Source: Pseudomonas sp. Os17 (lineage in GTDB: Bacteria > Pseudomonadota > Gammaproteobacteria > Pseudomonadales > Pseudomonadaceae). From it: DNA of 64,000 bases. Below are positions 1 to 64,000 of this stretch, in pieces; position 1 is the first letter of the stretch, and each line of letters starts with the position of its first letter. The notes under the pieces were generated by a model that was not told the origin of the DNA, did no database searches, and worked only from the letters and a program-made list of their open reading frames with translations. The stretch spans positions 5,521,501-5,585,500 of the forward strand of contig NZ_AP014627.1 in NCBI RefSeq assembly GCF_001547895.1. The letters run 5' to 3'. A program made the translations under genes and the position numbers.

Positions 1-964
1 TGGCGATCGCGCTGATTTGCGGCACGCCGACACCGGCAACGATACGGGTGGTGCAGATCGAGCCAGGGCCGATACCGACCTTGACCGCGTCGGCGCCGGC
101 TTCGGCCAGGGCCTTGGCTGCAGCGCCAGTGGCGATGTTGCCGCCGATCACCTGGACTTCAGGGAAGTTCTCCTTGACCCAGCGAACGCGGTCGATCACG
201 CCCTTGGAGTGACCGTGGGCGGTGTCTACCACCACCACGTCGACACCGGCGTTGACCAGCGCGGCAACGCGATCGCCGGTGTCCTTACCCGTGCCGACCG
301 CAGCGCCGACGCGCAGGCGACCTTGGTCGTCCTTGCTGGCCAGCGGGTAGGCCTTGGCTTTTTCGATGTCGTTGACGGTCATCATGCCCTTGAGGGCGAA
401 GGCGTCATCGACGATCAGCACGCGTTCGATACGGTGCTTGTGCAGCAGCTCACGGACGGCGGTCTTGTCGGCGCCTTCCTTGACGGTGACCAGACGCTCT
501 TTAGGCGTCATCACTTCGCGAACGCTGACATCCAGACGGCTTTCGAAACGCACGTCGCGGGAAGTCACGATGCCCACCAGGTCGCCGTTGTGCAGTACGG
601 GCACACCGGAGATGTTGTGCATGTTGGTCAGTTCGAGGAGGTCACGCACGGTGGCGTCGGCTTCGATGGTGATGGGGTCCTTGACCACACCGGCTTCGAA
701 ACGCTTGACCTTGCGCACTTCGGCAGCTTGCTGCTCGATGGTCATGTTCTTGTGGATGATGCCGATGCCGCCTTCCTGAGCCATGGCGATTGCCAGACGG
801 GCTTCAGTGACGGTGTCCATGGCGGCGGAAACCAGTGGAATATTCAGCTCGATGCCACGGGTCAAACGGGTCTTTAGACTGACTTCATTAGGCAGTACTT
901 CGGAATAACCGGGCACTAAGAGGATGTCGTCGAAGGTGAGGGCTTCTTGGCTGATACGCAGCAT
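1..964 (-). CDS. guaB: IMP dehydrogenase, N-terminal part (3' end outside window)
   Basis: IMP dehydrogenase oxidises IMP to XMP with NAD+, the committed step of GMP synthesis. About 321 codons are visible from the ATG at 964, starting [13 protein letters not shown], as in bacterial GuaB. The frame runs through the CBS-domain region and reaches the catalytic loop [16 protein letters not shown], which holds the active-site cysteine, just before the window edge. The rest of the gene and probably guaA lie beyond position 1. A promoter lies just upstream. The identification is firm. Confidence 0.97.
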
Positions 965-1000
965 CGCGGGGGCTCCCGGGCGGGAAAATGGAAGCGCGCC

Positions 1001-1029
1001 ATTATACTCAGACACCTACCCGGGCTCAA
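1001..1029 (-). promoter_or_regulatory. Sigma70-type promoter of guaB
   Basis: Read on the reverse strand there is a -35 TTGAGC, a 17-nt spacer and a consensus -10 TATAAT (at 1001-1006). It lies 37 nt upstream of the guaB ATG, so the leader would be about 30 nt, too short for a riboswitch. Confidence 0.7.
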
Positions 1030-1080
1030 TGTAAAACTCTGTCTAATATCGCTGGAGTGATAGATGGAGATATCCGCGCG

Positions 1081-1629
1081 CTACAACTCGACCTTGACCC
1101 AACTTATCGGTTGATCCAGCCAGTCGGCGAACTCGTCGATAAAACTCTGTTTGAAACCCGCTTCGGCCCAGTTGTTGAAGATAAAGCCCAAGTTGGAAAA
1201 GCCGCATTCCTGAAGAAACAGAAAGCCGTTGATGTCATCTTCATGACCGCACTCGGGACAGGTGAAGTTATCGGTGCGCCCCGGCATCCAGTCTTCCAGG
1301 CTCTCGAACAGCGCCTCGCCGATTTCCTGGCGGCATTCGGCGCAGCCGGCTTCTTCGAGGAAGCCCTTGGCCGGGGTATAGATGCAGCGCTTGGTGATGA
1401 TCTCCAGGCCATTGATCGGCTCGCCGAAGGGCAGCGCCTCTGGCCGCAGCACTACGTCCCGTGCCCCCGGCGCAATCGCATGGCCCATGCGATTGCCGGT
1501 ACGCCCGCAGGTGCTCAGGGTTTCCTCGACGATGTTCTTGCGCACCAGCCAGCGCACGATGGCCCGGGCCCGGGGCTCGTGCACCGGCAGGGTGGAGATT
1601 TTCGGGACGAGGATGCTTTGCGAGTTCAT
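1081..1629 (-). CDS. Zinc-ribbon hypothetical protein
   Basis: The 182-residue product has no function I can name; homologues are common in Pseudomonas next to guaB. Two CxxC pairs, C96-x2-C99 and C124-x2-C127 (CPECG), are spaced like a zinc ribbon. The C-terminal third is acidic and aromatic (FNNWAEAGFKQSFIDEF). There is no signal peptide or membrane segment, so it is probably cytoplasmic. The ATG at 1629 is the first in frame. It is transcribed toward guaB but separated from it by the guaB promoter. A REPIN lies just upstream. Confidence 0.75.
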   Translation of the reverse strand: MNSQSILVPKISTLPVHEPRARAIVRWLVRKNIVEETLSTCGRTGNRMGHAIAPGARDVVLRPEALPFGEPINGLEIITKRCIYTPAKGFLEEAGCAECRQEIGEALFESLEDWMPGRTDNFTCPECGHEDDINGFLFLQECGFSNLGFIFNNWAEAGFKQSFIDEFADWLDQPISWVKVEL

Positions 1630-1662
1630 GGATAACCTGAAACGTGCGGGACAGTACGAACG

Positions 1663-1721
1663 CGTTCGCCGGCAAACCGGCTCCTGGCATTAATTGTAGG
1701 AGCCGGCGTGCCGGCGAACGC
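1663..1721. repeat. REPIN (two inverted REP sequences)
   Basis: Two REP units face each other. The left one starts GCGTTCGCCGGC and the right one ends in its exact reverse complement GCCGGCGAACGC, and the core AGGAGCCGG is mirrored. Head-to-tail REP doublets of this GTAGGAGCCGG type are mobilised by RAYT transposases in fluorescent pseudomonads. It sits between two reverse-strand genes. Confidence 0.85.
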
Positions 1722-1759
1722 ATTTAAAGGCCCGCAGCTTAATCCCTGCCCCCGGCAGG

Positions 1760-2530
1760 TCAAGTGCTCAGGTAGCGCCCGATCAAGGCAAAACCACTGG
1801 CCAGCACCAGCCAGGTCACCAGGCGGACAAAGGCCTCCCGAGACAACTTCATGGTCAAGCGCCGCCCGACCCACAAGCCCAACGCCATCGCTGGCAACAG
1901 GCAGCCGGCCAACAGCAGCAGCGGCCACTCGGCATACACCCCGGCCAGGGCGAACAGGCTCAGGCGCACCACGGTGCTGCAACTGATCAACGCACTTTGA
2001 GTGGCCCGGGCCGGGTCCTTGGGCAAACGGCTGTTCAGGTAAATGGCATATAGAAAGCCGCCACTGCCGAACAGCGCGCCAAACATTCCGCCCACTATTC
2101 CCATCGGCACCGCCCAGCCGGCCGCCAGCTGAGCCGGGCGCACCTTCACCCACAAGCTGTAGATGGCGTAGGCACTGATAAACAGCCCCATTAATAGAAG
2201 CAGCAGATCGGACTTGAGGTTGAGCAGGAAAATCACCCCCAAGGTGCAGCCCAGCGCCATGCAGGGCAACAGCCGCAACAGCTCGGGCCTGGCCACGTCC
2301 TTGCGCGATGGCAACAGGTTGCCGAAGGCCGCGACAAAGTCGAGCAGCACCAGCAGCGGCACGATCTTCGACAACGGCATGAACAGGATCAGCACCGGTC
2401 CCGCCACCAGCGCCGTGCCGAAACCGGCAATGCCAAACACGATGTACGCCAGCGCGATGCCCATGCCGATCGCCAACCAGGCTCCCGGACCAAACGACCA
2501 CTGACTCAACCCCTCGATGATCACGCTCAT
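1760..2530 (-). CDS. TauE/SafE family sulfite/anion exporter permease
   Basis: An integral membrane protein of about 256 residues with eight or so hydrophobic segments and the internal duplication and glycine-rich turns (GIAGFGTALVAGP, GGMFGALFGSGGFLYAIYL) typical of the TauE/SafE family. That family moves sulfite, sulfoacetate and other small organic anions; the substrate here cannot be read. The ATG at 2530 is preferred over the GTG one codon upstream. It is divergent from a LysR regulator at 2633, the usual arrangement for a regulator and its target, so that protein may control it. Confidence 0.88.
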   Translation of the reverse strand: MSVIIEGLSQWSFGPGAWLAIGMGIALAYIVFGIAGFGTALVAGPVLILFMPLSKIVPLLVLLDFVAAFGNLLPSRKDVARPELLRLLPCMALGCTLGVIFLLNLKSDLLLLLMGLFISAYAIYSLWVKVRPAQLAAGWAVPMGIVGGMFGALFGSGGFLYAIYLNSRLPKDPARATQSALISCSTVVRLSLFALAGVYAEWPLLLLAGCLLPAMALGLWVGRRLTMKLSREAFVRLVTWLVLASGFALIGRYLST

Positions 2531-2632
2531 CACTGCGACTTCCCCAACTGGATCAGCAATGACTTTAGCCAGCGGCGAGCCTTGCGACTAATATCGTCAA
2601 AGCCTTCAACCCATCGCAAAAAGGCATGTCTT

Positions 2633-3580
2633 GTGATTTCAACCCGTCAACTGCGCTATTTCGTGGAAATTGCCGAGAGCGGTAGCTTCAGCGCTGCGGC
2701 AGAACGCCTGTTCGTTGCCCAGTCGGCCCTCAGCCGGCAGATCAAGGAACTGGAAGGCCAACTGCAAACCCCACTGTTCCAACGCACCGCCCGCCAGCCT
2801 CGACTGACTGCCGCCGGTGAAGCCTTCCTGCCCAAGGCCCGCAACCTGCTGAGCGAACTGCACAAGGCTGCGGAGCTGGCCACCCAGGTCGGCCAGGGGC
2901 AACTGGGCACGCTGCGCCTGAGTCATTCAAGCACCGTGCCCATGAGCGGTCGCCTGCTGAGGGGCATCAGCGAGTATCTGCAGGCGTGCCCCGGAGCCTC
3001 GATGGACATCGTCAAGCTGTCGTCCGAGGCGCAGTTGCAGGAGCTCGCCGAAGGCCGGCTGGATGCTGGCCTGCTGCGCCTGCCGGTACTGCGCCAGCGG
3101 GAGGGCGTGCAAATCGTGCCCCTGTTCAGCGAACCGCTGCTCCTGGCCTTGCCGCCACAGCATCCTCTGGCCCTTGATCCACCGGCCCGGGGGGTGGAGC
3201 TGGCGCAGCTGCGCAACGAAGCCTTTATCTCCATCCCCCATCCCCAGCGCGGGGGCTTGAGCTATCTGTCGGCACAGTTGTGCATGCGCCAGGGATTCTT
3301 TCCCAAGGCCGCGCGAGTCATGTCACGCAAGACCACTCAACTGCAGTTGATCCAGGCCGGTTTCGGCATCGCCCTGCTGCCCGAATCGATGCAGGACATC
3401 GCCCCGACCAGCGTGCGTTTCCTGCCTCTGGCCGATAGCGATTGCCAGAGCACCGTCGCCCTCGCCTATCGACAAGACCCCACACCGCTGGTGGCGCAGT
3501 TTGTCGAACAGCTGCGCAATCATTGGCAATCGAATTGCGTTGTTCCGTGGACTGACAGCCCCTTAAACTGCGCCCCATGA
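2633..3580 (+). CDS. LysR family transcriptional regulator
   Basis: A 315-residue LysR-type regulator. The N-terminal winged HTH is clear (LRYFVEIAESGSFSAAAERL, then QSALSRQIKELE), followed by a periplasmic-binding-protein-like effector domain. GTG at 2633 is chosen because translation then begins at ISTRQLRYF, the normal distance from the HTH; the upstream TTG at 2582 adds a tail with no family resemblance. It is divergent from the TauE/SafE permease. Its stop overlaps the xseA start as ATGA, so xseA may be translationally coupled to it. The effector is unknown. Confidence 0.9.
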   Translation: MISTRQLRYFVEIAESGSFSAAAERLFVAQSALSRQIKELEGQLQTPLFQRTARQPRLTAAGEAFLPKARNLLSELHKAAELATQVGQGQLGTLRLSHSSTVPMSGRLLRGISEYLQACPGASMDIVKLSSEAQLQELAEGRLDAGLLRLPVLRQREGVQIVPLFSEPLLLALPPQHPLALDPPARGVELAQLRNEAFISIPHPQRGGLSYLSAQLCMRQGFFPKAARVMSRKTTQLQLIQAGFGIALLPESMQDIAPTSVRFLPLADSDCQSTVALAYRQDPTPLVAQFVEQLRNHWQSNCVVPWTDSPLNCAP

Positions 3581-4956
3581 TTAAAGATCCCTTTGCACGA
3601 CTCGGCCTGGACCGCGAGGTCCTCACTGTCACCCAGCTCAACGGCCGCGCCCGGGTGCTGCTCGAAGACGTGTTCAGCAACATCTGGGTCGAAGGCGAGA
3701 TCTCCAACCTCGCTCGCCCGGCTTCCGGCCATGTCTACTTCACCCTCAAGGACAGCGGCGCCCAGGTGCGTTGTGCGCTGTTCCGGCAGAATGCTGCGCG
3801 GGTCCGCCAGGCGCTGAAGGACGGCCTGGCGGTCAAGGTCCGGGGCAAGGTCTCGCTGTTCGAGGGCCGCGGCGACTATCAGCTGATCCTCGACACCGTG
3901 GAGCCAGCCGGTGACGGCGCCCTGCGCCTGGCCTTCGATGCACTCAAGGAAAAGCTCAGCGCCGAAGGCCTGTTCAGCGCCGAGCGCAAGGTGCCGCTGC
4001 CCGCTCATCCGCAACGCATCGGCATCATCAGTTCCCCTACCGGCGCGGTGATCCGCGACATCATCAGCGTGTTCCGCCGCCGGGCGCCGCAGGTTGAACT
4101 GACCCTGATTCCCACGGCCGTGCAGGGCCGCGAGGCCACGGCGCAGATCGTCCGCGCCTTGCAACTGGCCGATGCCCGGGGCTTTGACGCGCTGATCCTG
4201 GCCCGTGGTGGCGGCTCGCTGGAAGACCTCTGGTGCTTCAACGAAGAAGCCGTGGCGCGGGCAGTGGATGCCTGCGTGACGCCGATCGTCAGCGCCGTCG
4301 GCCATGAAACCGACGTGTCCATCAGCGATTTCGTGGCCGACGTTCGTGCCCCCACGCCTTCCGCCGCCGCCGAACTGCTGGCCCCTGACTCCAGCGACCT
4401 GCAACGCCGCATCGACAGCCTGCATCGGCGCCTGGTGATGCGCATCCGCGACCGGCTGATGCGCGACCGCCTGCGCCTGGACGGCCTGGCCCGACGCCTG
4501 CGCCATCCCGGCGAACGCCTGCGCCAGCAAGCACAGCGCCTGGATGACCTGGACATGCGCCTGCGCCGGGCCTTCGAACGCAGCCTCAATACCCGGCGCG
4601 AACGCTTGATCCGCCTGGAAACCCGCCTCGGCGCCCAGCATCCGGGTCGGCAACTGGCACTGCTGCGCCAGCGCCTGGACAGCCTGGCCGAACGGCTGCC
4701 CCGCGCCATGCGCGAAGGTATCAAGGCCCGGCGCCTGCAATTGCACAGCCAGATGCAGACCCTGCATGTGGTCAGCCCCCTGGCCACCCTGGGCCGCGGC
4801 TACAGCATCCTGCTGGACGATCGTGGCCAGGCCATCCGCAACGCCGCCCAGACCCGCAACGGCCAGCGCCTCACTGCCCGCCTGGGTGAAGGCGAGTTGC
4901 AAGTGCGGGTCGAAGACAACCACCTGACGCCTGTCACCCTCTCTCTACTGGATTGA
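3577..4956 (+). CDS. xseA: Exodeoxyribonuclease VII large subunit
   Basis: XseA with XseB forms exonuclease VII, which degrades single-stranded DNA from both ends in mismatch repair and recombination. The 459-residue product has the N-terminal OB fold (VTQLNGRARVLLEDVFSNIWVEGEISN), then the catalytic domain with RIGIISSPTGAVIRDI and LARGGGSLEDLW, a long arginine-rich coiled coil (about 280-400) and the C-terminal GRGYSIL motif. Length and domain order match the family. The ATG overlaps the upstream LysR stop. xseB is not nearby. Confidence 0.97.
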   Translation: MIKDPFARLGLDREVLTVTQLNGRARVLLEDVFSNIWVEGEISNLARPASGHVYFTLKDSGAQVRCALFRQNAARVRQALKDGLAVKVRGKVSLFEGRGDYQLILDTVEPAGDGALRLAFDALKEKLSAEGLFSAERKVPLPAHPQRIGIISSPTGAVIRDIISVFRRRAPQVELTLIPTAVQGREATAQIVRALQLADARGFDALILARGGGSLEDLWCFNEEAVARAVDACVTPIVSAVGHETDVSISDFVADVRAPTPSAAAELLAPDSSDLQRRIDSLHRRLVMRIRDRLMRDRLRLDGLARRLRHPGERLRQQAQRLDDLDMRLRRAFERSLNTRRERLIRLETRLGAQHPGRQLALLRQRLDSLAERLPRAMREGIKARRLQLHSQMQTLHVVSPLATLGRGYSILLDDRGQAIRNAAQTRNGQRLTARLGEGELQVRVEDNHLTPVTLSLLD

Positions 4957-4959
4957 TCC

Positions 4960-5781
4960 ATGTCGCGCTTTCTCTGCTCCCTGCTGTTGCTGTGCCTGGC
5001 CTTGAATGCTCAAGCCGACAGCTACATCACCCGCCTGTTGAACAAGCCTGTGCCCGGTGGCGTCGCGGTGGTCGACCTGGGCAACGCCGCCCAGGCGCCC
5101 AAGGCCAGCTATCAAGGCAAACCCGTGCTGGTGGTCAAGGAGCAGAACAACTGGCTGGCGATCGTCGGCATCCCACTGACGGTCAAGCCCGGTCCTCAGC
5201 AGATCAGCGCCGGCAACCGCAGCCTGAGTTTCGTGGTGGGCAGCAAGAAATACCCCGAGCAGCACATCACCTTGAAGAACCAGCGCCAGGTCAATCCGAA
5301 CCCGGCGGACCTCAAGCGCATCGATGGCGAACTGGCAGAGCAGATCCGCGCCTACCGCAGCTTCAGCCCCAACACCCCGAGCAACCTGCTGCTGGACAAA
5401 CCGGTTAACGGACCGCTGTCGAGCAAGTTCGGCGTGCGCCGGTTCTTCAATGGCGAGGAGCGCAATCCTCACGCCGGGCTGGACTTTGCCGTACCGGCAG
5501 GTACGCCGATCAAGACTCCGGCAGCCGGCAAGGTGATCCTGATCGGCAACTACTTCTTCAACGGCAACACGGTGTTCGTCGACCACGGCCAGGGCTTTAT
5601 CAGCATGTTCTGCCACATGTCGAAGATCGATGTGAAAGTCGGCCAGTCGCTGGCTCGCGCAGCAGTGGTGGGCAAGGTGGGTTCGACTGGACGCGCCACC
5701 GGCCCGCATATGCACTGGAACGTCAGCCTGAACGACGCCCGGGTCGATCCGGCGATTTTTATCGGGGCGTTTCAACCCTGA
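4960..5781 (+). CDS. M23 family metallopeptidase, exported
   Basis: A 273-residue protein with a cleavable signal peptide (MSRFLCSLLLLCLALNAQA). The C-terminal half is an M23/LytM domain with all expected residues: H171 and D175 (HAGLD), H219 (FCHM) and H250-x-H252 (PHMHW), giving zinc ligands H171/D175/H252. It should act in the periplasm on peptidoglycan cross-links or as an amidase activator. The N-terminal part resembles the beta-rich domain that precedes many M23 peptidases. It starts 3 nt after xseA, so the two are probably cotranscribed. Confidence 0.92.
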   Translation: MSRFLCSLLLLCLALNAQADSYITRLLNKPVPGGVAVVDLGNAAQAPKASYQGKPVLVVKEQNNWLAIVGIPLTVKPGPQQISAGNRSLSFVVGSKKYPEQHITLKNQRQVNPNPADLKRIDGELAEQIRAYRSFSPNTPSNLLLDKPVNGPLSSKFGVRRFFNGEERNPHAGLDFAVPAGTPIKTPAAGKVILIGNYFFNGNTVFVDHGQGFISMFCHMSKIDVKVGQSLARAAVVGKVGSTGRATGPHMHWNVSLNDARVDPAIFIGAFQP

Positions 5782-5819
5782 TCCCCGGGCCTGACCGCCG
5801 ACAAGTCGCTCCCCACGAG

Positions 5820-5849
5820 GATTGCGCAGGCCAGGACGACTGCGCAATC
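5820..5849 (+). terminator. Candidate terminator after the xseA-M23 operon
   Basis: A perfect 10-bp stem GATTGCGCAG / CTGCGCAATC with a 10-nt loop lies 38 nt after the peptidase stop. It is followed by GTTGATATTCTTT, T-rich but not a clean T run, so termination may be weak. Confidence 0.45.
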
Positions 5850-5969
5850 GTTGATATTCTTTACAAGAATAGCCAGCATAAAATCTCGATATAACTTCAA
5901 TTTCGAGTATTCCTCTCAATTTTTTTCGACTGCTTGCCATCTCTCATCTCAGTGGTTAGGGTTGAGCGC

Positions 5970-6047
5970 ATGAAAACCTCTCACACCCTCATTCAGCGTC
6001 GTCAACACCGGAGCCTCTGCCTCGTCAGCGCACGACTGCCAGGCTGA
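5970..6047 (+). CDS. Candidate 25-aa leader peptide upstream of leuA
   Basis: A short ORF starting MKTSHTLIQRR ends 90 nt before leuA. It contains four leucine codons (CTC, CTC, CTC, CTG), three of them in the last ten residues, with the run Leu-Cys-Leu-Val at codons 16-19. The upstream TAGGGTTGAG is a weak ribosome binding site. Leader peptides control leucine operons in many proteobacteria, but the leucine density here is modest, so the ORF may be incidental. Confidence 0.4.
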   Translation: MKTSHTLIQRRQHRSLCLVSARLPG

Positions 6048-6137
6048 ATCGCGGTGCCTCATCCCCCTGCGTCAACACTGCACTCTTGACTCACCGGCAG
6101 GTCGCCTCTTTTCGGCCCGGACCATAAGGATTTCTCC

Positions 6138-7817
6138 ATGACCATGCTCAAAGACCCATCCTCCAAGTACCGCGCGTTTCCGACCATCAACTTGCCGGAC
6201 CGCACCTGGCCGTCGAAGACCATCACCCGCGCGCCGATCTGGTGCAGCTCGGACTTGCGTGATGGCAACCAGTCGCTGATCGAGCCGATGGATGCGGTCA
6301 AGAAGCTGCGTTTCTGGAAAACCCTGGTAGCTGTTGGCGTGAAGGAAATCGAGGCGTCGTTCCCCGCCGCTTCGCAAACCGACTTCGATTTCGTGCGCAC
6401 CCTGATCGAAGGCGGCCATATCCCGGACGACACCACCATCCAGGTATTGACCCAGGCCCGCGAAGACCTGATTGCCCGCACCTTCGAGTCCTTGCGTGGG
6501 GCGAAGAAAGCCATCGTCCACCTGTACAACGCCACCAGCCCGTCGTTCCGCCGCATCGTCTTCAACCAGGACAAGGCCGGCGTGAAGGAAATCGCGGTGA
6601 ACGCCGCCAAGCTGTTCGTCAAATACGCCGCTCAGCAGCCGGAAACCCAGTGGCAGTTCGAGTACTCGCCAGAGACCTTCAGCGCCACCGAACTGGAGTT
6701 CGCCAAGGAAGTCTGTGACGCCGTGGTGGAAGTCTGGAACGCGACGCCGACCAACAAGGTGATCCTCAACCTGCCGGCCACCGTTGAAGTGGCGACACCG
6801 AACATCTACGCCGACCAGATCGAGTGGTTCTGCCGCCACATCAACCGTCGCGACAGCGTGCTCATCAGCCTGCACACCCACAACGACCGTGGCACTGGCG
6901 TAGCCGCCACCGAGCTGGGCCTGATGGCCGGCGCCGACCGTGTGGAAGGCTGCCTGTTCGGCAACGGCGAGCGTACCGGCAACGTCGACCTGGTCACCGT
7001 GGCCTTGAACCTCTATACCCAGGGCGTCGATCCGGAGCTGGACTTTTCCGACATCGACGGCGTGCGCAAAGTGGTGGAAGAGTGCAACCAGATTGCCGTG
7101 CACCCACGTCACCCATATGTCGGTGACCTGGTCCACACCGCCTTCTCCGGCTCCCACCAGGACGCGATTCGCAAGGGCTTCGCCCAGCAGAAAGCCGACG
7201 GCTTGTGGGAAGTGCCGTACTTGCCGATCGACCCGGCCGACATCGGTCGCAGCTACGAGGCAGTGATCCGCGTCAACAGCCAGTCGGGCAAGGGCGGTAT
7301 CGCCTACCTGCTGGAGCAGGAATACGGCATCAGCTTGCCGCGCCGCATGCAGATCGAATTCAGCCAGGTGGTGCAGCGGGAAACCGATCGCCTGGGCCTG
7401 GAAATGACCGCCCAGCAGATCCACGCGCTGTTGCACAGCGAGTACTTGCAGGCCAACACCCCGTACGCGCTGGTCAGCCATCGCCTGCAGGAAGAAAACG
7501 GCCACAGCGCCGTGGAAGTGGAAGTGTCGAGCAAGGGCCAGGGCGAAACCAACCTGCACTGGCGTGGCAAGGGCAACGGTGCCCTGGAAGCGCTGGTGGC
7601 CGGCTTGCCGGTGCCGGTGGAGATCATGGACTACAACGAACACGCCATCGGCGCCGGCACCAACGCCAAGGCGGCGGCCTACATCGAACTGCGGGTCAAC
7701 GGTGAGCGTGCGGTCCACGGCGTGGGCATCGACGAAAACATCACCACGGCCAGCTTCAAGGCGCTGTTCAGTGCCCTGAACCGCTCCCTGAGCGAGCAGG
7801 AAGCCAAGGCGGCTTAA
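6138..7817 (+). CDS. leuA: 2-isopropylmalate synthase
   Basis: LeuA condenses acetyl-CoA with 2-oxoisovalerate, the first committed step of leucine synthesis. The 559-residue protein is of the longer LeuA type found in pseudomonads and actinobacteria. It shows the metal-site motif SSDLRDGNQ near residue 35, [10 protein letters not shown] (HxH metal ligands), the [10 protein letters not shown] loop, and a C-terminal regulatory domain (about 430-555) that binds leucine for feedback inhibition. AAGGATTTCTCC before the ATG is a good ribosome binding site. It is followed by a strong terminator and stands alone, as leuCDB are elsewhere in Pseudomonas. Confidence 0.97.
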
Positions 7818-7830
7818 ACAGCGCTGATCA

Positions 7831-7868
7831 AAAAGGCCCCGGGGAGCGCTGCTCCTCGGGGCCTTTTT
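7831..7868 (+). terminator. Rho-independent terminator of leuA
   Basis: Stem GGCCCCG(G)GGAGC pairs with GCTCC(T)CGGGGCC, flanked by AAAA on the left and TTTTT on the right. It can therefore also serve the reverse-strand gene ending at 7906. Confidence 0.9.
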
Positions 7869-7905
7869 GCATCCGTTGCCACGCTAATTGGGCGCGGCAC
7901 AGGGT

Positions 7906-8307
7906 TCAGGCATGGACATCGACACTGAACATGGCTTGCAGCAAAGCGGCCTGCAACACCTGCAAAGTGCTGTTGGTCACGGCAATCTGCGCCTGAATCT
8001 CCATGACCTGCTGGGCCTTCTGTTCATCACTGGCCTGCCCCTTCTCGGTACTGGCCAATTGCGCCTGTTGTTGCTGCAGAATCTTCTGGGTCTGCTCGAT
8101 CTGCTTCTGCAACTGCTGCACCGGATCGCCGCCACCTTGCACCGCATCGATGCCGGCACCGGCAGAGTTGACCCGCAGTTCCTTGTCCTCGCCATCCTTG
8201 CCCTGGGCCGCCGGCGCCAGCGGGCTGGTGTCTTCGGCTGCCCCGGTCACGACTGTCGGCGTGGACAATGGATAAGGATTGACGGCATTGGCGTTGATGG
8301 TGGTCAT
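7906..8307 (-). CDS. Hypothetical coiled-coil protein
   Basis: A 133-residue protein I cannot assign. The N-terminal 45 residues are polar and low in structure. Residues about 62-115 form a glutamine-rich heptad pattern (QQLQKQIEQTQKILQQQQ) that should be a coiled coil, and the tail is alanine-rich and amphipathic. There is no signal peptide. A strong Shine-Dalgarno AGGAGGAA lies 7 nt before the ATG, so it is well expressed when transcribed. FlxA-like proteins look similar, but this is only a composition match. Confidence 0.7.
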   Translation of the reverse strand: MTTINANAVNPYPLSTPTVVTGAAEDTSPLAPAAQGKDGEDKELRVNSAGAGIDAVQGGGDPVQQLQKQIEQTQKILQQQQAQLASTEKGQASDEQKAQQVMEIQAQIAVTNSTLQVLQAALLQAMFSVDVHA

Positions 8308-8397
8308 GCTTGATTCCTCCTGGATGTCCGTCCTATCGGCGCTCGTCCCTGAAGCTTGATATCGGCAACCTGTAAAAAAGTGTGCGGCGATCTGCCC

Positions 8398-9189
8398 CTA
8401 AGTGAACATGAAAGTGTCGGCATCGAGGTTGGCTGGAAAGCGTGCGCGGTAGGCCGCCAGCTCGCCGGCATTCAGGCGCACCTGAAACACCCCATCCGCT
8501 TCCCCGGCGCTAAGCAGGGTTTCGCCCTGATAATCCAGCACCTGGCTGTCACCGGTGTAGGCGAAGCCCTTGCCGTCAGTGCCGATCCGGTTGACCGCCG
8601 CCACATAGCAAAGATTTTCAATGGCCCGGGCCGGTAGCAGGCGGTTCCAGTGCAAGCGCCGGGCGCCCGGCCAATTGGCGGTGTACAGCAGCAGATCGGT
8701 GTCCTGGGCATCGCGACTCCACACCGGAAAGCGCAGGTCGTAGCAGATCAGCGGACGAATGCGCCAGCCCTTGAGCTCGAACTGCACCTGGCGCTCGCCC
8801 GGAGTGAAGTGATTGTGCTCGCCGGCCATGCGGAACAGATGGCGCTTGTCGTAATGCCAGACTTCGCCGTCGGGGCGTGCCCACAACAGGCGGTTACGGT
8901 GGCTGCCATCCGCCGCCTGGATGATCACGCTCCCCGTGATCACCGCATCAAGCCTCTTCGCCTGGCAGCGCAGCCACTTGCTGGTGGGGCCGTTCTCAGC
9001 CTCTGCCAGGGTGCTGGACTCCATGGAAAATCCGGTGGTGAACATCTCCGGCAGGATGATCAGATCGGCACCGCGGGCCTGCTCCAGCAACTGCTCAAAG
9101 TGTTCGAAGTTGGCCTGGCGGTCATGCCAGGCCAGGGTGGTCTGAATCAACGCCAGATTCAGATCGGGTAATGCACTCAGATCACGCAT
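8398..9189 (-). CDS. Omega-amidase (nitrilase superfamily, YafV-like)
   Basis: A 263-residue C-N hydrolase with the complete Glu-Lys-Cys triad: E48 in LPEMFTTGFSM, K115 in HYDKRHLF and C149 in LICYDLRFPVWSR. Omega-amidases hydrolyse 2-oxoglutaramate or 2-oxosuccinamate left by glutamine or asparagine transaminases. The ATG at 9189 begins MRDLSALPDLNLALIQTT, the normal family start, and overlaps the end of the upstream aminotransferase by 13 nt. The coupling supports joint action in methionine/glutamine keto-acid salvage. Confidence 0.9.
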   Translation of the reverse strand: MRDLSALPDLNLALIQTTLAWHDRQANFEHFEQLLEQARGADLIILPEMFTTGFSMESSTLAEAENGPTSKWLRCQAKRLDAVITGSVIIQAADGSHRNRLLWARPDGEVWHYDKRHLFRMAGEHNHFTPGERQVQFELKGWRIRPLICYDLRFPVWSRDAQDTDLLLYTANWPGARRLHWNRLLPARAIENLCYVAAVNRIGTDGKGFAYTGDSQVLDYQGETLLSAGEADGVFQVRLNAGELAAYRARFPANLDADTFMFT

Positions 9190-10325
9190 AGTTTCTCCGC
9201 TGCCTGACGCAGCGTCTCCTCGCGTTTGGCGAAACACAGTCGTACCAGACGCTGCCCCTGGGGCGGCTGCCGATAGAACACCGACACCGGAATGGCGGCC
9301 ACGCCATGTTCGCGGGTCATCCATTTCGCCATGTCGACGTCATTCAAGTCCGGACGAATCTGCGCATAGTCCACCAGTTGAAAGTAAGTACCGGCCACCC
9401 GGGTGAAGCTGAAACGCGAAGCGCTCAGCAAGTCGCAGAACAGATCACGCTTGGCCTGATAGAAGGCCGGCAGTTCCTCGACATGTTCCGGGCACTGGGC
9501 CATGAAATCCGCCAGAGCGTACTGCAAAGGGGTCACGCCGCAGAAGCTGACATATTGATGCACCTTGCGCAGCTCGGCGCTCAGGGCCGGTGGCGCAACC
9601 ACATATCCCGTCTTCCAGCCAGTCACGTGGTAAGTCTTGCCGAAGGAACTGACAACGAAGGCCCGTTTATACAGCTCCTCGTGAGCCAATACGCTGACAT
9701 GGGGCACACCGTCGAATACCAGATGTTCATACACCTCGTCGCTGACCAGGTAGATGTCGCGATCACGGATCAACGCTGCCAGCTGATCCAGCTCGGCCCA
9801 GCTGATCAAGGCGCCACTGGGGTTGTGCGGGGTGTTGAGGATGATCATCCGCGTACGCGGACTCAAGGCTTGGCCAAGCTGCTGCCAGTCGATGGCAAAG
9901 TCCTCGAGCCCGAGCTGCACATGCACACAGCGGCCACCGGCCAGCTCCACTGCCGGCTCATAACTGTCGTAACAGGGATCGAAAACGATGACCTCGTCGC
10001 CACGCTGAATCACCGCCTGGATGGCACAGAAAATGGCCTGGGTCGCGCCAGGAGTGATGGTCACTTCGCTGTCGGCATTGACCTCGACGCCATAGCTGCG
10101 AGCGATTTTCGCCGCCACCTGTTGGCGCAGAGCCGGCAAACCGGTCATGGGGGCGTATTGGTTATGGCCATTGGCGATATGCCGGCCAACCGCGTCGCGC
10201 AAGGCCTGGGGACCATCGAAATCAGGAAAGCCCTGGGACAGGTTGAGCGCTCCGGTTTCCACCGCGAGCTGGGACATTTGCGTGAAGATGGTGGTGCCGA
10301 CATGCGGCAGCTTACTGGTGATCAT
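9177..10325 (-). CDS. Methionine aminotransferase (YbdL-like, PLP-dependent)
   Basis: A fold-type I aminotransferase of 382 residues. It has the LNLSQGFPDFDGP substrate loop, LNTPHNPSG, the SDEVYEHLVFDG aspartate that contacts the PLP pyridine nitrogen, and Schiff-base lysine K230 in SSFGKTYHVTGWKTGY. YbdL of E. coli prefers methionine and aromatic amino acids, and the related glutamine transaminase K group uses glutamine as donor. The overlapping omega-amidase downstream would remove the 2-oxoglutaramate product and make the reaction irreversible. The older name ybdL is not used as a symbol because substrate range cannot be read. Confidence 0.92.
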   Translation of the reverse strand: MITSKLPHVGTTIFTQMSQLAVETGALNLSQGFPDFDGPQALRDAVGRHIANGHNQYAPMTGLPALRQQVAAKIARSYGVEVNADSEVTITPGATQAIFCAIQAVIQRGDEVIVFDPCYDSYEPAVELAGGRCVHVQLGLEDFAIDWQQLGQALSPRTRMIILNTPHNPSGALISWAELDQLAALIRDRDIYLVSDEVYEHLVFDGVPHVSVLAHEELYKRAFVVSSFGKTYHVTGWKTGYVVAPPALSAELRKVHQYVSFCGVTPLQYALADFMAQCPEHVEELPAFYQAKRDLFCDLLSASRFSFTRVAGTYFQLVDYAQIRPDLNDVDMAKWMTREHGVAAIPVSVFYRQPPQGQRLVRLCFAKREETLRQAAEKLCVI

Positions 10326-10398
10326 GAGGGTTCCCTGCTGAACACCCGGCTCTACGGCGGCGCGGGAGGTCCCGAGAATAGCCCAAAGCGCGGCGATT

Positions 10399-10423
10399 AA
10401 AAAAGGGGCCCCAAGGCCCCTTC
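10399..10423 (-). terminator. Terminator downstream of der
   Basis: AAGGGGCC-CCAA-GGCCCCTT forms an 8-bp stem with a tetraloop. On the reverse strand it is followed by six T residues, so it ends transcription coming from der. Confidence 0.8.
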
Positions 10424-10440
10424 TTCAGTCGCTGCTTCAA

Positions 10441-10499
10441 GCTGCAAGCCACGAGCGGCAAGACTTCCCTACCCTCACTTGCAGCTCGTCCCTTGCAGC
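10441..10499. repeat. Large imperfect inverted repeat in the der 3' region
   Basis: Two 22-bp arms, 10441-10462 and 10478-10499, match as reverse complements at 19 of 22 positions. The left arm begins GCTGCAAG and the right arm ends CTTGCAGC, with a 15-nt spacer. It lies between the der stop codon and its terminator. The CTTGCAGCT-type unit resembles dispersed palindromes of Pseudomonas genomes, but a single copy cannot prove that. Confidence 0.7.
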
Positions 10500-10511
10500 T
10501 GCCGCTGCTGT

Positions 10512-11984
10512 TTAGCGCTTGTCGCGGCGCTTCTTGTCGGCCTTCTTGTGGTGCGACATCAAACGACGCTTCTTGTTGACCTGGCGGTCGGTGAGCGTGT
10601 TCTTGTTGCCTTCGTATGGGTTCTCGCCACCTTTGAACTCGATACGGATCGGCGTGCCCACCAGCTTCAGCACCCGACGGTAGGTGTTTTCCAGGTAACG
10701 CACGTAGGACTTGGGTACCTTCTCCACCTGGTTGCCGTGAATCACGATCAGCGGCGGGTTGGCACCGCCCAAGTGGGCGTAGCGCAACTTGATCCGACGG
10801 TTGTTGACCATGGGCGGCGCATGCTCGCCAACGGCGTCTTCGAGAATCTGGGTCAGGCGGCTGGTCGGCCAGCGGGTCACCGCCGACTTGAACGAGTTCT
10901 GCACCGACTGGTAGAGGTTGCCCACGCCCGTGCCGTGCAGTGCCGAGATGAAGTGGATATCGGCGAAGTCGACGAAGAACAACCGCCGCTGCAGCTCGGT
11001 CTTCACGTAGTCGCGCTCGCTTGGCTGCATGCCGTCCCACTTGTTCAGGGCAATCACCAGGGCCCGACCGGCTTCCAGGGCAAAGCCCAGCAGGTTCAGG
11101 TCGTGATCCACCACGCCTTCGCGGGCGTCCATGACGAAGATCACCACGTTGGCGTCCTTGATCGCCTGCAGGGTTTTGACCACCGAGAACTTTTCGACTT
11201 CCTCGTGGATCTTGCCGCGCTTGCGCACACCGGCGGTGTCGATCAGCGTGTACTTCTCGTCGTTGCGCTCGAACGGGATGTAGATGCTGTCGCGGGTGGT
11301 GCCGGGCTGGTCATAGACGATGACCCGATCTTCACCGAGCATGCGGTTGACCAGGGTCGACTTGCCGACGTTGGGACGCCCGATGATGGCGATCTTGATC
11401 CCGTCCTTCTCGCTCGGGCCCGGAATGCGCTTGGCTTCCTCGCCTTCGGCGACGATCTCTTCTTCACCTTCCTCCGGCTCGTCGGCGTCATCCTTGGGGA
11501 ATTCGCGCAGGGCGATTTCCAGCATCTGGGTGATGCCGCGGCCATGGGCACCGGCGATCGGGATCGCATCGCCCATGCCCAATGGCGCGAACTCGGCGCG
11601 GGCCATGTCCGGGTCGATGTTGTCGACCTTGTTGGCGATCACGTAGGAGGTCTTGTTACGTTTGCGCAGGTGCTCGCCGATCATCTGGTCGGCCGCGGTA
11701 AACCCGGCCTTGGCGTCCACCAGGAACAACACCACATCAGCTTCTTCAATGGCCAGCAGCGACTGCTCGGCCATTTTTTCGTCCATGCCATGCTCGTCAC
11801 CGGAAATACCACCGGTGTCGATCAGAATATAGGTACGCCCTTGCCACTTGGCCTCACCGTATTGGCGATCACGGGTCAGACCGGACAGGTCGCCGACAAT
11901 GGCGTCGCGAGTCCGAGTCAGGCGGTTGAACAAGGTGGACTTGCCGACGTTAGGTCGGCCCACCAGGGCGATTACGGGAACCAT
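10512..11984 (-). CDS. der: Ribosome biogenesis GTPase Der (EngA)
   Basis: Der is an essential tandem GTPase needed for 50S subunit maturation. The 490-residue product has two G domains, each with a P-loop GRPNVGKST (residues about 8 and 200) and downstream NKVD/NKWD specificity motifs. An acidic linker ([12 protein letters not shown]) joins them, and a KH-like domain precedes a very basic tail ([11 protein letters not shown]). The ATG at 11984 gives [15 protein letters not shown]; four upstream in-frame codons are not part of the family. It follows bamB after a 142-nt gap with several stem-loops. Confidence 0.97.
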
Positions 11985-12020
11985 GCGGCTCTCCACTGCG
12001 TTAATTGCGAAAATACAAAA

Positions 12021-12113
12021 GCCGCTGCGAGGCAGCGGCTGGTGCTCGGGGCAGCACCTTGAAGTGCTGCGAACCTTGTCGAGACAAGGCCGCTTGGGGA
12101 ATCAACCCCAAGC
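12021..12113 (-). other. Cluster of four perfect stem-loops between bamB and der
   Basis: Four perfect inverted repeats follow one another. They are 12021-12039 (GCCGCTGC stem, loop 3), 12051-12070 (GCAGCAC, loop 6), 12074-12089 (CCTTGTC, loop 2) and 12092-12113 (GCTTGGGG, loop 6). On the reverse strand the last one transcribed (12021-12039) is followed by TTTTGTATTTT and so is a Rho-independent terminator for the bamB operon. The other three lack T runs. Confidence 0.8.
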
Positions 12114-12125
12114 ATAGTCAAACCA

Positions 12126-13277
12126 TTACTTGATGGTCAGGGCTTCCAGTTTGCCGCTGTTGCCATACACATAAATCATGTCGCCCACCACCAGCGGACG
12201 GGCGCGCAGGCCATCGCTGTCAATGCGCGTACGGCCGACGAAACGACCGTCAACCTGGCTCAGCAGGTGCAGATAACCTTCCAGGTCACCTACAGCCACG
12301 TAGCTGGAGAAGACTTCCGGCGCCGACAGTTGACGTCGAGCCAGGGAGTCGTTGCTCCACAGGGCGGTGGTCGAACGCTCGTCCACGCCTTCCACGGTGC
12401 CCGAGGACAGGCTGACATAGACGCTGCCAAAACCTTGTGCCACGCCGGCATAGCTGGACGCATCACGCTGCCACAGCGGACGACCGCTCTCCAGGTCCAG
12501 GGCAACCACACGCCCCTGGTAACTGGCGACATACAGCGTGCCGCCGGACAGCAGCAGGCCGCCGTCGATGTCCACTACGCGATCCAGTTCGGAACGACCT
12601 TGTGGAATGGCGATGCGCTGCTCCCACACCGGCACGCCGTTGCGGATATCCAGAGCCACCACCTTGCCAGTGGAAAGACCGGCCAGGGCCAGACGGTTGG
12701 TCGCCAAGGGGGCACTGGTGCCCCGCAGGGTCAGTACCGCCGGGGTGCTGTCGTACAGCCAGATCTGATGACCGGTGCTGGCATCAAGGCCAATCACCCG
12801 ATCATCCTGAGTCTGCACCACCACCACGTCACCGTTGGTGGCAGGCGGAGCCAGAACTTCACTGGTCACACGGGTACGCCACTTCTCTTCACCGCTGGAA
12901 GCATCCAGGGCAACCACTTCGCCTTTCAGGGTGCCGATCATGACCAGGCCATAACCCACGCCCACGGCGCCGGAAACAGGCAGTTCGAGATCTTTCTTCC
13001 ATTTGACGTCGCCGTTCATGCGATCCATGGAAACCACCACACCGGTGACGTCGGCGGCATAGATGGTGTCACCATCGATGGCCGGTACCAGCATGTTGTA
13101 GGTTTCGCCCTGACCGTCACCGATCGAACGGCTCCACTGCTTCTGCAGGACCACTTCTTCTTTGAAGTCGACCAGCTCAGCCGGCGGCAGTTCTTTCTTG
13201 CTGTTGCTGCTGCAACCCGCGGCCAACAAGGCCAGAGCCAGCAATGCTGCATGTTTCCAACGGATCACGTCATGCAT
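12126..13277 (-). CDS. bamB: Outer membrane protein assembly lipoprotein BamB
   Basis: BamB is a beta-propeller lipoprotein of the BAM complex, which inserts beta-barrel proteins into the outer membrane. The 383-residue product starts MHDVIRWKHAALL and has a type II signal peptide with lipobox LAAGC (Cys22). It then carries PQQ-like propeller repeats (VVALDASSGEEKWRT, VIGLDASTGHQIW, VVALDIRNGVPVWEQ, VVALDLESGRPLW), each one a blade. The long upstream in-frame extension overlaps yfgM and is not used. The start overlaps the yfgM end by 8 nt, so the two are translationally linked. Confidence 0.96.
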   Translation of the reverse strand: MHDVIRWKHAALLALALLAAGCSSNSKKELPPAELVDFKEEVVLQKQWSRSIGDGQGETYNMLVPAIDGDTIYAADVTGVVVSMDRMNGDVKWKKDLELPVSGAVGVGYGLVMIGTLKGEVVALDASSGEEKWRTRVTSEVLAPPATNGDVVVVQTQDDRVIGLDASTGHQIWLYDSTPAVLTLRGTSAPLATNRLALAGLSTGKVVALDIRNGVPVWEQRIAIPQGRSELDRVVDIDGGLLLSGGTLYVASYQGRVVALDLESGRPLWQRDASSYAGVAQGFGSVYVSLSSGTVEGVDERSTTALWSNDSLARRQLSAPEVFSSYVAVGDLEGYLHLLSQVDGRFVGRTRIDSDGLRARPLVVGDMIYVYGNSGKLEALTIK

Positions 13278-13911
13278 CCCCTTTGGCCAGGTCGTCCAGC
13301 TTGATTTGTAAGCCACCGACCGCCGCTTCATCCGAGAGCGCTGCCTTGGCTTTTTGATATGCCGCATGAGCTTCATCGACACGGCCCAACTGCACCAGCA
13401 GATCGCCCTTGAGCTCTTCACGGGTTGCCAGGAAGGCCTTGTCGGCATCGCCGTCGAGCAGTTTCAGGGCTTCGTCGGCCTTGTTCTGCGCCGCCAGCAC
13501 CTGGGCCAGGCGCTGACGCGCCACTTCACCCAAGGTCGGGTTCGCAGGCTTGTCGGCGATGGCCTTCAGTTGCGCCGCTGCATCATCCAGCTTGCCGGTG
13601 TCGACCGCCACCTTGGCGACGAACAGACTGCCGTACTGCGCGTAGGCGGTGCCGCCGAACTCGCTGTTGAGCTTGCCGGCCAGGTCCGCAACGCGGGCGG
13701 CATCAGGCTTGCCATCCGGTGTCAGCGTGGTTTCCAGCAGTTGCTGATAGAGCACCGAAGCGCCTTGCGACTGATTGTTCTGATACTTGTGCCAGGCCTG
13801 CCAGCCAAACACGATGACCAGAGCCAGCAGACCGCCGGTCACCAGAGGTTTGCCGTTGCGCTGCCACCAGTCTTTCAATTCCGCCAGCTGTTCGTCTTCG
13901 GTACTCGACAC
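13270..13911 (-). CDS. yfgM: YfgM family TPR protein (ancillary SecYEG component)
   Basis: A 213-residue inner-membrane protein with a short cytoplasmic N-terminus, one transmembrane segment at about residues 25-42 (LVTGGLLALVIVFGWQAW) and a periplasmic TPR-like helical domain. In E. coli YfgM binds the SecYEG translocon and PpiD and passes proteins to periplasmic chaperones. It starts at GTG (13911). It sits between hisS and bamB, its usual place in gammaproteobacteria. Confidence 0.93.
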   Translation of the reverse strand: MSSTEDEQLAELKDWWQRNGKPLVTGGLLALVIVFGWQAWHKYQNNQSQGASVLYQQLLETTLTPDGKPDAARVADLAGKLNSEFGGTAYAQYGSLFVAKVAVDTGKLDDAAAQLKAIADKPANPTLGEVARQRLAQVLAAQNKADEALKLLDGDADKAFLATREELKGDLLVQLGRVDEAHAAYQKAKAALSDEAAVGGLQIKLDDLAKGDA

Positions 13912-13951
13912 CCCAATACTCCTTATTCGCTAATTCGGCTGTTTGACAGCT

Positions 13952-15241
13952 TCAACCCTGCACGACGCAGGTGGCCAGGTGCGCCGCGAGCGCATCCCAG
14001 GCAATGCTTTGTTGTTCGCCCTGGCCACGCAGGGGTTTGAAACCTACCACTTGCTGGGCCAGCTCGTCGTCACCGAGGATCAGCGCGTACAACGCACCGC
14101 TCTTGTCGGCCTTCTTGAATTGGCTCTTGAAGCTGCCGCCACCGGCGTTGACCTGCAGGCGCAGGTTGGGCAACTGGTCGCGTACCCGCTCGCTCAGGGC
14201 CAGCCCCGCCAATTCGGCAGCCTCGCCAAAGGCGCAGAGGTAGACATCCACCTGGCGGGAAATCGATTCCGGCACCTGCTCCAGGGTTTCCAGCATCAGC
14301 ACCAGACGCTCGATACCCATGGCGAAACCCACGCCCGAGGTCGGCTTGCCGCCCATCTGCTCCACCAGGCCGTCATAACGGCCACCCGCGCAGACGGTGC
14401 CCTGGGCACCGAGCTTGTCGGTCACCCATTCGAAAACGGTCTTGCTGTAGTAATCCAGGCCGCGGACCAGCTTCGGGTTGATCACATAAGGAATCCCGGC
14501 GGCATCCAGGCGAGCCTTGAGGCCCTCGAAGTGAACCCGGGATTCTTCGTCGAGGTAGTCGGCCAGCTTCGGCGCGTCCACCAGTACGGCCTGGGTGCCT
14601 GGATCCTTGGTGTCCAGAACCCGCAGCGGGTTGCTCTTCAGGCGACGCTGGCTGTCTTCGTCCAGTTTGTCGTGACGGGCCGAGAGGAATTCCACCAGAG
14701 CATCGCGATAGCGGGCACGGGCTTCGGAAGTACCCAGGCTGTTGAGTTCAAGCTTCACCGCATCACGGATGCCCAGCTCGCCCCACAGGCGCCAGGTCAG
14801 CACGATCAGCTCGGCGTCGATATCCGGACCGTCGAGGTTGAACACCTCCAGACCGATCTGGTGGAACTGGCGATAACGGCCTTTCTGTGGACGCTCGTGA
14901 CGGAACATCGGGCCGATGTACCACAGTTTCTGCACCTGGCCAGCACCGGTCAGGCCATGCTCCAGGGCCGCGCGAACGCAAGCCGCGGTGCCTTCCGGAC
15001 GCAAGGTCAGGGAGTCGCCGTTGCGGTCCTCGAAGGTGTACATCTCTTTTTCGACGATGTCGGTCACTTCACCGATGGAGCGCTTGAACAGCTCGGTGAA
15101 CTCGACGATCGGCATGCGGATCTGCTTGTAGCCGTAGTTATCCAGCAGACGCGCCACGGTACCCTCAAAATAACGCCACAGGGGCGTCTGCTCGGGCAGG
15201 ATGTCATTCATGCCACGAATGGCTTGCAGAGACTTGCTCAC
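13952..15241 (-). CDS. hisS: Histidyl-tRNA synthetase
   Basis: A class II aminoacyl-tRNA synthetase of 429 residues that charges tRNA-His. Visible signatures are [15 protein letters not shown] at the N-terminus, motif 2 ([19 protein letters not shown]), the histidine-specific loops [15 protein letters not shown] and [15 protein letters not shown], motif 3 around [11 protein letters not shown], and the C-terminal anticodon-binding domain. Translation starts at GTG (15241). It lies in the same-strand series between ispG and yfgM. Confidence 0.97.
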
Positions 15242-15264
15242 AAAAAATCCTTAAATACGTTCGG

Positions 15265-16374
15265 TTAGCCGCGAGCGATCAGCGCTGCGTCGGCTTCGAC
15301 CTTTTCGGCCGCCTTCTGCCGGATCAGCTTTTCGAGCTCGTCCACCAGATTGTCATTGGTCAGTTTCTGTGCCGGCTTGCCGTCGATGTAGATCAGGTTC
15401 GGCGTACCGCCGGTCAGACCGATGTGCGCCTCTTTGGCTTCACCCGGGCCGTTGACCACGCAACCGATCACGGCGACATCCAACGGCACCAGCAGGTCTT
15501 CAAGGCGCCCTTCCAGCTCGTTCATGGTTTTCACCACATCGAAATTCTGCCGCGAGCAGCTCGGGCAGGCGATGAAGTTGATGCCACGGGAACGCAGGTG
15601 CAGGGACTTGAGAATGTCGTAGCCGACCTTCACTTCCTCGACCGGGTCGGCCGCCAACGAGATGCGAATGGTATCGCCAATCCCTTCGGCCAGCAGCATA
15701 CCGAGGCCGACAGCGGATTTCACCGTGCCTGAACGCAATCCACCGGCTTCAGTGATGCCCAGGTGCAAGGGTTGAATGATTTCCTTGGCCAGCAAACGGT
15801 AGGCTTCGACCGCCATGAACACGTCGGAAGCCTTAACGCTGACCTTGAAGTCCTGGAAATTCAGGCGTTCGAGGTGCTCGACATGACGCAGTGCAGACTC
15901 GACCAGAGCAGCCGGAGTCGGCTCGCCGTACTTCTTCTGCAGGTCCTTTTCCAAGGAGCCGGCGTTGACCCCGATACGGATCGGGATCCCGCGATCACGA
16001 GCGGCGTCCACCACGGCGCGAACCCGGTCTTCGCGACCGATGTTGCCGGGGTTGATCCGCAGGCAATCGACACCCAGCTCGGCCACGCGCAAAGCGATCT
16101 TGTAGTCGAAGTGAATGTCGGCCACCAGGGGCACCTTGACCTGCTGCTTGATCCGGCCGAACGCTTCGGCGGCGTCCATGTCCGGCACCGAAACCCGGAC
16201 GATGTCGACACCGGCGGCTTCCAGGCGGTTGATCTGGGCGACGGTTGCCGCTACGTCGTTGGTGTCGCTGTTGGTCATGCTCTGCACCGCGATCGGCGCA
16301 TCGCCGCCGACCGGTACCGAGCCGACCCAGATCTTGCGGGACTCGCGACGTTTGATTGGAGATTCGCCGTGCAT
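15265..16374 (-). CDS. ispG: 4-hydroxy-3-methylbut-2-en-1-yl diphosphate synthase (flavodoxin/ferredoxin)
   Basis: IspG (GcpE) carries out the reductive opening of MEcPP to HMBPP in the MEP isoprenoid pathway, using a [4Fe-4S] cluster. The 369-residue product shows the TIM-barrel start [21 protein letters not shown] and the cluster-binding C-terminal domain with [10 protein letters not shown] and [13 protein letters not shown]. It depends on Fe-S assembly, and the isc operon is only 4 kb away. It ends 23 nt before hisS and starts 3 nt after rodZ. Confidence 0.97.
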
Positions 16375-16377
16375 GAC

Positions 16378-17397
16378 TTATTGACCTAACTTCAGGCGAG
16401 CAGTCTCGCCACTGGTGAACGGGGCGATATCCACCGCCTGACCGTTGTAAGTGATTTGTGCGCCACGGGCATAACCCAGACGCACGGCAAAAGGTGGCTT
16501 GCCGCTGACATCAACGTTCTCGCCCTTGCGCTTGAGGGCGCTGAGCAGAATCTTGCCGTTGCCATCGATGACCTGGGCCCAGCAATCGGCGCTGAACTGG
16601 ATCTGTACCTGACCCGAACCGGCAACCGGCGAGCTCGGCGCTGCGGCATTGCCAGCATTTGCCGGCACAGCGGGCGCGGCGGCCGGAGCCTGAGCTACCG
16701 GTGCGCTGGCAACAGGCGCGGTGGTTGGGGCGGCATGCACAGGAGCGGTCGGTGCCGCAGGCGTCACAACGGGAGCCGGGGCCGCAGGAACTGGCGGATT
16801 GGCCGGCGCCTCGGCGCTCGCCTGGTTCTGGTCTTGTGCGGCGTTGTCCAGGGCTTCGCTCTGACCTTCGGCAACCGCCTGGTCTTCGGGCTCGTCGATC
16901 GGATGGATCTGCGTGGTGCCGTCGGCCCCTTCGACCTCAACGTGCTCAGGGCTCAGGGACACTGGCTCCTTGCCACGCTGGGAGGATTGATCCTGCCACC
17001 AGATGAAACCGCCACCGACCACCGCCACCAGCAGCAGCAAGCTGACAATGCGCAGGATGGTATGGGAAACCCGTACCGGTTCCTCGATCCGTCCCAGGGC
17101 GTGAACGTTGCTGCCTTGAGAGTCGGTACCGGTGTATTGATCGAACTCCTGAACCAGGATCGCCTGATCCATGCCCAGCAACTTGGCATAGGCACGGATA
17201 TAGCCGCGAGCAAAGGTATGCCCTGGCAGCTTGTCGAAAGCGCCGGCTTCCAGGTTGCTCAGAGAGCTCACGGTGAGGTTGAGCTTGTGGGCCACTTCTG
17301 CCAGCGACCAACCATTGCTTTCGCGGGCCTGACGCAGGGTCTCACCGGGGTTTACGCGAGTCACTGCTTGAACTTCGGGATGCGCCGCTTTCATCAT
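16378..17397 (-). CDS. rodZ: RodZ-like helix-turn-helix membrane protein (DUF4115)
   Basis: A 339-residue bitopic protein. Residues about 15-88 form an XRE-type HTH of the RodZ kind (GETLRQARESNGWSLAEVA). A single transmembrane segment covers about 113-134, then a proline/alanine-rich linker (about 190-255), then a C-terminal periplasmic DUF4115 beta domain (QVQIQFSADCWAQVIDGNG). RodZ links MreB filaments to the elongation machinery and sets rod shape. Its first ATG overlaps the pilW stop as ATGA. The pilW-rodZ-ispG-hisS order is conserved in Pseudomonas. Confidence 0.92.
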   Translation of the reverse strand: MMKAAHPEVQAVTRVNPGETLRQARESNGWSLAEVAHKLNLTVSSLSNLEAGAFDKLPGHTFARGYIRAYAKLLGMDQAILVQEFDQYTGTDSQGSNVHALGRIEEPVRVSHTILRIVSLLLLVAVVGGGFIWWQDQSSQRGKEPVSLSPEHVEVEGADGTTQIHPIDEPEDQAVAEGQSEALDNAAQDQNQASAEAPANPPVPAAPAPVVTPAAPTAPVHAAPTTAPVASAPVAQAPAAAPAVPANAGNAAAPSSPVAGSGQVQIQFSADCWAQVIDGNGKILLSALKRKGENVDVSGKPPFAVRLGYARGAQITYNGQAVDIAPFTSGETARLKLGQ

Positions 17398-18152
17398 TGC
17401 TCCGACAGGTATTGCTGATATTCCGGCGTACCGGGATAAAGTCGTTTTAGTTGCAGACCGTAACTGGCGGCCTTGTCGCGATCTTCGAACACCGTTGCCA
17501 GCCGAACGCCGAGCAATAGACTACGTGCATTTTGCGCGTCGAGCAGGCTAAAACGATCGTAATAGTCGCGGGCGGGCACATAATGCCTGTCTTCGTAAGA
17601 CAACTCAGCCATTTCCAGCAACGCGCGGGGCTGTTGGTGATTCAAGCGCAGGGCTTTTTCCAGTTGCAACCGGGCCAGCTCACGCTGGCCCAGCTTCGAA
17701 GCGGTCATCCCGAGGCTTTCAAACACCCGGGAACGTTCGGGGTACAGAGTATCAGCCGCGGCTTGCTCAAAACGCTGATAAGCCTCTTTGTAACGTTTTT
17801 CTTCGAACAGGAAACTGCCGTAGTTATTGAGGATTCGCGCATCGTCCGGACGGGCCGCCAGGGCCTGGCGAAAATGCTCGTCGGCCAGGGCCGGCTCCAT
17901 CTCGGCCTGGAACACCAACGCCAGGGCGGCATTGGCATCGGCATCGGCAGGAGCCAGTTCCAGAGCCTTGCGCAACGGAACCTTGGCGCGCTCGCTCATG
18001 CCTTGCTGCAGATAACCCAGCCCCAGTTGCACATAGGCGGCACGCGCCTCATCGCGGCCCTTGCTGGTGTTCAGCGGATTGGAATCACCCGACAGAACAC
18101 AGCCAGCACAGAGACTGGCAACGAGCAGGAGCAGCGCGAAGCGCAGGGTCAT
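17394..18152 (-). CDS. pilW: Type IV pilus biogenesis/stability lipoprotein PilW (PilF)
   Basis: A 252-residue TPR lipoprotein. The signal peptide ends in lipobox LCAGC (Cys18), and several TPR units follow, such as AYVQLGLGYLQQGMSERAKVPLRKAL and DARILNNYGSFLFEEKRYKEA. PilW/PilF is the pilotin that guides the secretin PilQ to the outer membrane and promotes its multimerisation. It is called pilF in P. aeruginosa. It follows rlmN by 12 nt and overlaps rodZ. Confidence 0.95.
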   Translation of the reverse strand: MTLRFALLLLVASLCAGCVLSGDSNPLNTSKGRDEARAAYVQLGLGYLQQGMSERAKVPLRKALELAPADADANAALALVFQAEMEPALADEHFRQALAARPDDARILNNYGSFLFEEKRYKEAYQRFEQAAADTLYPERSRVFESLGMTASKLGQRELARLQLEKALRLNHQQPRALLEMAELSYEDRHYVPARDYYDRFSLLDAQNARSLLLGVRLATVFEDRDKAASYGLQLKRLYPGTPEYQQYLSEQ

Positions 18153-18164
18153 GGAGTTCCTCTC

Positions 18165-19313
18165 TCAGGTACGGGTCGCAGCGCTTTGCGGCATATCGGC
18201 GTCGGCGCTCAACTCACGCACGGCGATATAGCGTTCGCTGCGACGGGTGCGGTCCAGCACCTGCCCGACCAACTGCCCGCAGGCGGCGTCGATGTCCTCA
18301 CCGCGAGTCGTGCGCACGGTGACATTGAAGCCGGCGTGATGCAGCTGGTCCTGGAAACGGCGAATGGCATTGTTGCTCGGACGTTCGTAGCCGGAGTGAG
18401 GGAACGGGTTGAACGGAATCAGGTTGATCTTGCAAGGAACGTCCTTGAGCAACTCGATCATTTCAACGGCGTGTTCCAGCTTGTCGTTGACATCCTTGAG
18501 CAGGGTGTACTCGATGGTCAGCACGCGCTTCTCGCCCAGGGCGGACATGTAGCGCTGGCAGGACTCGAGAAGCATCTTCAGCGGGTACTTCTTGTTGATC
18601 GGTACCAGCTGGTTGCGCAGCGCATCGTTGGGTGCGTGCAGCGACAACGCCAGGGAGACGTCGATGTGCTTGGCCAGCTCATCGATCATCGGCACCACGC
18701 CGGAGGTGGACAGGGTCACCCGGCGCTTGGAAATGCCGTAGCCCAGGTCGTCCATCATCAGGTGCATGGCCGCGATGACGTTGTCGAAGTTCAGCAGCGG
18801 CTCACCCATGCCCATCATCACCACGTTGGTGATGGCACGGTCGACGGTCGCCGGGACGCTGCCAAAGGATTTGTTGGCAATCCACACCTGGCCGATGACT
18901 TCGGCGGCGGTAAGGTTGCTATTGAAGCCTTGCTTGCCGGTGGAGCAGAAACTGCAGTCCAGGGCACAGCCTGCCTGGGACGAAACGCACAGCGTGCCGC
19001 GCTTGCCCTGGGGAATGTACACGGTCTCGACGCAGCTGCCGGACGCCACGCGCACCACCCATTTACGGGTGCCATCGCTGGAGATGTCCTCGCTGACCAC
19101 TTCCGGACCGCGAATCTCGGCAACGGCCTTGAGCTTTTCGCGCAAGGCCTTGCCGACATTCGTCATGGCGTCGAAATCATCGACGCCAAAGTGGTGAATC
19201 CATTTCATTACCTGACCGGCACGGAAACGCTTCTCCCCGATTGAGTCGAAGAATTTCTCCATTTCCGGTTGAGTCAGCCCCAACAGGTTAGTTTTGCCGA
19301 TCGATGTAGTCAT
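18165..19313 (-). CDS. rlmN: 23S rRNA A2503-C2 / tRNA A37-C2 methyltransferase
   Basis: A radical-SAM enzyme of 382 residues that methylates C2 of A2503 in 23S rRNA and A37 in some tRNAs, which supports proofreading. The cluster motif [11 protein letters not shown] and the motifs [12 protein letters not shown] and [12 protein letters not shown] are present, plus the conserved C-terminal cysteine in [11 protein letters not shown] that forms the methyl-carrier intermediate. The ATG at 19313 starts [13 protein letters not shown]. It sits between ndk and pilW, as in other pseudomonads. Confidence 0.97.
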
Positions 19314-19341
19314 GGTCTCACCCCTCACACGCAAGCCTTAC

Positions 19342-19767
19342 TCAGCGAGCGGTTACTTCAGTAGCTGCGAAGAAGTAAGCGATTTCGCGAGCAGCGGCAG
19401 CTTCGGAGTCCGAACCGTGAACGGCGTTGGCGTCGATGGACTCGGCGAAGTCAGCACGGATGGTGCCGGCAGCAGCTTCTTTAGGGTTGGTAGCGCCCAT
19501 CAGCTCACGGTTGCGAGCGATGGCGTTTTCGCCTTCCAGAACCTGAACAACAACTGGACCGGAAGTCATGAAGGCAACCAGTTCGCCGAAGAAGCCACGC
19601 TCGCTGTGCTCAGCGTAGAAGCCTTCAGCTTCAGCCTTGGACAGTTGCTTCATTTTCGAAGCTACAACGCGCAGGCCGGCTTCTTCAAAACGGGAAACGA
19701 TCTTGCCGATAACGTTTTTTGCAACAGCGTCAGGCTTGATGATGGAGAAAGTACGTTGAACAGCCAT
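19342..19767 (-). CDS. ndk: Nucleoside diphosphate kinase
   Basis: A 141-residue NDK that balances NTP pools by a ping-pong mechanism through a phosphohistidine. The family signature NAVHGSDS holds the catalytic histidine, and the N-terminus [17 protein letters not shown] is typical. A likely promoter is embedded in the hairpin upstream (19804-19830). Confidence 0.97.
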
Positions 19768-19803
19768 GGTGTAACTCCAGAAACGGTGATTAAAGCGAAA
19801 AAT

Positions 19804-19830
19804 TAAACCCGCGAATTATACGCGGGTTTA
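19804..19830 (-). promoter_or_regulatory. Isc-operon terminator hairpin whose loop holds the ndk -10 box
   Basis: A perfect 10-bp stem (TAAACCCGCG / CGCGGGTTTA) ends the iscX side; on the reverse strand ATTTTTCG follows, so it can terminate transcription. The 7-nt loop region reads TATAATT on the reverse strand, a consensus -10. A TAGGCA hexamer (4 of 6 matches to TTGACA) lies 17 nt upstream. The ndk ATG is 37 nt after the hairpin. Confidence 0.6.
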
Positions 19831-19861
19831 TAGGGATTGCCTAACTGCGTAGCCCGCGGAT

Positions 19862-20062
19862 TCAGTCCGCTTCGTCGATCCAGGCGGCCTGAATTGCTTC
19901 AAGAACCTTCTCGCCTCCGCGAGCCGGATCGTCGCTGAACTCCGGCAATGCCAGAACCCATTGGTGCAGATCGACAAAGTTCACATAACGCGGATCCACA
20001 TCGGGCTTGGACTCAACCAGCTGGATCGCGATTTCCAGTACATCAACCCACTTCAGACTCAT
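19862..20062 (-). CDS. iscX: Fe-S cluster assembly protein IscX
   Basis: A 66-residue acidic protein (SLKWVDVLEIAIQLVE, then DPRYVNFVDLHQWV). IscX (YfhJ) binds IscS and iron and tunes cysteine desulfurase activity. It is the last gene of the isc operon, 14 nt after fdx. Confidence 0.95.
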   Translation of the reverse strand: MSLKWVDVLEIAIQLVESKPDVDPRYVNFVDLHQWVLALPEFSDDPARGGEKVLEAIQAAWIDEAD

Positions 20063-20076
20063 GACGACTCCTTGAA

Positions 20077-20418
20077 TCAGTGCGGCGCTTCGGCGGCATG
20101 GTTGAGCGAGTACTTGGGAATTTCAACGGTCAGGTCTTCGTCGCCGACGATGGCCTGGCACGACAGCCGCGATTGCGCTTCCAGGCCCCAGGCCTTGTCC
20201 AGCAAGTCTTCTTCCAGTTCGTCGGCTTCGTTCAGCGAATCGAACCCTTCACGAATGATGCAGTGGCAGGTGGTACAGGCACAGACGCCGCCGCAGGCGC
20301 TCTCGATCTCGATGTGGTTGTCATGGGCCACCTCGAGCACCGAAACCCCGGGCTCGACCTCGACAACCAGACCGTCCGGGCAGAACACGGCGTGTGGCAG
20401 AAAAATGATCTGCGGCAT
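20077..20418 (-). CDS. fdx: ISC-system [2Fe-2S] ferredoxin
   Basis: A 113-residue adrenodoxin-type ferredoxin that supplies electrons for Fe-S assembly on IscU. The cluster cysteines lie in ACGGVCACTTCHC and, further on, in LSCQAIVG. It overlaps no neighbour but starts 3 nt after the hscA stop. Confidence 0.96.
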   Translation of the reverse strand: MPQIIFLPHAVFCPDGLVVEVEPGVSVLEVAHDNHIEIESACGGVCACTTCHCIIREGFDSLNEADELEEDLLDKAWGLEAQSRLSCQAIVGDEDLTVEIPKYSLNHAAEAPH

Positions 20419-20421
20419 CAG

Positions 20422-22284
20422 TTATTCCTCGATTTCATTCAGGTTGCGCCCCGCCAGGGCGGCTTTCACCGTCGAATCCAGGCGGCGGGCAGCAAAGGCA
20501 TCGGTCACTTGCGACAGACGCTTGGTCTGCTGCTCGATGGCGTAACCATCGGTACCACGCATCAATTCACTCAGTTCCTGCATCTGCAGCTCGATGACCA
20601 TGCGCTCTTCAGCGTCCAGCAGGCGATCACCGTCCGCGTCCAGAGCGCCTTGCACGGCCTCGATCAGCCGCTGGGCATCAACCTGCTGCTCCCGCAGCAC
20701 GCGGGCCACCTTGTCGTCGCCGGCGTACTGGAAGGAGTCCTTGAGCATCTTGGCGATCTCGCCGTCGGTCAGGCCGTAGGACGGCTTGACCTGAATGCTG
20801 GCTTCCACGCCCGACCCCAGCTCCCGGGCCGAGACGCTGAGCAGGCCGTCGGCATCGACCTGGAAGGTCACGCGGATCTTCGCCGCACCCGCCACCATCG
20901 GCGGGATGCCGCGCAATTCGAAGCGCGCCAGGGAGCGGCAGTCGCTGATCAGCTCACGTTCGCCCTGCAGCACATGAATCATCATGGCCGTCTGGCCATC
21001 TTTGTAAGTCGTGAAGTCCTGGGCACGGGCCACCGGGATGGTGGTGTTGCGCGGAATCACCTTCTCCATCAGCCCGCCCATGGTTTCCAGACCCAGGGAC
21101 AGCGGAATCACGTCCAGCAGCAACAACTCGCCACCTTCGCGCTTGTTACCGGCCAGCGTATCGGCCTGGATCGCAGCACCAATGGCCACCACTTGATCCG
21201 GGTCGATTTCGGTCAGCGGCTGGCGACCGAACATTTCGGCGACCGCTTCCCGCACTCGCGGCACCCGGGTCGAACCGCCCACCATGACCACTGCCTGCAC
21301 TTCGTCCAATTCGACATTGGAGTCACGAACGGCTCGACGGCAGGCCTTGAGGCTGCGCGCCACCATGGGCTCGATCAGGGCATCGAAGGTTTCGCGGGTC
21401 AGCGCGGCGCGCCAGTCACCGTAAACCACTTCCACCGAGGTGGCATGGGTCAGGGCTTCCTTGGCCGCGCAGGCGGTTTGCAACAGGTTGCGCTGAGTGC
21501 CCGGATCCAGGTCGGCGGACAAGCCCGCGCCCTCGATGATCCAGCCGGCAATGGCGTGATCGAAGTCATCGCCACCCAGGGCGGTATCGCCGCCGGTGGC
21601 CAGCACCTCGAAGACACCGCCGGTCAGGCGCAGGATGGAAATATCGAAGGTACCGCCACCCAGGTCATAGATCGCCACCACGCCCTCGGCGTGCTGGTCC
21701 AGGCCGTAGGCCACGGCAGCCGCGGTCGGTTCGTTGAGCAAGCGCAGCACATTCAGACCGGCCAGCTTGGCCGCATCCTTGGTGGCTTGACGCTGGGCAT
21801 CGTCGAAATAGGCCGGAACAGTGATCACCGCCCCCACCAGCTCGCCACCCAGGGTCGCCTCAGCGCGCTGACGCAACACCTTCAGCACTTCCGCGGAGAC
21901 CTCCACCGGGCTTTTCGGCCCCTGGATGGTCTCGATGAACGGCATGTGCGACTCGCCGTCAACGAAGCGATAGGGCAGTTGTTCGCCCAGCTGCTTGACG
22001 TCGGCCAGCCCGCGCCCCATCAGGCGCTTGACCGAAAGCACGGTGTTCAAGGGATCGGTGGGCGCGGCCAGGCGGGCGGATTCGCCCACTTCGACGCGGT
22101 CGGCGTGATAACGCACGGCGGACGGCAGAATCACCTGACCCTGCGCGTCGGCCAGAGGCTCGGAAAGACCACTGCGCAAGGCAGCGACCAGCGAATTGGT
22201 AGTGCCCAAGTCGATTCCCACAGCCAGGCGACGCTGGTGCGGTTGAGGACTTTGGCCGGGTTCGGCGATCTGCAGTAGGGCCAT
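20422..22284 (-). CDS. hscA: Fe-S assembly chaperone HscA (Hsp70 family)
   Basis: HscA is the specialised Hsp70 that, with HscB, releases the cluster from IscU in an ATP-dependent way. The 620-residue product has the actin-like ATPase signatures [27 protein letters not shown] and [16 protein letters not shown]. The substrate-binding domain and helical lid follow. The N-terminal extension before the ATPase (about 20 residues) is normal for HscA. It is 51 nt downstream of hscB. Confidence 0.97.
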
Positions 22285-22335
22285 GCTTATCTGGACTTAT
22301 CTGTATATCAGGCGTGCGACCGGAGCGGCACTGGG

Positions 22336-22857
22336 TTAATCGTCGAGGCGCTCTTCTAACTGGCGCACTTCGTAGGTGAGCTTGTCGAGGAACTGCATGC
22401 GCCGCATCAGGCGCTCGGCCTGCTCGCGCTGCGCTGCATCATCCCAACAGGCTGCGAAGCTTTCGTTCAGTTCATCCTGGGCAATCTTCAACCGCCGCTT
22501 GAATGCCGCCACGCCGGCCAGGTCGGCGCTGTCCTGCAAGTCTTCGAGCTCTTCGCGCCACTGCATCTGCTGCAGAAGAAACTCGGGATCATGCACCGTG
22601 ACTTCCAGCGGCAACTCGCCACCCTTCAACGCCAACAGATAACGGGCACGCTTGGGCGGACTCTTGAGCGTCTGATAAGCCTCATTGAGGCTTGCCGACT
22701 GCTCCAGGGCCAGGCGCTGCTCACGCTCGGACGCATCGGCAAAACGGTCAGGATGAACCCCGCGCGCCAACTCACGGTAGCGCGCGGCCAGCTGCTCGAG
22801 ATCCAGGCGGAAGCTCGGTTGCAGCTCAAATAAAGCGAAATGACAAGGAGTACCCAC
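22336..22857 (-). CDS. hscB: Fe-S assembly co-chaperone HscB
   Basis: A J-domain protein of 173 residues that delivers IscU to HscA and stimulates its ATPase. The HPD motif is in [11 protein letters not shown]. The start is GTG at 22857 ([13 protein letters not shown] follows), which matches the family N-terminus; a GAGGCTT ribosome binding site lies in the short gap after iscA. The in-frame ATG at 22896 lies inside iscA and is unlikely. Confidence 0.95.
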
Positions 22858-22865
22858 TGGAAGCC

Positions 22866-23189
22866 TCAGATGTTGAAGCTTTCGCCGCAGCCACATTCAC
22901 CGCGCACGTTGGGGTTGTTGAACTTGAAGCCTTCGTTCAACCCTTCCTTGACGAAATCAAGCTCGGTGCCGTCCAGATAGGTCAGGCTTTTCGGGTCGAT
23001 GATCACTTTCTCGCCGTGACTCTCGAACACCTGATCGTCCTCGCCGATCTCGTCGACGAACTCCAGCACATAGGCAAGGCCGGAACAGCCCGTGGTGCGA
23101 ACACCCAGACGAATCCCATCACCCTTGCCGCGCCCGTTGAGGGAGCGTCGCACGTGTTGAGCAGCCGCTTCTGTCATGCTGATAGCCAT
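22866..23189 (-). CDS. iscA: A-type Fe-S carrier protein IscA
   Basis: A 107-residue A-type carrier with the three conserved cysteines: one in TTGCSGLAY and two in the C-terminal ECGCGESF. It delivers clusters, especially [4Fe-4S], to target proteins. It lies between iscU and hscB. Confidence 0.97.
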
Positions 23190-23231
23190 CGTGACTCCTT
23201 ACTTGTCGCCAAATCTGTGAAAGCCGATCGA

Positions 23232-23618
23232 TCAGATCAGGCCTTTCTTCTGCTTGTAGTCGCGAACGGCGGCCTTGATGGCGTCTTCGGCGAGTACCGA
23301 GCAGTGAATCTTCACTGGAGGCAGGGCCAGCTCTTCTGCCAGCTGGGTGTTCTTGATGGTTTCGGCTTCATCCAGCGTCTTGCCCTTCATCCACTCAGTG
23401 GCCAGGGAGCTGGAGGCAATGGCGGAACCGCAGCCATAGGTCTTGAACTTGGCGTCCTCGATGATGCCCTGCTCGTTGACCTTGATCTGCAGACGCATCA
23501 CGTCGCCGCAGGCGGGAGCGCCGACCATGCCGGTGCCGACATCAGGATCTTCCGCGTCCATCTTGCCGACGTTACGCGGGTTCTCGTAGTGGTCGATGAC
23601 CTTTTCGCTGTAAGCCAT
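23232..23618 (-). CDS. iscU: Fe-S scaffold protein IscU
   Basis: A 128-residue scaffold on which clusters are built. The ligand cysteines appear in GAPACGDVM, YGCGSAIASSS and IHCSVLAEDAI, and the HscA recognition motif LPPVK is present just before the last cysteine. Confidence 0.97.
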   Translation of the reverse strand: MAYSEKVIDHYENPRNVGKMDAEDPDVGTGMVGAPACGDVMRLQIKVNEQGIIEDAKFKTYGCGSAIASSSLATEWMKGKTLDEAETIKNTQLAEELALPPVKIHCSVLAEDAIKAAVRDYKQKKGLI

Positions 23619-23712
23619 GATTCTTAATCCTCACTCATCAGAGAGTCGCTCTCGGGTTCCGCAAATCGCCGTTATCGGCAAGTTCTACAGAACCCTGTGC
23701 GGCGACTTATAT

Positions 23713-24927
23713 TCAGTGTGCCGCCCACTCGATCTTCGAGATATCGACGCCATCTTTGTACATGTCCCACAGCGGCGACAAAGCGCGCAGCTTGGTAACG
23801 GCTTCGCAGACTTTCTGCGCTGCGTAATCGATTTCTTCTTCGGTGGTGAAGCGGCCGAAGGTGAAGCGGATCGAGCTGTGAGCCAGCTCGTCGTTGCGGC
23901 CCAGGGCGCGCAGCACGTACGAAGGCTCAAGCGACGCCGAAGTGCAAGCCGAGCCGGAAGACACCGCCAGGTCCTTGAGGGCCATGATCAGCGACTCGCC
24001 TTCAACGTAGTTGAAGCTCAGGTTCAGGTTGTGCGGCACGCGGGCAGTCATGCTGCCGTTGATGTACAGCTCTTCCAGGTGCTCGACCTGCTTGTAGAAG
24101 CGCTCGCTCAAGGCCTTGATGCGGGCATTCTCGGCCGCCATGTCTTCCTTGGCGACGCGGAAGGCTTCGCCCATGCCGACGATCTGGTGAGTGGCCAGGG
24201 TGCCGGAACGCATGCCGCGCTCGTGACCGCCGCCGTGCATGGTGGCTTCCAGGCGCACCCGCGGCTTGCGGCTGACGTACAGCGCGCCGATGCCTTTAGG
24301 ACCGTAGGTCTTGTGGGCCGAGAAGGACATCAGGTCGACTTTCAGGGCCTGCAGGTCGATCTCGACCTTGCCGGTGGACTGAGCGCCGTCGACGTGGAAC
24401 AGGACGCCTTTGGAGCGGGTCAACTCACCGATGGCGGCGATGTCGTTGATGGTGCCGATCTCGTTGTTCACATGCATGATCGAAACCAGGATGGTGTCGT
24501 CACGCAGAGCCGCTTCAACCATGGCCGGAGTGATCAGACCGTCTTCGCCCGGCTCGATGTAGGTCACTTCGAAGCCTTCACGCTCAAGCTGGCGCATGGT
24601 GTCCAGGACAGCCTTGTGCTCGATCTTCGAGGTGATCAGGTGCTTGCCCTTGGTGTGATAGAAATGCGCGACACCCTTGATTGCCAGGTTGTCGGACTCG
24701 GTGGCACCGGAGGTCCAGACGATTTCACGCGGGTCGGCGTTGACCAGGTCTGCCACTTGGCGACGGGCATTTTCCACCGACTCTTCGGCCTTCCAGCCAA
24801 ACACGTGGGAGCGGGACGCCGGGTTACCGAAGTTTCCGTCGACCAGCAGGCATTCACTCATCTTCTGCGCCACGCGCGGATCAACCGGGGTGGTTGCAGA
24901 GTAATCAAGGTAAATCGGCAATTTCAT
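23713..24927 (-). CDS. iscS: Cysteine desulfurase IscS
   Basis: A PLP enzyme of 404 residues that moves sulfur from cysteine to IscU, tRNA thiolation and other acceptors. The PLP lysine lies in [12 protein letters not shown], the N-terminus is [17 protein letters not shown], and the catalytic cysteine is in [16 protein letters not shown]. About 95 nt separate it from iscU. It is followed by the rest of the isc genes in the usual order. Confidence 0.98.
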
Positions 24928-24977
24928 GGACTCTCTCCTAAATCAGGCTGGCTGGCGTGCCGCTAGCTCTATGGCTG

Positions 24978-25469
24978 TCATTCGACGGCTGACGCTTCAA
25001 TCTTGTCCAGGCGCGGCGCCTTGCCATTACAACGGCGCTGATCCTGACGCTGGGCAACTTCTTGTACCTCACGGCGAGTGACAAGGTCTGCCAAGCTGAT
25101 ACCGCTCAGAAATTCGTGGATCTGCAGGCTCAGGTCGCACCACAGGTGATGGGTCAGGCAGGTGTCGCCGGCATGGCAATCACCCAGCCCCTGGCATTTG
25201 GTGGCATCGACCGATTCGTTCACGGCATCGATCACCTGGGCCACCTGGATCCCCTGCATGTCGCGGGACAGCTGATAGCCGCCACCCGGACCACGGACGC
25301 TGGACACCAGATTACTGCGACGCAGTTTGGCGAAAAGCTGTTCGAGGTAGGACAGGGAAATGCCTTGGCGCTCAGAGATATCGGCCAGGGAGACCGGGCC
25401 ATGTTGCGCGTGCAACGCCAGATCAAGCATGGCGGTCACCGCGTATCGGCCTTTAGTAGTCAGTCGCAT
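24978..25469 (-). CDS. iscR: Fe-S responsive transcriptional regulator IscR
   Basis: An Rrf2-type regulator of 163 residues. It has the N-terminal winged HTH ([19 protein letters not shown]) and the [2Fe-2S] site cysteines in [21 protein letters not shown]. As holo-protein it represses its own operon, and without a cluster it activates other Fe-S systems. The ATG at 25469 is the family start; an extension to 25610 would run across the promoter and IscR boxes. Confidence 0.97.
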
Positions 25470-25502
25470 GGACAAGTACCACGGAGTTTCGGAATGGAGG
25501 CG

Positions 25503-25531
25503 AGTATGCAATACCCGAGTAATCAGGTCAA
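25503..25531 (-). promoter_or_regulatory. iscR promoter
   Basis: On the reverse strand TTGACC (25526-25531), a 17-nt spacer and CATACT (25503-25508) precede iscR by 34 nt. The -35 hexamer lies inside an IscR box, so holo-IscR would block RNA polymerase. Confidence 0.65.
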
Positions 25532-25535
25532 CTAT
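25511..25535 (-). promoter_or_regulatory. Type 1 IscR binding site, promoter-proximal
   Basis: The reverse strand reads ATAGTTGACCTGATTACTCG and then GGTAT. It matches the type 1 IscR pattern (ATAnYTGAC with a following GTCGGG-like half, here CTCGGG) and covers the -35 of the iscR promoter. Confidence 0.65.
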
Positions 25536-25539
25536 AAGA

Positions 25540-25557
25540 CCAACTACTTTAGTCGGG
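25540..25557 (-). promoter_or_regulatory. Second IscR-type binding site
   Basis: The reverse strand reads CCCGACTAAAGTAGTTGG, a near-perfect dyad (CCGACTA / TAGTTGG) with the YYGACTA-n3-TAGTYRG shape of IscR type 1 sites. It lies one helical turn upstream of the first box. Confidence 0.65.
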
Positions 25558-25662
25558 TTTACCCGCAAAAGAGCGCGCGAATCATAGCAAAGTCCGCGAC
25601 GTAATGGCACAGCGGGTTGCCGACAACTGACCTGCGGGTCACCCAGGGCGCCTCAGCCCCCT

Positions 25663-25705
25663 TTCGCCGGCAAGCGGCCCCCTGGACGAGGAGCCGCCGG
25701 CCAGG
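25663..25705. repeat. Degenerate REP-like palindrome
   Basis: TTCGCCGGCAAGCGG is followed some 20 nt later by AGGAGCCGCCGGCC in opposite orientation. This resembles a decayed REPIN of the GTAGGAGCCGG type; the arms match only in part. Confidence 0.35.
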
Positions 25706-25708
25706 CCA

Positions 25709-26488
25709 TCAGCCGATCTGGCTGTCGCTCTTGCCTTTGACTGCTGCGAAGTCTTCCTCTCGCAGGACTGGCAGATCCTTGGCGCAGTAGTCACTGCCCA
25801 GATCCTTCAGAGCGCCGCACACACCCTCCAGGCGAGCGTCCACCGCCTGCAGGTGGTCGAGCAACTGACCAATGGCCCGCGCCACCGGATCAGGCATGTC
25901 CTCGCTGACGCCATAGGCATCGAAACCGAGCTTCTCCGCCATCGCCTTGCGCTTGGCTTCCTGCTCGTCACTGGACTTCATGATGATCCGCCCCGGAATG
26001 CCGACCACTGTCGCGCCCGCCGGCACCGCCTTGGTCACCACCGCATTGGAACCGACCTTGGCCCCCGCACCGACCGTGAAGGGGCCCAGCACCTTGGCGC
26101 CCGCACCCACCACCACGCCGTCCTCCAGGGTCGGATGGCGCTTGCCCTTGTTCCAGCTGGTACCGCCCAGGGTCACCCCCTGATAGAGCGTGACGTCATC
26201 ACCGATCTCGGCGGTTTCACCAATGACGATGCCCATGCCATGGTCAATGAAGAAACGACGCCCCACCTTGGCCCCCGGGTGGATCTCGATCCCGGTCAGC
26301 CAGCGACCGAAGTTCGACACCAGCCGCGCCAGCCATTTCCAGCCCATACCCCACAGGGCAGCGGACAAGCGGTGAATCCAGATCGCGTGCATCCCCGGGT
26401 AGCAGGTCAGCACCTCGAACGCATTGCGCGCCGCCGGGTCACGATGAAATACGCTTTGGATATCTTCACGCAGACGCTCGAACATCAT
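25709..26488 (-). CDS. cysE: Serine O-acetyltransferase
   Basis: CysE acetylates serine with acetyl-CoA, the first step of cysteine synthesis, and is inhibited by cysteine. The 259-residue protein has an N-terminal helical domain and a left-handed parallel beta-helix of hexapeptide repeats ([31 protein letters not shown]) with the catalytic His in DHGMG. The first ATG overlaps the trmJ stop (ATGATG/TGA). It ends over 200 nt before iscR, so it is probably transcribed with trmJ, but sits next to the main cysteine consumer, the isc operon. Confidence 0.96.
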
Positions 26489-27258
26489 TGATCCTTCCGC
26501 TTTTGTAGCTCTCCACGGGCCGCTTTCTGGGTTTCCGTGAGAATGCCACGCAATATATTCATTTCCGCCCGGCTGACCGAGCTGCGACCGTACAACCGAC
26601 GCAGGCGCGCCATCAAGTGCCGCGGTTTTTCCGGATCGAGAAAGTCGATGGCCACCAGCGTCTGCTGCAGATGCTCGTAAAACCGCTCCAACTCATCAAT
26701 GGTCGCCAGCTCTTCACTGCGCGGCGAGGCCACTTCATCCTTCTCAACCTTGGTCGGCCGACCTTGGGCCGCCAGCCAGGACATGCGCACTTCATAGGTC
26801 AACACCTGCACCGCCGTGGCCAGGTTCAGCGAGCTGAACGCCGGGTCCGACGGGATATGCACGTGGAAATGACATCGCTGCAGCTCGTCATTGGTCAGGC
26901 CGGAATCTTCACGACCGAAGACCAGAGCGATCTGCGCACCCTGCCCGGCCTCTTCCACCACTTTCAGGCCGGATTCACGAGGATCCAGCAGCGGCCAGGG
27001 AATGCGTCGATCACGAGCACTGGTACCAAATACCAGAGTGCAACCGGCCAGGGCCTCCTCAAGGGTGGCGACCACCTGGGCGCTCTCCAGGATATCGGTG
27101 GCACCGGAAGCCCGCGCATCGGCCTCATGGGACGGAAACACCCGGGGCTCCACCAGCACCAGCCGCGACAGGCCCATGTTCTTCATGGCACGCGCAGCCC
27201 CGCCGATATTGCCGGGATGACTGGTATTGACCAGGACGACACGAATGTTCTGCAGCAA
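26485..27258 (-). CDS. trmJ: tRNA (cytidine/uridine-2'-O-)-methyltransferase TrmJ
   Basis: A SPOUT methyltransferase of 257 residues that modifies the ribose at position 32 of several tRNAs. Family motifs are [33 protein letters not shown] and the knot segment [23 protein letters not shown]. The start is set to TTG at 27258 because translation then begins [16 protein letters not shown], as in homologues. The frame is open to an ATG at 27426, but the added 56 residues are cysteine-rich and unrelated. The Shine-Dalgarno is poor. Confidence 0.93.
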
Positions 27259-27463
27259 GGGAGGCGCTCTCGGACACGGGAAAGGGGAGCAAATCTTACA
27301 GAACAGGCAAGACTCCCGCCTCAAAAATAACCATCCACAACCAACGACCCGCCCATCAAGCGTAGTCGGCCAGCGAGGCGCACCCACACCCTCGAACTGC
27401 GCCACACAGCGGATCGATGCAATCAAAGCGAACGCCGACCTTCATCTGCAAAAGTTTTCTGCT

Positions 27464-27469
27464 AGAATG
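27464..27469 (+). promoter_or_regulatory. Extended -10 element of the suhB promoter
   Basis: TGCTAGAAT is an extended -10 (TGn plus TAGAAT) 36 nt upstream of the suhB ATG. No good -35 lies 17 nt upstream, as is common for extended -10 promoters. Confidence 0.45.
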
Positions 27470-27504
27470 CTCGGCTTTCTTTAACAACCTTAGGTGACCT
27501 ATCC

Positions 27505-28320
27505 ATGCAGCCAATGCTGAATATCGCGCTGCGCGCCGCCCGCAGCGCCAGTGAATTGATTTTCCGCTCCATCGAGCGCCTGGATACCATCAAGGTCGAC
27601 GAAAAAGACGCCAAAGACTACGTATCCGAAGTTGATCGTGCCGCCGAGCAGAAGATCATCGACGCATTGCGCAAGGCCTACCCGACCCACGCCATCCTCG
27701 GCGAAGAAACCGGCCTGCATGCCGGTAGCGGCGAAGGTGAAGACTACCTGTGGATCATCGACCCACTGGACGGCACCACCAACTTCCTGCGTGGCATCCC
27801 GCACTTTGCCGTAAGCATCGCCTGCAAATACCGTGGCCGCCTGGAACACGCCGTGGTCCTCGATCCGGTTCGCCAGGAAGAATTCACCGCCAGCCGCGGC
27901 CGTGGCGCCCAGCTGAACGGTCGCCGCCTGCGGGTCAGCGGTCGCACCAGCCTCGACGGCGCCCTGCTGGGCACCGGCTTCCCGTTCCGTGACGACCAAA
28001 TGGACAACCTCGACAACTACCTGGGCATGTTCCGCGCCCTGGTGGGCCAGACCGCCGGTATTCGCCGCGCTGGCGCTGCGAGCCTGGACCTGGCCTACGT
28101 CGCCGCCGGTCGTTTCGATGCGTTCTGGGAGTCGGGCCTGTCCGAATGGGACATGGCAGCAGGCGCCCTGCTGATTCAAGAAGCCGGCGGCCTGGTGAGC
28201 GACTTCACCGGCGGTCACGACTTCCTGGAAAAAGGCCATGTGGTAGCCGGCAACACCAAATGCTTCAAAGCGGTCCTGACCGCCATCCAGCCGCACCTGC
28301 CGGCCTCGCTGAAGCGCTAA
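27505..28320 (+). CDS. suhB: Inositol-1-monophosphatase / Nus factor SuhB
   Basis: A 271-residue member of the lithium-sensitive phosphatase family. Metal-binding motifs are GEETG (about 70), WIIDPLDGTTNF (about 85-96) and the C-terminal SEWDMAAGALLIQEAGG. Besides inositol phosphate hydrolysis, SuhB acts in rRNA antitermination complexes and affects virulence gene control in Pseudomonas. It is divergent from trmJ and ends in a strong terminator. Confidence 0.97.
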   Translation: MQPMLNIALRAARSASELIFRSIERLDTIKVDEKDAKDYVSEVDRAAEQKIIDALRKAYPTHAILGEETGLHAGSGEGEDYLWIIDPLDGTTNFLRGIPHFAVSIACKYRGRLEHAVVLDPVRQEEFTASRGRGAQLNGRRLRVSGRTSLDGALLGTGFPFRDDQMDNLDNYLGMFRALVGQTAGIRRAGAASLDLAYVAAGRFDAFWESGLSEWDMAAGALLIQEAGGLVSDFTGGHDFLEKGHVVAGNTKCFKAVLTAIQPHLPASLKR

Positions 28321-28331
28321 GCGCCAGCGAC

Positions 28332-28361
28332 AAAAAAAGCACCCTTCGGGGTGCTTTTTTT
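28332..28361 (+). terminator. Bidirectional Rho-independent terminator after suhB
   Basis: AAAAAAAGCACCC-TTCG-GGGTGCTTTTTTT: a GC stem with a stable UUCG tetraloop and A/T runs on both sides. Confidence 0.93.
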
Positions 28362-28381
28362 ATGCCCGCAAAACCCGCCCC

Positions 28382-28444
28382 GCAGGAGCCGAGTTGCCGG
28401 CAAAGGCAATCTCAGAGCCCATTCGCCGGCAAGCAGACTCCTGC
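28382..28444. repeat. REPIN-like doublet
   Basis: GCAGGAGCCGAGTTGCCGGC (28382-) and a reverse-oriented partner ending AGACTCCTGC (28444) form a REP pair with some mismatches. It belongs to the same family as the element at 1663-1721. It lies between two converging transcription units. Confidence 0.7.
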
Positions 28445-28453
28445 AAGCGCGGG

Positions 28454-29008
28454 TTATTGGCCTGGCTGATTCTGGTTCTGGCCGAGAATCAGACGCCCTT
28501 CTTTATCCACCGGGATCTGGTTGCCCGGATCGCGATCCATGCGCACCTGGCCTTGCTTGCCGCCCAGATCGTACTTCACGTCGTAACCGACGATCTTGTC
28601 ACTGATGTCATTGACCGTGTTGCAGCGAGTCTGCGTGGTGGTGTAGGTGTCACGCTCCTGCATGCCTTCCTGCACCTTGTTGCCCGCATAACCGCCACCC
28701 ACGGCACCGGCCACAGTGGCAAGCTTCTTGCCGTTACCATTGCCAATCATGCTGCCCAGCAGGCCACCGCCCACCGCACCGGCCACGGTGCCGAGGATCT
28801 GATGCTCATCCTTGACCGGGCGCTGACGGGTGACCGCAACGTCCTTGCAGACTTCGCGAGGAGTCTTGATCTGTTGCTTGACCGGCTGCACAGCCAGCAC
28901 TTGCGCATACTCAGGGCCGCTTTTAACCAGGCTGTAGGTGGCAACAGCACCCCCGGCGGTGACACCGACAGCACCCAATACCGCACCAACCAGCAACGAC
29001 TTGTTCAC
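28454..29008 (-). CDS. Glycine-zipper 2TM domain protein
   Basis: A 184-residue envelope protein. It begins at GTG (29008), 7 nt after a strong AGGAGGT, with a hydrophobic N-terminal segment (LLVGAVLGAVGVTAGGAVATYSLV, shown here with its glycine spacing in mind). A glycine-zipper region follows at about 75-115 (GTVAGAVGGGLLGSMIGNGN, then VAGAVGGGYAGNKVQ), as in the SlyB/OmpA-like 2TM domain. The C-terminal part is soluble and Asp/Gly-rich. Such proteins insert in the outer membrane; function is unknown. Confidence 0.85.
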   Translation of the reverse strand: MNKSLLVGAVLGAVGVTAGGAVATYSLVKSGPEYAQVLAVQPVKQQIKTPREVCKDVAVTRQRPVKDEHQILGTVAGAVGGGLLGSMIGNGNGKKLATVAGAVGGGYAGNKVQEGMQERDTYTTTQTRCNTVNDISDKIVGYDVKYDLGGKQGQVRMDRDPGNQIPVDKEGRLILGQNQNQPGQ

Positions 29009-29069
29009 GTGAACCTCCTGACCATACAAACGGGACTTAGCCCGCGCTTCTCCCAGCGTTGGAGCAATA

Positions 29070-29102
29070 AAAAAGGCGCGAGTTCAACACTCGCGCCTTT
29101 TT
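29070..29102 (-). terminator. Terminator of the tgt-yajC-secDF operon
   Basis: GGCGCGAGT-TCAAC-ACTCGCGCC is a perfect 9-bp stem flanked by A and T runs, so it can work in both directions. It lies 29 nt after secF. Confidence 0.9.
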
Positions 29103-29130
29103 AACTGACAGCCGGAAAAGGGCTAGATCC

Positions 29131-30045
29131 TCAAGGACGGTCGTCCACTTCCTTCTCGGTGTTGGCCGGAGGAATCAGGTCCTCGCTGTTCAGGTTCAGC
29201 CAGATCAGCACCACGTTGGCGATATAGATCGACGAGTAGGTACCCGCCAGCACACCGACAAACAGGGCGATGGAGAAGCCGTGCAGGTTGTCACCACCGA
29301 AGAACAGCAGCGCAATGATCGCCAGCAAGGTGGAGATCGACGTCGCCATGGTCCGCAGCAGGGTCTGAGTGGTCGAGATGTTGATGTTCTCGATCAGGCT
29401 GGCCTTGCGCAGCACCCGGAAGTTCTCACGCACCCGGTCGAACACCACGATGGTGTCGTTGAGGGAGTAACCGATGATCGCCAGCACCGCCGCCAGCACC
29501 GTCAGGTCGAAGGTGATCTGAAAGAACGACAGGATACCCACGGTCACGATCACGTCGTGGATCAGCGAAACGATGGCGCCCACGGCGAACTTCCACTGGA
29601 AGCGGAAAGCCAGGTAGATCAGGATGCCGCCCAGCGCCATGAGCATGCCCAGACCGCCCTGGTCGCGCAGCTCTTCACCCACTTGCGGGCCGACGAACTC
29701 GACACGCTTGACCTGCGCCGGATTGTCGCCGCCGACCTTCTGCAACGCTTCGGCCACCTGATGGCCCAGTTGCGGGTCTTCACCCGGCATCCGCACCAGC
29801 AGGTCGGTGGTCGCACCAAAGCTCTGCACGATGGCTTCGTGATAACCGGCGTCGTTCAGTTGCGAACGCACCTTCATCACATCCGCCGGACGCTCGTAGG
29901 TCAGCTCGATGAGCGTACCGCCGGTGAAGTCCAGACCGTAGTTCAACCCCTTGTGGAACCAGCTGAACAACGCCAGAACGGTGAGGAGCACTGTGACGCC
30001 GAACGCAAAGTTGCGGACGCCCATGAAGTTGATAGTACGTAACAT
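29131..30045 (-). CDS. secF: Protein translocase subunit SecF
   Basis: A 304-residue RND-type inner-membrane protein with six transmembrane segments and one large periplasmic loop. The family motifs GLNYGLDFTGGTLIELTY and, later, GYSLNDTIVVFDRVREN are clear. With SecD it uses the proton gradient to complete translocation of secreted proteins. It starts 9 nt after secD. Confidence 0.97.
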   Translation of the reverse strand: MLRTINFMGVRNFAFGVTVLLTVLALFSWFHKGLNYGLDFTGGTLIELTYERPADVMKVRSQLNDAGYHEAIVQSFGATTDLLVRMPGEDPQLGHQVAEALQKVGGDNPAQVKRVEFVGPQVGEELRDQGGLGMLMALGGILIYLAFRFQWKFAVGAIVSLIHDVIVTVGILSFFQITFDLTVLAAVLAIIGYSLNDTIVVFDRVRENFRVLRKASLIENINISTTQTLLRTMATSISTLLAIIALLFFGGDNLHGFSIALFVGVLAGTYSSIYIANVVLIWLNLNSEDLIPPANTEKEVDDRP

Positions 30046-30054
30046 GGCAGCCCC

Positions 30055-31926
30055 TTAAATCCACAACTTCTTGAAGTCACGACCGCCGAAGATCAGGTTG
30101 ACCATCGCGCGGGTCAGCCAGATGGCCGTGAACATCGAGGTAAAGATCCCGAGGGACATGGTCACTGCAAAACCCTTGACCGGGCCGGTGCCCATGGCAA
30201 AGAGGATGCCGCCCACCAGCAAGGTGGTCAGGTTGGCATCGAGAATCGCGGTGAATGCCCGGCCGAAGCCTTCGTTGATTGCCCGCTGCACCGTCATGCC
30301 GGCGGCGATCTCTTCACGTATCCGCGAGAAGATCAGTACGTTGGCGTCCACCGCCATACCCATGGTCAGCACGATACCGGCGATGCCCGGCAGGGTCAGC
30401 GTCGCCCCCAGCAAGGACATCAGGGCCAGCAGCAGCACCATGTTCAGCGCCAGGGCCACCGTGGCGATCACGCCGAAGAAGCGGTAGATGGCGATGATGA
30501 ACAGCGACACGAACAGCATGCCCCACAGCGACGCATCGATACCCTTGGTGATGTTGTCAGCACCCAGGCTCGGACCGATTGTGCGCTCTTCAGCGAAGTA
30601 CATCGGTGCCGCCAGACCACCGGCACGCAGCAGCAGCGCCAGCTCGGAGGACTCACCCTGGCCGTTCAGGCCGGTGATGCGGAACTGACTGCCCAGAGGC
30701 GACTGGATGGTCGCCAGGCTGATGATCTTCTTCTCTTCCTTGAACGCCTGGACCGGCACATCTTTCTCGACGCCGTCGACCATCTGCTTGGTGTAGGTAG
30801 TGATCGGCTTCTGCTCGATGAAGATCACCGCCATGCTGCGACCGACGTTGCTGCGGGTCGAACGGTTCATCAGTTCGCCACCGTGACCATCGAGCTTGAT
30901 GTTCACCTGTGGACGGCCGTGCTCGTCGTAGCCGGCCTGGGCATCGGTCACCTGGTCGCCGGTGATGATCAGGCCACGCTCGATCAGCGCTGGAGGACGG
31001 TTGCCCTCACGGAATTCGAAGGACTCGGAAGTCGCCTTGGAAGCACCCGGCTCGGCGGCCAGACGGAATTCCAGGTTGGCGGTCTTGCCCAGGATCCGCT
31101 TGGCTTCAGCGGTGTCCTGCACGCCCGGCAGCTCAACCACGATACGGTTGGCACCCTGACGCTGAACCAGAGGCTCGGCCACACCCAGCTCGTTGACCCG
31201 GTTACGCACGGTGGTCAAGTTCTGCTTGATGGAGTATTCGCGGATTTCCGCCAGCTTGGCCGGGGTCATCGCCAGACGCAGCACCGGTTGGCCATTGAGG
31301 TCGGCCGGTACGATATCGAAATCATTGAAGTTCTTGCGGATCAGCGAGCGGGCCTGTTCACGGCTGTCTTCATCGCTGAAGCCCAGCTGGATGGCACCGT
31401 TGAGCTGCGGCAGGCTGCGATAGCGCAGACGCTCTTTGCGCAGCAGGCTCTTGACGTCGCCTTCATAGACTTTCAGGCGGGCGTCGAGGGCTTTGTCCAT
31501 GTCCACTTCCAGCAGGAAGTGCACACCACCGGACAAGTCCAGACCCAGTTTCATCGGGTGCGCACCGAGGTTGCGCAGCCATTGCGGGGTGGTTTGCGCC
31601 AGGTTCAACGCCACCACATAGTCATCGCCCAGCGCCTTGCGCACTACATCCTTGGCCGGAAGCTGGTCTTCCTTGTTGATCAAGCGCAGCAGGCCACCCT
31701 TGCCGTTGGCGGCAATGGAGGAAGCCTTGACCTTGATACCGGCGTCGGTGAGCGCGTTGCTCGCACGATCCAGATCCGCCTGAGTGACCTGCAACGCAGT
31801 GCTCGCACCGCTGACCTGAATGGCCGGATCATCAGGGTATAGATTGGGAGCGGAATAAATAAAACCGATCGCCAGCACCGCCAGGATCAGTAGGTACTTC
31901 CACAGAGGATATTTGTTCAGCATCAC
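30055..31926 (-). CDS. secD: Protein translocase subunit SecD
   Basis: A 623-residue SecD: one N-terminal transmembrane helix, a large periplasmic P1 domain (KLGLDLSGGVHFLLEVDMD at its start), then five transmembrane helices (LPGIAGIVLTMGMAVDANVL, then FSRIREE). It works with SecF and YajC behind SecYEG. The start could be either of two consecutive ATGs. Confidence 0.97.
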   Translation of the reverse strand: MMLNKYPLWKYLLILAVLAIGFIYSAPNLYPDDPAIQVSGASTALQVTQADLDRASNALTDAGIKVKASSIAANGKGGLLRLINKEDQLPAKDVVRKALGDDYVVALNLAQTTPQWLRNLGAHPMKLGLDLSGGVHFLLEVDMDKALDARLKVYEGDVKSLLRKERLRYRSLPQLNGAIQLGFSDEDSREQARSLIRKNFNDFDIVPADLNGQPVLRLAMTPAKLAEIREYSIKQNLTTVRNRVNELGVAEPLVQRQGANRIVVELPGVQDTAEAKRILGKTANLEFRLAAEPGASKATSESFEFREGNRPPALIERGLIITGDQVTDAQAGYDEHGRPQVNIKLDGHGGELMNRSTRSNVGRSMAVIFIEQKPITTYTKQMVDGVEKDVPVQAFKEEKKIISLATIQSPLGSQFRITGLNGQGESSELALLLRAGGLAAPMYFAEERTIGPSLGADNITKGIDASLWGMLFVSLFIIAIYRFFGVIATVALALNMVLLLALMSLLGATLTLPGIAGIVLTMGMAVDANVLIFSRIREEIAAGMTVQRAINEGFGRAFTAILDANLTTLLVGGILFAMGTGPVKGFAVTMSLGIFTSMFTAIWLTRAMVNLIFGGRDFKKLWI

Positions 31927-31985
31927 GCCGCCCGTTTATGACGCGGGGCGCCTTGCGCGCCCCGTCGATTGGTAAAAGATGAAAC

Positions 31986-32324
31986 TTAGATCGCTTTCAG
32001 CGTGCCTTTTGGCAGCGTGGCTGCGATCGCGCCCTTCTGGAACTTCAACTCAACGGAGTCCGACACTTCCAGAACCACGAAGTCGTCGGTCACTTTGTTG
32101 ATCTTGCCGGCGATACCGCCAGTGGTCACAACTTCGTCGCCTTTCTGCAGGTTGCTCAGCAGGTTCTTCTGCTCTTTGGCGCGCTTGGCCTGTGGACGCC
32201 AGATCATCAGATAGAAGATGACCAGGAAGCCGACCAGGAAAATCCACTCGAAACCAGTGCCGGCAGGACCGGCAGCAGCAGGTGCAGCGGCGTCCGCATA
32301 CGCGGCAGGGATCAAAAAGCTCAT
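31986..32324 (-). CDS. yajC: Sec translocon accessory protein YajC
   Basis: A 112-residue single-pass protein with the YajC signature: a transmembrane segment (WIFLVGFLVIFYLMIWRPQ), then KRAKEQKNLLSNLQKGDEVV and a beta-rich cytoplasmic tail. It is a partner of SecDF and of AcrB-type pumps. The order tgt-yajC-secD-secF is standard. Confidence 0.97.
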   Translation of the reverse strand: MSFLIPAAYADAAAPAAAGPAGTGFEWIFLVGFLVIFYLMIWRPQAKRAKEQKNLLSNLQKGDEVVTTGGIAGKINKVTDDFVVLEVSDSVELKFQKGAIAATLPKGTLKAI

Positions 32325-32371
32325 TTAACACTCCGATAATTGCAGAATTAGTGGCTTAACGTCTTTAGAAC

Positions 32372-34566
<2,195 letters not shown>

Positions 34567-34632
34567 GATGGGGTTCGTCTAGCAGGGCCGGAAAGTTTAG
34601 CGGAATAACTAAAAATTGACCATGAAAGCCGA

Positions 34633-34661
34633 TTGACCAACGGTAACCGCCTCTCTATACT
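34633..34661 (+). promoter_or_regulatory. Promoter of tRNA-Leu
   Basis: TTGACC, a 17-nt spacer and TATACT lie 13 nt before the mature tRNA 5' end. The match to the sigma70 consensus is strong, as expected for a stable RNA gene. Confidence 0.75.
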
Positions 34662-34674
34662 TCGCCGCCATTGA

Positions 34675-34759
34675 GCCCTGATGGCGGAATTGGTAGACGC
34701 GGCGGATTCAAAATCCGTTTTCGCAAGAAGTGGGAGTTCGAGTCTCCCTCGGGGCACCA
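34675..34759 (+). tRNA. tRNA-Leu (anticodon CAA)
   Basis: An 85-nt tRNA with encoded CCA. Acceptor strands GCCCTGA and TCGGGGC pair. The D loop holds AATTGGTAGACG, the anticodon loop TTCAAAA sits on stem GCGGA/TCCGT, a long type II variable arm follows, and the T loop is GTTCGAGTC. The anticodon CAA reads UUG codons. Confidence 0.96.
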
Positions 34760-34769
34760 AGTACATATC

Positions 34770-34830
34770 TCAAGACGTTGCTCAATACGTCTTGAACCCA
34801 AAAAAACCGGCCACCTGAGCCGGTTTTTTT
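34770..34830 (+). terminator. Tandem hairpins terminating tRNA-Leu
   Basis: The first hairpin is a perfect 9-bp stem TCAAGACGT / ACGTCTTGA (34770-34795). The second, AAAAAACCGGC...GCCGGTTTTTTT (34801-34830), is a full Rho-independent terminator with A and T runs, so it also serves the reverse-strand gene ending at 34847. Confidence 0.88.
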
Positions 34831-34846
34831 GTGCCTGGCCGAATCC

Positions 34847-35311
34847 TCACTGGATCTGAATCGGCCCCTTGGCTCCGGTATCGGTATCCATCCAGATGTC
34901 TTCGCTCTGCCGCCGCCGATCGCCTTGAATGGTGAAGAGCAGCGTGCCCTGACGAAATTGCAGGGCGCCATCCGTGCGTTTGGCTTTGACCTGTTTGCCA
35001 TTGACCCACACCCGCTCCCTGGCATCGATACGGATCGTGGCAACCGTCGCGCCGGATGGGCTTTTCGCCGTCCATTGCCCGACATAAGGCGTCGGTGCCT
35101 TCAGGCTGTCAGCGCTTGCCGGGGCGTCGGGGTCAGCAAATCCGGCCTTGGCGTTCTCGGCTTTGCTCTTGTGGATGTCACAACCCTGAAGCTCGGTCAT
35201 CTGAGTGCAGCCCGATTGCTCAAGTTGCTGGCGATACTTTTCGTTGATGGCGTACGCCGGCGACTGGGCAACCAGCAAAATAGCCAGTGCTGGCCAAACG
35301 ATCGGGTTCAT
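34847..35311 (-). CDS. Exported hypothetical protein
   Basis: A 154-residue protein with a signal peptide (MNPIVWPALAILLVAQSPAYA), so periplasmic. Two cysteines (SGCTQMTELQGCD) near residue 33-42 may form a disulfide. The C-terminal half (VGQWTAKSPSGATVATIRID...) reads like a small beta-barrel domain for ligand or lipid binding. The family is not known to me. The ATG at 35311 is chosen because it begins the signal peptide; the frame is open to 35425. Confidence 0.75.
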   Translation of the reverse strand: MNPIVWPALAILLVAQSPAYAINEKYRQQLEQSGCTQMTELQGCDIHKSKAENAKAGFADPDAPASADSLKAPTPYVGQWTAKSPSGATVATIRIDARERVWVNGKQVKAKRTDGALQFRQGTLLFTIQGDRRRQSEDIWMDTDTGAKGPIQIQ

Positions 35312-35427
35312 GGTGGCCTCTCTTCTGATCTGCGCCTGACTGCACGATAGCCGCCATATGCACTGATGCGTCCTTAAACAGGCTAGAAAAATCTGAAACT
35401 CATTACAGACTTTTCGTTGTAACAAAT

Positions 35428-35441
35428 TTGATCGAGATCAA
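35428..35441 (+). promoter_or_regulatory. Anr/FNR-type box upstream of ppk2
   Basis: TTGATCGAGATCAA is a perfect match to the FNR/Anr consensus TTGAT-n4-ATCAA. It ends 65 nt before the ppk2 ATG, a position fit for activation under low oxygen. Confidence 0.7.
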
Positions 35442-35506
35442 CGGCCCCGAGCCCCCCAGCCCTAAAAATGACCGGAGGACATTGAACGCAACTACAGGCC
35501 CCTCCC

Positions 35507-36589
35507 ATGAGTGAAGAATCCACCGCCCTGCCCCTGCCTCCCGCCCCAGTGCAAAAGGCCCCGGCCAGCTCCGGCACCGCCAGCACCAAGGCCGCTCCAC
35601 GCAAAGCCGCCACGCCACGCCGGCCACGGACCACCAAGGCCGCCCCGGTGAAAGTCGCCGAGGCCGAAATCAGCGCCATCAGCCAGAAGCCCATGGCCCT
35701 GCAAGTGGCCAGCGCGCCGCGCGGTTCCAATGAAGACAGCGTGTCCGCCGCACTGCCGGGCAACTACCCCTATCGCAACCGCATGCGCCGCGCCGAGTAC
35801 GAAAAGGCCAAGAGCGAGCTGCAGATCGAGCTGCTCAAGGTGCAGAGCTGGGTCAAGGAAACCGGACAGCGCATCGTGGTGCTGTTCGAAGGGCGTGACG
35901 CGGCGGGCAAGGGCGGCACCATCAAGCGCTTCATGGAACACCTCAACCCCCGTGGTGCGCGGATCGTAGCCCTGGAAAAGCCCTCGGAACAGGAAAAGGG
36001 CCAGTGGTATTTCCAGCGCTATATCCAGCACCTGCCCACCGCCGGGGAAATGGTCTTCTTCGACCGCTCCTGGTACAACCGCGCCGGCGTCGAGCGAGTG
36101 ATGGAGTTCTGCTCGCCCCTGCAATACCTGGAGTTCATGCGCCAGACTCCGGAGCTGGAACGCATGCTGTGCAACAGCGGCATCCTGATGTTCAAGTTCT
36201 GGTTCTCGGTGAACCGCGAAGAACAATTGCGCCGCTTCATCTCGCGCCGAGACGACCCGCTCAAGCACTGGAAGCTCTCGCCCATCGACATCAAGTCCCT
36301 GGACAAGTGGGACGAATACACCGCCGCCAAGCAAGCGATGTTCTTCCACACCGACACCGCCGATGCACCGTGGACGGTGATCAAGTCCGACGACAAGAAG
36401 CGCGCGCGGATCAACTGCATCCGCCATTTCCTGCATGAGCTGGACTACCCGGGCAAGGACCTGAAAGTCGCCCACGCCCCCGATCCGTTGCTGGTGGGTC
36501 GGGCCTCGCGGGTACTCGAAGAGGATGAGCGCACCCAGGCCCAGGCCGCGGCGGATGCCGGTGCTACGCGTCTGGCCCTGTCGGCCTGA
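35507..36589 (+). CDS. ppk2: Polyphosphate kinase 2
   Basis: A 360-residue class I PPK2. A disordered Ala/Pro/Lys-rich N-terminus (about 70 residues) precedes the P-loop kinase domain, with Walker A GRDAAGKGGT (about 128) and the motif FFDRSWYNRAGVERVM (Walker B and lid). The conserved NPRGARIVALEKPSEQEKGQ is also present. PPK2 phosphorylates GDP/ADP with polyphosphate, or runs in reverse. A perfect Anr-type box lies upstream. Confidence 0.95.
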   Translation: MSEESTALPLPPAPVQKAPASSGTASTKAAPRKAATPRRPRTTKAAPVKVAEAEISAISQKPMALQVASAPRGSNEDSVSAALPGNYPYRNRMRRAEYEKAKSELQIELLKVQSWVKETGQRIVVLFEGRDAAGKGGTIKRFMEHLNPRGARIVALEKPSEQEKGQWYFQRYIQHLPTAGEMVFFDRSWYNRAGVERVMEFCSPLQYLEFMRQTPELERMLCNSGILMFKFWFSVNREEQLRRFISRRDDPLKHWKLSPIDIKSLDKWDEYTAAKQAMFFHTDTADAPWTVIKSDDKKRARINCIRHFLHELDYPGKDLKVAHAPDPLLVGRASRVLEEDERTQAQAAADAGATRLALSA

Positions 36590-36597
36590 ATGACCGG

Positions 36598-36637
36598 CAA
36601 AAAAAACTGCGCACAGACAGGCGGGTCCGGGCGCAGT
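36598..36637 (-). terminator. Terminator of the EamA transporter gene
   Basis: ACTGCGC and GCGCAGT form a 7-bp stem with an 18-nt loop. On the reverse strand it is followed by eight T residues. It lies between the converging ppk2 and EamA genes. Confidence 0.75.
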
Positions 36638-36685
36638 AAAAATCCAGCACGACGCTGAATCGGAACGCGGCATCAGATCGGGGCC

Positions 36686-37585
36686 TCAAGCGGCCTCGGT
36701 CACCGGCGTCACCTTTACCGGCGGTTTGATCGAACCGATGTACACGGCAAAGATCGTAAGCAACGCACCGGCGATCTGCAGCGCCGAGCTGACCTTGCCG
36801 AGAAACGCCACATCGACGAAATAGGTAATCACCGGTTCCAGCAGCAGGATCAGCCCTGCCAATCCCAGGCTGATGGCGCCGATGGAGCGGTTGACCAACA
36901 GCCAGCCCACGAACTGCACCATCACCCCGTAGATGATCAGCATCACTAAAGTCTGCCCGTCGACGATGACCAGGCTTTCCCCCATGGCCAGGGCATACAC
37001 CAGCAACACCAGCGCGGCCCACAGGCTCAGGTTGAGCATCTGCGCGATCTTGTCGCCACCGCCGTCAGGCAACTGGGTGTTGACCTTGAGGAAATACACA
37101 CAGACGGCGTAAGCCAGGCCCGACAGCACGCCATACACCAAGCCCTTGATGCCCAGGGCACTGCTCATTTCCGGCAGCAACAACAGGTACAGTCCGACAA
37201 ACGCCAGGGTGATGGAGATCAAAAAGTAGAGCGAAGGCTTTTCCTTGAGCAGATAAAGGCCCAGCAGGGTCATGAAGAACACCTGGCAGTTGGTCAGAAT
37301 CGAGCCGATACCCGGGCCGACGATGTAGATGCTCTGGTGCCAGAGCACCAGGTCGATGGCCAGGAATACCCCGGCCAGGGCCGTATACAACCGGGCCCTG
37401 GCACTCTTGAGCAGCACCGGGATGCGGCGCACCTTGAGCAGCAGCAAGAACAGGATCGAGGCGAACAGCATGCGGTAGAACCCCGCCCCGCCCGCGCCGA
37501 TATGGGCAAAGGCCACTGCCAGGGCCGACAGGCTGAGCATCAGCCCTCCCAGGGTCAGCTCCACTAACGCTCTATTGCTCGACAT
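36686..37585 (-). CDS. EamA/DMT family transporter
   Basis: A 299-residue inner-membrane protein with ten predicted transmembrane segments in two EamA repeats (ALVELTLGGLMLSLSALAVAF opening the first; MLIIYGVMVQFVGWLLVNRS in the second). Members export amino acids, metabolites or drugs; no substrate can be read. The ATG at 37585 removes four poorly supported codons. It is 49 nt downstream of a GST gene on the same strand. Confidence 0.9.
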   Translation of the reverse strand: MSSNRALVELTLGGLMLSLSALAVAFAHIGAGGAGFYRMLFASILFLLLLKVRRIPVLLKSARARLYTALAGVFLAIDLVLWHQSIYIVGPGIGSILTNCQVFFMTLLGLYLLKEKPSLYFLISITLAFVGLYLLLLPEMSSALGIKGLVYGVLSGLAYAVCVYFLKVNTQLPDGGGDKIAQMLNLSLWAALVLLVYALAMGESLVIVDGQTLVMLIIYGVMVQFVGWLLVNRSIGAISLGLAGLILLLEPVITYFVDVAFLGKVSSALQIAGALLTIFAVYIGSIKPPVKVTPVTEAA

Positions 37586-37634
37586 AGATCCCCCCACCGC
37601 GATTGACCTTGTTGTTGCCTTGCACGCCGGACAT

Positions 37635-38261
37635 TCAAGTTTCCTGCATCGCCAGTTTCAGCCACAGCAACACCGGAGGGTGCAGCAACACCGCATCGGC
37701 GTAGGGTTTCAGATCCTCGGGAATGGCGATGCCATAGCGCATGAAGCGCAACAGCACCGGCGCGAACATGGCATCCACCACCCCAAAGGTTCCGCACAGG
37801 AACGCCTCGGACCGGCTCCGGGCCAGCAACTGGCGCCAGATCGAAAACACCCGTTGGATCTCGGCCTCGGCCGCCAGGCTCAACGCCTGGGCAGGCTCGT
37901 CGCGGTTGACCCCGAATGGCAGTTGGGTGCGCAACTGAATGAAACCGGCATGCATTTCGGCGCAGGCCGAGCGCGCCAGTGCCTTGAGTCCGGCATCCGC
38001 AGGCCATAGCTGAGCCTGGGGCCAGTGTTCAGCAACGTATTCGCAGATCGCCAGGCTGTCGTTGATCGACAGGCCGTCCTGCAACAGCACCGGCACCTTG
38101 CCCGACGCGGAATAGGCAAGGATTCGCTCGCCGGTCTGCGGCGCCTCCAACTTGATCTGGATGACCTCAAAAGGCACATCCGCAGTGACCAGGACCAACC
38201 AGGCCCGCAATGACCAGGAGGACTTCTTGTAGTCGCCGATCACCAGTTTCATCACACTCAT
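37635..38261 (-). CDS. Glutathione S-transferase family protein
   Basis: A 208-residue GST. The N-terminal thioredoxin-like domain has the SSWSLRAWLVL active-site region (a serine at the GSH thiolate position) and the cis-proline loop SGKVPVLLQDGLSINDSLAI. The C-terminal all-helical domain follows (YVAEHWPQAQLWP...). Role is probably detoxification. The start could be MSVMKLVIG (38261) or MKLVIG (38252). It is divergent from an AraC regulator. Confidence 0.9.
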   Translation of the reverse strand: MSVMKLVIGDYKKSSWSLRAWLVLVTADVPFEVIQIKLEAPQTGERILAYSASGKVPVLLQDGLSINDSLAICEYVAEHWPQAQLWPADAGLKALARSACAEMHAGFIQLRTQLPFGVNRDEPAQALSLAAEAEIQRVFSIWRQLLARSRSEAFLCGTFGVVDAMFAPVLLRFMRYGIAIPEDLKPYADAVLLHPPVLLWLKLAMQET

Positions 38262-38341
38262 CGCGTCTAGCTCGCAGGATTCAAGGAGTGGTAAATTTAG
38301 CGGCCGGCAATCACTGCGTATTGCACAAAACTGGACATGGA

Positions 38342-39184
38342 ATGGATGCCCACCAGAACCAACCCCCGCCACCGCCAGGGGATTTCTCCCGCTTCTGGCG
38401 CATTCCGGAAGGTGACTGCGAGCTGCTGGCGGCCCGCTACAGTCGGCAGTCGTTTGGCCGTCACAGCCATGACCGCTATGCCCTAGGCGTCATCAGCGGC
38501 GGCGTGGAAAAACTCTTCTATCGCGGCAGCCACCACCTGGCGACCCAGGGCTGCGTGGTGACCATCAGCCCCGGCGAAATCCACGACGGAGTCCAGGCCT
38601 GCGACCAGGGCTGGGTCTATCGAATGCTGTACATCGACCCGCAGTGGCTGAACCGGGCCGTTCTCGGTCAGCGCCTGGCAGCGGATCACATCCACCTGTT
38701 TCGCAACGTGCTGAGCGAAGATCCGGCCTTCGCCCGCTGGTTCCTGCAACAGCACCAACGGATCGAACACGCCGACTCCAGCCTTGAGCGCGAAAGCATT
38801 CTGCTGGAACTGCTGGCGCAGCTGTTCCAGAGAAACGGCGCGCGCCAGCCAGCCACTGATCGCCAGGAGCGCGAGGCGGTGAAACGCATCCGGCAGCGCC
38901 TGGACGACGACTTCGAACAGAGTATCCGCCTGGAAGAACTGGCAGCCCTGGTGAACCTGGAGCCGCTGTACATGATCCGGGTGTTCAAGAACAGCCTGGG
39001 CATCTCGCCCCACAGCTACCAGATCCAACGCCGCATCGCCCGGGTCCAGCACCTGTTGCGCAGCGGCGCAAGCATCACCGAGGCCTCGTTTCACTGTGGA
39101 TTCTTCGATCAAAGCCACATGACCCGGGCCTTCAAGAAAGTCGTCGGCATCACCCCCGGTCACTTTCGCCATCGCCACACCTGA
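38342..39184 (+). CDS. AraC family transcriptional regulator
   Basis: A 280-residue regulator with an N-terminal cupin-type AraC-binding domain (SFGRHSHDRYALGVISGG, then ISPGEIHDGVQA) and a C-terminal double HTH (SIRLEELAALVNLEPLYMIRVFK, ending SHMTRAFKKVVGITPGHFR). This subtype often controls an amino-acid or DMT exporter placed nearby; here a GST and an EamA transporter are divergent, 80 nt away. The ATG at 38342 is preferred over the open frame from 38210, which crosses the GST start. Confidence 0.92.
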   Translation: MDAHQNQPPPPPGDFSRFWRIPEGDCELLAARYSRQSFGRHSHDRYALGVISGGVEKLFYRGSHHLATQGCVVTISPGEIHDGVQACDQGWVYRMLYIDPQWLNRAVLGQRLAADHIHLFRNVLSEDPAFARWFLQQHQRIEHADSSLERESILLELLAQLFQRNGARQPATDRQEREAVKRIRQRLDDDFEQSIRLEELAALVNLEPLYMIRVFKNSLGISPHSYQIQRRIARVQHLLRSGASITEASFHCGFFDQSHMTRAFKKVVGITPGHFRHRHT

Positions 39185-39235
39185 CCCCAGTGCCGCTTGC
39201 CCCGAGCACCGGCCCATTCCTCAAAGGATTGCTCC

Positions 39236-39964
39236 ATGCCCACAGTTGCCGCCCCGAACCTGACCCAACTACCTGAAGGCGCCATCGCCTACCCCGACGC
39301 CCGCGAGCTGTTCGTCGCCGACCAGCAGGAGCTGGCCGAACACCTGCTACCGCTGCTGTCCTTCGACGCCAGCCTGATCAATCCCGAGTGGTCCGGCCGC
39401 CTGCATCTGCTGAGCCCTATCGAGCCCGACGAGGGGCTAGTGGGCGAATTGACCGACGATTACGAATTCGGCAGCGAGCTGCTGAAAACCAACTGGATCG
39501 GCTTCAAGATCGAGAACGGCCGCTATCGCCTGTGCGGCAGTCCACGCTATTTCTTCCTCCACGGCGACAACGCCGAGTTGCCCGAATCCCGGCGTAACCA
39601 GCGCGCCAACCTGCAACACCACTACCGCAAGCAGCACGCCGCCTACCTCACCGCGCGCCAGCGCCATCAGGAACTGGGCTACCTGACCTGGCCCAAGAAC
39701 GACAAGGAGCGCCTGACCTATATCGAGGAAATGGGCGGTGTGGCCGAGGGCTACGGCAACTGGGTGGAAACCGTGGAGTTCCCCATGGACGTCGAAGAGT
39801 CGGACGACAGCTGCAATATCTGGCCCCTGAGCCCGGCGGGCCGGCGCTTTCAGCACGTGCTCAGCGTGCCGGCCTACCACTACGGCATCAGCGGCGCCGA
39901 CCGGGTGGTGATGCTCTACGAACCGGTGGAAGGCCTGGTGCTGTTCAGCTTCGACTGGTCCTGA
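39236..39964 (+). CDS. Hypothetical protein
   Basis: A 242-residue soluble protein without a signal peptide or membrane segment. It is rich in acidic and aromatic residues and has no motif I recognise. Residues about 105-160 are helical and basic (SRRNQRANLQHHYRKQHAAYL), then come mostly beta-like segments. The start is the ATG at 39236 after AAAGGATTG. It follows the AraC gene by 51 nt and may be cotranscribed. Confidence 0.7.
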   Translation: MPTVAAPNLTQLPEGAIAYPDARELFVADQQELAEHLLPLLSFDASLINPEWSGRLHLLSPIEPDEGLVGELTDDYEFGSELLKTNWIGFKIENGRYRLCGSPRYFFLHGDNAELPESRRNQRANLQHHYRKQHAAYLTARQRHQELGYLTWPKNDKERLTYIEEMGGVAEGYGNWVETVEFPMDVEESDDSCNIWPLSPAGRRFQHVLSVPAYHYGISGADRVVMLYEPVEGLVLFSFDWS

Positions 39965-40044
39965 GCCGCAACGGATCACTGAGCCCAGGCCGGGATCGGC
40001 CGGCCAGGGCGCTCGAAGGGCTTCGCAAGGCCCTTCGGGGCTTG

Positions 40045-40069
40045 TCGCAGGCTGCGCCAGCGGCTACAG
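40045..40069. repeat. 25-bp dispersed repeat, copy 1
   Basis: TCGCAGGCTGCGCCAGCGGC followed by TACAG is shared with 50068-50092 at 24 of 25 positions. Here it overlaps the 3' end of the histidine kinase gene and contains its stop codon. The adjoining AAGGCCCTTCGGGGCTT forms a small hairpin. Confidence 0.75.
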
Positions 40070-41404
40070 CGGCAATTCCACCCGCGCTTCCAACCCACCG
40101 CCTTCACGATTGAACAGGCGCAACTCGCCGCCATGCTCACGCACGATGGCCCGCGCCGCCGACAGCCCCAGGCCCACGCCGCCGGTGCTCTTGTTGCGCG
40201 AACTCTCCAGGCGGAAAAACGGCTGGAACACCTGTTCCAGGGCATCGGGCGCAATTCCCGGGCCTCGGTCCAGCACCCGCACCCGCAATTGGTCGGCGCC
40301 CTGCTCCAGCACGATGGCCGGCTCGCCCCCGTACTTGATCGCGTTATCCAGCAGGTTGGTCATCACCCGCTTCAGCCCCAGGGGCCGGCCGCAATACACC
40401 AGGCGCGGCGGGCCGCTGAACAGAATCTCCATGGACTGGTCGCGATAGTCGTCCACCAGGGTCTGCAGCAGCTCGGCCAGATCGAAATGGGTGGCCTGTT
40501 CCAACCGCGCATCGTCGCGAAAGAACTCCAGGGCCGAATTGATCATCGCCTGCATTTCGTCCACATCACGAAACAGGCGCTGCTGCTGGTCGGCATCTTC
40601 GATGAACTCGCCGCGCAGGCGCATGCGGGTCAGCGGTGTGCGCAGGTCATGGGAGATGGCCGCAAGCATCTGGGTGCGGTCCTTGATGAAGTGCTGCAAC
40701 TGCGCCTGCATGGCGTTGAAGGCGAGAATCGCCTGACGGATCTCGTGGGGCCCCACCGGCTCGATGGGCGGCGCGCGAAAGTCCACGGCAAAGCGCCGCG
40801 CCCCCTGGGCGAACTGCTGCAGCGGCTTGGCCAGCCGGCGGGTGGCGATCAAGGCCACAAGACCAGTGGAGATCAGCACCAGGGCGATCACGATCAGATT
40901 GCGCGTGCCCTCCTCCAGGCCCCAACTGCGCGACGCCGAGGAAAACATCACCCAGCTTTGATCGGTCAACTGCACCAGCAGCGCGTAGCGGCCTTTACCG
41001 CTTCTCCAGTCGCTGGGCTGATAGGCCTCGATATACCGCTGCGCAGGTCCGAGCAAGGCGCGAAACGCCTCCGAGCCATCGCGGTATTCGGAGTCTTCCA
41101 GCAGCGGCAGATCCAGGCCCTGCCGCGTCGCCTGCCAGGCAATGCTCAAGTGATCGCTGCTGACCGAGGCCGCCAAGCGCGCGCGCTGGCCCGGCTCCGA
41201 GGCTTCGATCATGCGCACGATGGCCGCGGACTTTTCCAGCAACCCGGTTTCCGCCAGGGGCGGATAGGCCCAGACCCCGGCCAACTGCACGAACAGCGCA
41301 TTGAAGGCCAGGGCGGTGAGCATGGCCATGATGATGGTCAGGGCGATCCAGCGCGCCACGGTGTCCCGCAGCCGATAGCGCCACAACGGCTTGATCAGCT
41401 TCAC
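40064..41404 (-). CDS. Sensor histidine kinase
   Basis: A 446-residue membrane kinase. Transmembrane segments lie at about 19-42 and 168-188 and enclose a periplasmic sensor domain of some 125 residues. A HAMP linker follows, then the H-box ISHDLRTPLTRMR with phospho-acceptor H252, the N-box NLLDNAIKYG and G boxes DRGPGIAP and GGVGLGLS. Its ATG overlaps the response regulator stop (ATGA). The signal is not known. The last residues and stop are part of a dispersed repeat. Confidence 0.93.
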   Translation of the reverse strand: MKLIKPLWRYRLRDTVARWIALTIIMAMLTALAFNALFVQLAGVWAYPPLAETGLLEKSAAIVRMIEASEPGQRARLAASVSSDHLSIAWQATRQGLDLPLLEDSEYRDGSEAFRALLGPAQRYIEAYQPSDWRSGKGRYALLVQLTDQSWVMFSSASRSWGLEEGTRNLIVIALVLISTGLVALIATRRLAKPLQQFAQGARRFAVDFRAPPIEPVGPHEIRQAILAFNAMQAQLQHFIKDRTQMLAAISHDLRTPLTRMRLRGEFIEDADQQQRLFRDVDEMQAMINSALEFFRDDARLEQATHFDLAELLQTLVDDYRDQSMEILFSGPPRLVYCGRPLGLKRVMTNLLDNAIKYGGEPAIVLEQGADQLRVRVLDRGPGIAPDALEQVFQPFFRLESSRNKSTGGVGLGLSAARAIVREHGGELRLFNREGGGLEARVELPL

Positions 41405-42111
41405 TGGCGGGTCACGCTGGGGGTGAACAGATAACCGCCGTTGCGCACGGTGCGAATCATCGCCGGGCGCTTGGTGTCGAACTCCAGCTTGCGCCGCAGG
41501 CGGCTGACCTGGACATCGATGCTGCGATCAAAAGCGTCATGGGCCTGACCCCGGGCCAGGTCCAGCAACTGCTCGCGGGTGAGGATGCGTTGCGGATGCT
41601 CGACAAACACCAGCAGCAGGTCGAACTCCCCCGCCGACAGCGGAATCATCACCTGATCCGGCGAGCGCAGCTCACGGCGGGTCAGGTCCAGCTGCCAGTC
41701 GGCGAACTTGATCAACGGCCGCGGCACCTCGCCGCTCACCGGCCGGCTTTCCCCGGCCCGGCGCAGCACCGCCCGCACCCGGGCCAACAGCTCACGGGCA
41801 TCGAAGGGCTTGCTCAGGTAATCGTCGGCGCCCATCTCCAGGCCCACCACCCGATCGCTCAACTCGCCCATGGCGGTGAGCATGATCACCGGCGTGGCAT
41901 GCAACTGGCGCAGACGCTGGCACAGGGTCAGGCCGTTGTCGCCGGGGAGCATCAGGTCGAGGATGATCAGGTCCGGCACCTCGCGCTCCAGCGCCGCCCA
42001 CAGCGACGCGCCATCGGTGGCCACCGCCACCTGATAACCCTGTTGGACAAAGAATTTCTTCAGCAGCGCGAGGACTTCAATGTCGTCGTCCACGATCAAG
42101 AGACGGCTCAC
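41401..42111 (-). CDS. OmpR family response regulator
   Basis: A 236-residue two-domain regulator. The receiver domain has D52 as the phosphorylation site (LIILDLMLPGDNG) and K103 in SKPFDARELLARV. The C-terminal winged helix (ILTREQLLDLARG, SIDVQVSRLRRKLE, IRTVRNGGYLF) is of OmpR/PhoB type. It forms a coupled pair with the downstream kinase. Targets are not evident; no outward gene is adjacent on the same promoter side. Confidence 0.95.
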   Translation of the reverse strand: MSRLLIVDDDIEVLALLKKFFVQQGYQVAVATDGASLWAALEREVPDLIILDLMLPGDNGLTLCQRLRQLHATPVIMLTAMGELSDRVVGLEMGADDYLSKPFDARELLARVRAVLRRAGESRPVSGEVPRPLIKFADWQLDLTRRELRSPDQVMIPLSAGEFDLLLVFVEHPQRILTREQLLDLARGQAHDAFDRSIDVQVSRLRRKLEFDTKRPAMIRTVRNGGYLFTPSVTRQ

Positions 42112-42278
42112 CGGCGGAGATCACTTCAAGTCGGAATGAGCCGTTATCTAAAACCATTCGCCGCCCGGCGTCATTTATTTCAACGCCGCAACAAACCTTC
42201 AGCGACGCAATAAAGCAGACATCTTTGCGCAAGGTTCAGCTGCCAGCATCGGCCTCCCCTTGCTGGAGAACCCTGACC

Positions 42279-42602
42279 ATGCGCCTGATCAACCCCGCCC
42301 CGGCCCCTCTCGTCGCGAAGGAGCTGTCCATGCCCACCTCCGATCAACACGCCCTGATGCTGCTGCAACGGGTGACCAGACTCGATGACGCCAGCCTGCA
42401 TTGCCGCGAAGTCAGCCTGGGCCTGTCCGAAGACCAGCACTACCTGGTGCTGACCCGCTACAGCGAGCACTACAGCCCTGAAGGCATGGAATGGGTCGAA
42501 CGCAAGCACCGGGTGCCGGTGACCGAGCTGCTGCGCTGGGTGATCGAACAGGGTCAGCCGCAGAGCATTGAACGCGGTGAAACGCACAAGGCCTCGGCCT
42601 GA
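42279..42602 (+). CDS. Small hypothetical protein
   Basis: A product of 107 residues from ATG 42279 (GGAGAA 8 nt upstream) or 90 residues from ATG 42330 (AAGGAG 7 nt upstream); both starts have good ribosome sites. The core (MLLQRVTRLDDASLHCREVS...) is soluble and alpha/beta. No family is recognised. It is divergent from the response regulator and converges on a REPIN. Confidence 0.6.
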   Translation: MRLINPAPAPLVAKELSMPTSDQHALMLLQRVTRLDDASLHCREVSLGLSEDQHYLVLTRYSEHYSPEGMEWVERKHRVPVTELLRWVIEQGQPQSIERGETHKASA

Positions 42603-42606
42603 GGCC

Positions 42607-42707
42607 TGTAGGAGCGAGCTTGCTCGCGATGGACGTCAACGATAACGCGCGTTCACAGGGAAGAATGCGGCGCTCTCAGCATCATCGCGAGCAAGCTCGC
42701 TCCTACA
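42607..42707. repeat. REPIN (GTAGGAGCGAGCTTGCTCGC type)
   Basis: Two 23-bp REP units (42607-42629 and 42685-42707), starting TGTAGGAGCGAGCTTGCTCG, are perfect reverse complements and enclose 55 nt. This is the classic fluorescent-pseudomonad REPIN, a different group from the elements at 1663 and 28382. It separates two convergent genes. Confidence 0.93.
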
Positions 42708-42772
42708 GAGTTTCAGACGTGGAGCGACTCACCTCCGAGCTCCCCTCCTGCACAGACCTTCAGAGCTTCACC

Positions 42773-43051
42773 TCAACCCGCGCGCTGCCCTTCCCCGGCA
42801 GCCGGCCAGCTTCCCAGGCACAAATCATCGACAATCGCCTTGCCCATCTCGCTGAAATAATGAGCGGCCCAGGCATAGCGGTCGTCCCGCTCCAGCGCCG
42901 CGTCCCGAGCCAGATGCTTGGCGTGGAACAGCAATTGCGACACCTGCTCCAGGGCTTCGCGCAGCGGCACGTCCGGGTTGACCCGGAACAGCGAATGCTG
43001 GGCTTCGCCACTGGCGGCGAAAGTGACATGGCCGAGGGTCTTGATGGTCAT
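42773..43051 (-). CDS. DUF3077 domain protein
   Basis: A 92-residue protein with the DUF3077 pattern: SLFRVNPDVPLREALEQVSQ, then AWAAHYFSEMGKAIVDDL. Proteins of this type are abundant in Pseudomonas and of unknown function. The ATG at 43051 has GGAGGTGCGCA in front and overlaps the stop of a 23-codon ORF (ATGA), so the two should be translationally coupled. The open frame upstream to 43243 crosses the leader and is not used. Confidence 0.82.
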   Translation of the reverse strand: MTIKTLGHVTFAASGEAQHSLFRVNPDVPLREALEQVSQLLFHAKHLARDAALERDDRYAWAAHYFSEMGKAIVDDLCLGSWPAAGEGQRAG

Positions 43052-43119
43052 TGCGCACCTCCGGCGTGGGCCTGGGTACGAGGGGTGGTGGGGGGAAGAT
43101 ACTGAGTCGAAACGTTCAT
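43048..43119 (-). CDS. 23-aa small ORF coupled to the DUF3077 gene
   Basis: MNVSTQYLPPTTPRTQAHAG plus three residues. It has an AGGAG ribosome site 9 nt before the ATG and ends in an ATGA overlap with the next gene. It is proline/threonine-rich and not membrane-like. It may be a functional peptide or only a translational coupler. Confidence 0.5.
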   Translation of the reverse strand: MNVSTQYLPPTTPRTQAHAGGAQ

Positions 43120-43424
43120 GAAACCAGCTCCTGAGTGATGAGCTGCCACCAAAAAAGGCGGCACGCAACCACCTATTGTTTCTACGGGTTCCCAGGCCCT
43201 GTCGCTGGATTGGCAGCGACAACCCAAGCCTAGCGGGATACACGAGGTGTTCAATCCAGGCTTTGGCGCGAGATATTTCATGGATTCTTTTTGGGAATTA
43301 CCTGCTGCCTTTGCCAAGACTATGGCCATCACTATCTCCGACCATGCTGGATGTCAGTGACTCCTACAAAATTTCCTTAACTGATCTGACTTGCTGGGGG
43401 CTGCAGAAACTCTTCCAAAAACCC
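43120..43424 (-). promoter_or_regulatory. Structured leader of the DUF3077 unit (305 nt without a gene)
   Basis: Reading the reverse strand, a perfect 8-bp stem TGTCGCTG/CAGCGACA (43200-43221) is followed by an A/T-rich single-stranded stretch. A second stem then follows, TGCCGCC-TTTTTT-GGTGGCA (43144-43163), whose loop is six T residues, 18 nt before the AGGAG of the 23-codon ORF. The upstream half (43222-43424) shows no gene or clear motif. Confidence 0.5.
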
Positions 43425-44585
43425 TCAAACCTCTTCGGCAGGCGCCGGCTTAACCTCTTCCCCACGAATACGAACCTCCCGGCACGCCAACGCACTCAGC
43501 GCCAAACAACCCGCCGCCAGCGAATACACCCACACCGTGGACGCCACCGGCAGCAGCAAGCCGGCGATCAAGGGCCCGATCCCGGCGCCGATGTCCCGCC
43601 ACACCGCATTGGCCGCCAAGGCCCGCACCCTTCCCGCACCCGGATGCCGTTGCGCCACCACCGTGACCACCAGCGGCAATTGCAGGGCCCGCAACACCAG
43701 CACCAAGGCGCCGCCGACGATCAGCCAATGGCAACCAAAACCCACCAGGGCCACAGAGGTCAGCAGGGAAAAGACGATCAACATCCGCGTCGCGCCCCAG
43801 CGCTGTGCGGCGATACCGCCCAGGGGACTGAGGAGCATTTCCGACACGTAGCGCAGGGCCAGAAGCCCGCCCGCCACCAGCACTGCATTGCCCGCCATCA
43901 GCTGTTCGGCCAGCAGCGACAGGCCAATGATGAACAGGCCGTCCAGCACCAGGCCTTCGATAAAGGACCAAACCGCCACACTGTCAGGGCGCTGGAAACG
44001 GCGGCTGGAGCTGGCCAGCGGATGGGGCCTACTCGGCAAGCCGAAGGCCAGGAGCATGGCGATCAACGAGGTCAGGGCCATAAGAAGGAAGATCACTCGC
44101 GGGCCGTATTCGACGCTGACCAGGGCGCCCAGGGGCAAGGCCAGCATCGGCCCGGTAGCGATCAGTGCTCGGGAGCGGCCAGTGCGGCGAGCGGCGCCGC
44201 TGGGCTCGGCAGTGGCCATGACCTGGGTCGATAGGTTGAGGGCTGCGTAGGTCAGGCCCCAGCCCAGGCGCAACAGCAGCAGCCACCAGAAACCGGACAA
44301 GGTGGCGTAGCCCAGGGCACAGAGGGCCGCAGTAAAGGCAGCCAGCACACAGACCGGGCGGTCGCCGCGGCGGGCGTAGAAGCGCATCACATGGCTGTAG
44401 CCGAAGATCCGCACCAGTCGGTTGGCCGCCAGCAGCAGGCCGGCTTGGCTCAGGGTCACGCCAAAGGCTTCGTGCTGCATGGGCAGCAGCAGGTAGAGCA
44501 AGGTGTCGCCGGGCAGGCACAGGCCGAGGATCGCGGCGGCGCGGGCCGAAGCTGTATCGGTGGTGCGGGCGTGGGTATCGGGCAT
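43425..44585 (-). CDS. Major facilitator superfamily transporter
   Basis: A 386-residue MFS protein with about twelve transmembrane segments and the loop 2-3 motif region RIFGYSHVMRFYARRGDRPVC. The start ATG 44585 (MPDTHARTTDTASARAAAIL) is chosen over the ATG three codons upstream. The substrate is unknown. It is divergent from a LysR regulator 100 nt away, which may control it. Confidence 0.88.
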   Translation of the reverse strand: MPDTHARTTDTASARAAAILGLCLPGDTLLYLLLPMQHEAFGVTLSQAGLLLAANRLVRIFGYSHVMRFYARRGDRPVCVLAAFTAALCALGYATLSGFWWLLLLRLGWGLTYAALNLSTQVMATAEPSGAARRTGRSRALIATGPMLALPLGALVSVEYGPRVIFLLMALTSLIAMLLAFGLPSRPHPLASSSRRFQRPDSVAVWSFIEGLVLDGLFIIGLSLLAEQLMAGNAVLVAGGLLALRYVSEMLLSPLGGIAAQRWGATRMLIVFSLLTSVALVGFGCHWLIVGGALVLVLRALQLPLVVTVVAQRHPGAGRVRALAANAVWRDIGAGIGPLIAGLLLPVASTVWVYSLAAGCLALSALACREVRIRGEEVKPAPAEEV

Positions 44586-44685
44586 GGCAGGCAAACCGGC
44601 AGGTCACGGATGGTTTCAGCCTGACGTTCGGCCATGGCACTGACAAACGCTTTTATTGCGCCACATAGGTGACTAAATTAGACAC

Positions 44686-45615
44686 ATGATCACTGACCTT
44701 CCCCCCTTGAACGCCGTCCGCGCCTTTGCCGCCGCCGCTCGCCACGAGAGTTTCAGCCGCGCTGCTGAAGAACTGCACGTGAGCCACAGCGCAGTGAGCC
44801 GCCATATCAAACTGCTGGAAGAGCACCTGGGTGTGTTGCTGTTCGAACGGCGCATTCGCCAGTCGGTGCTGACCCCCGCCGGGCAAGCCTTCTATGAACA
44901 GGTCAGCGTGGCCCTGACCCAGATCGCCGCGGCCGCGGTTTCACTGCGCCGCGGCGCGGCCCTGCGCAAGGTGACGGTCAATGTGCGGCCGTCCTTCGCG
45001 GTGCGCTGGCTGATTCCGCGCTTGCCGCAGTTCATGGCGCTGTACCCGCAGATCCAGCCGGAAGTGGTGACCAGCACCCTGCTCCCCGACCCGGCCAAGG
45101 AAACCTTCGATCTGGTGATTCGTCGCGGGCGTTCGGGCTGGGCGCCATCGCTGCAGCCTCAGCGCTTGCTGGAGGATGAAATCCTGGTGGTGGCCGCGCC
45201 CTCGCTGTTGCAGAGCACAGCACTGAACAGCCCCAAGGATCTGGGACGCCATACCCTGTTGGTCAGTCGTAGCCGCGCCAACGACTGGCAAAAATGGCTG
45301 GAACACTGCGGTCTGAAGCCACTGCGCCAGCCACCGACCTTGCATTTCGACCATCTGCACTTCGTGCTCCAGGCCTGTGTCGACGGCCTGGGGCTGGCGC
45401 TGTGCCCGGCCTCGTTGCTGGCCAAGGATCTGAGCAGCGGCCGGCTGGTCTGCCCGTTGCCGGAACTGCACCAGCCGCTGACCCGCTATTACTACGCGCT
45501 CGCCGCCGATGCCGCCCCCGAAGCCCAGGTGTTTATCGAGTGGATGCTGGCGCAGATTCAGCAGGACGCGGTGACTAATCGGACCCAGGTGCCCACTCAG
45601 GCCAGCGGCGCCTGA
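44686..45615 (+). CDS. LysR family transcriptional regulator (GcvA-like)
   Basis: A 309-residue LTTR of the GcvA/AmpR branch: LPPLNAVRAFAAAARHESFS, then AAEELHVSHSAVSRHIKLLEE, in the HTH, followed by the effector domain (VNVRPSFAVRWLIPRLPQF). It lies between a divergent MFS transporter and a downstream LysE exporter; either could be its target. Confidence 0.92.
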   Translation: MITDLPPLNAVRAFAAAARHESFSRAAEELHVSHSAVSRHIKLLEEHLGVLLFERRIRQSVLTPAGQAFYEQVSVALTQIAAAAVSLRRGAALRKVTVNVRPSFAVRWLIPRLPQFMALYPQIQPEVVTSTLLPDPAKETFDLVIRRGRSGWAPSLQPQRLLEDEILVVAAPSLLQSTALNSPKDLGRHTLLVSRSRANDWQKWLEHCGLKPLRQPPTLHFDHLHFVLQACVDGLGLALCPASLLAKDLSSGRLVCPLPELHQPLTRYYYALAADAAPEAQVFIEWMLAQIQQDAVTNRTQVPTQASGA

Positions 45616-45740
45616 GACGCTTTGTAGAGCCTGTGCATGGATCTGATTTAGGCACATCAGCCGTGCAATTAAAGCGTTTGTCAGGCCGCCAACCGTGGAG
45701 CAGGCTGCGCCCCTTCAATGGCTCATTTCTGGAGTGTTGC

Positions 45741-46349
45741 ATGGCAAGTTATGGACTGTTTTTACTGCTGGCCACCCTGACCATCCTCAGCCCCGGCCCC
45801 GGGGTGGTGCTGACCCTATCCAACGCCTTGCGCCACGGCTGGAGCGGGGCACTGCCGGGCATTCTCGGTATCGCCCTGGGCGCCTTTGTGGTGGCGGGGA
45901 TTTCCGCCAGCAGCCTGGGCCTGGTCCTGGCGGCCTCAACCACCGCCTTTACCCTGCTCAAGTACATCGGCGCCCTGTACTTGCTGTATCTGGGGGTGAA
46001 GATGTGGCGCACGCAGAGTTTCATTCCGCCACTCCAGGACACTAAAAGCCGCCCCACACGGCGCTTTGTCGAGGCCCTGTCGATCCAGTTGCTCAACCCC
46101 AAGGCCGGCTTTTTCTTTCTCGCGGTGTTCCCGCAGTTCATCCAGCCGCAAGGCGATTACTACAGCCAGTTCTTTGTGCTGGTGGCGTCCTACAGCCTGT
46201 TGGTGATTGCGCTGCACAGCGGTTACGCGCTGATGGCCAACGGCGCCAGGGGCTGGCTGTCCAGTCGCCGAGGGGCCAGGATCGTCGGCAAACTGTCGGG
46301 GATGACCTTTCTCGGATTCGGTGTGATGCTGGCCAGCGCCCATAAATAA
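45741..46349 (+). CDS. LysE family translocator
   Basis: A 202-residue membrane protein of the LysE/RhtB exporter family: six hydrophobic segments, the N-terminal motif ILSPGPGVVLTLSNALRHGW and the central LLNPKAGFFFLAVFPQF. Such proteins export amino acids. The ATG at 45741 follows TGGAG. It is 125 nt after the LysR gene. Confidence 0.93.
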   Translation: MASYGLFLLLATLTILSPGPGVVLTLSNALRHGWSGALPGILGIALGAFVVAGISASSLGLVLAASTTAFTLLKYIGALYLLYLGVKMWRTQSFIPPLQDTKSRPTRRFVEALSIQLLNPKAGFFFLAVFPQFIQPQGDYYSQFFVLVASYSLLVIALHSGYALMANGARGWLSSRRGARIVGKLSGMTFLGFGVMLASAHK

Positions 46350-46452
46350 TCGGATACAAAAGCCTTGCCGCCGCCCCCACAGCCGACGTTTCTTCGACAT
46401 CGGCTGCGCTACCATTGCGCCCCCTTTGCAACCGCCAGAGACCCCGCTGCAG

Positions 46453-48381
46453 ATGCCACTGACTACGCCCGCCCCAGCCCTGCCCCCCGTTCTTGCCGGC
46501 CCGCTGCTGCGCCGCCTGGAGCCAACGCGGCTGGTGCTGTGGCTGGTGGGTTCAAGGTCGTTGCCGCTGACCCTGCGCCTGCACCCCACGGGCGGCCCGG
46601 CCCTGGAACGGCCCCTCGATCAGCAGCAATGCCAGGTCATCCCCGTCGGCCGCCAGGCTTTTATCCATCTGATCGATGTGCCCCTGGACGACGCCCTGCC
46701 CCAGGACGTGACGATTGCCTATGACCTCTTGATCAACGACGCCGAGGACGGCGCCCGATCCATTGCCGACTGGGCGCCGCACCTGCTGTATGGCGATGCC
46801 AGGACTCCGGAGTTCGTGCTCCACAGCCGCATCGACAACCTGCTCCACGGCTCCTGCCGCAAGCCCCATCACCCGTCCACTGATGGCCTGCTCTGCGTCG
46901 ATCGCCTGCTGGCGCAACAGCCCGAGCCCGCACAGCGCCCGGCCTTGTTGATGATGAGCGGCGACCAGGTGTATGCCGACGATGTGGCCGGCCCCATGTT
47001 GCGGGCAGTTCACGCCCTGATCGAGCGCCTCGGGCTGTTCGATGAAGAGTTGGAGGGCGCGGTGGTGGCCGACAGCCAGGCGCTGTACCGCCATGGCGCC
47101 AGCTACTACCAGCGGGCCGAACTGCTCCCGGCCCTCAAAAGCAATGAAACCCTGCGCGAGCGGTTTTTCGGCGGGGTGAAAAAGCCGATCTTCACCAGCA
47201 GCAATGCCGACAACCACCTGGTGACCTTCGCCGAGGTGCTGGCCATGTACCTGCTGGTGTGGTCACCGGTGCCCTGGACCCTGATCGCGCCCAAGCCACC
47301 GCAACTGACGCCGGAACAGCAAACGCGCTACACCCGGGAACAGCAGCGCATCGATGATTTTGTCCAGGGACTGGAGGGGGCCGCGCGGGTTTTCGCCCAT
47401 CTGTCGTGCCTGATGATCTTCGACGACCACGACATCACCGACGACTGGAACCTCAGCGCCCAGTGGGAAGAAACCGCCTACGGTCATCCCTTCTCCAAAC
47501 GCATCATCGGCAACGCCCTGCTGGCGTACATGCTGTGCCAAGGCTGGGGCAACAACCCGGACGCCTTCGTGCCACTGCTGGAACAGATCCGCGCCTTGAG
47601 CACCACGCCACAAGGCCCGAAACACCTGCTGCAACGTCAGGCCCAGGACGATTTGATCGACCAGTTGCTGCGCTTTGCGCAGTGGCAGTACGTCTTGCCC
47701 AGCACCCCGGCCCTGGTGGTGCTGGACACCCGCACCCGGCGCTGGCGCAGCGAGTCCAACCTGGGCCAGCCCTCGGGCCTGCTGGACTGGGAGGCCCTGT
47801 GCGAACTGCAACACGAACTGCTGGATCACCCCTCGGCGATCATCGTTTCACCGGCGCCGATCTTCGGGGTCAAGCTGATCGAGACGGTGCAGAAAGTCTT
47901 CAGTTGGTGCGGTTACCCGCTGCTGGTGGACGCGGAAAACTGGATGGCCCACCGCGGTTCGGCCCAGGTGATCCTTAACATATTCCGCCACTCGCGTACC
48001 CCGGGCAGCTACGTGATTCTCTCCGGCGATGTGCACTATTCCTTCGTCTACGAAGTGCTGATCCGTCACCGCCAGGGCGGCCCGCGCATCTGGCAGATCA
48101 CCAGCAGCGGCATCAAGAACGAATTCCCCGCCGCCCTGCTGGAATGGTTCGACCGCCTCAACCGCTGGCTCTACTCGCCGCGCTCGCCGTTGAACTGGTT
48201 CACCAAGCGCCGGCGGATGAAGGTGATACCCCACGTGCCCGAGCATGCCGAAGCCGGGGAGCGGCTGTGGAATTCGTCGGGGATCGGCCAGGTGTTTTTC
48301 AATCAGCAGGGCCAGCCGGTGACCATCCTCCAGCACAATGCCAATGGCGCAGCGCCGACACGAATGATCGCGCCAAGATAG
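46453..48381 (+). CDS. PhoD-like metallophosphatase family protein
   Basis: A protein of 642 residues (ATG 46453; a TTG start at 46426 would add nine). Its metal-site motifs are those of PhoD-like phosphatases: MMSGDQVYADD (about residue 168), FDDHDITDDWN (about 330) and ILSGDVHYSF (about 532). An HGSCRKPHH segment at about 132 is also typical. There is no signal peptide, unlike secreted PhoD, so it is probably cytoplasmic with an unknown phosphoester substrate. Two small unknown genes follow closely. Confidence 0.85.
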   Translation: MPLTTPAPALPPVLAGPLLRRLEPTRLVLWLVGSRSLPLTLRLHPTGGPALERPLDQQQCQVIPVGRQAFIHLIDVPLDDALPQDVTIAYDLLINDAEDGARSIADWAPHLLYGDARTPEFVLHSRIDNLLHGSCRKPHHPSTDGLLCVDRLLAQQPEPAQRPALLMMSGDQVYADDVAGPMLRAVHALIERLGLFDEELEGAVVADSQALYRHGASYYQRAELLPALKSNETLRERFFGGVKKPIFTSSNADNHLVTFAEVLAMYLLVWSPVPWTLIAPKPPQLTPEQQTRYTREQQRIDDFVQGLEGAARVFAHLSCLMIFDDHDITDDWNLSAQWEETAYGHPFSKRIIGNALLAYMLCQGWGNNPDAFVPLLEQIRALSTTPQGPKHLLQRQAQDDLIDQLLRFAQWQYVLPSTPALVVLDTRTRRWRSESNLGQPSGLLDWEALCELQHELLDHPSAIIVSPAPIFGVKLIETVQKVFSWCGYPLLVDAENWMAHRGSAQVILNIFRHSRTPGSYVILSGDVHYSFVYEVLIRHRQGGPRIWQITSSGIKNEFPAALLEWFDRLNRWLYSPRSPLNWFTKRRRMKVIPHVPEHAEAGERLWNSSGIGQVFFNQQGQPVTILQHNANGAAPTRMIAPR

Positions 48382-48418
48382 AATCCGCTGTCGCCGGCCA
48401 CCAGGAAGGACCCGCCCG

Positions 48419-48886
48419 ATGGAAAAACAACCGTTGTATCGCAAGGTCAACACCCGGACCCGGGGCGTGGGGCACAAGAACTCACCGTCCTACGCCAAAC
48501 AGCGTCACAGCAAGGCCCTCCTGGCCAGGGAACAACAACGCGGCAGCATGCACTCCGACAAGCACCTGGGGCTGGATTACACGCCGTTGTTCCGTTTTCT
48601 GCTCAGCCGGGTCGGCCAGCCGTGGGATGGGGTGTTCAGCGAAGCGAAAGGCCGGCTGGATCGGGAAGAACCGATTTTCTGGTTGGTGGCCCTGCATGAG
48701 CACGAACAACAGGATTACGTGGGCCTCAGCGGTTGCGCCTATTTCAGCGGTCTGTACGTCGATACCCAGGGCCTGCTGCAGAAGGTCAATCCCCAGTTGA
48801 GCGCAGCCATCATGAGCCCCAATTGCCCTTGCTGCACTCACACCTTGAACGGGGTTCCCTTCGGCCGCCCCTATCGTCGCTGGTGA
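48419..48886 (+). CDS. Hypothetical protein with basic N-terminus
   Basis: A 155-residue protein. Its first 45 residues are strongly basic (KVNTRTRGVGHKNSPSYAKQ), suggesting nucleic-acid or membrane contact. The middle is a compact alpha/beta region (LFRFLLSRVGQPWDGVFSEA), and the end has a CPCC motif (SPNCPCCTHTLNG) that could bind zinc. I do not recognise the family. It starts 37 nt after the phosphatase gene. Confidence 0.7.
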   Translation: MEKQPLYRKVNTRTRGVGHKNSPSYAKQRHSKALLAREQQRGSMHSDKHLGLDYTPLFRFLLSRVGQPWDGVFSEAKGRLDREEPIFWLVALHEHEQQDYVGLSGCAYFSGLYVDTQGLLQKVNPQLSAAIMSPNCPCCTHTLNGVPFGRPYRRW

Positions 48887-48961
48887 GCCCGTCGCAGCGC
48901 GCCTCATGCGGCGCGCAGATTGCCTCAGATCGATTGCCAAAGCCCCAGGAAGGAGCGCTCC

Positions 48962-49324
48962 GTGTCATCAGCAATCACCCCGCAACAGCGGGACGATATT
49001 CGCTACGTACTGTCGGACGCCTTTGTCGATAACGAGGTGGACTACGCCTACATCGCCCGCGAAACCCAGGCGTATGACCGGGTCGAGGTGGAGCGCATTC
49101 TCTACGAGGAGGTGGCGCCGGTCTGCTACACCAACCTGATGGCGGTGATCCCAGAAATCTGGCTGTGCTTCGCGCGCGAATCCTTGCTGGAGGCGATCGA
49201 GGAAAGCCTGGCGCTACGGCGCCGCAGCCGCTGGCAGGCGTTTCGCGTGCGCTTGTTCATCCGTTGGATCCGCTTTCGCGGGGCCTACATCTGGGAAGAG
49301 ATCTGCAAGCACTACGCCCCCTAG
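48962..49324 (+). CDS. Hypothetical protein (DUF7079-like)
   Basis: A 120-residue protein from GTG 48962, with AAGGAG placed 6 nt upstream. It is rich in acidic and aromatic residues in its first two thirds (DDIRYVLSDAFVDNEVDYAY) and basic at the end. It resembles small DUF7079-type Pseudomonas proteins, though I hold this loosely. Confidence 0.65.
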   Translation: MSSAITPQQRDDIRYVLSDAFVDNEVDYAYIARETQAYDRVEVERILYEEVAPVCYTNLMAVIPEIWLCFARESLLEAIEESLALRRRSRWQAFRVRLFIRWIRFRGAYIWEEICKHYAP

Positions 49325-49331
49325 TCACGCC

Positions 49332-49901
49332 CTATTGGGTTTTGGCGCTGCACAGATCGGTGGGGCGCAAAACCACCAGGTCCGGCAGCGCTTCGCCACG
49401 CTCATCGATCTTGCGCAGCCTCGCGGTGCACATCTGGTCCTGGAGAAACTCCATCTGATAGGTCGCGCCGGCCTCGGGCACGAAGGTCACGCTTTGTTCG
49501 CAGACAAAGCGGTAGTCCTTATCCATCCCCGGTTCCGTGTTGTAGAACATGAAGGCGAACGGACGATTGGCCGGAATCTTCAGCTCGTTGGCACCAAAGC
49601 CTTCCTGACGGCGCATGCGGTCGGTGGCGGCGGTCATGGGGATGCCCAGGTTGCGGAAGTTGGGGTGGGCAATGCCGCGATGGGGCCGAACCATCAGCCC
49701 CGACGCGGGCTTGCTCCAGTCAATGCAATCGCTGTAGGGCACGCCACGCACCAGCCCTTGGGCGACGATGCGGATCAGCGCGGTTTCACCGGCATCGGCC
49801 GGCACCCGGTAACTCACGGTGGTGGCTTTGAGCTCGGAAACAAAGGCACAACCACCAAGCCCCAGGGACAGGGTCAGCAACAGGATCGAGCGAAGCCGCA
49901 T
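49332..49901 (-). CDS. Hypothetical lipoprotein
   Basis: A 189-residue product with a lipoprotein signal (RSILLLTLSLGLGGCAF, Cys18). The mature part is beta-rich with four cysteines (SDCIDW, FVCEQS, DQMCTA, TDLCSA) that could form two disulfides. It is probably anchored in the outer membrane. Function unknown. It converges with the gene ending at 49324. Confidence 0.78.
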   Translation of the reverse strand: MRLRSILLLTLSLGLGGCAFVSELKATTVSYRVPADAGETALIRIVAQGLVRGVPYSDCIDWSKPASGLMVRPHRGIAHPNFRNLGIPMTAATDRMRRQEGFGANELKIPANRPFAFMFYNTEPGMDKDYRFVCEQSVTFVPEAGATYQMEFLQDQMCTARLRKIDERGEALPDLVVLRPTDLCSAKTQ

Positions 49902-50014
49902 GATTCATCCTTGATGGGAACGCCCGCGCAGGCGGCGGGCAAAGGATGGCGATCTTACTCCGGCGCCACTGTGCCGCCACAGACTTTTCTGCGATTTCGG
50001 CAGCGGCAGCCGAA

Positions 50015-50063
50015 GCCCTCCGCGGCCCCCGAAGAGCACGATCTCTTGAGGGCCGCGGAGGGC
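50015..50063. repeat. Long hairpin with a 14-bp perfect stem
   Basis: GCCCTCCGCGGCCC and GGGCCGCGGAGGGC enclose 21 nt that themselves contain a 5-bp stem (AAGAG/CTCTT). TTTTT follows on the plus strand, so it looks like a terminator, but no plus-strand gene reads into it. It may be the palindromic part of a mobile repeat whose other part is at 50068-50092. Confidence 0.75.
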
Positions 50064-50067
50064 TTTT

Positions 50068-50092
50068 TCGCAGCCTGCGCCAGCGGCTACAG
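50068..50092. repeat. 25-bp dispersed repeat, copy 2
   Basis: Matches the element at 40045-40069 at 24 of 25 positions. Both copies lie just past or at the 3' end of a reverse-strand gene and next to a hairpin. Confidence 0.75.
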
Positions 50093-50106
50093 AGCCGTTG
50101 CGATAG

Positions 50107-52155
50107 TCAGTAGCGGGCGTCCGCCGGACGGCCACCGTTGGGCCAGTCCTTGACCTTGTCCGGGAAGTCCGGACGCGGTTGGTGGGAGAAGTACTCGGCC
50201 ACGTCCAGGGCCTCCTGGTCCGACAGGCCGCCCTGGCCCAGGGGGAATTTCTCGTGGAAGCCGATGGGCATGTTGCGTTTGACGAAGGCCGCGGCGGTGT
50301 AGGTACGGGCCATGCCGGCACCGATGTTGAAGGATTGATCGCCCCACAGCGGCGGGAAGATCAGGCTGCCGTCGGCCCGTTTCAGGCCTTCGCCATCAGC
50401 GCCATGGCACACCGCGCATTGCTTGGCATAGACCTGCTTGCCGTTGTCGGCGTTGGGCTTGAGGGCCGGGTCGATCTTGCCGACACCGCGCCCGGCCACC
50501 TTGTCTTCGGGGCGAGTGTTCATTTTCATCCATTCGAAATAAGCCACCATGGCTTGCATGTCGGCACCGTTCACCGGCAGCGGCTTGCCGTGCATGGAAC
50601 GGCGGAAGCAGCCGTTAATGCGCTCCTCCAGGGTGATGGTCTTGCCCGCCCGCGGCGCGTAGCCGGGGAAGAACGCCGAGACACCGACAAAGGGTGAACC
50701 GTCGGCCACGGTGCCGGCGTTGAGGTGGCAACTGGTGCAGTTCAGCGAGTTGCCGACGTTGTCCGGCAGCAGAGCCTTGGTTTCCAGGTGCAGGCGCATG
50801 CCGCGCACCACTTGCTCGGCATTCGGTGCCGCCAGCAGGTTGGCCAGGCGCGGGGTTTCGAACAAGGTGTTTTCCACTTGCGGGCTCAGTTGCGCACGCA
50901 TCTTTTTCACTTGCTCGGCGCTGATGGCCGAGCCGTTGTTGCCCCAGCTGCTGCGGATAAAACTGAGGATTTCGGCAATCTCGCCATCCGCCAGCTGGGC
51001 GAACCCGGGCATGGTGTAGACCCGCGGATGAGCGGCGGTCTGCGCGGTCTGCCAGCCGGTCAGGGTGATGTGCAGCAAGGAGGTCGGATTGGCCGAGGCG
51101 ACGCTGGGGTTGCCCGCCAGGGACGGGAACATCTGCGGCACGCCAGCGCCGTCCTGGCGGTGGCAGTCGGAACAGAACTGCGCGTAGCCCAGGCCACCGC
51201 GAGAGGTGAACAGGTTGCTCGGCGGGGCCGCCGGAGTCAGGGCCACCGAAGGCATGGGCAGATCGTCTTTACCGGCCGGCAGGGACTTGAGGTAGGCGGC
51301 AATGGCGGTCAGGTCAGCGTCGGTGAAATGCTGGGTGCTGTGGTGGATCACGTCGGCCATGTTGCCGGACACCGTGGCGAAGCGGTTCTGCCCGGTCTTG
51401 AGCAGTTGCACTGTGTCTTCCACGGTCCACAGGTTGCGCAGGCTCAGGGCCCGCCACTCTTCCACCGTCTCACCGGCCAGGTAGTGCTGGCCGCCGGACT
51501 CGGTGTCGCTCATGGCCTTCTCCTGGAAGGCAATGCCCCGTGGCGTATGGCAGGAACCGCAGTGGCCCAGGCCCTGGACCAGGTAGGCGCCGCGATTGAG
51601 TTGCTCGTCCTTGGCCGGATCGGGCTTGAACGGCTGCTTGTCGACGAAGGCCAGGTTCCAGAACCACAGGCCCCAGCGCTGGTTGAAGGGGAAGCCCATG
51701 TCGGCTTCCAGGTTGACCTGGGCCACCGGCTCCACACCGTGCATCAGGTAGGCGTAAAGGGCGCGCATGTCCTCTTCGGTCATCTTGGCGTAGGACGGGT
51801 ATGGCATGGCCGGGTACAGATGGCTGCCGTCAGGGGTGACGCCTTCGCGCATGGCGCGATCGAATGCTTCGAAGCTGTAGCGGCCGATACCGGTGTCTTT
51901 ATCCGGGGTGATGTTGCTGGAGTAGATGGTGCCCATGGGCGTCTTCAGCTCCAGGCCACCGGCCATGGTGGCGCCGCCCTTGGCGGTGTGGCAGGCAATG
52001 CAATCGCCCAGTTGGGCCACGTACTGGCCACGCTGGATCAACTCGGAGTCGGGGGTGGAAAGCGCCGCTGCCGGGGTCGGCTCGCTGGCATGCAAAAGAG
52101 GTACGCAGAGCAGCGCGGCGCCCAGCAGGGGCAGGCGCGACAGAGAAAAAGCCAT
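50107..52155 (-). CDS. Five-heme c-type cytochrome: triheme AdhB-like plus TsdA-like fusion
   Basis: A 682-residue exported cytochrome with signal peptide (LPLLGAALLCVPLLHASEP) and five CxxCH heme sites at C52, C199, C328, C473 and C580. The first three domains resemble the triheme membrane-linked cytochrome of alcohol and gluconate dehydrogenases (GDCIACHTAKGG, GLGHCGSCHTPRG, FCSDCHRQDGAGVP). The last two resemble TsdA thiosulfate dehydrogenase/tetrathionate reductase: CTSCHLNAGT, then TLEERINGCFRRSMHGKPLP with C516 at the place of the distal cysteine ligand, and CAVCHGADGEG with M630 in FVKRNMP. It is likely periplasmic. Substrate is inferred, not shown. Confidence 0.82.
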   Translation of the reverse strand: MAFSLSRLPLLGAALLCVPLLHASEPTPAAALSTPDSELIQRGQYVAQLGDCIACHTAKGGATMAGGLELKTPMGTIYSSNITPDKDTGIGRYSFEAFDRAMREGVTPDGSHLYPAMPYPSYAKMTEEDMRALYAYLMHGVEPVAQVNLEADMGFPFNQRWGLWFWNLAFVDKQPFKPDPAKDEQLNRGAYLVQGLGHCGSCHTPRGIAFQEKAMSDTESGGQHYLAGETVEEWRALSLRNLWTVEDTVQLLKTGQNRFATVSGNMADVIHHSTQHFTDADLTAIAAYLKSLPAGKDDLPMPSVALTPAAPPSNLFTSRGGLGYAQFCSDCHRQDGAGVPQMFPSLAGNPSVASANPTSLLHITLTGWQTAQTAAHPRVYTMPGFAQLADGEIAEILSFIRSSWGNNGSAISAEQVKKMRAQLSPQVENTLFETPRLANLLAAPNAEQVVRGMRLHLETKALLPDNVGNSLNCTSCHLNAGTVADGSPFVGVSAFFPGYAPRAGKTITLEERINGCFRRSMHGKPLPVNGADMQAMVAYFEWMKMNTRPEDKVAGRGVGKIDPALKPNADNGKQVYAKQCAVCHGADGEGLKRADGSLIFPPLWGDQSFNIGAGMARTYTAAAFVKRNMPIGFHEKFPLGQGGLSDQEALDVAEYFSHQPRPDFPDKVKDWPNGGRPADARY

Positions 52156-52312
52156 CAGGTTATTCCTTTAAAATCCGCCTGGGGTGGTCCCCTCGGCCGA
52201 TATCCACAAAGGTTCTTATTGGTTATCCCGGCCCTCAGGATGCGGGCCCGGGGCTCGATACCTTGTGGGTCCGAGCCTGTTGCCCTTGTAGCGGATTTTT
52301 CTGAAAACCCTG

Positions 52313-52326
52313 TTGATATGGATCAT
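52313..52326 (-). promoter_or_regulatory. Anr/FNR-type box upstream of the five-heme cytochrome
   Basis: TTGATATGGATCAT matches TTGAT-n4-ATCAA at 9 of 10 defined positions. It is 158 nt before the cytochrome ATG and 44 nt past the ArsR-rhodanese gene end, so control of the cytochrome is the simpler reading. Confidence 0.5.
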
Positions 52327-52369
52327 TGCGCCCTAGGCAATGTCCTGTATGCCGGCCCAGGTGGCGCTT

Positions 52370-53035
52370 TTACTCGCTGGTTTCCACCCCCAGTCCCGCC
52401 GCTTGCCAATCGGTGAACCCCTGCTCCAGACGCCGCACCTTGAAGCCCTTGGCCCGCAGCAGGGCTGCGGCATTGTGTGACAGCACGCAGTAGGGGCCAC
52501 GGCAATATGCCACCCACTCCTGATCAGCAGCCAATTCGGCCAGACGCTGCTCCAGCTCCTCCAGCGGGATGTTGATTGCCCCGGGCAAATGCCCTTGAGC
52601 GAACTCCTCCGGCGAACGCACGTCCAGCAGGGTCATGCCGCCTTCCTGCAAGCGTTGACGCAGTTCCTCACGGGATATGCCCTCCAGTTGCATCGGTTGC
52701 TGCTCACTGTCGGCCAGCAGTTGGCGAATCTGCCCATGGTTGTAATCGACGTACTGACGCAAGGCGCCCAGCAGACTGGCCAGCGGCCCCTGGCTGAGGC
52801 TGTAGAGCACCCGCTTGCCATCGCGCCGGGTCTGCACGAAACCGCCACGCCGCAACTGCTGCAGATGCTGTGATGTATTGGCCACCGACAGGCCCGAGGC
52901 TTCCACCAGACGCTCCACCGGCAGCTCGCCGCGAGCAATGTGCTCCAACAGGATCAGCCGGTGATGGTGGCCGAGAATGCGCGCCAGCTCAGCCATCTCG
53001 ACCAGGGGATGCTGGGGGGAAATCGAATCGCTCAT
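52370..53035 (-). CDS. ArsR-type regulator fused to a rhodanese domain
   Basis: A 221-residue fusion. Residues about 8-95 are an ArsR/SmtB winged HTH (LARILGHHHRLILLEHIARG, then VANTSQHLQQLRRGGFVQTR). Residues about 118-218 are a rhodanese domain with the active loop CRGPYC (C178, C183) after LLDVRSPEEFAQGHLPGAIN. No metal-binding cysteines are seen in the HTH part, so sensing may go through a persulfide on C178. A perfect palindrome lies in the divergent promoter. Confidence 0.9.
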   Translation of the reverse strand: MSDSISPQHPLVEMAELARILGHHHRLILLEHIARGELPVERLVEASGLSVANTSQHLQQLRRGGFVQTRRDGKRVLYSLSQGPLASLLGALRQYVDYNHGQIRQLLADSEQQPMQLEGISREELRQRLQEGGMTLLDVRSPEEFAQGHLPGAINIPLEELEQRLAELAADQEWVAYCRGPYCVLSHNAAALLRAKGFKVRRLEQGFTDWQAAGLGVETSE

Positions 53036-53060
53036 TGACAGCTCCTGCTGCTTTATTGAT

Positions 53061-53082
53061 CATTCAATCACTTAATTGAATG
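53061..53082. promoter_or_regulatory. Palindromic operator between the ArsR-rhodanese and DUF2938 genes
   Basis: CATTCAAT-CACTTA-ATTGAATG is a perfect 8-bp dyad with a 6-nt spacer, the AT-rich shape of ArsR-family operators. It lies 26 nt from the regulator ATG and 63 nt from the DUF2938 ATG, so it can control both. Confidence 0.65.
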
Positions 53083-53144
53083 AAAACTTATCACGCCCGT
53101 GCACAAGGCTGAAGCACAGCCCGTCGCACTTCAAGGAGTCCGTA

Positions 53145-53654
53145 ATGCATGAGTTCGTCGCGTTGATCTCACAGGCGCTGCTGTTGGGCATCGGCGCCAC
53201 CTTGATCCTTGATCTTTGGACGCTGTTTCTGGCGCGGGCGCTGAACATGCCTGGCGCCAACTGGGCGATGGTCGGCCGCTGGATCGGGCATTTTCCTCGT
53301 GGGCGCTTCGTGCATCCAAGCATCGCCCAAGCCGCCGCGGTCCCCGGGGAGCATGCACTGGGCTGGCTGGCTCACTACCTGATCGGCGTCGGCTTTGCCG
53401 CCCTGTTGCTGCTGATCTGCGGCCTGGAGTGGGCGCGACAGCCGACCCTGGCACCGGCCCTGATCATCGGTGTCTTGACGGTGGCTGCGCCGTTCCTGCT
53501 GATGCAACCGGGCATGGGCGCCGGAATCGCGGCGAGCAAGACGCCCAAGCCGAATGTGGCCCGGCTGCGCAGCCTGATGGCACATGCGGTGTTCGGGCTG
53601 GGCTTGTATGGGGCGGGGATGTTCTGGGCGTGGGTGTTGGGGCAGACTGCGTGA
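53145..53654 (+). CDS. DUF2938 family membrane protein
   Basis: A 169-residue inner-membrane protein with about four transmembrane segments (ISQALLLGIGATLILDLWTL and LAHYLIGVGFAALLLLICGL among them) and the conserved GMGAGIAASKTPKP segment. The biochemical role of DUF2938 is not known. AAGGAG lies 7 nt before the ATG. Its promoter shares a palindrome with the divergent ArsR-rhodanese gene, which suggests it is a target. Confidence 0.88.
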   Translation: MHEFVALISQALLLGIGATLILDLWTLFLARALNMPGANWAMVGRWIGHFPRGRFVHPSIAQAAAVPGEHALGWLAHYLIGVGFAALLLLICGLEWARQPTLAPALIIGVLTVAAPFLLMQPGMGAGIAASKTPKPNVARLRSLMAHAVFGLGLYGAGMFWAWVLGQTA

Positions 53655-53696
53655 CCTCGGCCCCGCAAGGCCAAGCATGCCCAGAGTGATAGAGCG

Positions 53697-54215
53697 ATGA
53701 AACCGCCTGTATGCGAGCTGTGCCACAACGATTTTTCCTCAGAGATGCAGCATGCCGGAAGTGGCGGCGCCATGGTGCAGTTCGCCGATTACCGTCCACT
53801 GGGCGAAGGGTGCGCAGGACACCCTCATGGCTACGAGTGGTTCTGCGATGAACACCTGGCCAATGCCCAGGCCCTGGCTTCGCTGAGCTACAGCGATGCC
53901 ATGACAGTGCTGACCCGGCAATATGCTCCGTTTGCGGACTACCCGCCCCTCGCCTCCAGTGATCCAGCGCTCTGGATCACCGAGGTGGGGCCCAACCCCG
54001 CGAAAGTCTTCGCGCTGATCAGGCAAGCCATGGGCGTCAGTCCCAGCGTGGCCAGGGACTTGCTGGCCGGCGGCCCCTTCAAGGTGAGCCAAGCCTGGCC
54101 ACAACAGTTCAGGGTCTGGCAGGAGGCCCTGATTCAAGCGGGTACCCAGGTTGAAATACGCTATCCCTCGTCCAAATCCGCCTGGGCCGAGAAAGCCGAC
54201 GCAGATAACGACTGA
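53697..54215 (+). CDS. Protein with N-terminal metal site and L7/L12 C-terminal-like domain
   Basis: A 172-residue soluble protein. The start has C6-x2-C9 (CELCH) and later C50-x2-H53 (FCDEH), which could form a zinc site. Residues about 94-156 (VFALIRQAMGVSPSVARDLL and the closing EALIQAGTQVEI) follow the pattern of the ribosomal L7/L12 C-terminal domain, where a KxxVIKxVRxxTGLGLKEAKDLV helix-turn leads to an ALxxAGAxVEV strand. Function is unknown. It starts 42 nt after the DUF2938 gene. Confidence 0.75.
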   Translation: MKPPVCELCHNDFSSEMQHAGSGGAMVQFADYRPLGEGCAGHPHGYEWFCDEHLANAQALASLSYSDAMTVLTRQYAPFADYPPLASSDPALWITEVGPNPAKVFALIRQAMGVSPSVARDLLAGGPFKVSQAWPQQFRVWQEALIQAGTQVEIRYPSSKSAWAEKADADND

Positions 54216-54478
54216 TCCTGCTCCCCCATGCCGCCTGCACTCACAGGGGCTTCCTCACACCCGCGATCCCAGTCTGCTCCGCGGAAACAATGGCCGTATG
54301 TCTACCCGTGTCCTACGCCGAGACTGACGTCTACGCTGGGCTCTGAAGGACTGGCCGGCGCCCTGGCCGGACCCGCGCTGAAGATCCTGGGCACTTGTGC
54401 CTAGGAATGGAATCAGAGCCATTTGTAACCTGATCATCGCCCGGCTTGTTTTCAGGCCCCCTCCGGAAGCTCTTGCCC

Positions 54479-55060
54479 ATGCTCGAACACCTCGACCTCA
54501 TTGCCCTGATCGCCGCCTACGGCTACTGGGTGATCTTCATCGGCTGCCTGCTGGAAGGCGAAACCGTGTTGATCCTCGGCGGCATGGCGGCGCATCAGGG
54601 CAGCCTGCACTGGCCGCAAGTGATCGGCTGGGCCACCCTCGGCGGCATCCTCGGCGATCAACTGCTGTTCTGGACCGGCCGTTACTCCGGAGCGCGCCTG
54701 CTGCCCAGGCTCAAGCGCCATCAGGCGGCCATCGAACGGGTCCAGGGGCTGATCCAGCGCTACCCTTCGACGTCGGTGTTCGCCGTGCGCTTTCTCTACG
54801 GCATGCGCCTGGTCGGCCCGATGGTGATCGGTGCCAGCGGCCTGGCGCCCTGGCGCTTCGCCCTGCTCAACGTGCTGGGCGCGGCGGTCTGGGCCGTCCT
54901 GTTCGTCAGCGCCGGTTACTGGGCCGGCGAAGCCCTGGAGCATTTCCTCGGTGACCTGAAACCCTACCGCCTGCCGATCTTCCTCGGGGTCCTGGCGCTG
55001 GTGGCCCTGATAGCGCTGGTGCGGCACCTGCGCAACCGGCGCAAGGCGCAGCAAAAATGA
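54479..55060 (+). CDS. DedA family membrane protein
   Basis: A 193-residue DedA/SNARE-associated protein: LIAAYGYWVIFIGCLLEGET, a GGILGDQLLFWTGRY loop, the FAVRFLYGMRLVGPMVIGAS re-entrant motif with conserved arginine, and a terminal transmembrane segment before a basic tail. DedA proteins recycle undecaprenyl phosphate or scramble lipids and support membrane potential and cationic drug resistance. The ATG at 54479 is used; the frame is open to a TTG at 54446. Confidence 0.92.
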   Translation: MLEHLDLIALIAAYGYWVIFIGCLLEGETVLILGGMAAHQGSLHWPQVIGWATLGGILGDQLLFWTGRYSGARLLPRLKRHQAAIERVQGLIQRYPSTSVFAVRFLYGMRLVGPMVIGASGLAPWRFALLNVLGAAVWAVLFVSAGYWAGEALEHFLGDLKPYRLPIFLGVLALVALIALVRHLRNRRKAQQK

Positions 55061-55180
55061 GCTAAAGGCCGCAACACATCGGGAATTTTCATACTGACCC
55101 GACGACTTTATTTCGTTTGTCCCGGCCCCCCGGCCCCGGCTTAGATAACGGCTCGTTTCCGGCACCCAGAGCCCGCATCC

Positions 55181-56428
55181 ATGAGCCACGAGAACATCAG
55201 CCGTTCAATTTCCACCGTCCACCCGATCCGCCTCAGCCACGGACGCAACGCAGAGGTCTGGGACAGTGACGGCAAACGCTACATCGACTTCGTCGGCGGT
55301 ATCGGCGTGCTCAACCTTGGGCATTGCCATCCGCGCATCGTCGCGGCCATCCAGCAGCAGGCCACCCGGCTCACCCACTACGCCTTCAACGCCGCGCAGC
55401 ACGAACCCTACATCGAGCTCATGCAGCGCCTGGCGGACTTCATCCCGGTGCGTTACCCGGTCAGCGGCATGCTCACCAACAGCGGCGCCGAAGCCGCGGA
55501 AAATGCCCTGAAGATCGTGCGCGGGGCCACTGGGCGCAGCGCGGTCATCGCCTTCGACGGCGGCTTTCACGGGCGCACCCTGGCCACCCTCAACCTCAAT
55601 GGCAAGGTGGCGCCCTACAAGCAGAAAGTCGGGGTGCTGCCGGGGCCGGTGTATCACCTGCCCTACCCCAGCGCCGACACCGGCGTCAGCTGCGACGAAG
55701 CCCTGAAGGCCATGCAGCGCCTGTTCAGCGTGGAAATCGCTGTCGAGGAAGTGGCCTGTTTCATCCTCGAACCGGTGCAGGGCGAAGGCGGCTTCCTGGC
55801 CCTGGACCCGACCTTCGCCCGGGCGTTGCGCGGCTTCTGTGACCAACATGGCATTTTGCTGATCGCCGATGAAATCCAGTCCGGCTTCGGCCGCACCGGG
55901 CAACGCTTTGCCTTCTCTGCCCTGGGCATCGAGCCGGACCTGATCCTGCTGGGCAAGAGCATTGGCGGCGGGCTTCCGCTGGGGGCCGTGGTGGGACGCA
56001 AGGAGTTGCTCGACGCGTTGCCCAAGGGCGGCCTGGGTGGCACCTATTCCGGCAACCCGATTGCTTGCGCAGCCGCCCTCGCCACCCTGGAGGAAATGAC
56101 CGACGAGCACCTGCAAACCTGGGGCGAGCGCCAGGAACAGGCCATCGTGCAACGTTATGAGGGTTGGAAAGCCGATCGCCTGAGCCCCTATCTGGGACGC
56201 TTGACCGGGGTCGGCGCGATGCGTGGCATCGAGCTGGTCAACGCCCAGGGCGAGCCGGCGCCGGAACAGTTGAGCGCCCTGCTCGGCAACGCCCGGGAGG
56301 CCGGGCTGCTGCTGATGCCCAGCGGCAAGTCGCGGCACATCATCCGCCTGCTGGCGCCCTTGACCACAGAACCTGAGGTGTTCGAGGAAGGCCTGGATAT
56401 TCTCCAGGAGTGCCTGGCGCGCCTGTGA
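55181..56428 (+). CDS. Class III aminotransferase, probable 2-aminoadipate transaminase
   Basis: A 415-residue PLP enzyme of the GABA/ornithine aminotransferase class: NSGAEAAENALKIVRGATGR, AFDGGFHGRTLATLNLNGKV, ILLIADEIQSGFGRTGQRFA, PLP lysine in LILLGKSIGGGLPLGAVVG and GGTYSGNPIACAAAL. From memory the overall sequence is very close to the P. putida enzyme shown to use L-2-aminoadipate in D-lysine catabolism; many databases call such proteins GabT. Other lysine genes are not nearby. Confidence 0.85.
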   Translation: MSHENISRSISTVHPIRLSHGRNAEVWDSDGKRYIDFVGGIGVLNLGHCHPRIVAAIQQQATRLTHYAFNAAQHEPYIELMQRLADFIPVRYPVSGMLTNSGAEAAENALKIVRGATGRSAVIAFDGGFHGRTLATLNLNGKVAPYKQKVGVLPGPVYHLPYPSADTGVSCDEALKAMQRLFSVEIAVEEVACFILEPVQGEGGFLALDPTFARALRGFCDQHGILLIADEIQSGFGRTGQRFAFSALGIEPDLILLGKSIGGGLPLGAVVGRKELLDALPKGGLGGTYSGNPIACAAALATLEEMTDEHLQTWGERQEQAIVQRYEGWKADRLSPYLGRLTGVGAMRGIELVNAQGEPAPEQLSALLGNAREAGLLLMPSGKSRHIIRLLAPLTTEPEVFEEGLDILQECLARL

Positions 56429-56452
56429 TTCCCGGCGCGCCTCCGGACGCGG

Positions 56453-57037
56453 CTAGAACAGGTAGCCCATGTAGGTGGCAATGCCGCCACCGGCCTGTGG
56501 TCCGACGTTCATACCCGCCATGACCACGGCGCCCTTGGCCGAACGCAGCAGCTGCTCGTTGACCTTGATCGAAGCCATCATGGTCCCCGGGTTGCTTCCC
56601 AAAACGACCGCCAGGGCCAGTAGCTTGGGGTCCAGGCCGAACAGCAGGGCCGTGGCCGAACCGCCCACCACCAGTCCGCCACCGACTTCGGTATAGAAAC
56701 AAGGCCCGGTGATGTCGTCCTCGGTCAGGTCCCGGCTGCGAAGGGCATCGCTGACAAAGACCTTGCCGGTGCTGGGAAAAGCCTCCGCCGCACCGGCACC
56801 ACTGACGCTCTTGCCCTTGACCTGGATATTGACCTTGCCGAAACGCGGCAGGCGTCCACCAAAGCCGGCGCCTACCCCCAGACCGCCGTAGCGATAGCTG
56901 ACGTCCTTGCCCTGGGGCGAACGCAGGGTGATCGACCCACCACCGCCGGCCACGAGGGCGATGGTCAGGCCGCCGCCGCTGGCGGTCTGGTAGAGCCATT
57001 TACTTTCGTTGACCGGAATCGGAATGCTGAGGTTCAT
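56453..57037 (-). CDS. Hypothetical glycine-rich protein
   Basis: A 194-residue protein starting at ATG 57037 (MNLSIPIPVNESKWLYQTAS). It is very rich in glycine in short turns (GGGLTIALVAGGGGSITLRS, YGGLGVGAGFGGRLPRFG), with two hydrophobic stretches (FLYTEVGGGLVVGGSATALL-like and LLALAVVLG). It may be a beta-structured or membrane-inserting protein. The family is not recognised. It follows a DUF3592 gene by 4 nt in reverse order (this gene is upstream of it on the reverse strand). Confidence 0.65.
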   Translation of the reverse strand: MNLSIPIPVNESKWLYQTASGGGLTIALVAGGGGSITLRSPQGKDVSYRYGGLGVGAGFGGRLPRFGKVNIQVKGKSVSGAGAAEAFPSTGKVFVSDALRSRDLTEDDITGPCFYTEVGGGLVVGGSATALLFGLDPKLLALAVVLGSNPGTMMASIKVNEQLLRSAKGAVVMAGMNVGPQAGGGIATYMGYLF

Positions 57038-57041
57038 GGGG

Positions 57042-57482
57042 TCAAAGTCCTTTTGCTTTTTGTGCGGCTCGTCCGCGCTGGCTGATGACACCCACCAGGC
57101 CGGCCAGGGTGAATACCAAACCGATCAGGCCCAGCACACCGGGAGTGCCCCAGAGTGCCGCGGGGTCATCGATGACCGCGCTGTTGGCCGGCCGTTCGGG
57201 CTGGTAATAGACCCGCACCGGCTGATCCTTCTGGTAGCCGAAGATAAAGCCGCCCTGGGGGTAGGAAATTTTCTCACCGCTGCCGGTGGTAAAGGCGATC
57301 TCGGGGTGCGAACCACCGGCGTTCAGGTCACTGACGATACCGTCGGCGGTCTGGGCACTGGCGATGAATTCGCGACGATCGAGGGTGAGGTTGCCGGCGA
57401 TGACCAACAGGCCGATGCCGATCAGAACAAACAGCAGACCCTGGAGGATCTTGCCGAGGCGTGACGGGGTGGAGTTAGCCAT
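57042..57482 (-). CDS. DUF3592 domain membrane protein
   Basis: A 146-residue protein with two transmembrane segments, at about 10-29 (ILQGLLFVLIGIGLLVIAGN) and 112-132, and a soluble beta domain between them (TADGIVSDLNAGGSHPEIAF, then GYQKDQPVRVYYQPERPANS). This is the DUF3592 pattern. The ATG at 57482 is chosen; the frame stays open far upstream, but that part is antisense-like shadow. It is transcribed just before the glycine-rich gene. Confidence 0.8.
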   Translation of the reverse strand: MANSTPSRLGKILQGLLFVLIGIGLLVIAGNLTLDRREFIASAQTADGIVSDLNAGGSHPEIAFTTGSGEKISYPQGGFIFGYQKDQPVRVYYQPERPANSAVIDDPAALWGTPGVLGLIGLVFTLAGLVGVISQRGRAAQKAKGL

Positions 57483-57542
57483 GGGCTGTCTCGATATTCG
57501 TCCGTGAAAGAGGGAGGCCACGATAGCAAGAAACCTCCGACC

Positions 57543-57583
57543 AAAAAAACCGCTGCCGCGCGGCAAGCGCAATCTGGCAGCGG
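57543..57583 (-). terminator. Terminator of the amidohydrolase gene
   Basis: CCGCTGCC / GGCAGCGG stem with a long GC-rich loop; seven T residues follow on the reverse strand. It lies 46 nt after the amidohydrolase stop. Confidence 0.75.
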
Positions 57584-57628
57584 CGTTCAGGCGCCCGGGC
57601 CAGGCGGGTAAGCGTCTGTTGCCGACGC

Positions 57629-58459
57629 TTACAAACCAAATACCCGACGGGCATTGCCCTGGAGAAATTTGTCCGCAATGGCCGGCGGAAGTTCCAGGGC
57701 GCGCACCTGTTCCAGGCATTTTTTCAGCGACAGCTGGGGAAAGTTGCTGCCGAACAACACCTTGTCCTGGCCATAAGTGCGCATGAAATGCAGCAGCTGC
57801 GGGGGGTAATAGGCCGGCAGGTAGGCGGAGGTATCGATGTGAATGTTGTCGTGCTTCCAGGCCAGGCCGATCATCTCGTCGGTCCAGGGATGCCCGATGT
57901 GTCCCCCAACAATCACCAGTTCGGGAAAATCCAGGGCCACCTCGTCCAGGTACGGCACGGGCCGCCCGGTTTCCGACGGCATCAGCGGCCCCGTATGACC
58001 GACTTGGGTACAAAAGGGAATGTCCAATTCGATGCACTTCACATACAGCGGGTAATACCAGCGGTGATTGGGCGGCAGTTTCCATAACCAGGGCACGATG
58101 CGCAGAGCCTTGCAGCCCAGCTCCTTGACGGCCCGTTCCAACTCGGCCACCGCCGCCATCGGCCGGCTCAGGTCCACCGTGGCCACGCCGACGAAACGTT
58201 CGGGAAAGGCCCGGGTGTAAGCCGCAATTTCATCGTTGCTGAACACCCAGCCCTCGGGCCGGCACCAGGCCGAGAGCATGATTTTCTCCACCCCAGCCTG
58301 ATCCATCAGTTCCACGGTCTGTTCAATGCTCAGGGCCTGGTCGAGCCAATGCGCGGACCCGGACTTCTCGAACAACCGCGCCACTTCCGGCAACAGCGCC
58401 CGGGCACGGCCGTTGGCCGGTTGTGCCCAGGCATCGATGGCTGAGAATGCTGACCTCAT
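57629..58459 (-). CDS. Amidohydrolase family protein (ACMSD-like)
   Basis: A 276-residue TIM-barrel hydrolase of the amidohydrolase 2 (ACMSD/TIM-barrel) group: FCTQVGHTGPLMPSETGRPV, VGGHIGHPWTDEMIGLAWKH, IHIDTSAYLPAYYP, VLFGSNFPQLSLKK and the C-terminal NARRVFGL. The substrate cannot be told. The N-terminal HxH found in true ACMSD is not seen (it reads SAIDAWAQPANG), so metal binding may differ or be partial. A palindrome lies 76 nt upstream. Confidence 0.85.
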   Translation of the reverse strand: MRSAFSAIDAWAQPANGRARALLPEVARLFEKSGSAHWLDQALSIEQTVELMDQAGVEKIMLSAWCRPEGWVFSNDEIAAYTRAFPERFVGVATVDLSRPMAAVAELERAVKELGCKALRIVPWLWKLPPNHRWYYPLYVKCIELDIPFCTQVGHTGPLMPSETGRPVPYLDEVALDFPELVIVGGHIGHPWTDEMIGLAWKHDNIHIDTSAYLPAYYPPQLLHFMRTYGQDKVLFGSNFPQLSLKKCLEQVRALELPPAIADKFLQGNARRVFGL

Positions 58460-58534
58460 GGCGGTGCTCCTGCGCTAGCTATTGAAGCCCTAGCCTAAAT
58501 TTGGCGGTTGGCCACAACAATGTTCCGAGCGCTC

Positions 58535-58556
58535 GATGGAATTGACCGATTCCATC
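58535..58556. promoter_or_regulatory. Palindrome upstream of the amidohydrolase gene
   Basis: GATGGAAT-TGACCG-ATTCCATC is a perfect 8-bp dyad with a 6-nt spacer, in the gap between the amidohydrolase and the sugar gene cluster. It is a possible operator; no regulator gene is adjacent. Confidence 0.4.
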
Positions 58557-58628
58557 AGGGTGAAGAGCAGCAGGACAGAACAACCCCATGACCGGCGCCG
58601 TCAACGGCCCCGGTCAACGTCGTTGGTT

Positions 58629-59756
58629 TCAGTCTTTACGCCACACCGTGCGGTTGATGTAGTCGGTGTAACTCAACACCACCCGCACCACCTGAACTGA
58701 GACAGGCCCACCTTGATAGTCTTGCACCAAAGGCACTTTGCGCTGATCGCGAGAATGCTGGCTGGTCACGACTCGCACAGCGTCCATGACCGACTCGCGC
58801 TTAAGGCCGCTCATGATCAGCGTGCCCTCGTCCATCCCTTCGGGGCGCTCATGGGCATTTCGCAAGGTTACCGCCGGCAGGTTCAGCAGGGAGGCCTCTT
58901 CGGTGATGGTGCCGCTGTCGGACAGTACACAGAATGCCGACATCTGCAGCTTGATGTAATCCAACAGGCCGAAAGGTTTGACGAAACGAATCAGCGGATG
59001 GTCAAGGCTCTCTCCCAAGGCCTCTAGGCGCTTGCGCGTGCGGGGGTGGGTGGAGACGATCAACGGGAAGCCGTAATGATCAGCCAGCGCTCGCAGGGTA
59101 TCCAGCAGGTGGCGCAGGTTATCGGCGGTATCGACGTTTTCCTCACGGTGCGCACTGACGATGAAGAACTTGTCCTGCTCCAGGCCGCTGCGTGCCAGCA
59201 CGTCCGAGCTTTCAATCCTCGGCATGTAGTAGTCGAGGACTTCCTGCATGTGCGAGCCGGTCTTGATGATGGTTTCCGGGCGGATGCCTTCGGCGATCAG
59301 GTAACGACGGGCATGTTCAGTCAATACCATATTGATATCGCTGAGGTGGTCGAGCACCTTGCGGTTGAGCTCTTCAGGAACACGCTGATCGAAACAGCGA
59401 TTACCCGCTTCCATGTGAAACACCGGGATCTTGCGCCGCTTGGCAGCAATCACTGCCAGGCAGGTGTTGGTATCGCCATACAGCAGCAGCGCATCGGGTT
59501 TTTCAAGCTCGAAGATCACATCTGACTTGGCGATGACCTCGGCAATGGTCTGCGCAGCTGTCTCGCCGGCAGCGCCGAGGAAATGATCCGGTTTGCGGAT
59601 CTGTAGGTCATCGAAAAAGACCTGATTGAGTTCGTAATCGTAGTTCTGTCCCGAGTGCACCAGCACGTGGTTGACCTGACGGTCCAGCTCGGCAATCACC
59701 CGACTCATCTTGATCAGCTCGGGACGGGTTCCGACCAGGGTCATGACCTTAAGCAT
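58629..59756 (-). CDS. UDP-N-acetylglucosamine 2-epimerase family, WbjD/WbvD-like
   Basis: A 375-residue non-hydrolysing NDP-sugar 2-epimerase: MLKVMTLVGTRPELIKMSRV, HSGQNYDYELNQVFF, LYGDTNTCLAVIAAKRRKIP, HMEAGNRCFDQRVPEELNRK and VLSDSGTITEEASLL. It is of WecB fold, but its length and place after the WbjB-like dehydratase point to WbjD (FnlC)/WbvD, which epimerises C2 of the 6-deoxy-amino-sugar to give UDP-L-FucNAc or UDP-L-QuiNAc. It overlaps the dehydratase end by 8 nt. Confidence 0.9.
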   Translation of the reverse strand: MLKVMTLVGTRPELIKMSRVIAELDRQVNHVLVHSGQNYDYELNQVFFDDLQIRKPDHFLGAAGETAAQTIAEVIAKSDVIFELEKPDALLLYGDTNTCLAVIAAKRRKIPVFHMEAGNRCFDQRVPEELNRKVLDHLSDINMVLTEHARRYLIAEGIRPETIIKTGSHMQEVLDYYMPRIESSDVLARSGLEQDKFFIVSAHREENVDTADNLRHLLDTLRALADHYGFPLIVSTHPRTRKRLEALGESLDHPLIRFVKPFGLLDYIKLQMSAFCVLSDSGTITEEASLLNLPAVTLRNAHERPEGMDEGTLIMSGLKRESVMDAVRVVTSQHSRDQRKVPLVQDYQGGPVSVQVVRVVLSYTDYINRTVWRKD

Positions 59757-60759
59757 CGAGTTGCTCCTTGATGTAATCGAGCTTGAGCAAAAGCTCCTTG
59801 ATACCTGGTACATCGAGGCGGGAGGTGTTGTGAGAGGTGTAGTCGTCGAGTTCGGAAATACGCTGCTCCCCCTCTACAAAATACTTTTTGTAGTTCAGGT
59901 CACGATTGTCCGCAGGGATCCGATAGTAACGCCCCATGTCCTCGGCCTTGGCCATTTCCTCTCGGGAAACCAGCGACTCGTAAAGCTTTTCACCATGACG
60001 AGTACCGATGACTCTGACTTCATTGCTTTTGCCGAACAGTTGCTTAAGTGCCTCGGCCAGGTCGCCAACGGTGGAGGCGGGGGCCTTCTGGATAAATAGG
60101 TCACCCTGCTGTGCGTGTTCGAAAGCGTGCAGTACCAGATCCACCGAGTCTTCCAGCGACATCAGGAACCGCGTCATTTCCGGGTCGGTCACCGTCAGCG
60201 CTTCGCCGGAGCGCAGTTGATCGACAAAGAGAGGGATCACCGAGCCTCGCGAGGCCATGACGTTACCGTAACGTGTTGCACAGATGATCGGGCCATTGGC
60301 TGGAATCATGCGCGACTTGGCAACCATCAGTTTCTCCGCCATGGCCTTGGAAATTCCCATGGCATTGATCGGATAAACAGCTTTGTCAGTGCTGAGCACG
60401 ACAACACGCTGGACTCCGGTAGCGATGGCCGCGTTGAGTACATTCTCTGTACCCAATACGTTGGTACGCACAGCTTCCATCGGATAGAACTCACAGGACG
60501 GGACCTGCTTCAGCGCCGCAGCATGGAAGATATAGTCGACGCCAACCATGGCCTGGGCCAGGCTGTCGTAGTTGCGAACATCGCCTATGTAGAACTTGAC
60601 CTTGTCATTGGCTAGGGCGATACGCATATCTTCTTGCTTCTTCTCATCGCGACTGAAGATGCGAATTTCACGCACAGCGGTATTGAGAAAACGCTTGAGG
60701 ACCGTATGACCGAAAGAACCGGTTCCACCGGTGATCATCAATACCTTGTCGTCGAACAT
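59749..60759 (-). CDS. UDP-GlcNAc 4,6-dehydratase (5-inverting), WbjB/WbvB-like
   Basis: A 336-residue SDR with Rossmann motif ITGGTGSFGHTVLKRFL and, in place of YxxxK, the MxxxK signature (M134-G-I-S-K138) of FlaA1/WbjB dehydratases. Others are HAAALKQVPSCEFYPMEAVR and FLMSLEDSVDLVLHAFEH. It dehydrates UDP-GlcNAc and inverts C5 and C3. The ATG at 60759 with GGAAGG upstream is used; a GTG two codons earlier is the alternative. Confidence 0.92.
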   Translation of the reverse strand: MFDDKVLMITGGTGSFGHTVLKRFLNTAVREIRIFSRDEKKQEDMRIALANDKVKFYIGDVRNYDSLAQAMVGVDYIFHAAALKQVPSCEFYPMEAVRTNVLGTENVLNAAIATGVQRVVVLSTDKAVYPINAMGISKAMAEKLMVAKSRMIPANGPIICATRYGNVMASRGSVIPLFVDQLRSGEALTVTDPEMTRFLMSLEDSVDLVLHAFEHAQQGDLFIQKAPASTVGDLAEALKQLFGKSNEVRVIGTRHGEKLYESLVSREEMAKAEDMGRYYRIPADNRDLNYKKYFVEGEQRISELDDYTSHNTSRLDVPGIKELLLKLDYIKEQLDA

Positions 60760-60777
60760 GTACACCTTCCAAATTTT

Positions 60778-61636
60778 TTAGCGATTGGCATGCATCAGCT
60801 CAATAAGCTGAGGCCAGGATGGAGCCTTGTACCCAGTAGCGCGAGTGAACCGATCACTGTTGAGCGAGCGATCGATCACTAGTTTGCCATCTGGATGTAT
60901 ATCGATTGCCTTTTCATATTGCCAGGCAATTAGCGCCAGCAGGTCGGACTTGGCAATCGGCTCCGCGGCAACATGATACAGCCCATTAAGTTGCGGATGC
61001 GGCAAGACGAAGTCTTTCATTACTCGAGCCAGCTCCACGGTAGGCAAACCGGAGAAAATGGCACGGGTGAAGCCCCGCACACTGCCCTGCTGCTTCAGGA
61101 ACCAGTCCACCAGGGAATGATCGGAATTCAGTTCGTGCCCGATAATGGAGGTTCTCAAGGTAATTGCATGAGGCTCATCATGCAGCTCACCGATGTACTT
61201 GGACTTTCCGTACAGATCTTCGGCATCGGAAGTATCCGTTTCCAGGTAGCCGCCCTTGGCTCCGGAGAACACGCAGTCGGTGCTGATGTGAATCAGACGT
61301 GCGCCGCTCAAGGCACACAGGGGATGCCAGACGATGGGGCAACATGGCATTGATCGGGAGCGCAGTCAGCGGGTCCTGAGCATCTGCAAGTTGCTTGATC
61401 AAGCCTACACAGTTGATGACCACATCAGGACGGACCTGAACCATTGCCGCCGTCAGGGCATCCTGATCGAGCACGTCGACGCCTGACAGGACCCGCGCAT
61501 AATCAGGTAGAGAAGAATGCTTCAGGGCGGACAGACTGCGCGCCGTCCCCCAGACCTCGTGCTGCGGGTCCTGGCTGAATACTTTAAAAACAGTACTACC
61601 GAGCATGCCGGTAATACCCAATACCAATACCTTCAT
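60778..61636 (-). pseudogene. RmlD-like NDP-sugar reductase, frameshifted
   Basis: Two overlapping frames encode one SDR. The N-terminal part is read from ATG 61636 (MKVLVLGITGMLGSTVFKVF) to about 61323. The C-terminal part, in the next frame, contains LIHISTDCVFSGAKGGYLET and DLYGKSKYIGEL (YxxxK) and ends at 60778. Removing one C from the run at 61320-61323 restores a continuous reading of about 285 residues (NAMLPHRLAS, then LCALSGARLIH). The protein resembles WbvR, the RmlD-type 4-reductase of the UDP-L-QuiNAc pathway. Both halves look well conserved, so the break is recent or a sequencing error. Confidence 0.85.
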
Positions 61637-61796
61637 AAATATGACTCAGATCCAGACCTTGAATGTATCCCATGCACTACAGCCTAGGACCGAGGGGCTA
61701 CAAGCCCCCTCAAAAATGGCCGTATTGTCCAGCAACAGGAAAAAAATAGCACTGCTTCGAAAAAGCACCGCGAGCCAGGCAAGCAAACGATATGCC

Positions 61797-63017
61797 TCAA
61801 GTCTTCAGCAACTCCACCAGACTACGGACCTGCTGACCCATTTCGAAATGGGCGGCAAAGTAGCTCCGCCCACAACGCCCCATTTCCTCCCGTTGCGCAC
61901 AGCCCAGGCTATACATCTTCCGTATGTTGGCGACCAATGGAGCCACTTCTTCCGCCGGACTGGTGAGTCCCGCCCGGGCATCTTGAACTACTCGCGCGCC
62001 TTCGCCGTTCAGACTGGCAATGATTGGCTTGCCGGATGCCAGGTAGGATTGAACCTTGCTGGGGATGGTCTGGGCAAAGATGCTTTCATTATTAAGTGAC
62101 ACGAGCAATGCGCTGGACTGTGCAAAAACTGCAGGCATTGCAACGGCCGGGAAGCGCCCAGGAAGTATCAGATTATCCAGTGAATGAACTTGCTTCTGCT
62201 CCCTGAGCCACTCCAGCCGGCTGCCACTGCCCACCAGAACCAAGCGAATGTCCGGCTCGTCACGCAGTTTTTTCGCAGCCTCAACTAATGTCTCCAGTGC
62301 CTGGGCGGTTCCAAGATTGCCAGCGAACACTACACAGAAATGCGCCTTCAAGACCTGCGATAGCTGCTCGTCAACTTCAACTTCTGCATTAAAAGTCTGG
62401 GCATCCACGGAGTTGGGATAGTAGGTAATCTTCTTTCTGGGTGCGTAGCGGGCCACTGAATCGACAAAGGCATGAGACTGGACCAGCAGCCGATCACAAC
62501 CTGCGTAAATCCCGCGCACCATCCAGCCAACCATTTTCAATAGATAGGGGCTCTTGACGAATCCGGTGGCAGCAAGACTCTCTGGCCACAGGTCTTGTAT
62601 CCACAAGACCAACTGTGCCCTCTTCAGCCACTTGATAGGGATCGCCGGAATGGCCTGGGTGATGGGCGAAGGCGCGAATACCAGAATCGCATCGAACTCA
62701 CGTTTGCGTAGCATCCATGGAAAGAAGACAAGTCCGGCAAAAACAAATGACAGGTAGTTAAGAACCATGTTCTTTGCACCACCTTCGCCGCGCGGCCATA
62801 ACGGCACCCGCAGTACATCAATAGAATCCAGATAACGCTCGTAGTTACATCCCCATGCACGATATCCCGCAAATATCCGACCATCGGGATAGTTAGGTTT
62901 GCCCGTAGCAACTACTACCTCATGCCCCTGAGCAACGAGAGTCCTGGCTATATCGTTGATGATGAAATTTTCAGGACTAAAGTATTGAGAAAAAATTAAT
63001 AACTTCAAAGAGTTCAC
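61797..63017 (-). CDS. Glycosyltransferase family 4 protein (WbuB-like)
   Basis: A 406-residue GT-B glycosyltransferase: LLIFSQYFSPENFIINDIAR at the N-terminus (WbuB signature), VVVATGKPNYPDGRIFAGYR, the acceptor-side LVLWIQDLWPESLAATGFV, and the donor domain with FAGNLGTAQALETLVEA and IPSKVQSYLASGKPIIASLN. WbuB proteins transfer L-FucNAc-type residues in O-antigen synthesis, in line with the neighbouring sugar genes. It leads the reverse-strand gene set, 160 nt before the reductase. Its base composition is visibly more AT-rich than the core genes. Confidence 0.92.
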   Translation of the reverse strand: MNSLKLLIFSQYFSPENFIINDIARTLVAQGHEVVVATGKPNYPDGRIFAGYRAWGCNYERYLDSIDVLRVPLWPRGEGGAKNMVLNYLSFVFAGLVFFPWMLRKREFDAILVFAPSPITQAIPAIPIKWLKRAQLVLWIQDLWPESLAATGFVKSPYLLKMVGWMVRGIYAGCDRLLVQSHAFVDSVARYAPRKKITYYPNSVDAQTFNAEVEVDEQLSQVLKAHFCVVFAGNLGTAQALETLVEAAKKLRDEPDIRLVLVGSGSRLEWLREQKQVHSLDNLILPGRFPAVAMPAVFAQSSALLVSLNNESIFAQTIPSKVQSYLASGKPIIASLNGEGARVVQDARAGLTSPAEEVAPLVANIRKMYSLGCAQREEMGRCGRSYFAAHFEMGQQVRSLVELLKT

Positions 63018-63574
63018 TTTATATTCGGTGAAAACAACACTTCCCGCCCGACCACTTTACTCATTCGTGGGACCTCAGGACGGCGCCTCATATACGCCTA
63101 TTGCCATTCATCGGAAGCAGCAATCATTGACGTGAGCCGGCAGTAACCTGCCGGGAGAACGGGTGCCCGCTTGATGGACGCGATGGGACCACAGCCTCTT
63201 CCATAGCGGCAAGGAGATTTTACTTTTCCTGACTGGCAAGGCTCAGCAGCCAGCTTGGGCGGGGGGCGGGGAAGCTGGCATGGAGTAAATGTGCCCGGCC
63301 TGTCGCCCGAGGCGCCTTGCCAGTGTAGAATCGCCGCCAATTTGGCCGCATACACCATGAGTTCGCCTTCCGATCACGCAGCTGTCGGATGGCAGAACAT
63401 TCTGTTTATTGACGGCTTGACGCGTGGACTCTACGAGTCATTCGCTTGTTGATCGCATCCTACGATAGGTCTGATCCCAAGTGTGTAAGAACCAGAACTA
63501 GTTCCCACGCTCCTGTCGAAAAAGTAACGAAACGCCTGCTGCATGCATCGAACCTGTATTACATCGGAGCTAAA
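63018..63574. other. Intergenic region between two divergent polysaccharide genes
   Basis: This 557-nt gap holds promoters for both directions but no gene I can support. A 31-codon ORF (63357-63452, [20 protein letters not shown]...) lacks a clear ribosome site and family, and may be a gene remnant. No JUMPstart/ops element (GGCGGTAG) was seen. Confidence 0.5.
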
Positions 63575-64000
63575 ATGCCTGACCAAAAACAAACTAGCAT
63601 CGCCAAGTTCAAGAGCAAGGAAGCCCTGATTGGCATCGTAGGGCTCGGTTATGTGGGCTTGCCGCTGATGTTACGTTACAACGCTATCGGCTTCCGGGTG
63701 CTGGGTATCGATATCGATGACTCCAAGGTTGCCAAGCTCAACAATGGCACCAGCTATATAGAACACATTGCCAGCGAGCACATCAGCCAGGCTAGGAAAT
63801 CGGGATTTGAGGCAACCACCGACTTTCGCCGTGCCAGTGAGTGTGATGCACTGATCCTTTGCGTACCGACGCCGCTAAACAAGTATCGCGAGCCGGACAT
63901 GAGCTTCGTGATCAACACCACTGACGCACTCAAGCCTTACCTGCGTCCAGGCCAAGTGGTTTCCCTGGAAAGCACCACCTACCCGGGTACAACAGAAGAA
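63575..64000 (+). CDS. wbpA: UDP-N-acetyl-D-glucosamine 6-dehydrogenase, 5' part (runs off window)
   Basis: 142 codons are visible from ATG 63575 (CGGAG lies 6 nt before it), starting [20 protein letters not shown]. The Rossmann motif [16 protein letters not shown], the segment [20 protein letters not shown] and the [10 protein letters not shown] catalytic-region start belong to nucleotide-sugar 6-dehydrogenases, here of the WbpA type that makes UDP-GlcNAcA from UDP-GlcNAc. The rest and probably more O-antigen genes follow to the right. Confidence 0.9.

Follow-up and report, generated by a model that had tools for sequence, protein, structure and literature searches.

In Pseudomonas sp. Os17 a triheme cytochrome of the AdhB type and a diheme protein of the TsdA type are joined in a single five-heme polypeptide; this fusion is real and conserved, and the AdhB-type cytochrome is a second type of partner for TsdA, beside TsdB. 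The fusion gene lies in the window, by which is meant the whole stretch of 64,000 nucleotides analysed here, as one uninterrupted frame of 682 amino acids and a stop codon on the minus strand (50107–52155). Its CxxCH motifs start at C52, C199, C328, C473 and C580, and outside these motifs the frame has just two cysteines, C17 within the signal sequence and C516. The original prediction of five CxxCH sites in one exported chain is confirmed by the frame and the motif positions, with the signal read by eye, and the distance of 39 residues that it gave between H477 and C516 is exact in the translated frame. The features are as follows.

50107–52155, minus strand: fusion of an AdhB-type triheme and a TsdA-type diheme part, 682 aa (from frame, motifs and homology)
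52084–52155, minus strand: N-terminal export signal, about residues 1–24 (read by eye; low pLDDT at residues 1–5 and 19–24)
50881–52071, minus strand: AdhB-type triheme half, residues 29–425
51988–52002, minus strand: heme site 1, C52–H56; distal Met candidate M117
51547–51561, minus strand: heme site 2, C199–H203; distal Met candidate M266
51160–51174, minus strand: heme site 3, C328–H332; distal Met candidate M382
50110–50865, minus strand: TsdA-type diheme half, residues 431–682
50725–50739, minus strand: heme site 4, C473–H477, corresponding to TsdA Heme 1, predicted to be catalytic
50608–50610, minus strand: C516, aligned to the heme-ligating Cys of Allochromatium vinosum TsdA (AvTsdA; PMC4423706)
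50404–50418, minus strand: heme site 5, C580–H584, corresponding to TsdA Heme 2, predicted to serve electron transfer
50269–50274, minus strand: N628–M629; M629, predicted to ligate Heme 2 distally; N628, at the position of AvTsdA Lys208 (PMC5146829)
50236–50259, minus strand: subfamily insert past the Heme-2 Met, about residues 633–640
50110–50169, minus strand: subfamily C-terminal tail, residues 663–682 (DFPDKVKDWPNGGRPADARY)

Residues 29–425 are matched by AdhB-type triheme cytochromes, best by the cytochrome subunit of a quinone-linked alcohol dehydrogenase (8gy2_B, E = 1e-106), and also by the cytochromes of fructose and glucose dehydrogenases (7w2j_C and 8hdd_B, respectively). Three CxxCH domains, the AdhB fold and three candidate Met ligands are all present in this half, so that heme sites 1–3, predicted to resemble the electron-accepting cytochrome of periplasmic dehydrogenases, are of the AdhB type both by sequence and by fold. 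AvTsdA (4wqc_A) matches residues 435–670 with E = 3e-54, and the Pfam family SoxA-TsdA_cyt-c (PF21342) matches residues 472–540 with E = 3.8e-11 and 43.3 bits, where the cut-off is 27. With two c-type heme motifs in a fold of the SoxA/TsdA type, the C-terminal half thus has TsdA as its best match in sequence, Pfam family and fold, as was predicted for sites 4 and 5, and a better score to an unrelated diheme family was looked for and not found.

In the AlphaFold model of the fusion (pLDDT 89.9, pTM 0.88), which is a second model used after a weak first run (22 fusions, pLDDT 64.1), the two halves match the AdhB and TsdA folds, and the TsdA half superposes on 4wq7 with 2.0 Å over 223 residues. 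When the TsdBA fusion of Marichromatium purpuratum (5lo9_A) is compared with model residues 185–682, 405 residues are aligned with an rmsd of 6.8 Å, from which it follows that AdhB domains 2 and 3 may occupy roughly the position of TsdB. The likeness to M. purpuratum TsdBA is that an electron-carrier cytochrome is fused ahead of TsdA; the difference is that its partner is the diheme TsdB, in agreement with what had been said of the known TsdB–TsdA fusions, while the partner in Pseudomonas has three hemes and groups with the AdhB-type cytochromes, so that the fusion is not of the TsdBA type. AvTsdA, in contrast to the fusion, has been solved as a free-standing diheme protein (4wq7, 4wqc, 4v2k), has Lys at the position of N628 and is without the insert and the tail of the subfamily described below. 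The AdhB-type cytochromes 8gy2_B, 7w2j_C and 8hdd_B, in turn, serve a dehydrogenase subunit, whose place is here taken by a TsdA domain or gene.

A database search with the fusion gave 7826 matches, the best 120 of which cover 94–100% of its length at 77–98% identity; those among the 120 that carry an organism name are from Pseudomonas, and some JGI entries are titled thiosulfate dehydrogenase. Matches of near full length at such identity mean that the fusion is conserved and neither an assembly artefact nor a product of chance. Within the genus it is present at full length in 27 of 199 genomes, that of Os17 included (L001, L006–L031), and in one further genome (G131; L112 8574–9506) it has decayed to about 310 N-terminal codons, with heme 3 and the TsdA half gone. 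Outside the genus five genomes have the full-length fusion: G326 and G317 from the same family, G928 and G1019 from other families of the class, and G923 from another class of the phylum. It occurs also in a metagenome-assembled genome (MAG) of Burkholderiaceae (L196 3581–5794). All 33 fused frames have five CxxCH motifs.

Outside the fusions, the nearest relatives of the C-terminal half are stand-alone diheme proteins with about 50–57% identity to it, as compared with mostly 35–46% for other TsdA proteins. At 13 of 14 such loci (L038–L050, L055) an AdhB-like triheme gene is found directly upstream on the same strand, and at the fourteenth, L045, the contig ends. The same order was found when the best 80 of 107 relatives of the TsdA half were inspected, a set that includes several of the same records (e.g., L124 and L128): in 76 of the 80 loci the TsdA-type gene stands directly behind an AdhB-like triheme gene, and the two frames overlap or abut. 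The number 76 consists of 75 loci found by script, among which L196 is fused, and L197 found by eye, with L176 counted on a partial AdhB-like frame. At three of the other loci (L129, L130 and L151) the contig breaks off, and in Moraxella bovoculi (L192) the TsdA-like frame is shortened and there is no AdhB-like match.

The two-gene form occurs, among other taxa, in Thiopseudomonas, Denitrificimonas, Psychrobacter, Marinospirillum, Oceanospirillum, Ignatzschineria and Wohlfahrtiimonas, and further in Pelistega, Achromobacter, Alcaligenes, Advenella, Bordetella trematum and Pseudochrobactrum. PMC9237845 names the TsdA of Psychrobacter arcticus as a relative, one that may belong to the two-gene subfamily. 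In a contig with the title Bacillus subtilis (L181) there is a two-gene unit like that of Pseudochrobactrum (L182); probably the title is mistaken or the assembly contains foreign DNA. All 24 two-gene AdhB-like rows of alignment A2 have three CxxCH motifs. Of the AdhB-like proteins in 24 two-gene pairs, 23 have a hydrophobic stretch at the N-terminus, either an anchor or a signal sequence, and of the TsdA proteins 10 have a lipobox-like motif.

As a control, consider 36 loci with other TsdA genes, of which 28 have a separate diheme, TsdB-like frame beside TsdA, one is itself a four-heme frame, two are three-heme frames and five have neither. A triheme neighbour beside TsdA occurs at none of these 36 loci, most of which span only 1.5 kb on each side. 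From an AdhB-like neighbour at 76 of 80 loci and at none of the 36 it follows that there is a subfamily of TsdA in which an AdhB-type partner replaces TsdB. Two single frames, of 410 and 390 aa (L074 1477–2706 and L077 1009–2178), show another architecture, with three CxxCH motifs and a TsdA domain.

The subfamily is also seen in trees. In a tree of the C-terminal half, the 41 fused and two-gene rows fall on one side and the 38 others on the opposite side (SH-aLRT 95), and the same split (SH-aLRT 88) is obtained in a second tree, to which AvTsdA and M. purpuratum TsdBA were added and from which the long rows L260 and L059 were left out. There, the TsdA half of TsdBA groups with ordinary TsdA, and AvTsdA is closer to the subfamily than to the rest, with a long branch and weak support. 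In the tree of the N-terminal half, two groups are seen inside the AdhB family, one made up of the fused parts and the other of the two-gene parts and L196; the AU test does not reject a constraint that unites the two (p = 0.454). A single clade of all fusions, L196 included, is rejected for the N-terminal half (AU p = 0.0135) and not for the C-terminal half (AU p = 0.383), which makes at least two fusion events likely, though unproven. The fusion in the Burkholderiaceae MAG is nested in the two-gene clade and is probably a separate event, so that the fusion probably arose more than once.

In AvTsdA the active-site residues Arg109, Arg119, Ser127 and Arg224 surround the heme ligand Cys123 (PMC4423706), and the counterpart of the Heme-2 Met is Met209 in mature numbering (PMC5146829). 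By manual count on the alignment, Arg109, Arg119, Cys123, Ser127, Arg224 and Met209 correspond to R502, R512, C516, S520, R617 and M629 of the fusion, all six of which are invariant in the 41 rows of the subfamily (16 fused and 25 two-gene). The cysteine is found in addition in 38 of 38 other TsdA rows. C516, expected about where TsdA has its His/Cys-ligated heme, thus aligns as the predicted distal ligand of the catalytic heme. The residue at the position of N628 is Lys208 in AvTsdA and Asn254 in CjTsdA (PMC5146829, PMC6879331); as a marker for the direction of the reaction N628 was dropped, since Asn also occurs in 36 of the 38 other rows and is therefore uninformative.

Two further features set the subfamily apart. 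The spacing from M629 to D651 is 21–24 residues in the subfamily and 14 in 32 of the 38 other TsdA rows, and the tail has the conserved motif DWP..P.DAR, with a comparison by sequence rather than length, the rows having been trimmed to their BLAST matches. Tail length was dropped as a signature, since 4 of the 38 other rows also have 18–21 residues past P662. The canonical TsdA of Os17 has a tail unlike that of the fusion; related tails occur in three odd outliers (L258, L260 and L059). The first of these, a TsdA-like gene at L258 3310–4326 (G815), branches beside the subfamily, has the DWP tail without the full insert and is without a cytochrome neighbour within its 6.5-kb contig.

We consider it fairly probable that the fusion is an exported thiosulfate dehydrogenase/tetrathionate reductase in which TsdB has been replaced by a covalently attached AdhB-type triheme cytochrome, by which the enzyme would be wired to the membrane. 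That its chemistry is the interconversion of thiosulfate and tetrathionate is what we infer from the residues above. A different proposal, to which we give a rather low probability, is that the TsdA half has changed its substrate, for instance to a thiosulfonate, a longer polythionate or an organic thiol, and is for this reason kept beside a canonical TsdA. Os17 has, apart from the fusion, a canonical tsdB–tsdA pair (L004, about C1:3,840,800–3,842,400), and in the 199 genomes of the genus canonical TsdA is found in 26 of the 27 with the fusion (it is absent in G174) and in 43 of the 172 without it (Fisher p = 5e-13, shared descent being ignored). Counted as canonical TsdA are also frames that are broken or incomplete (G030, G002, G075) and matches split in two (G042, G155, G041, G166). 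Outside the genus, canonical TsdA occurs in four of the five fusion genomes and not in G923, and each of the 13 two-gene genomes from the family search carries a further TsdA match, partial in two cases. A change of substrate would account for these numbers and, likewise, for the subfamily-specific insert and conserved tail, but it fits less well with the invariance of the AvTsdA thiosulfate-site residues, in particular R502, which the subfamily shares with AvTsdA and which is Lys in 35 of the 38 other rows, and with the position of the insert in the sequence, at the electron-transfer heme and away from the catalytic Cys.

When 26 of 27 bearers already have a canonical TsdA, a mere duplicate of its activity becomes less likely. 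In G016 and G1019 a canonical tsdA with a diheme tsdB-like gene even adjoins the fusion, divergently in one case and convergently in the other (L255 1662–5608; L106 8035–12095). The co-occurrence, with the genes side by side in these two genomes, speaks for a joint or complementary role of the two enzymes. The original prediction is partly supported. It was right about the anatomy of the protein on all points open to a test, and the electron exchange that it proposed, with the quinone pool or terminal oxidases, is plausible from the protein family; the two-gene unit, the separate TsdA subfamily and the nearly universal canonical TsdA had escaped it.

To return to the thiosulfate/tetrathionate enzyme wired to the membrane, two thiosulfates would be converted to one tetrathionate, or the reverse, at heme 4 (His477/Cys516), with the S-thiosulfonate of Cys516 as intermediate; the published mechanism of TsdA runs via a Cys thiosulfonate (PMC4423706). 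For the electrons we infer a path from heme 4 to heme 5 (His584/Met629) and on to the three AdhB hemes, from which they would reach ubiquinone/ubiquinol or a terminal oxidase in the membrane, in analogy with the dehydrogenases for alcohol, gluconate and fructose that are linked to quinone. Reactivity with quinones is a known trait of the AdhB family, and the potential of ubiquinone is about +100 mV. That of the thiosulfate/tetrathionate couple is +198 mV (PMC9562282). From this follows that a direct reduction of ubiquinone by thiosulfate would be uphill under standard conditions, and that a direct link to quinone would favour reduction of tetrathionate, except with an oxidised pool and abundant thiosulfate. 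It is conceivable, and we put this forward tentatively, that AdhB–TsdA is a cytochrome-based quinol:tetrathionate (or thiosulfate:quinone) oxidoreductase and forms, in a periplasmic thiosulfate/tetrathionate shuttle, the arm opposite to canonical TsdBA of the same cell, one arm connected to quinone and the other to cytochrome c. DoxDA couples thiosulfate/tetrathionate to quinone, as is here proposed for the fusion, but it is not a cytochrome and the proteins are not known to be related. DoxDA thiosulfate:quinone oxidoreductase is named in PMC9237845.

The same heme chain could, with a probability that we judge to be limited, deliver its electrons only to soluble cytochromes c and from there to cytochrome c oxidase, as TsdB does, with AdhB as a larger wire that makes no contact with quinone. 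The quinone reactivity of the AdhB family and the hydrophobic N-terminal stretches in the two-gene form are at odds with such a route. The fused form, on the other hand, has no obvious membrane anchor besides its ordinary-looking signal sequence, so that its seat in the membrane is only putative, and TsdB accepts electrons from TsdA elsewhere, with horse cytochrome c functioning in vitro (PMC5146829).

AdhB-type cytochromes are the acceptors of alcohol, sugar and aldehyde dehydrogenases, and one may therefore ask whether the AdhB half serves such an enzyme in trans, with the TsdA half as a terminal reductase by which oxidation of organic compounds is coupled to reduction of tetrathionate. Os17 itself has two ordinary AdhB genes, one behind the gene for a GMC flavoprotein and one behind that for a molybdenum-type subunit. 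When relatives of these subunits were searched for near fused and two-gene loci (122 records; GMC and molybdenum-type queries), the only matches were part of a second AdhB operon in L092 and L098. We regard this coupling as very improbable. Among the 13 window proteins scanned against Pfam there is no dehydrogenase subunit. These neighbours comprise LysR, LysE, PhoD-like, DUF7079, VTT-domain, class-III aminotransferase, amidohydrolase, ArsR–rhodanese and DUF2938 proteins and three without a Pfam match, and none of those scanned is obviously linked to the fusion.

Directly upstream of the fusion, on the same strand, lies a gene for an ArsR-type regulator fused to a rhodanese with the loop CRGPYC (52370–53035, minus strand), and divergent from it a gene for a DUF2938 protein (53076–53654, plus strand). 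The ArsR–rhodanese gene was dropped as a functional clue, its family not being recurrent beside other fusions; within 7 kb, overlapping frames aside, no family of neighbours occurs beside more than 15 loci. Six or seven of the 29 fusion loci (e.g., L086) have, 2–7 kb upstream on the same strand, genes that by eye resemble the cyo quinol-oxidase operon, which may be a mere matter of chromosomal neighbourhood.

In a literature search of open-licence PMC papers, neither a pair nor a fusion of AdhB and TsdA was met in titles or abstract openings. The electron acceptors identified for TsdA, namely TsdB and small cytochromes, are to our knowledge an incomplete set. For the second type of partner, TsdA and AdhB have separate genes in Gamma-, Beta- and Alphaproteobacteria and share a single chain in Pseudomonas and a few other bacteria, and the fusion together with its neighbouring-gene relatives suggests that there is a second route by which sulfur chemistry is connected to respiration. 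The bearers mostly keep a canonical TsdA, and this raises the question why a cell should have two differently wired TsdA enzymes. The fusion offers a single protein with which one may ask whether thiosulfate/tetrathionate chemistry is linked directly to the quinone pool.
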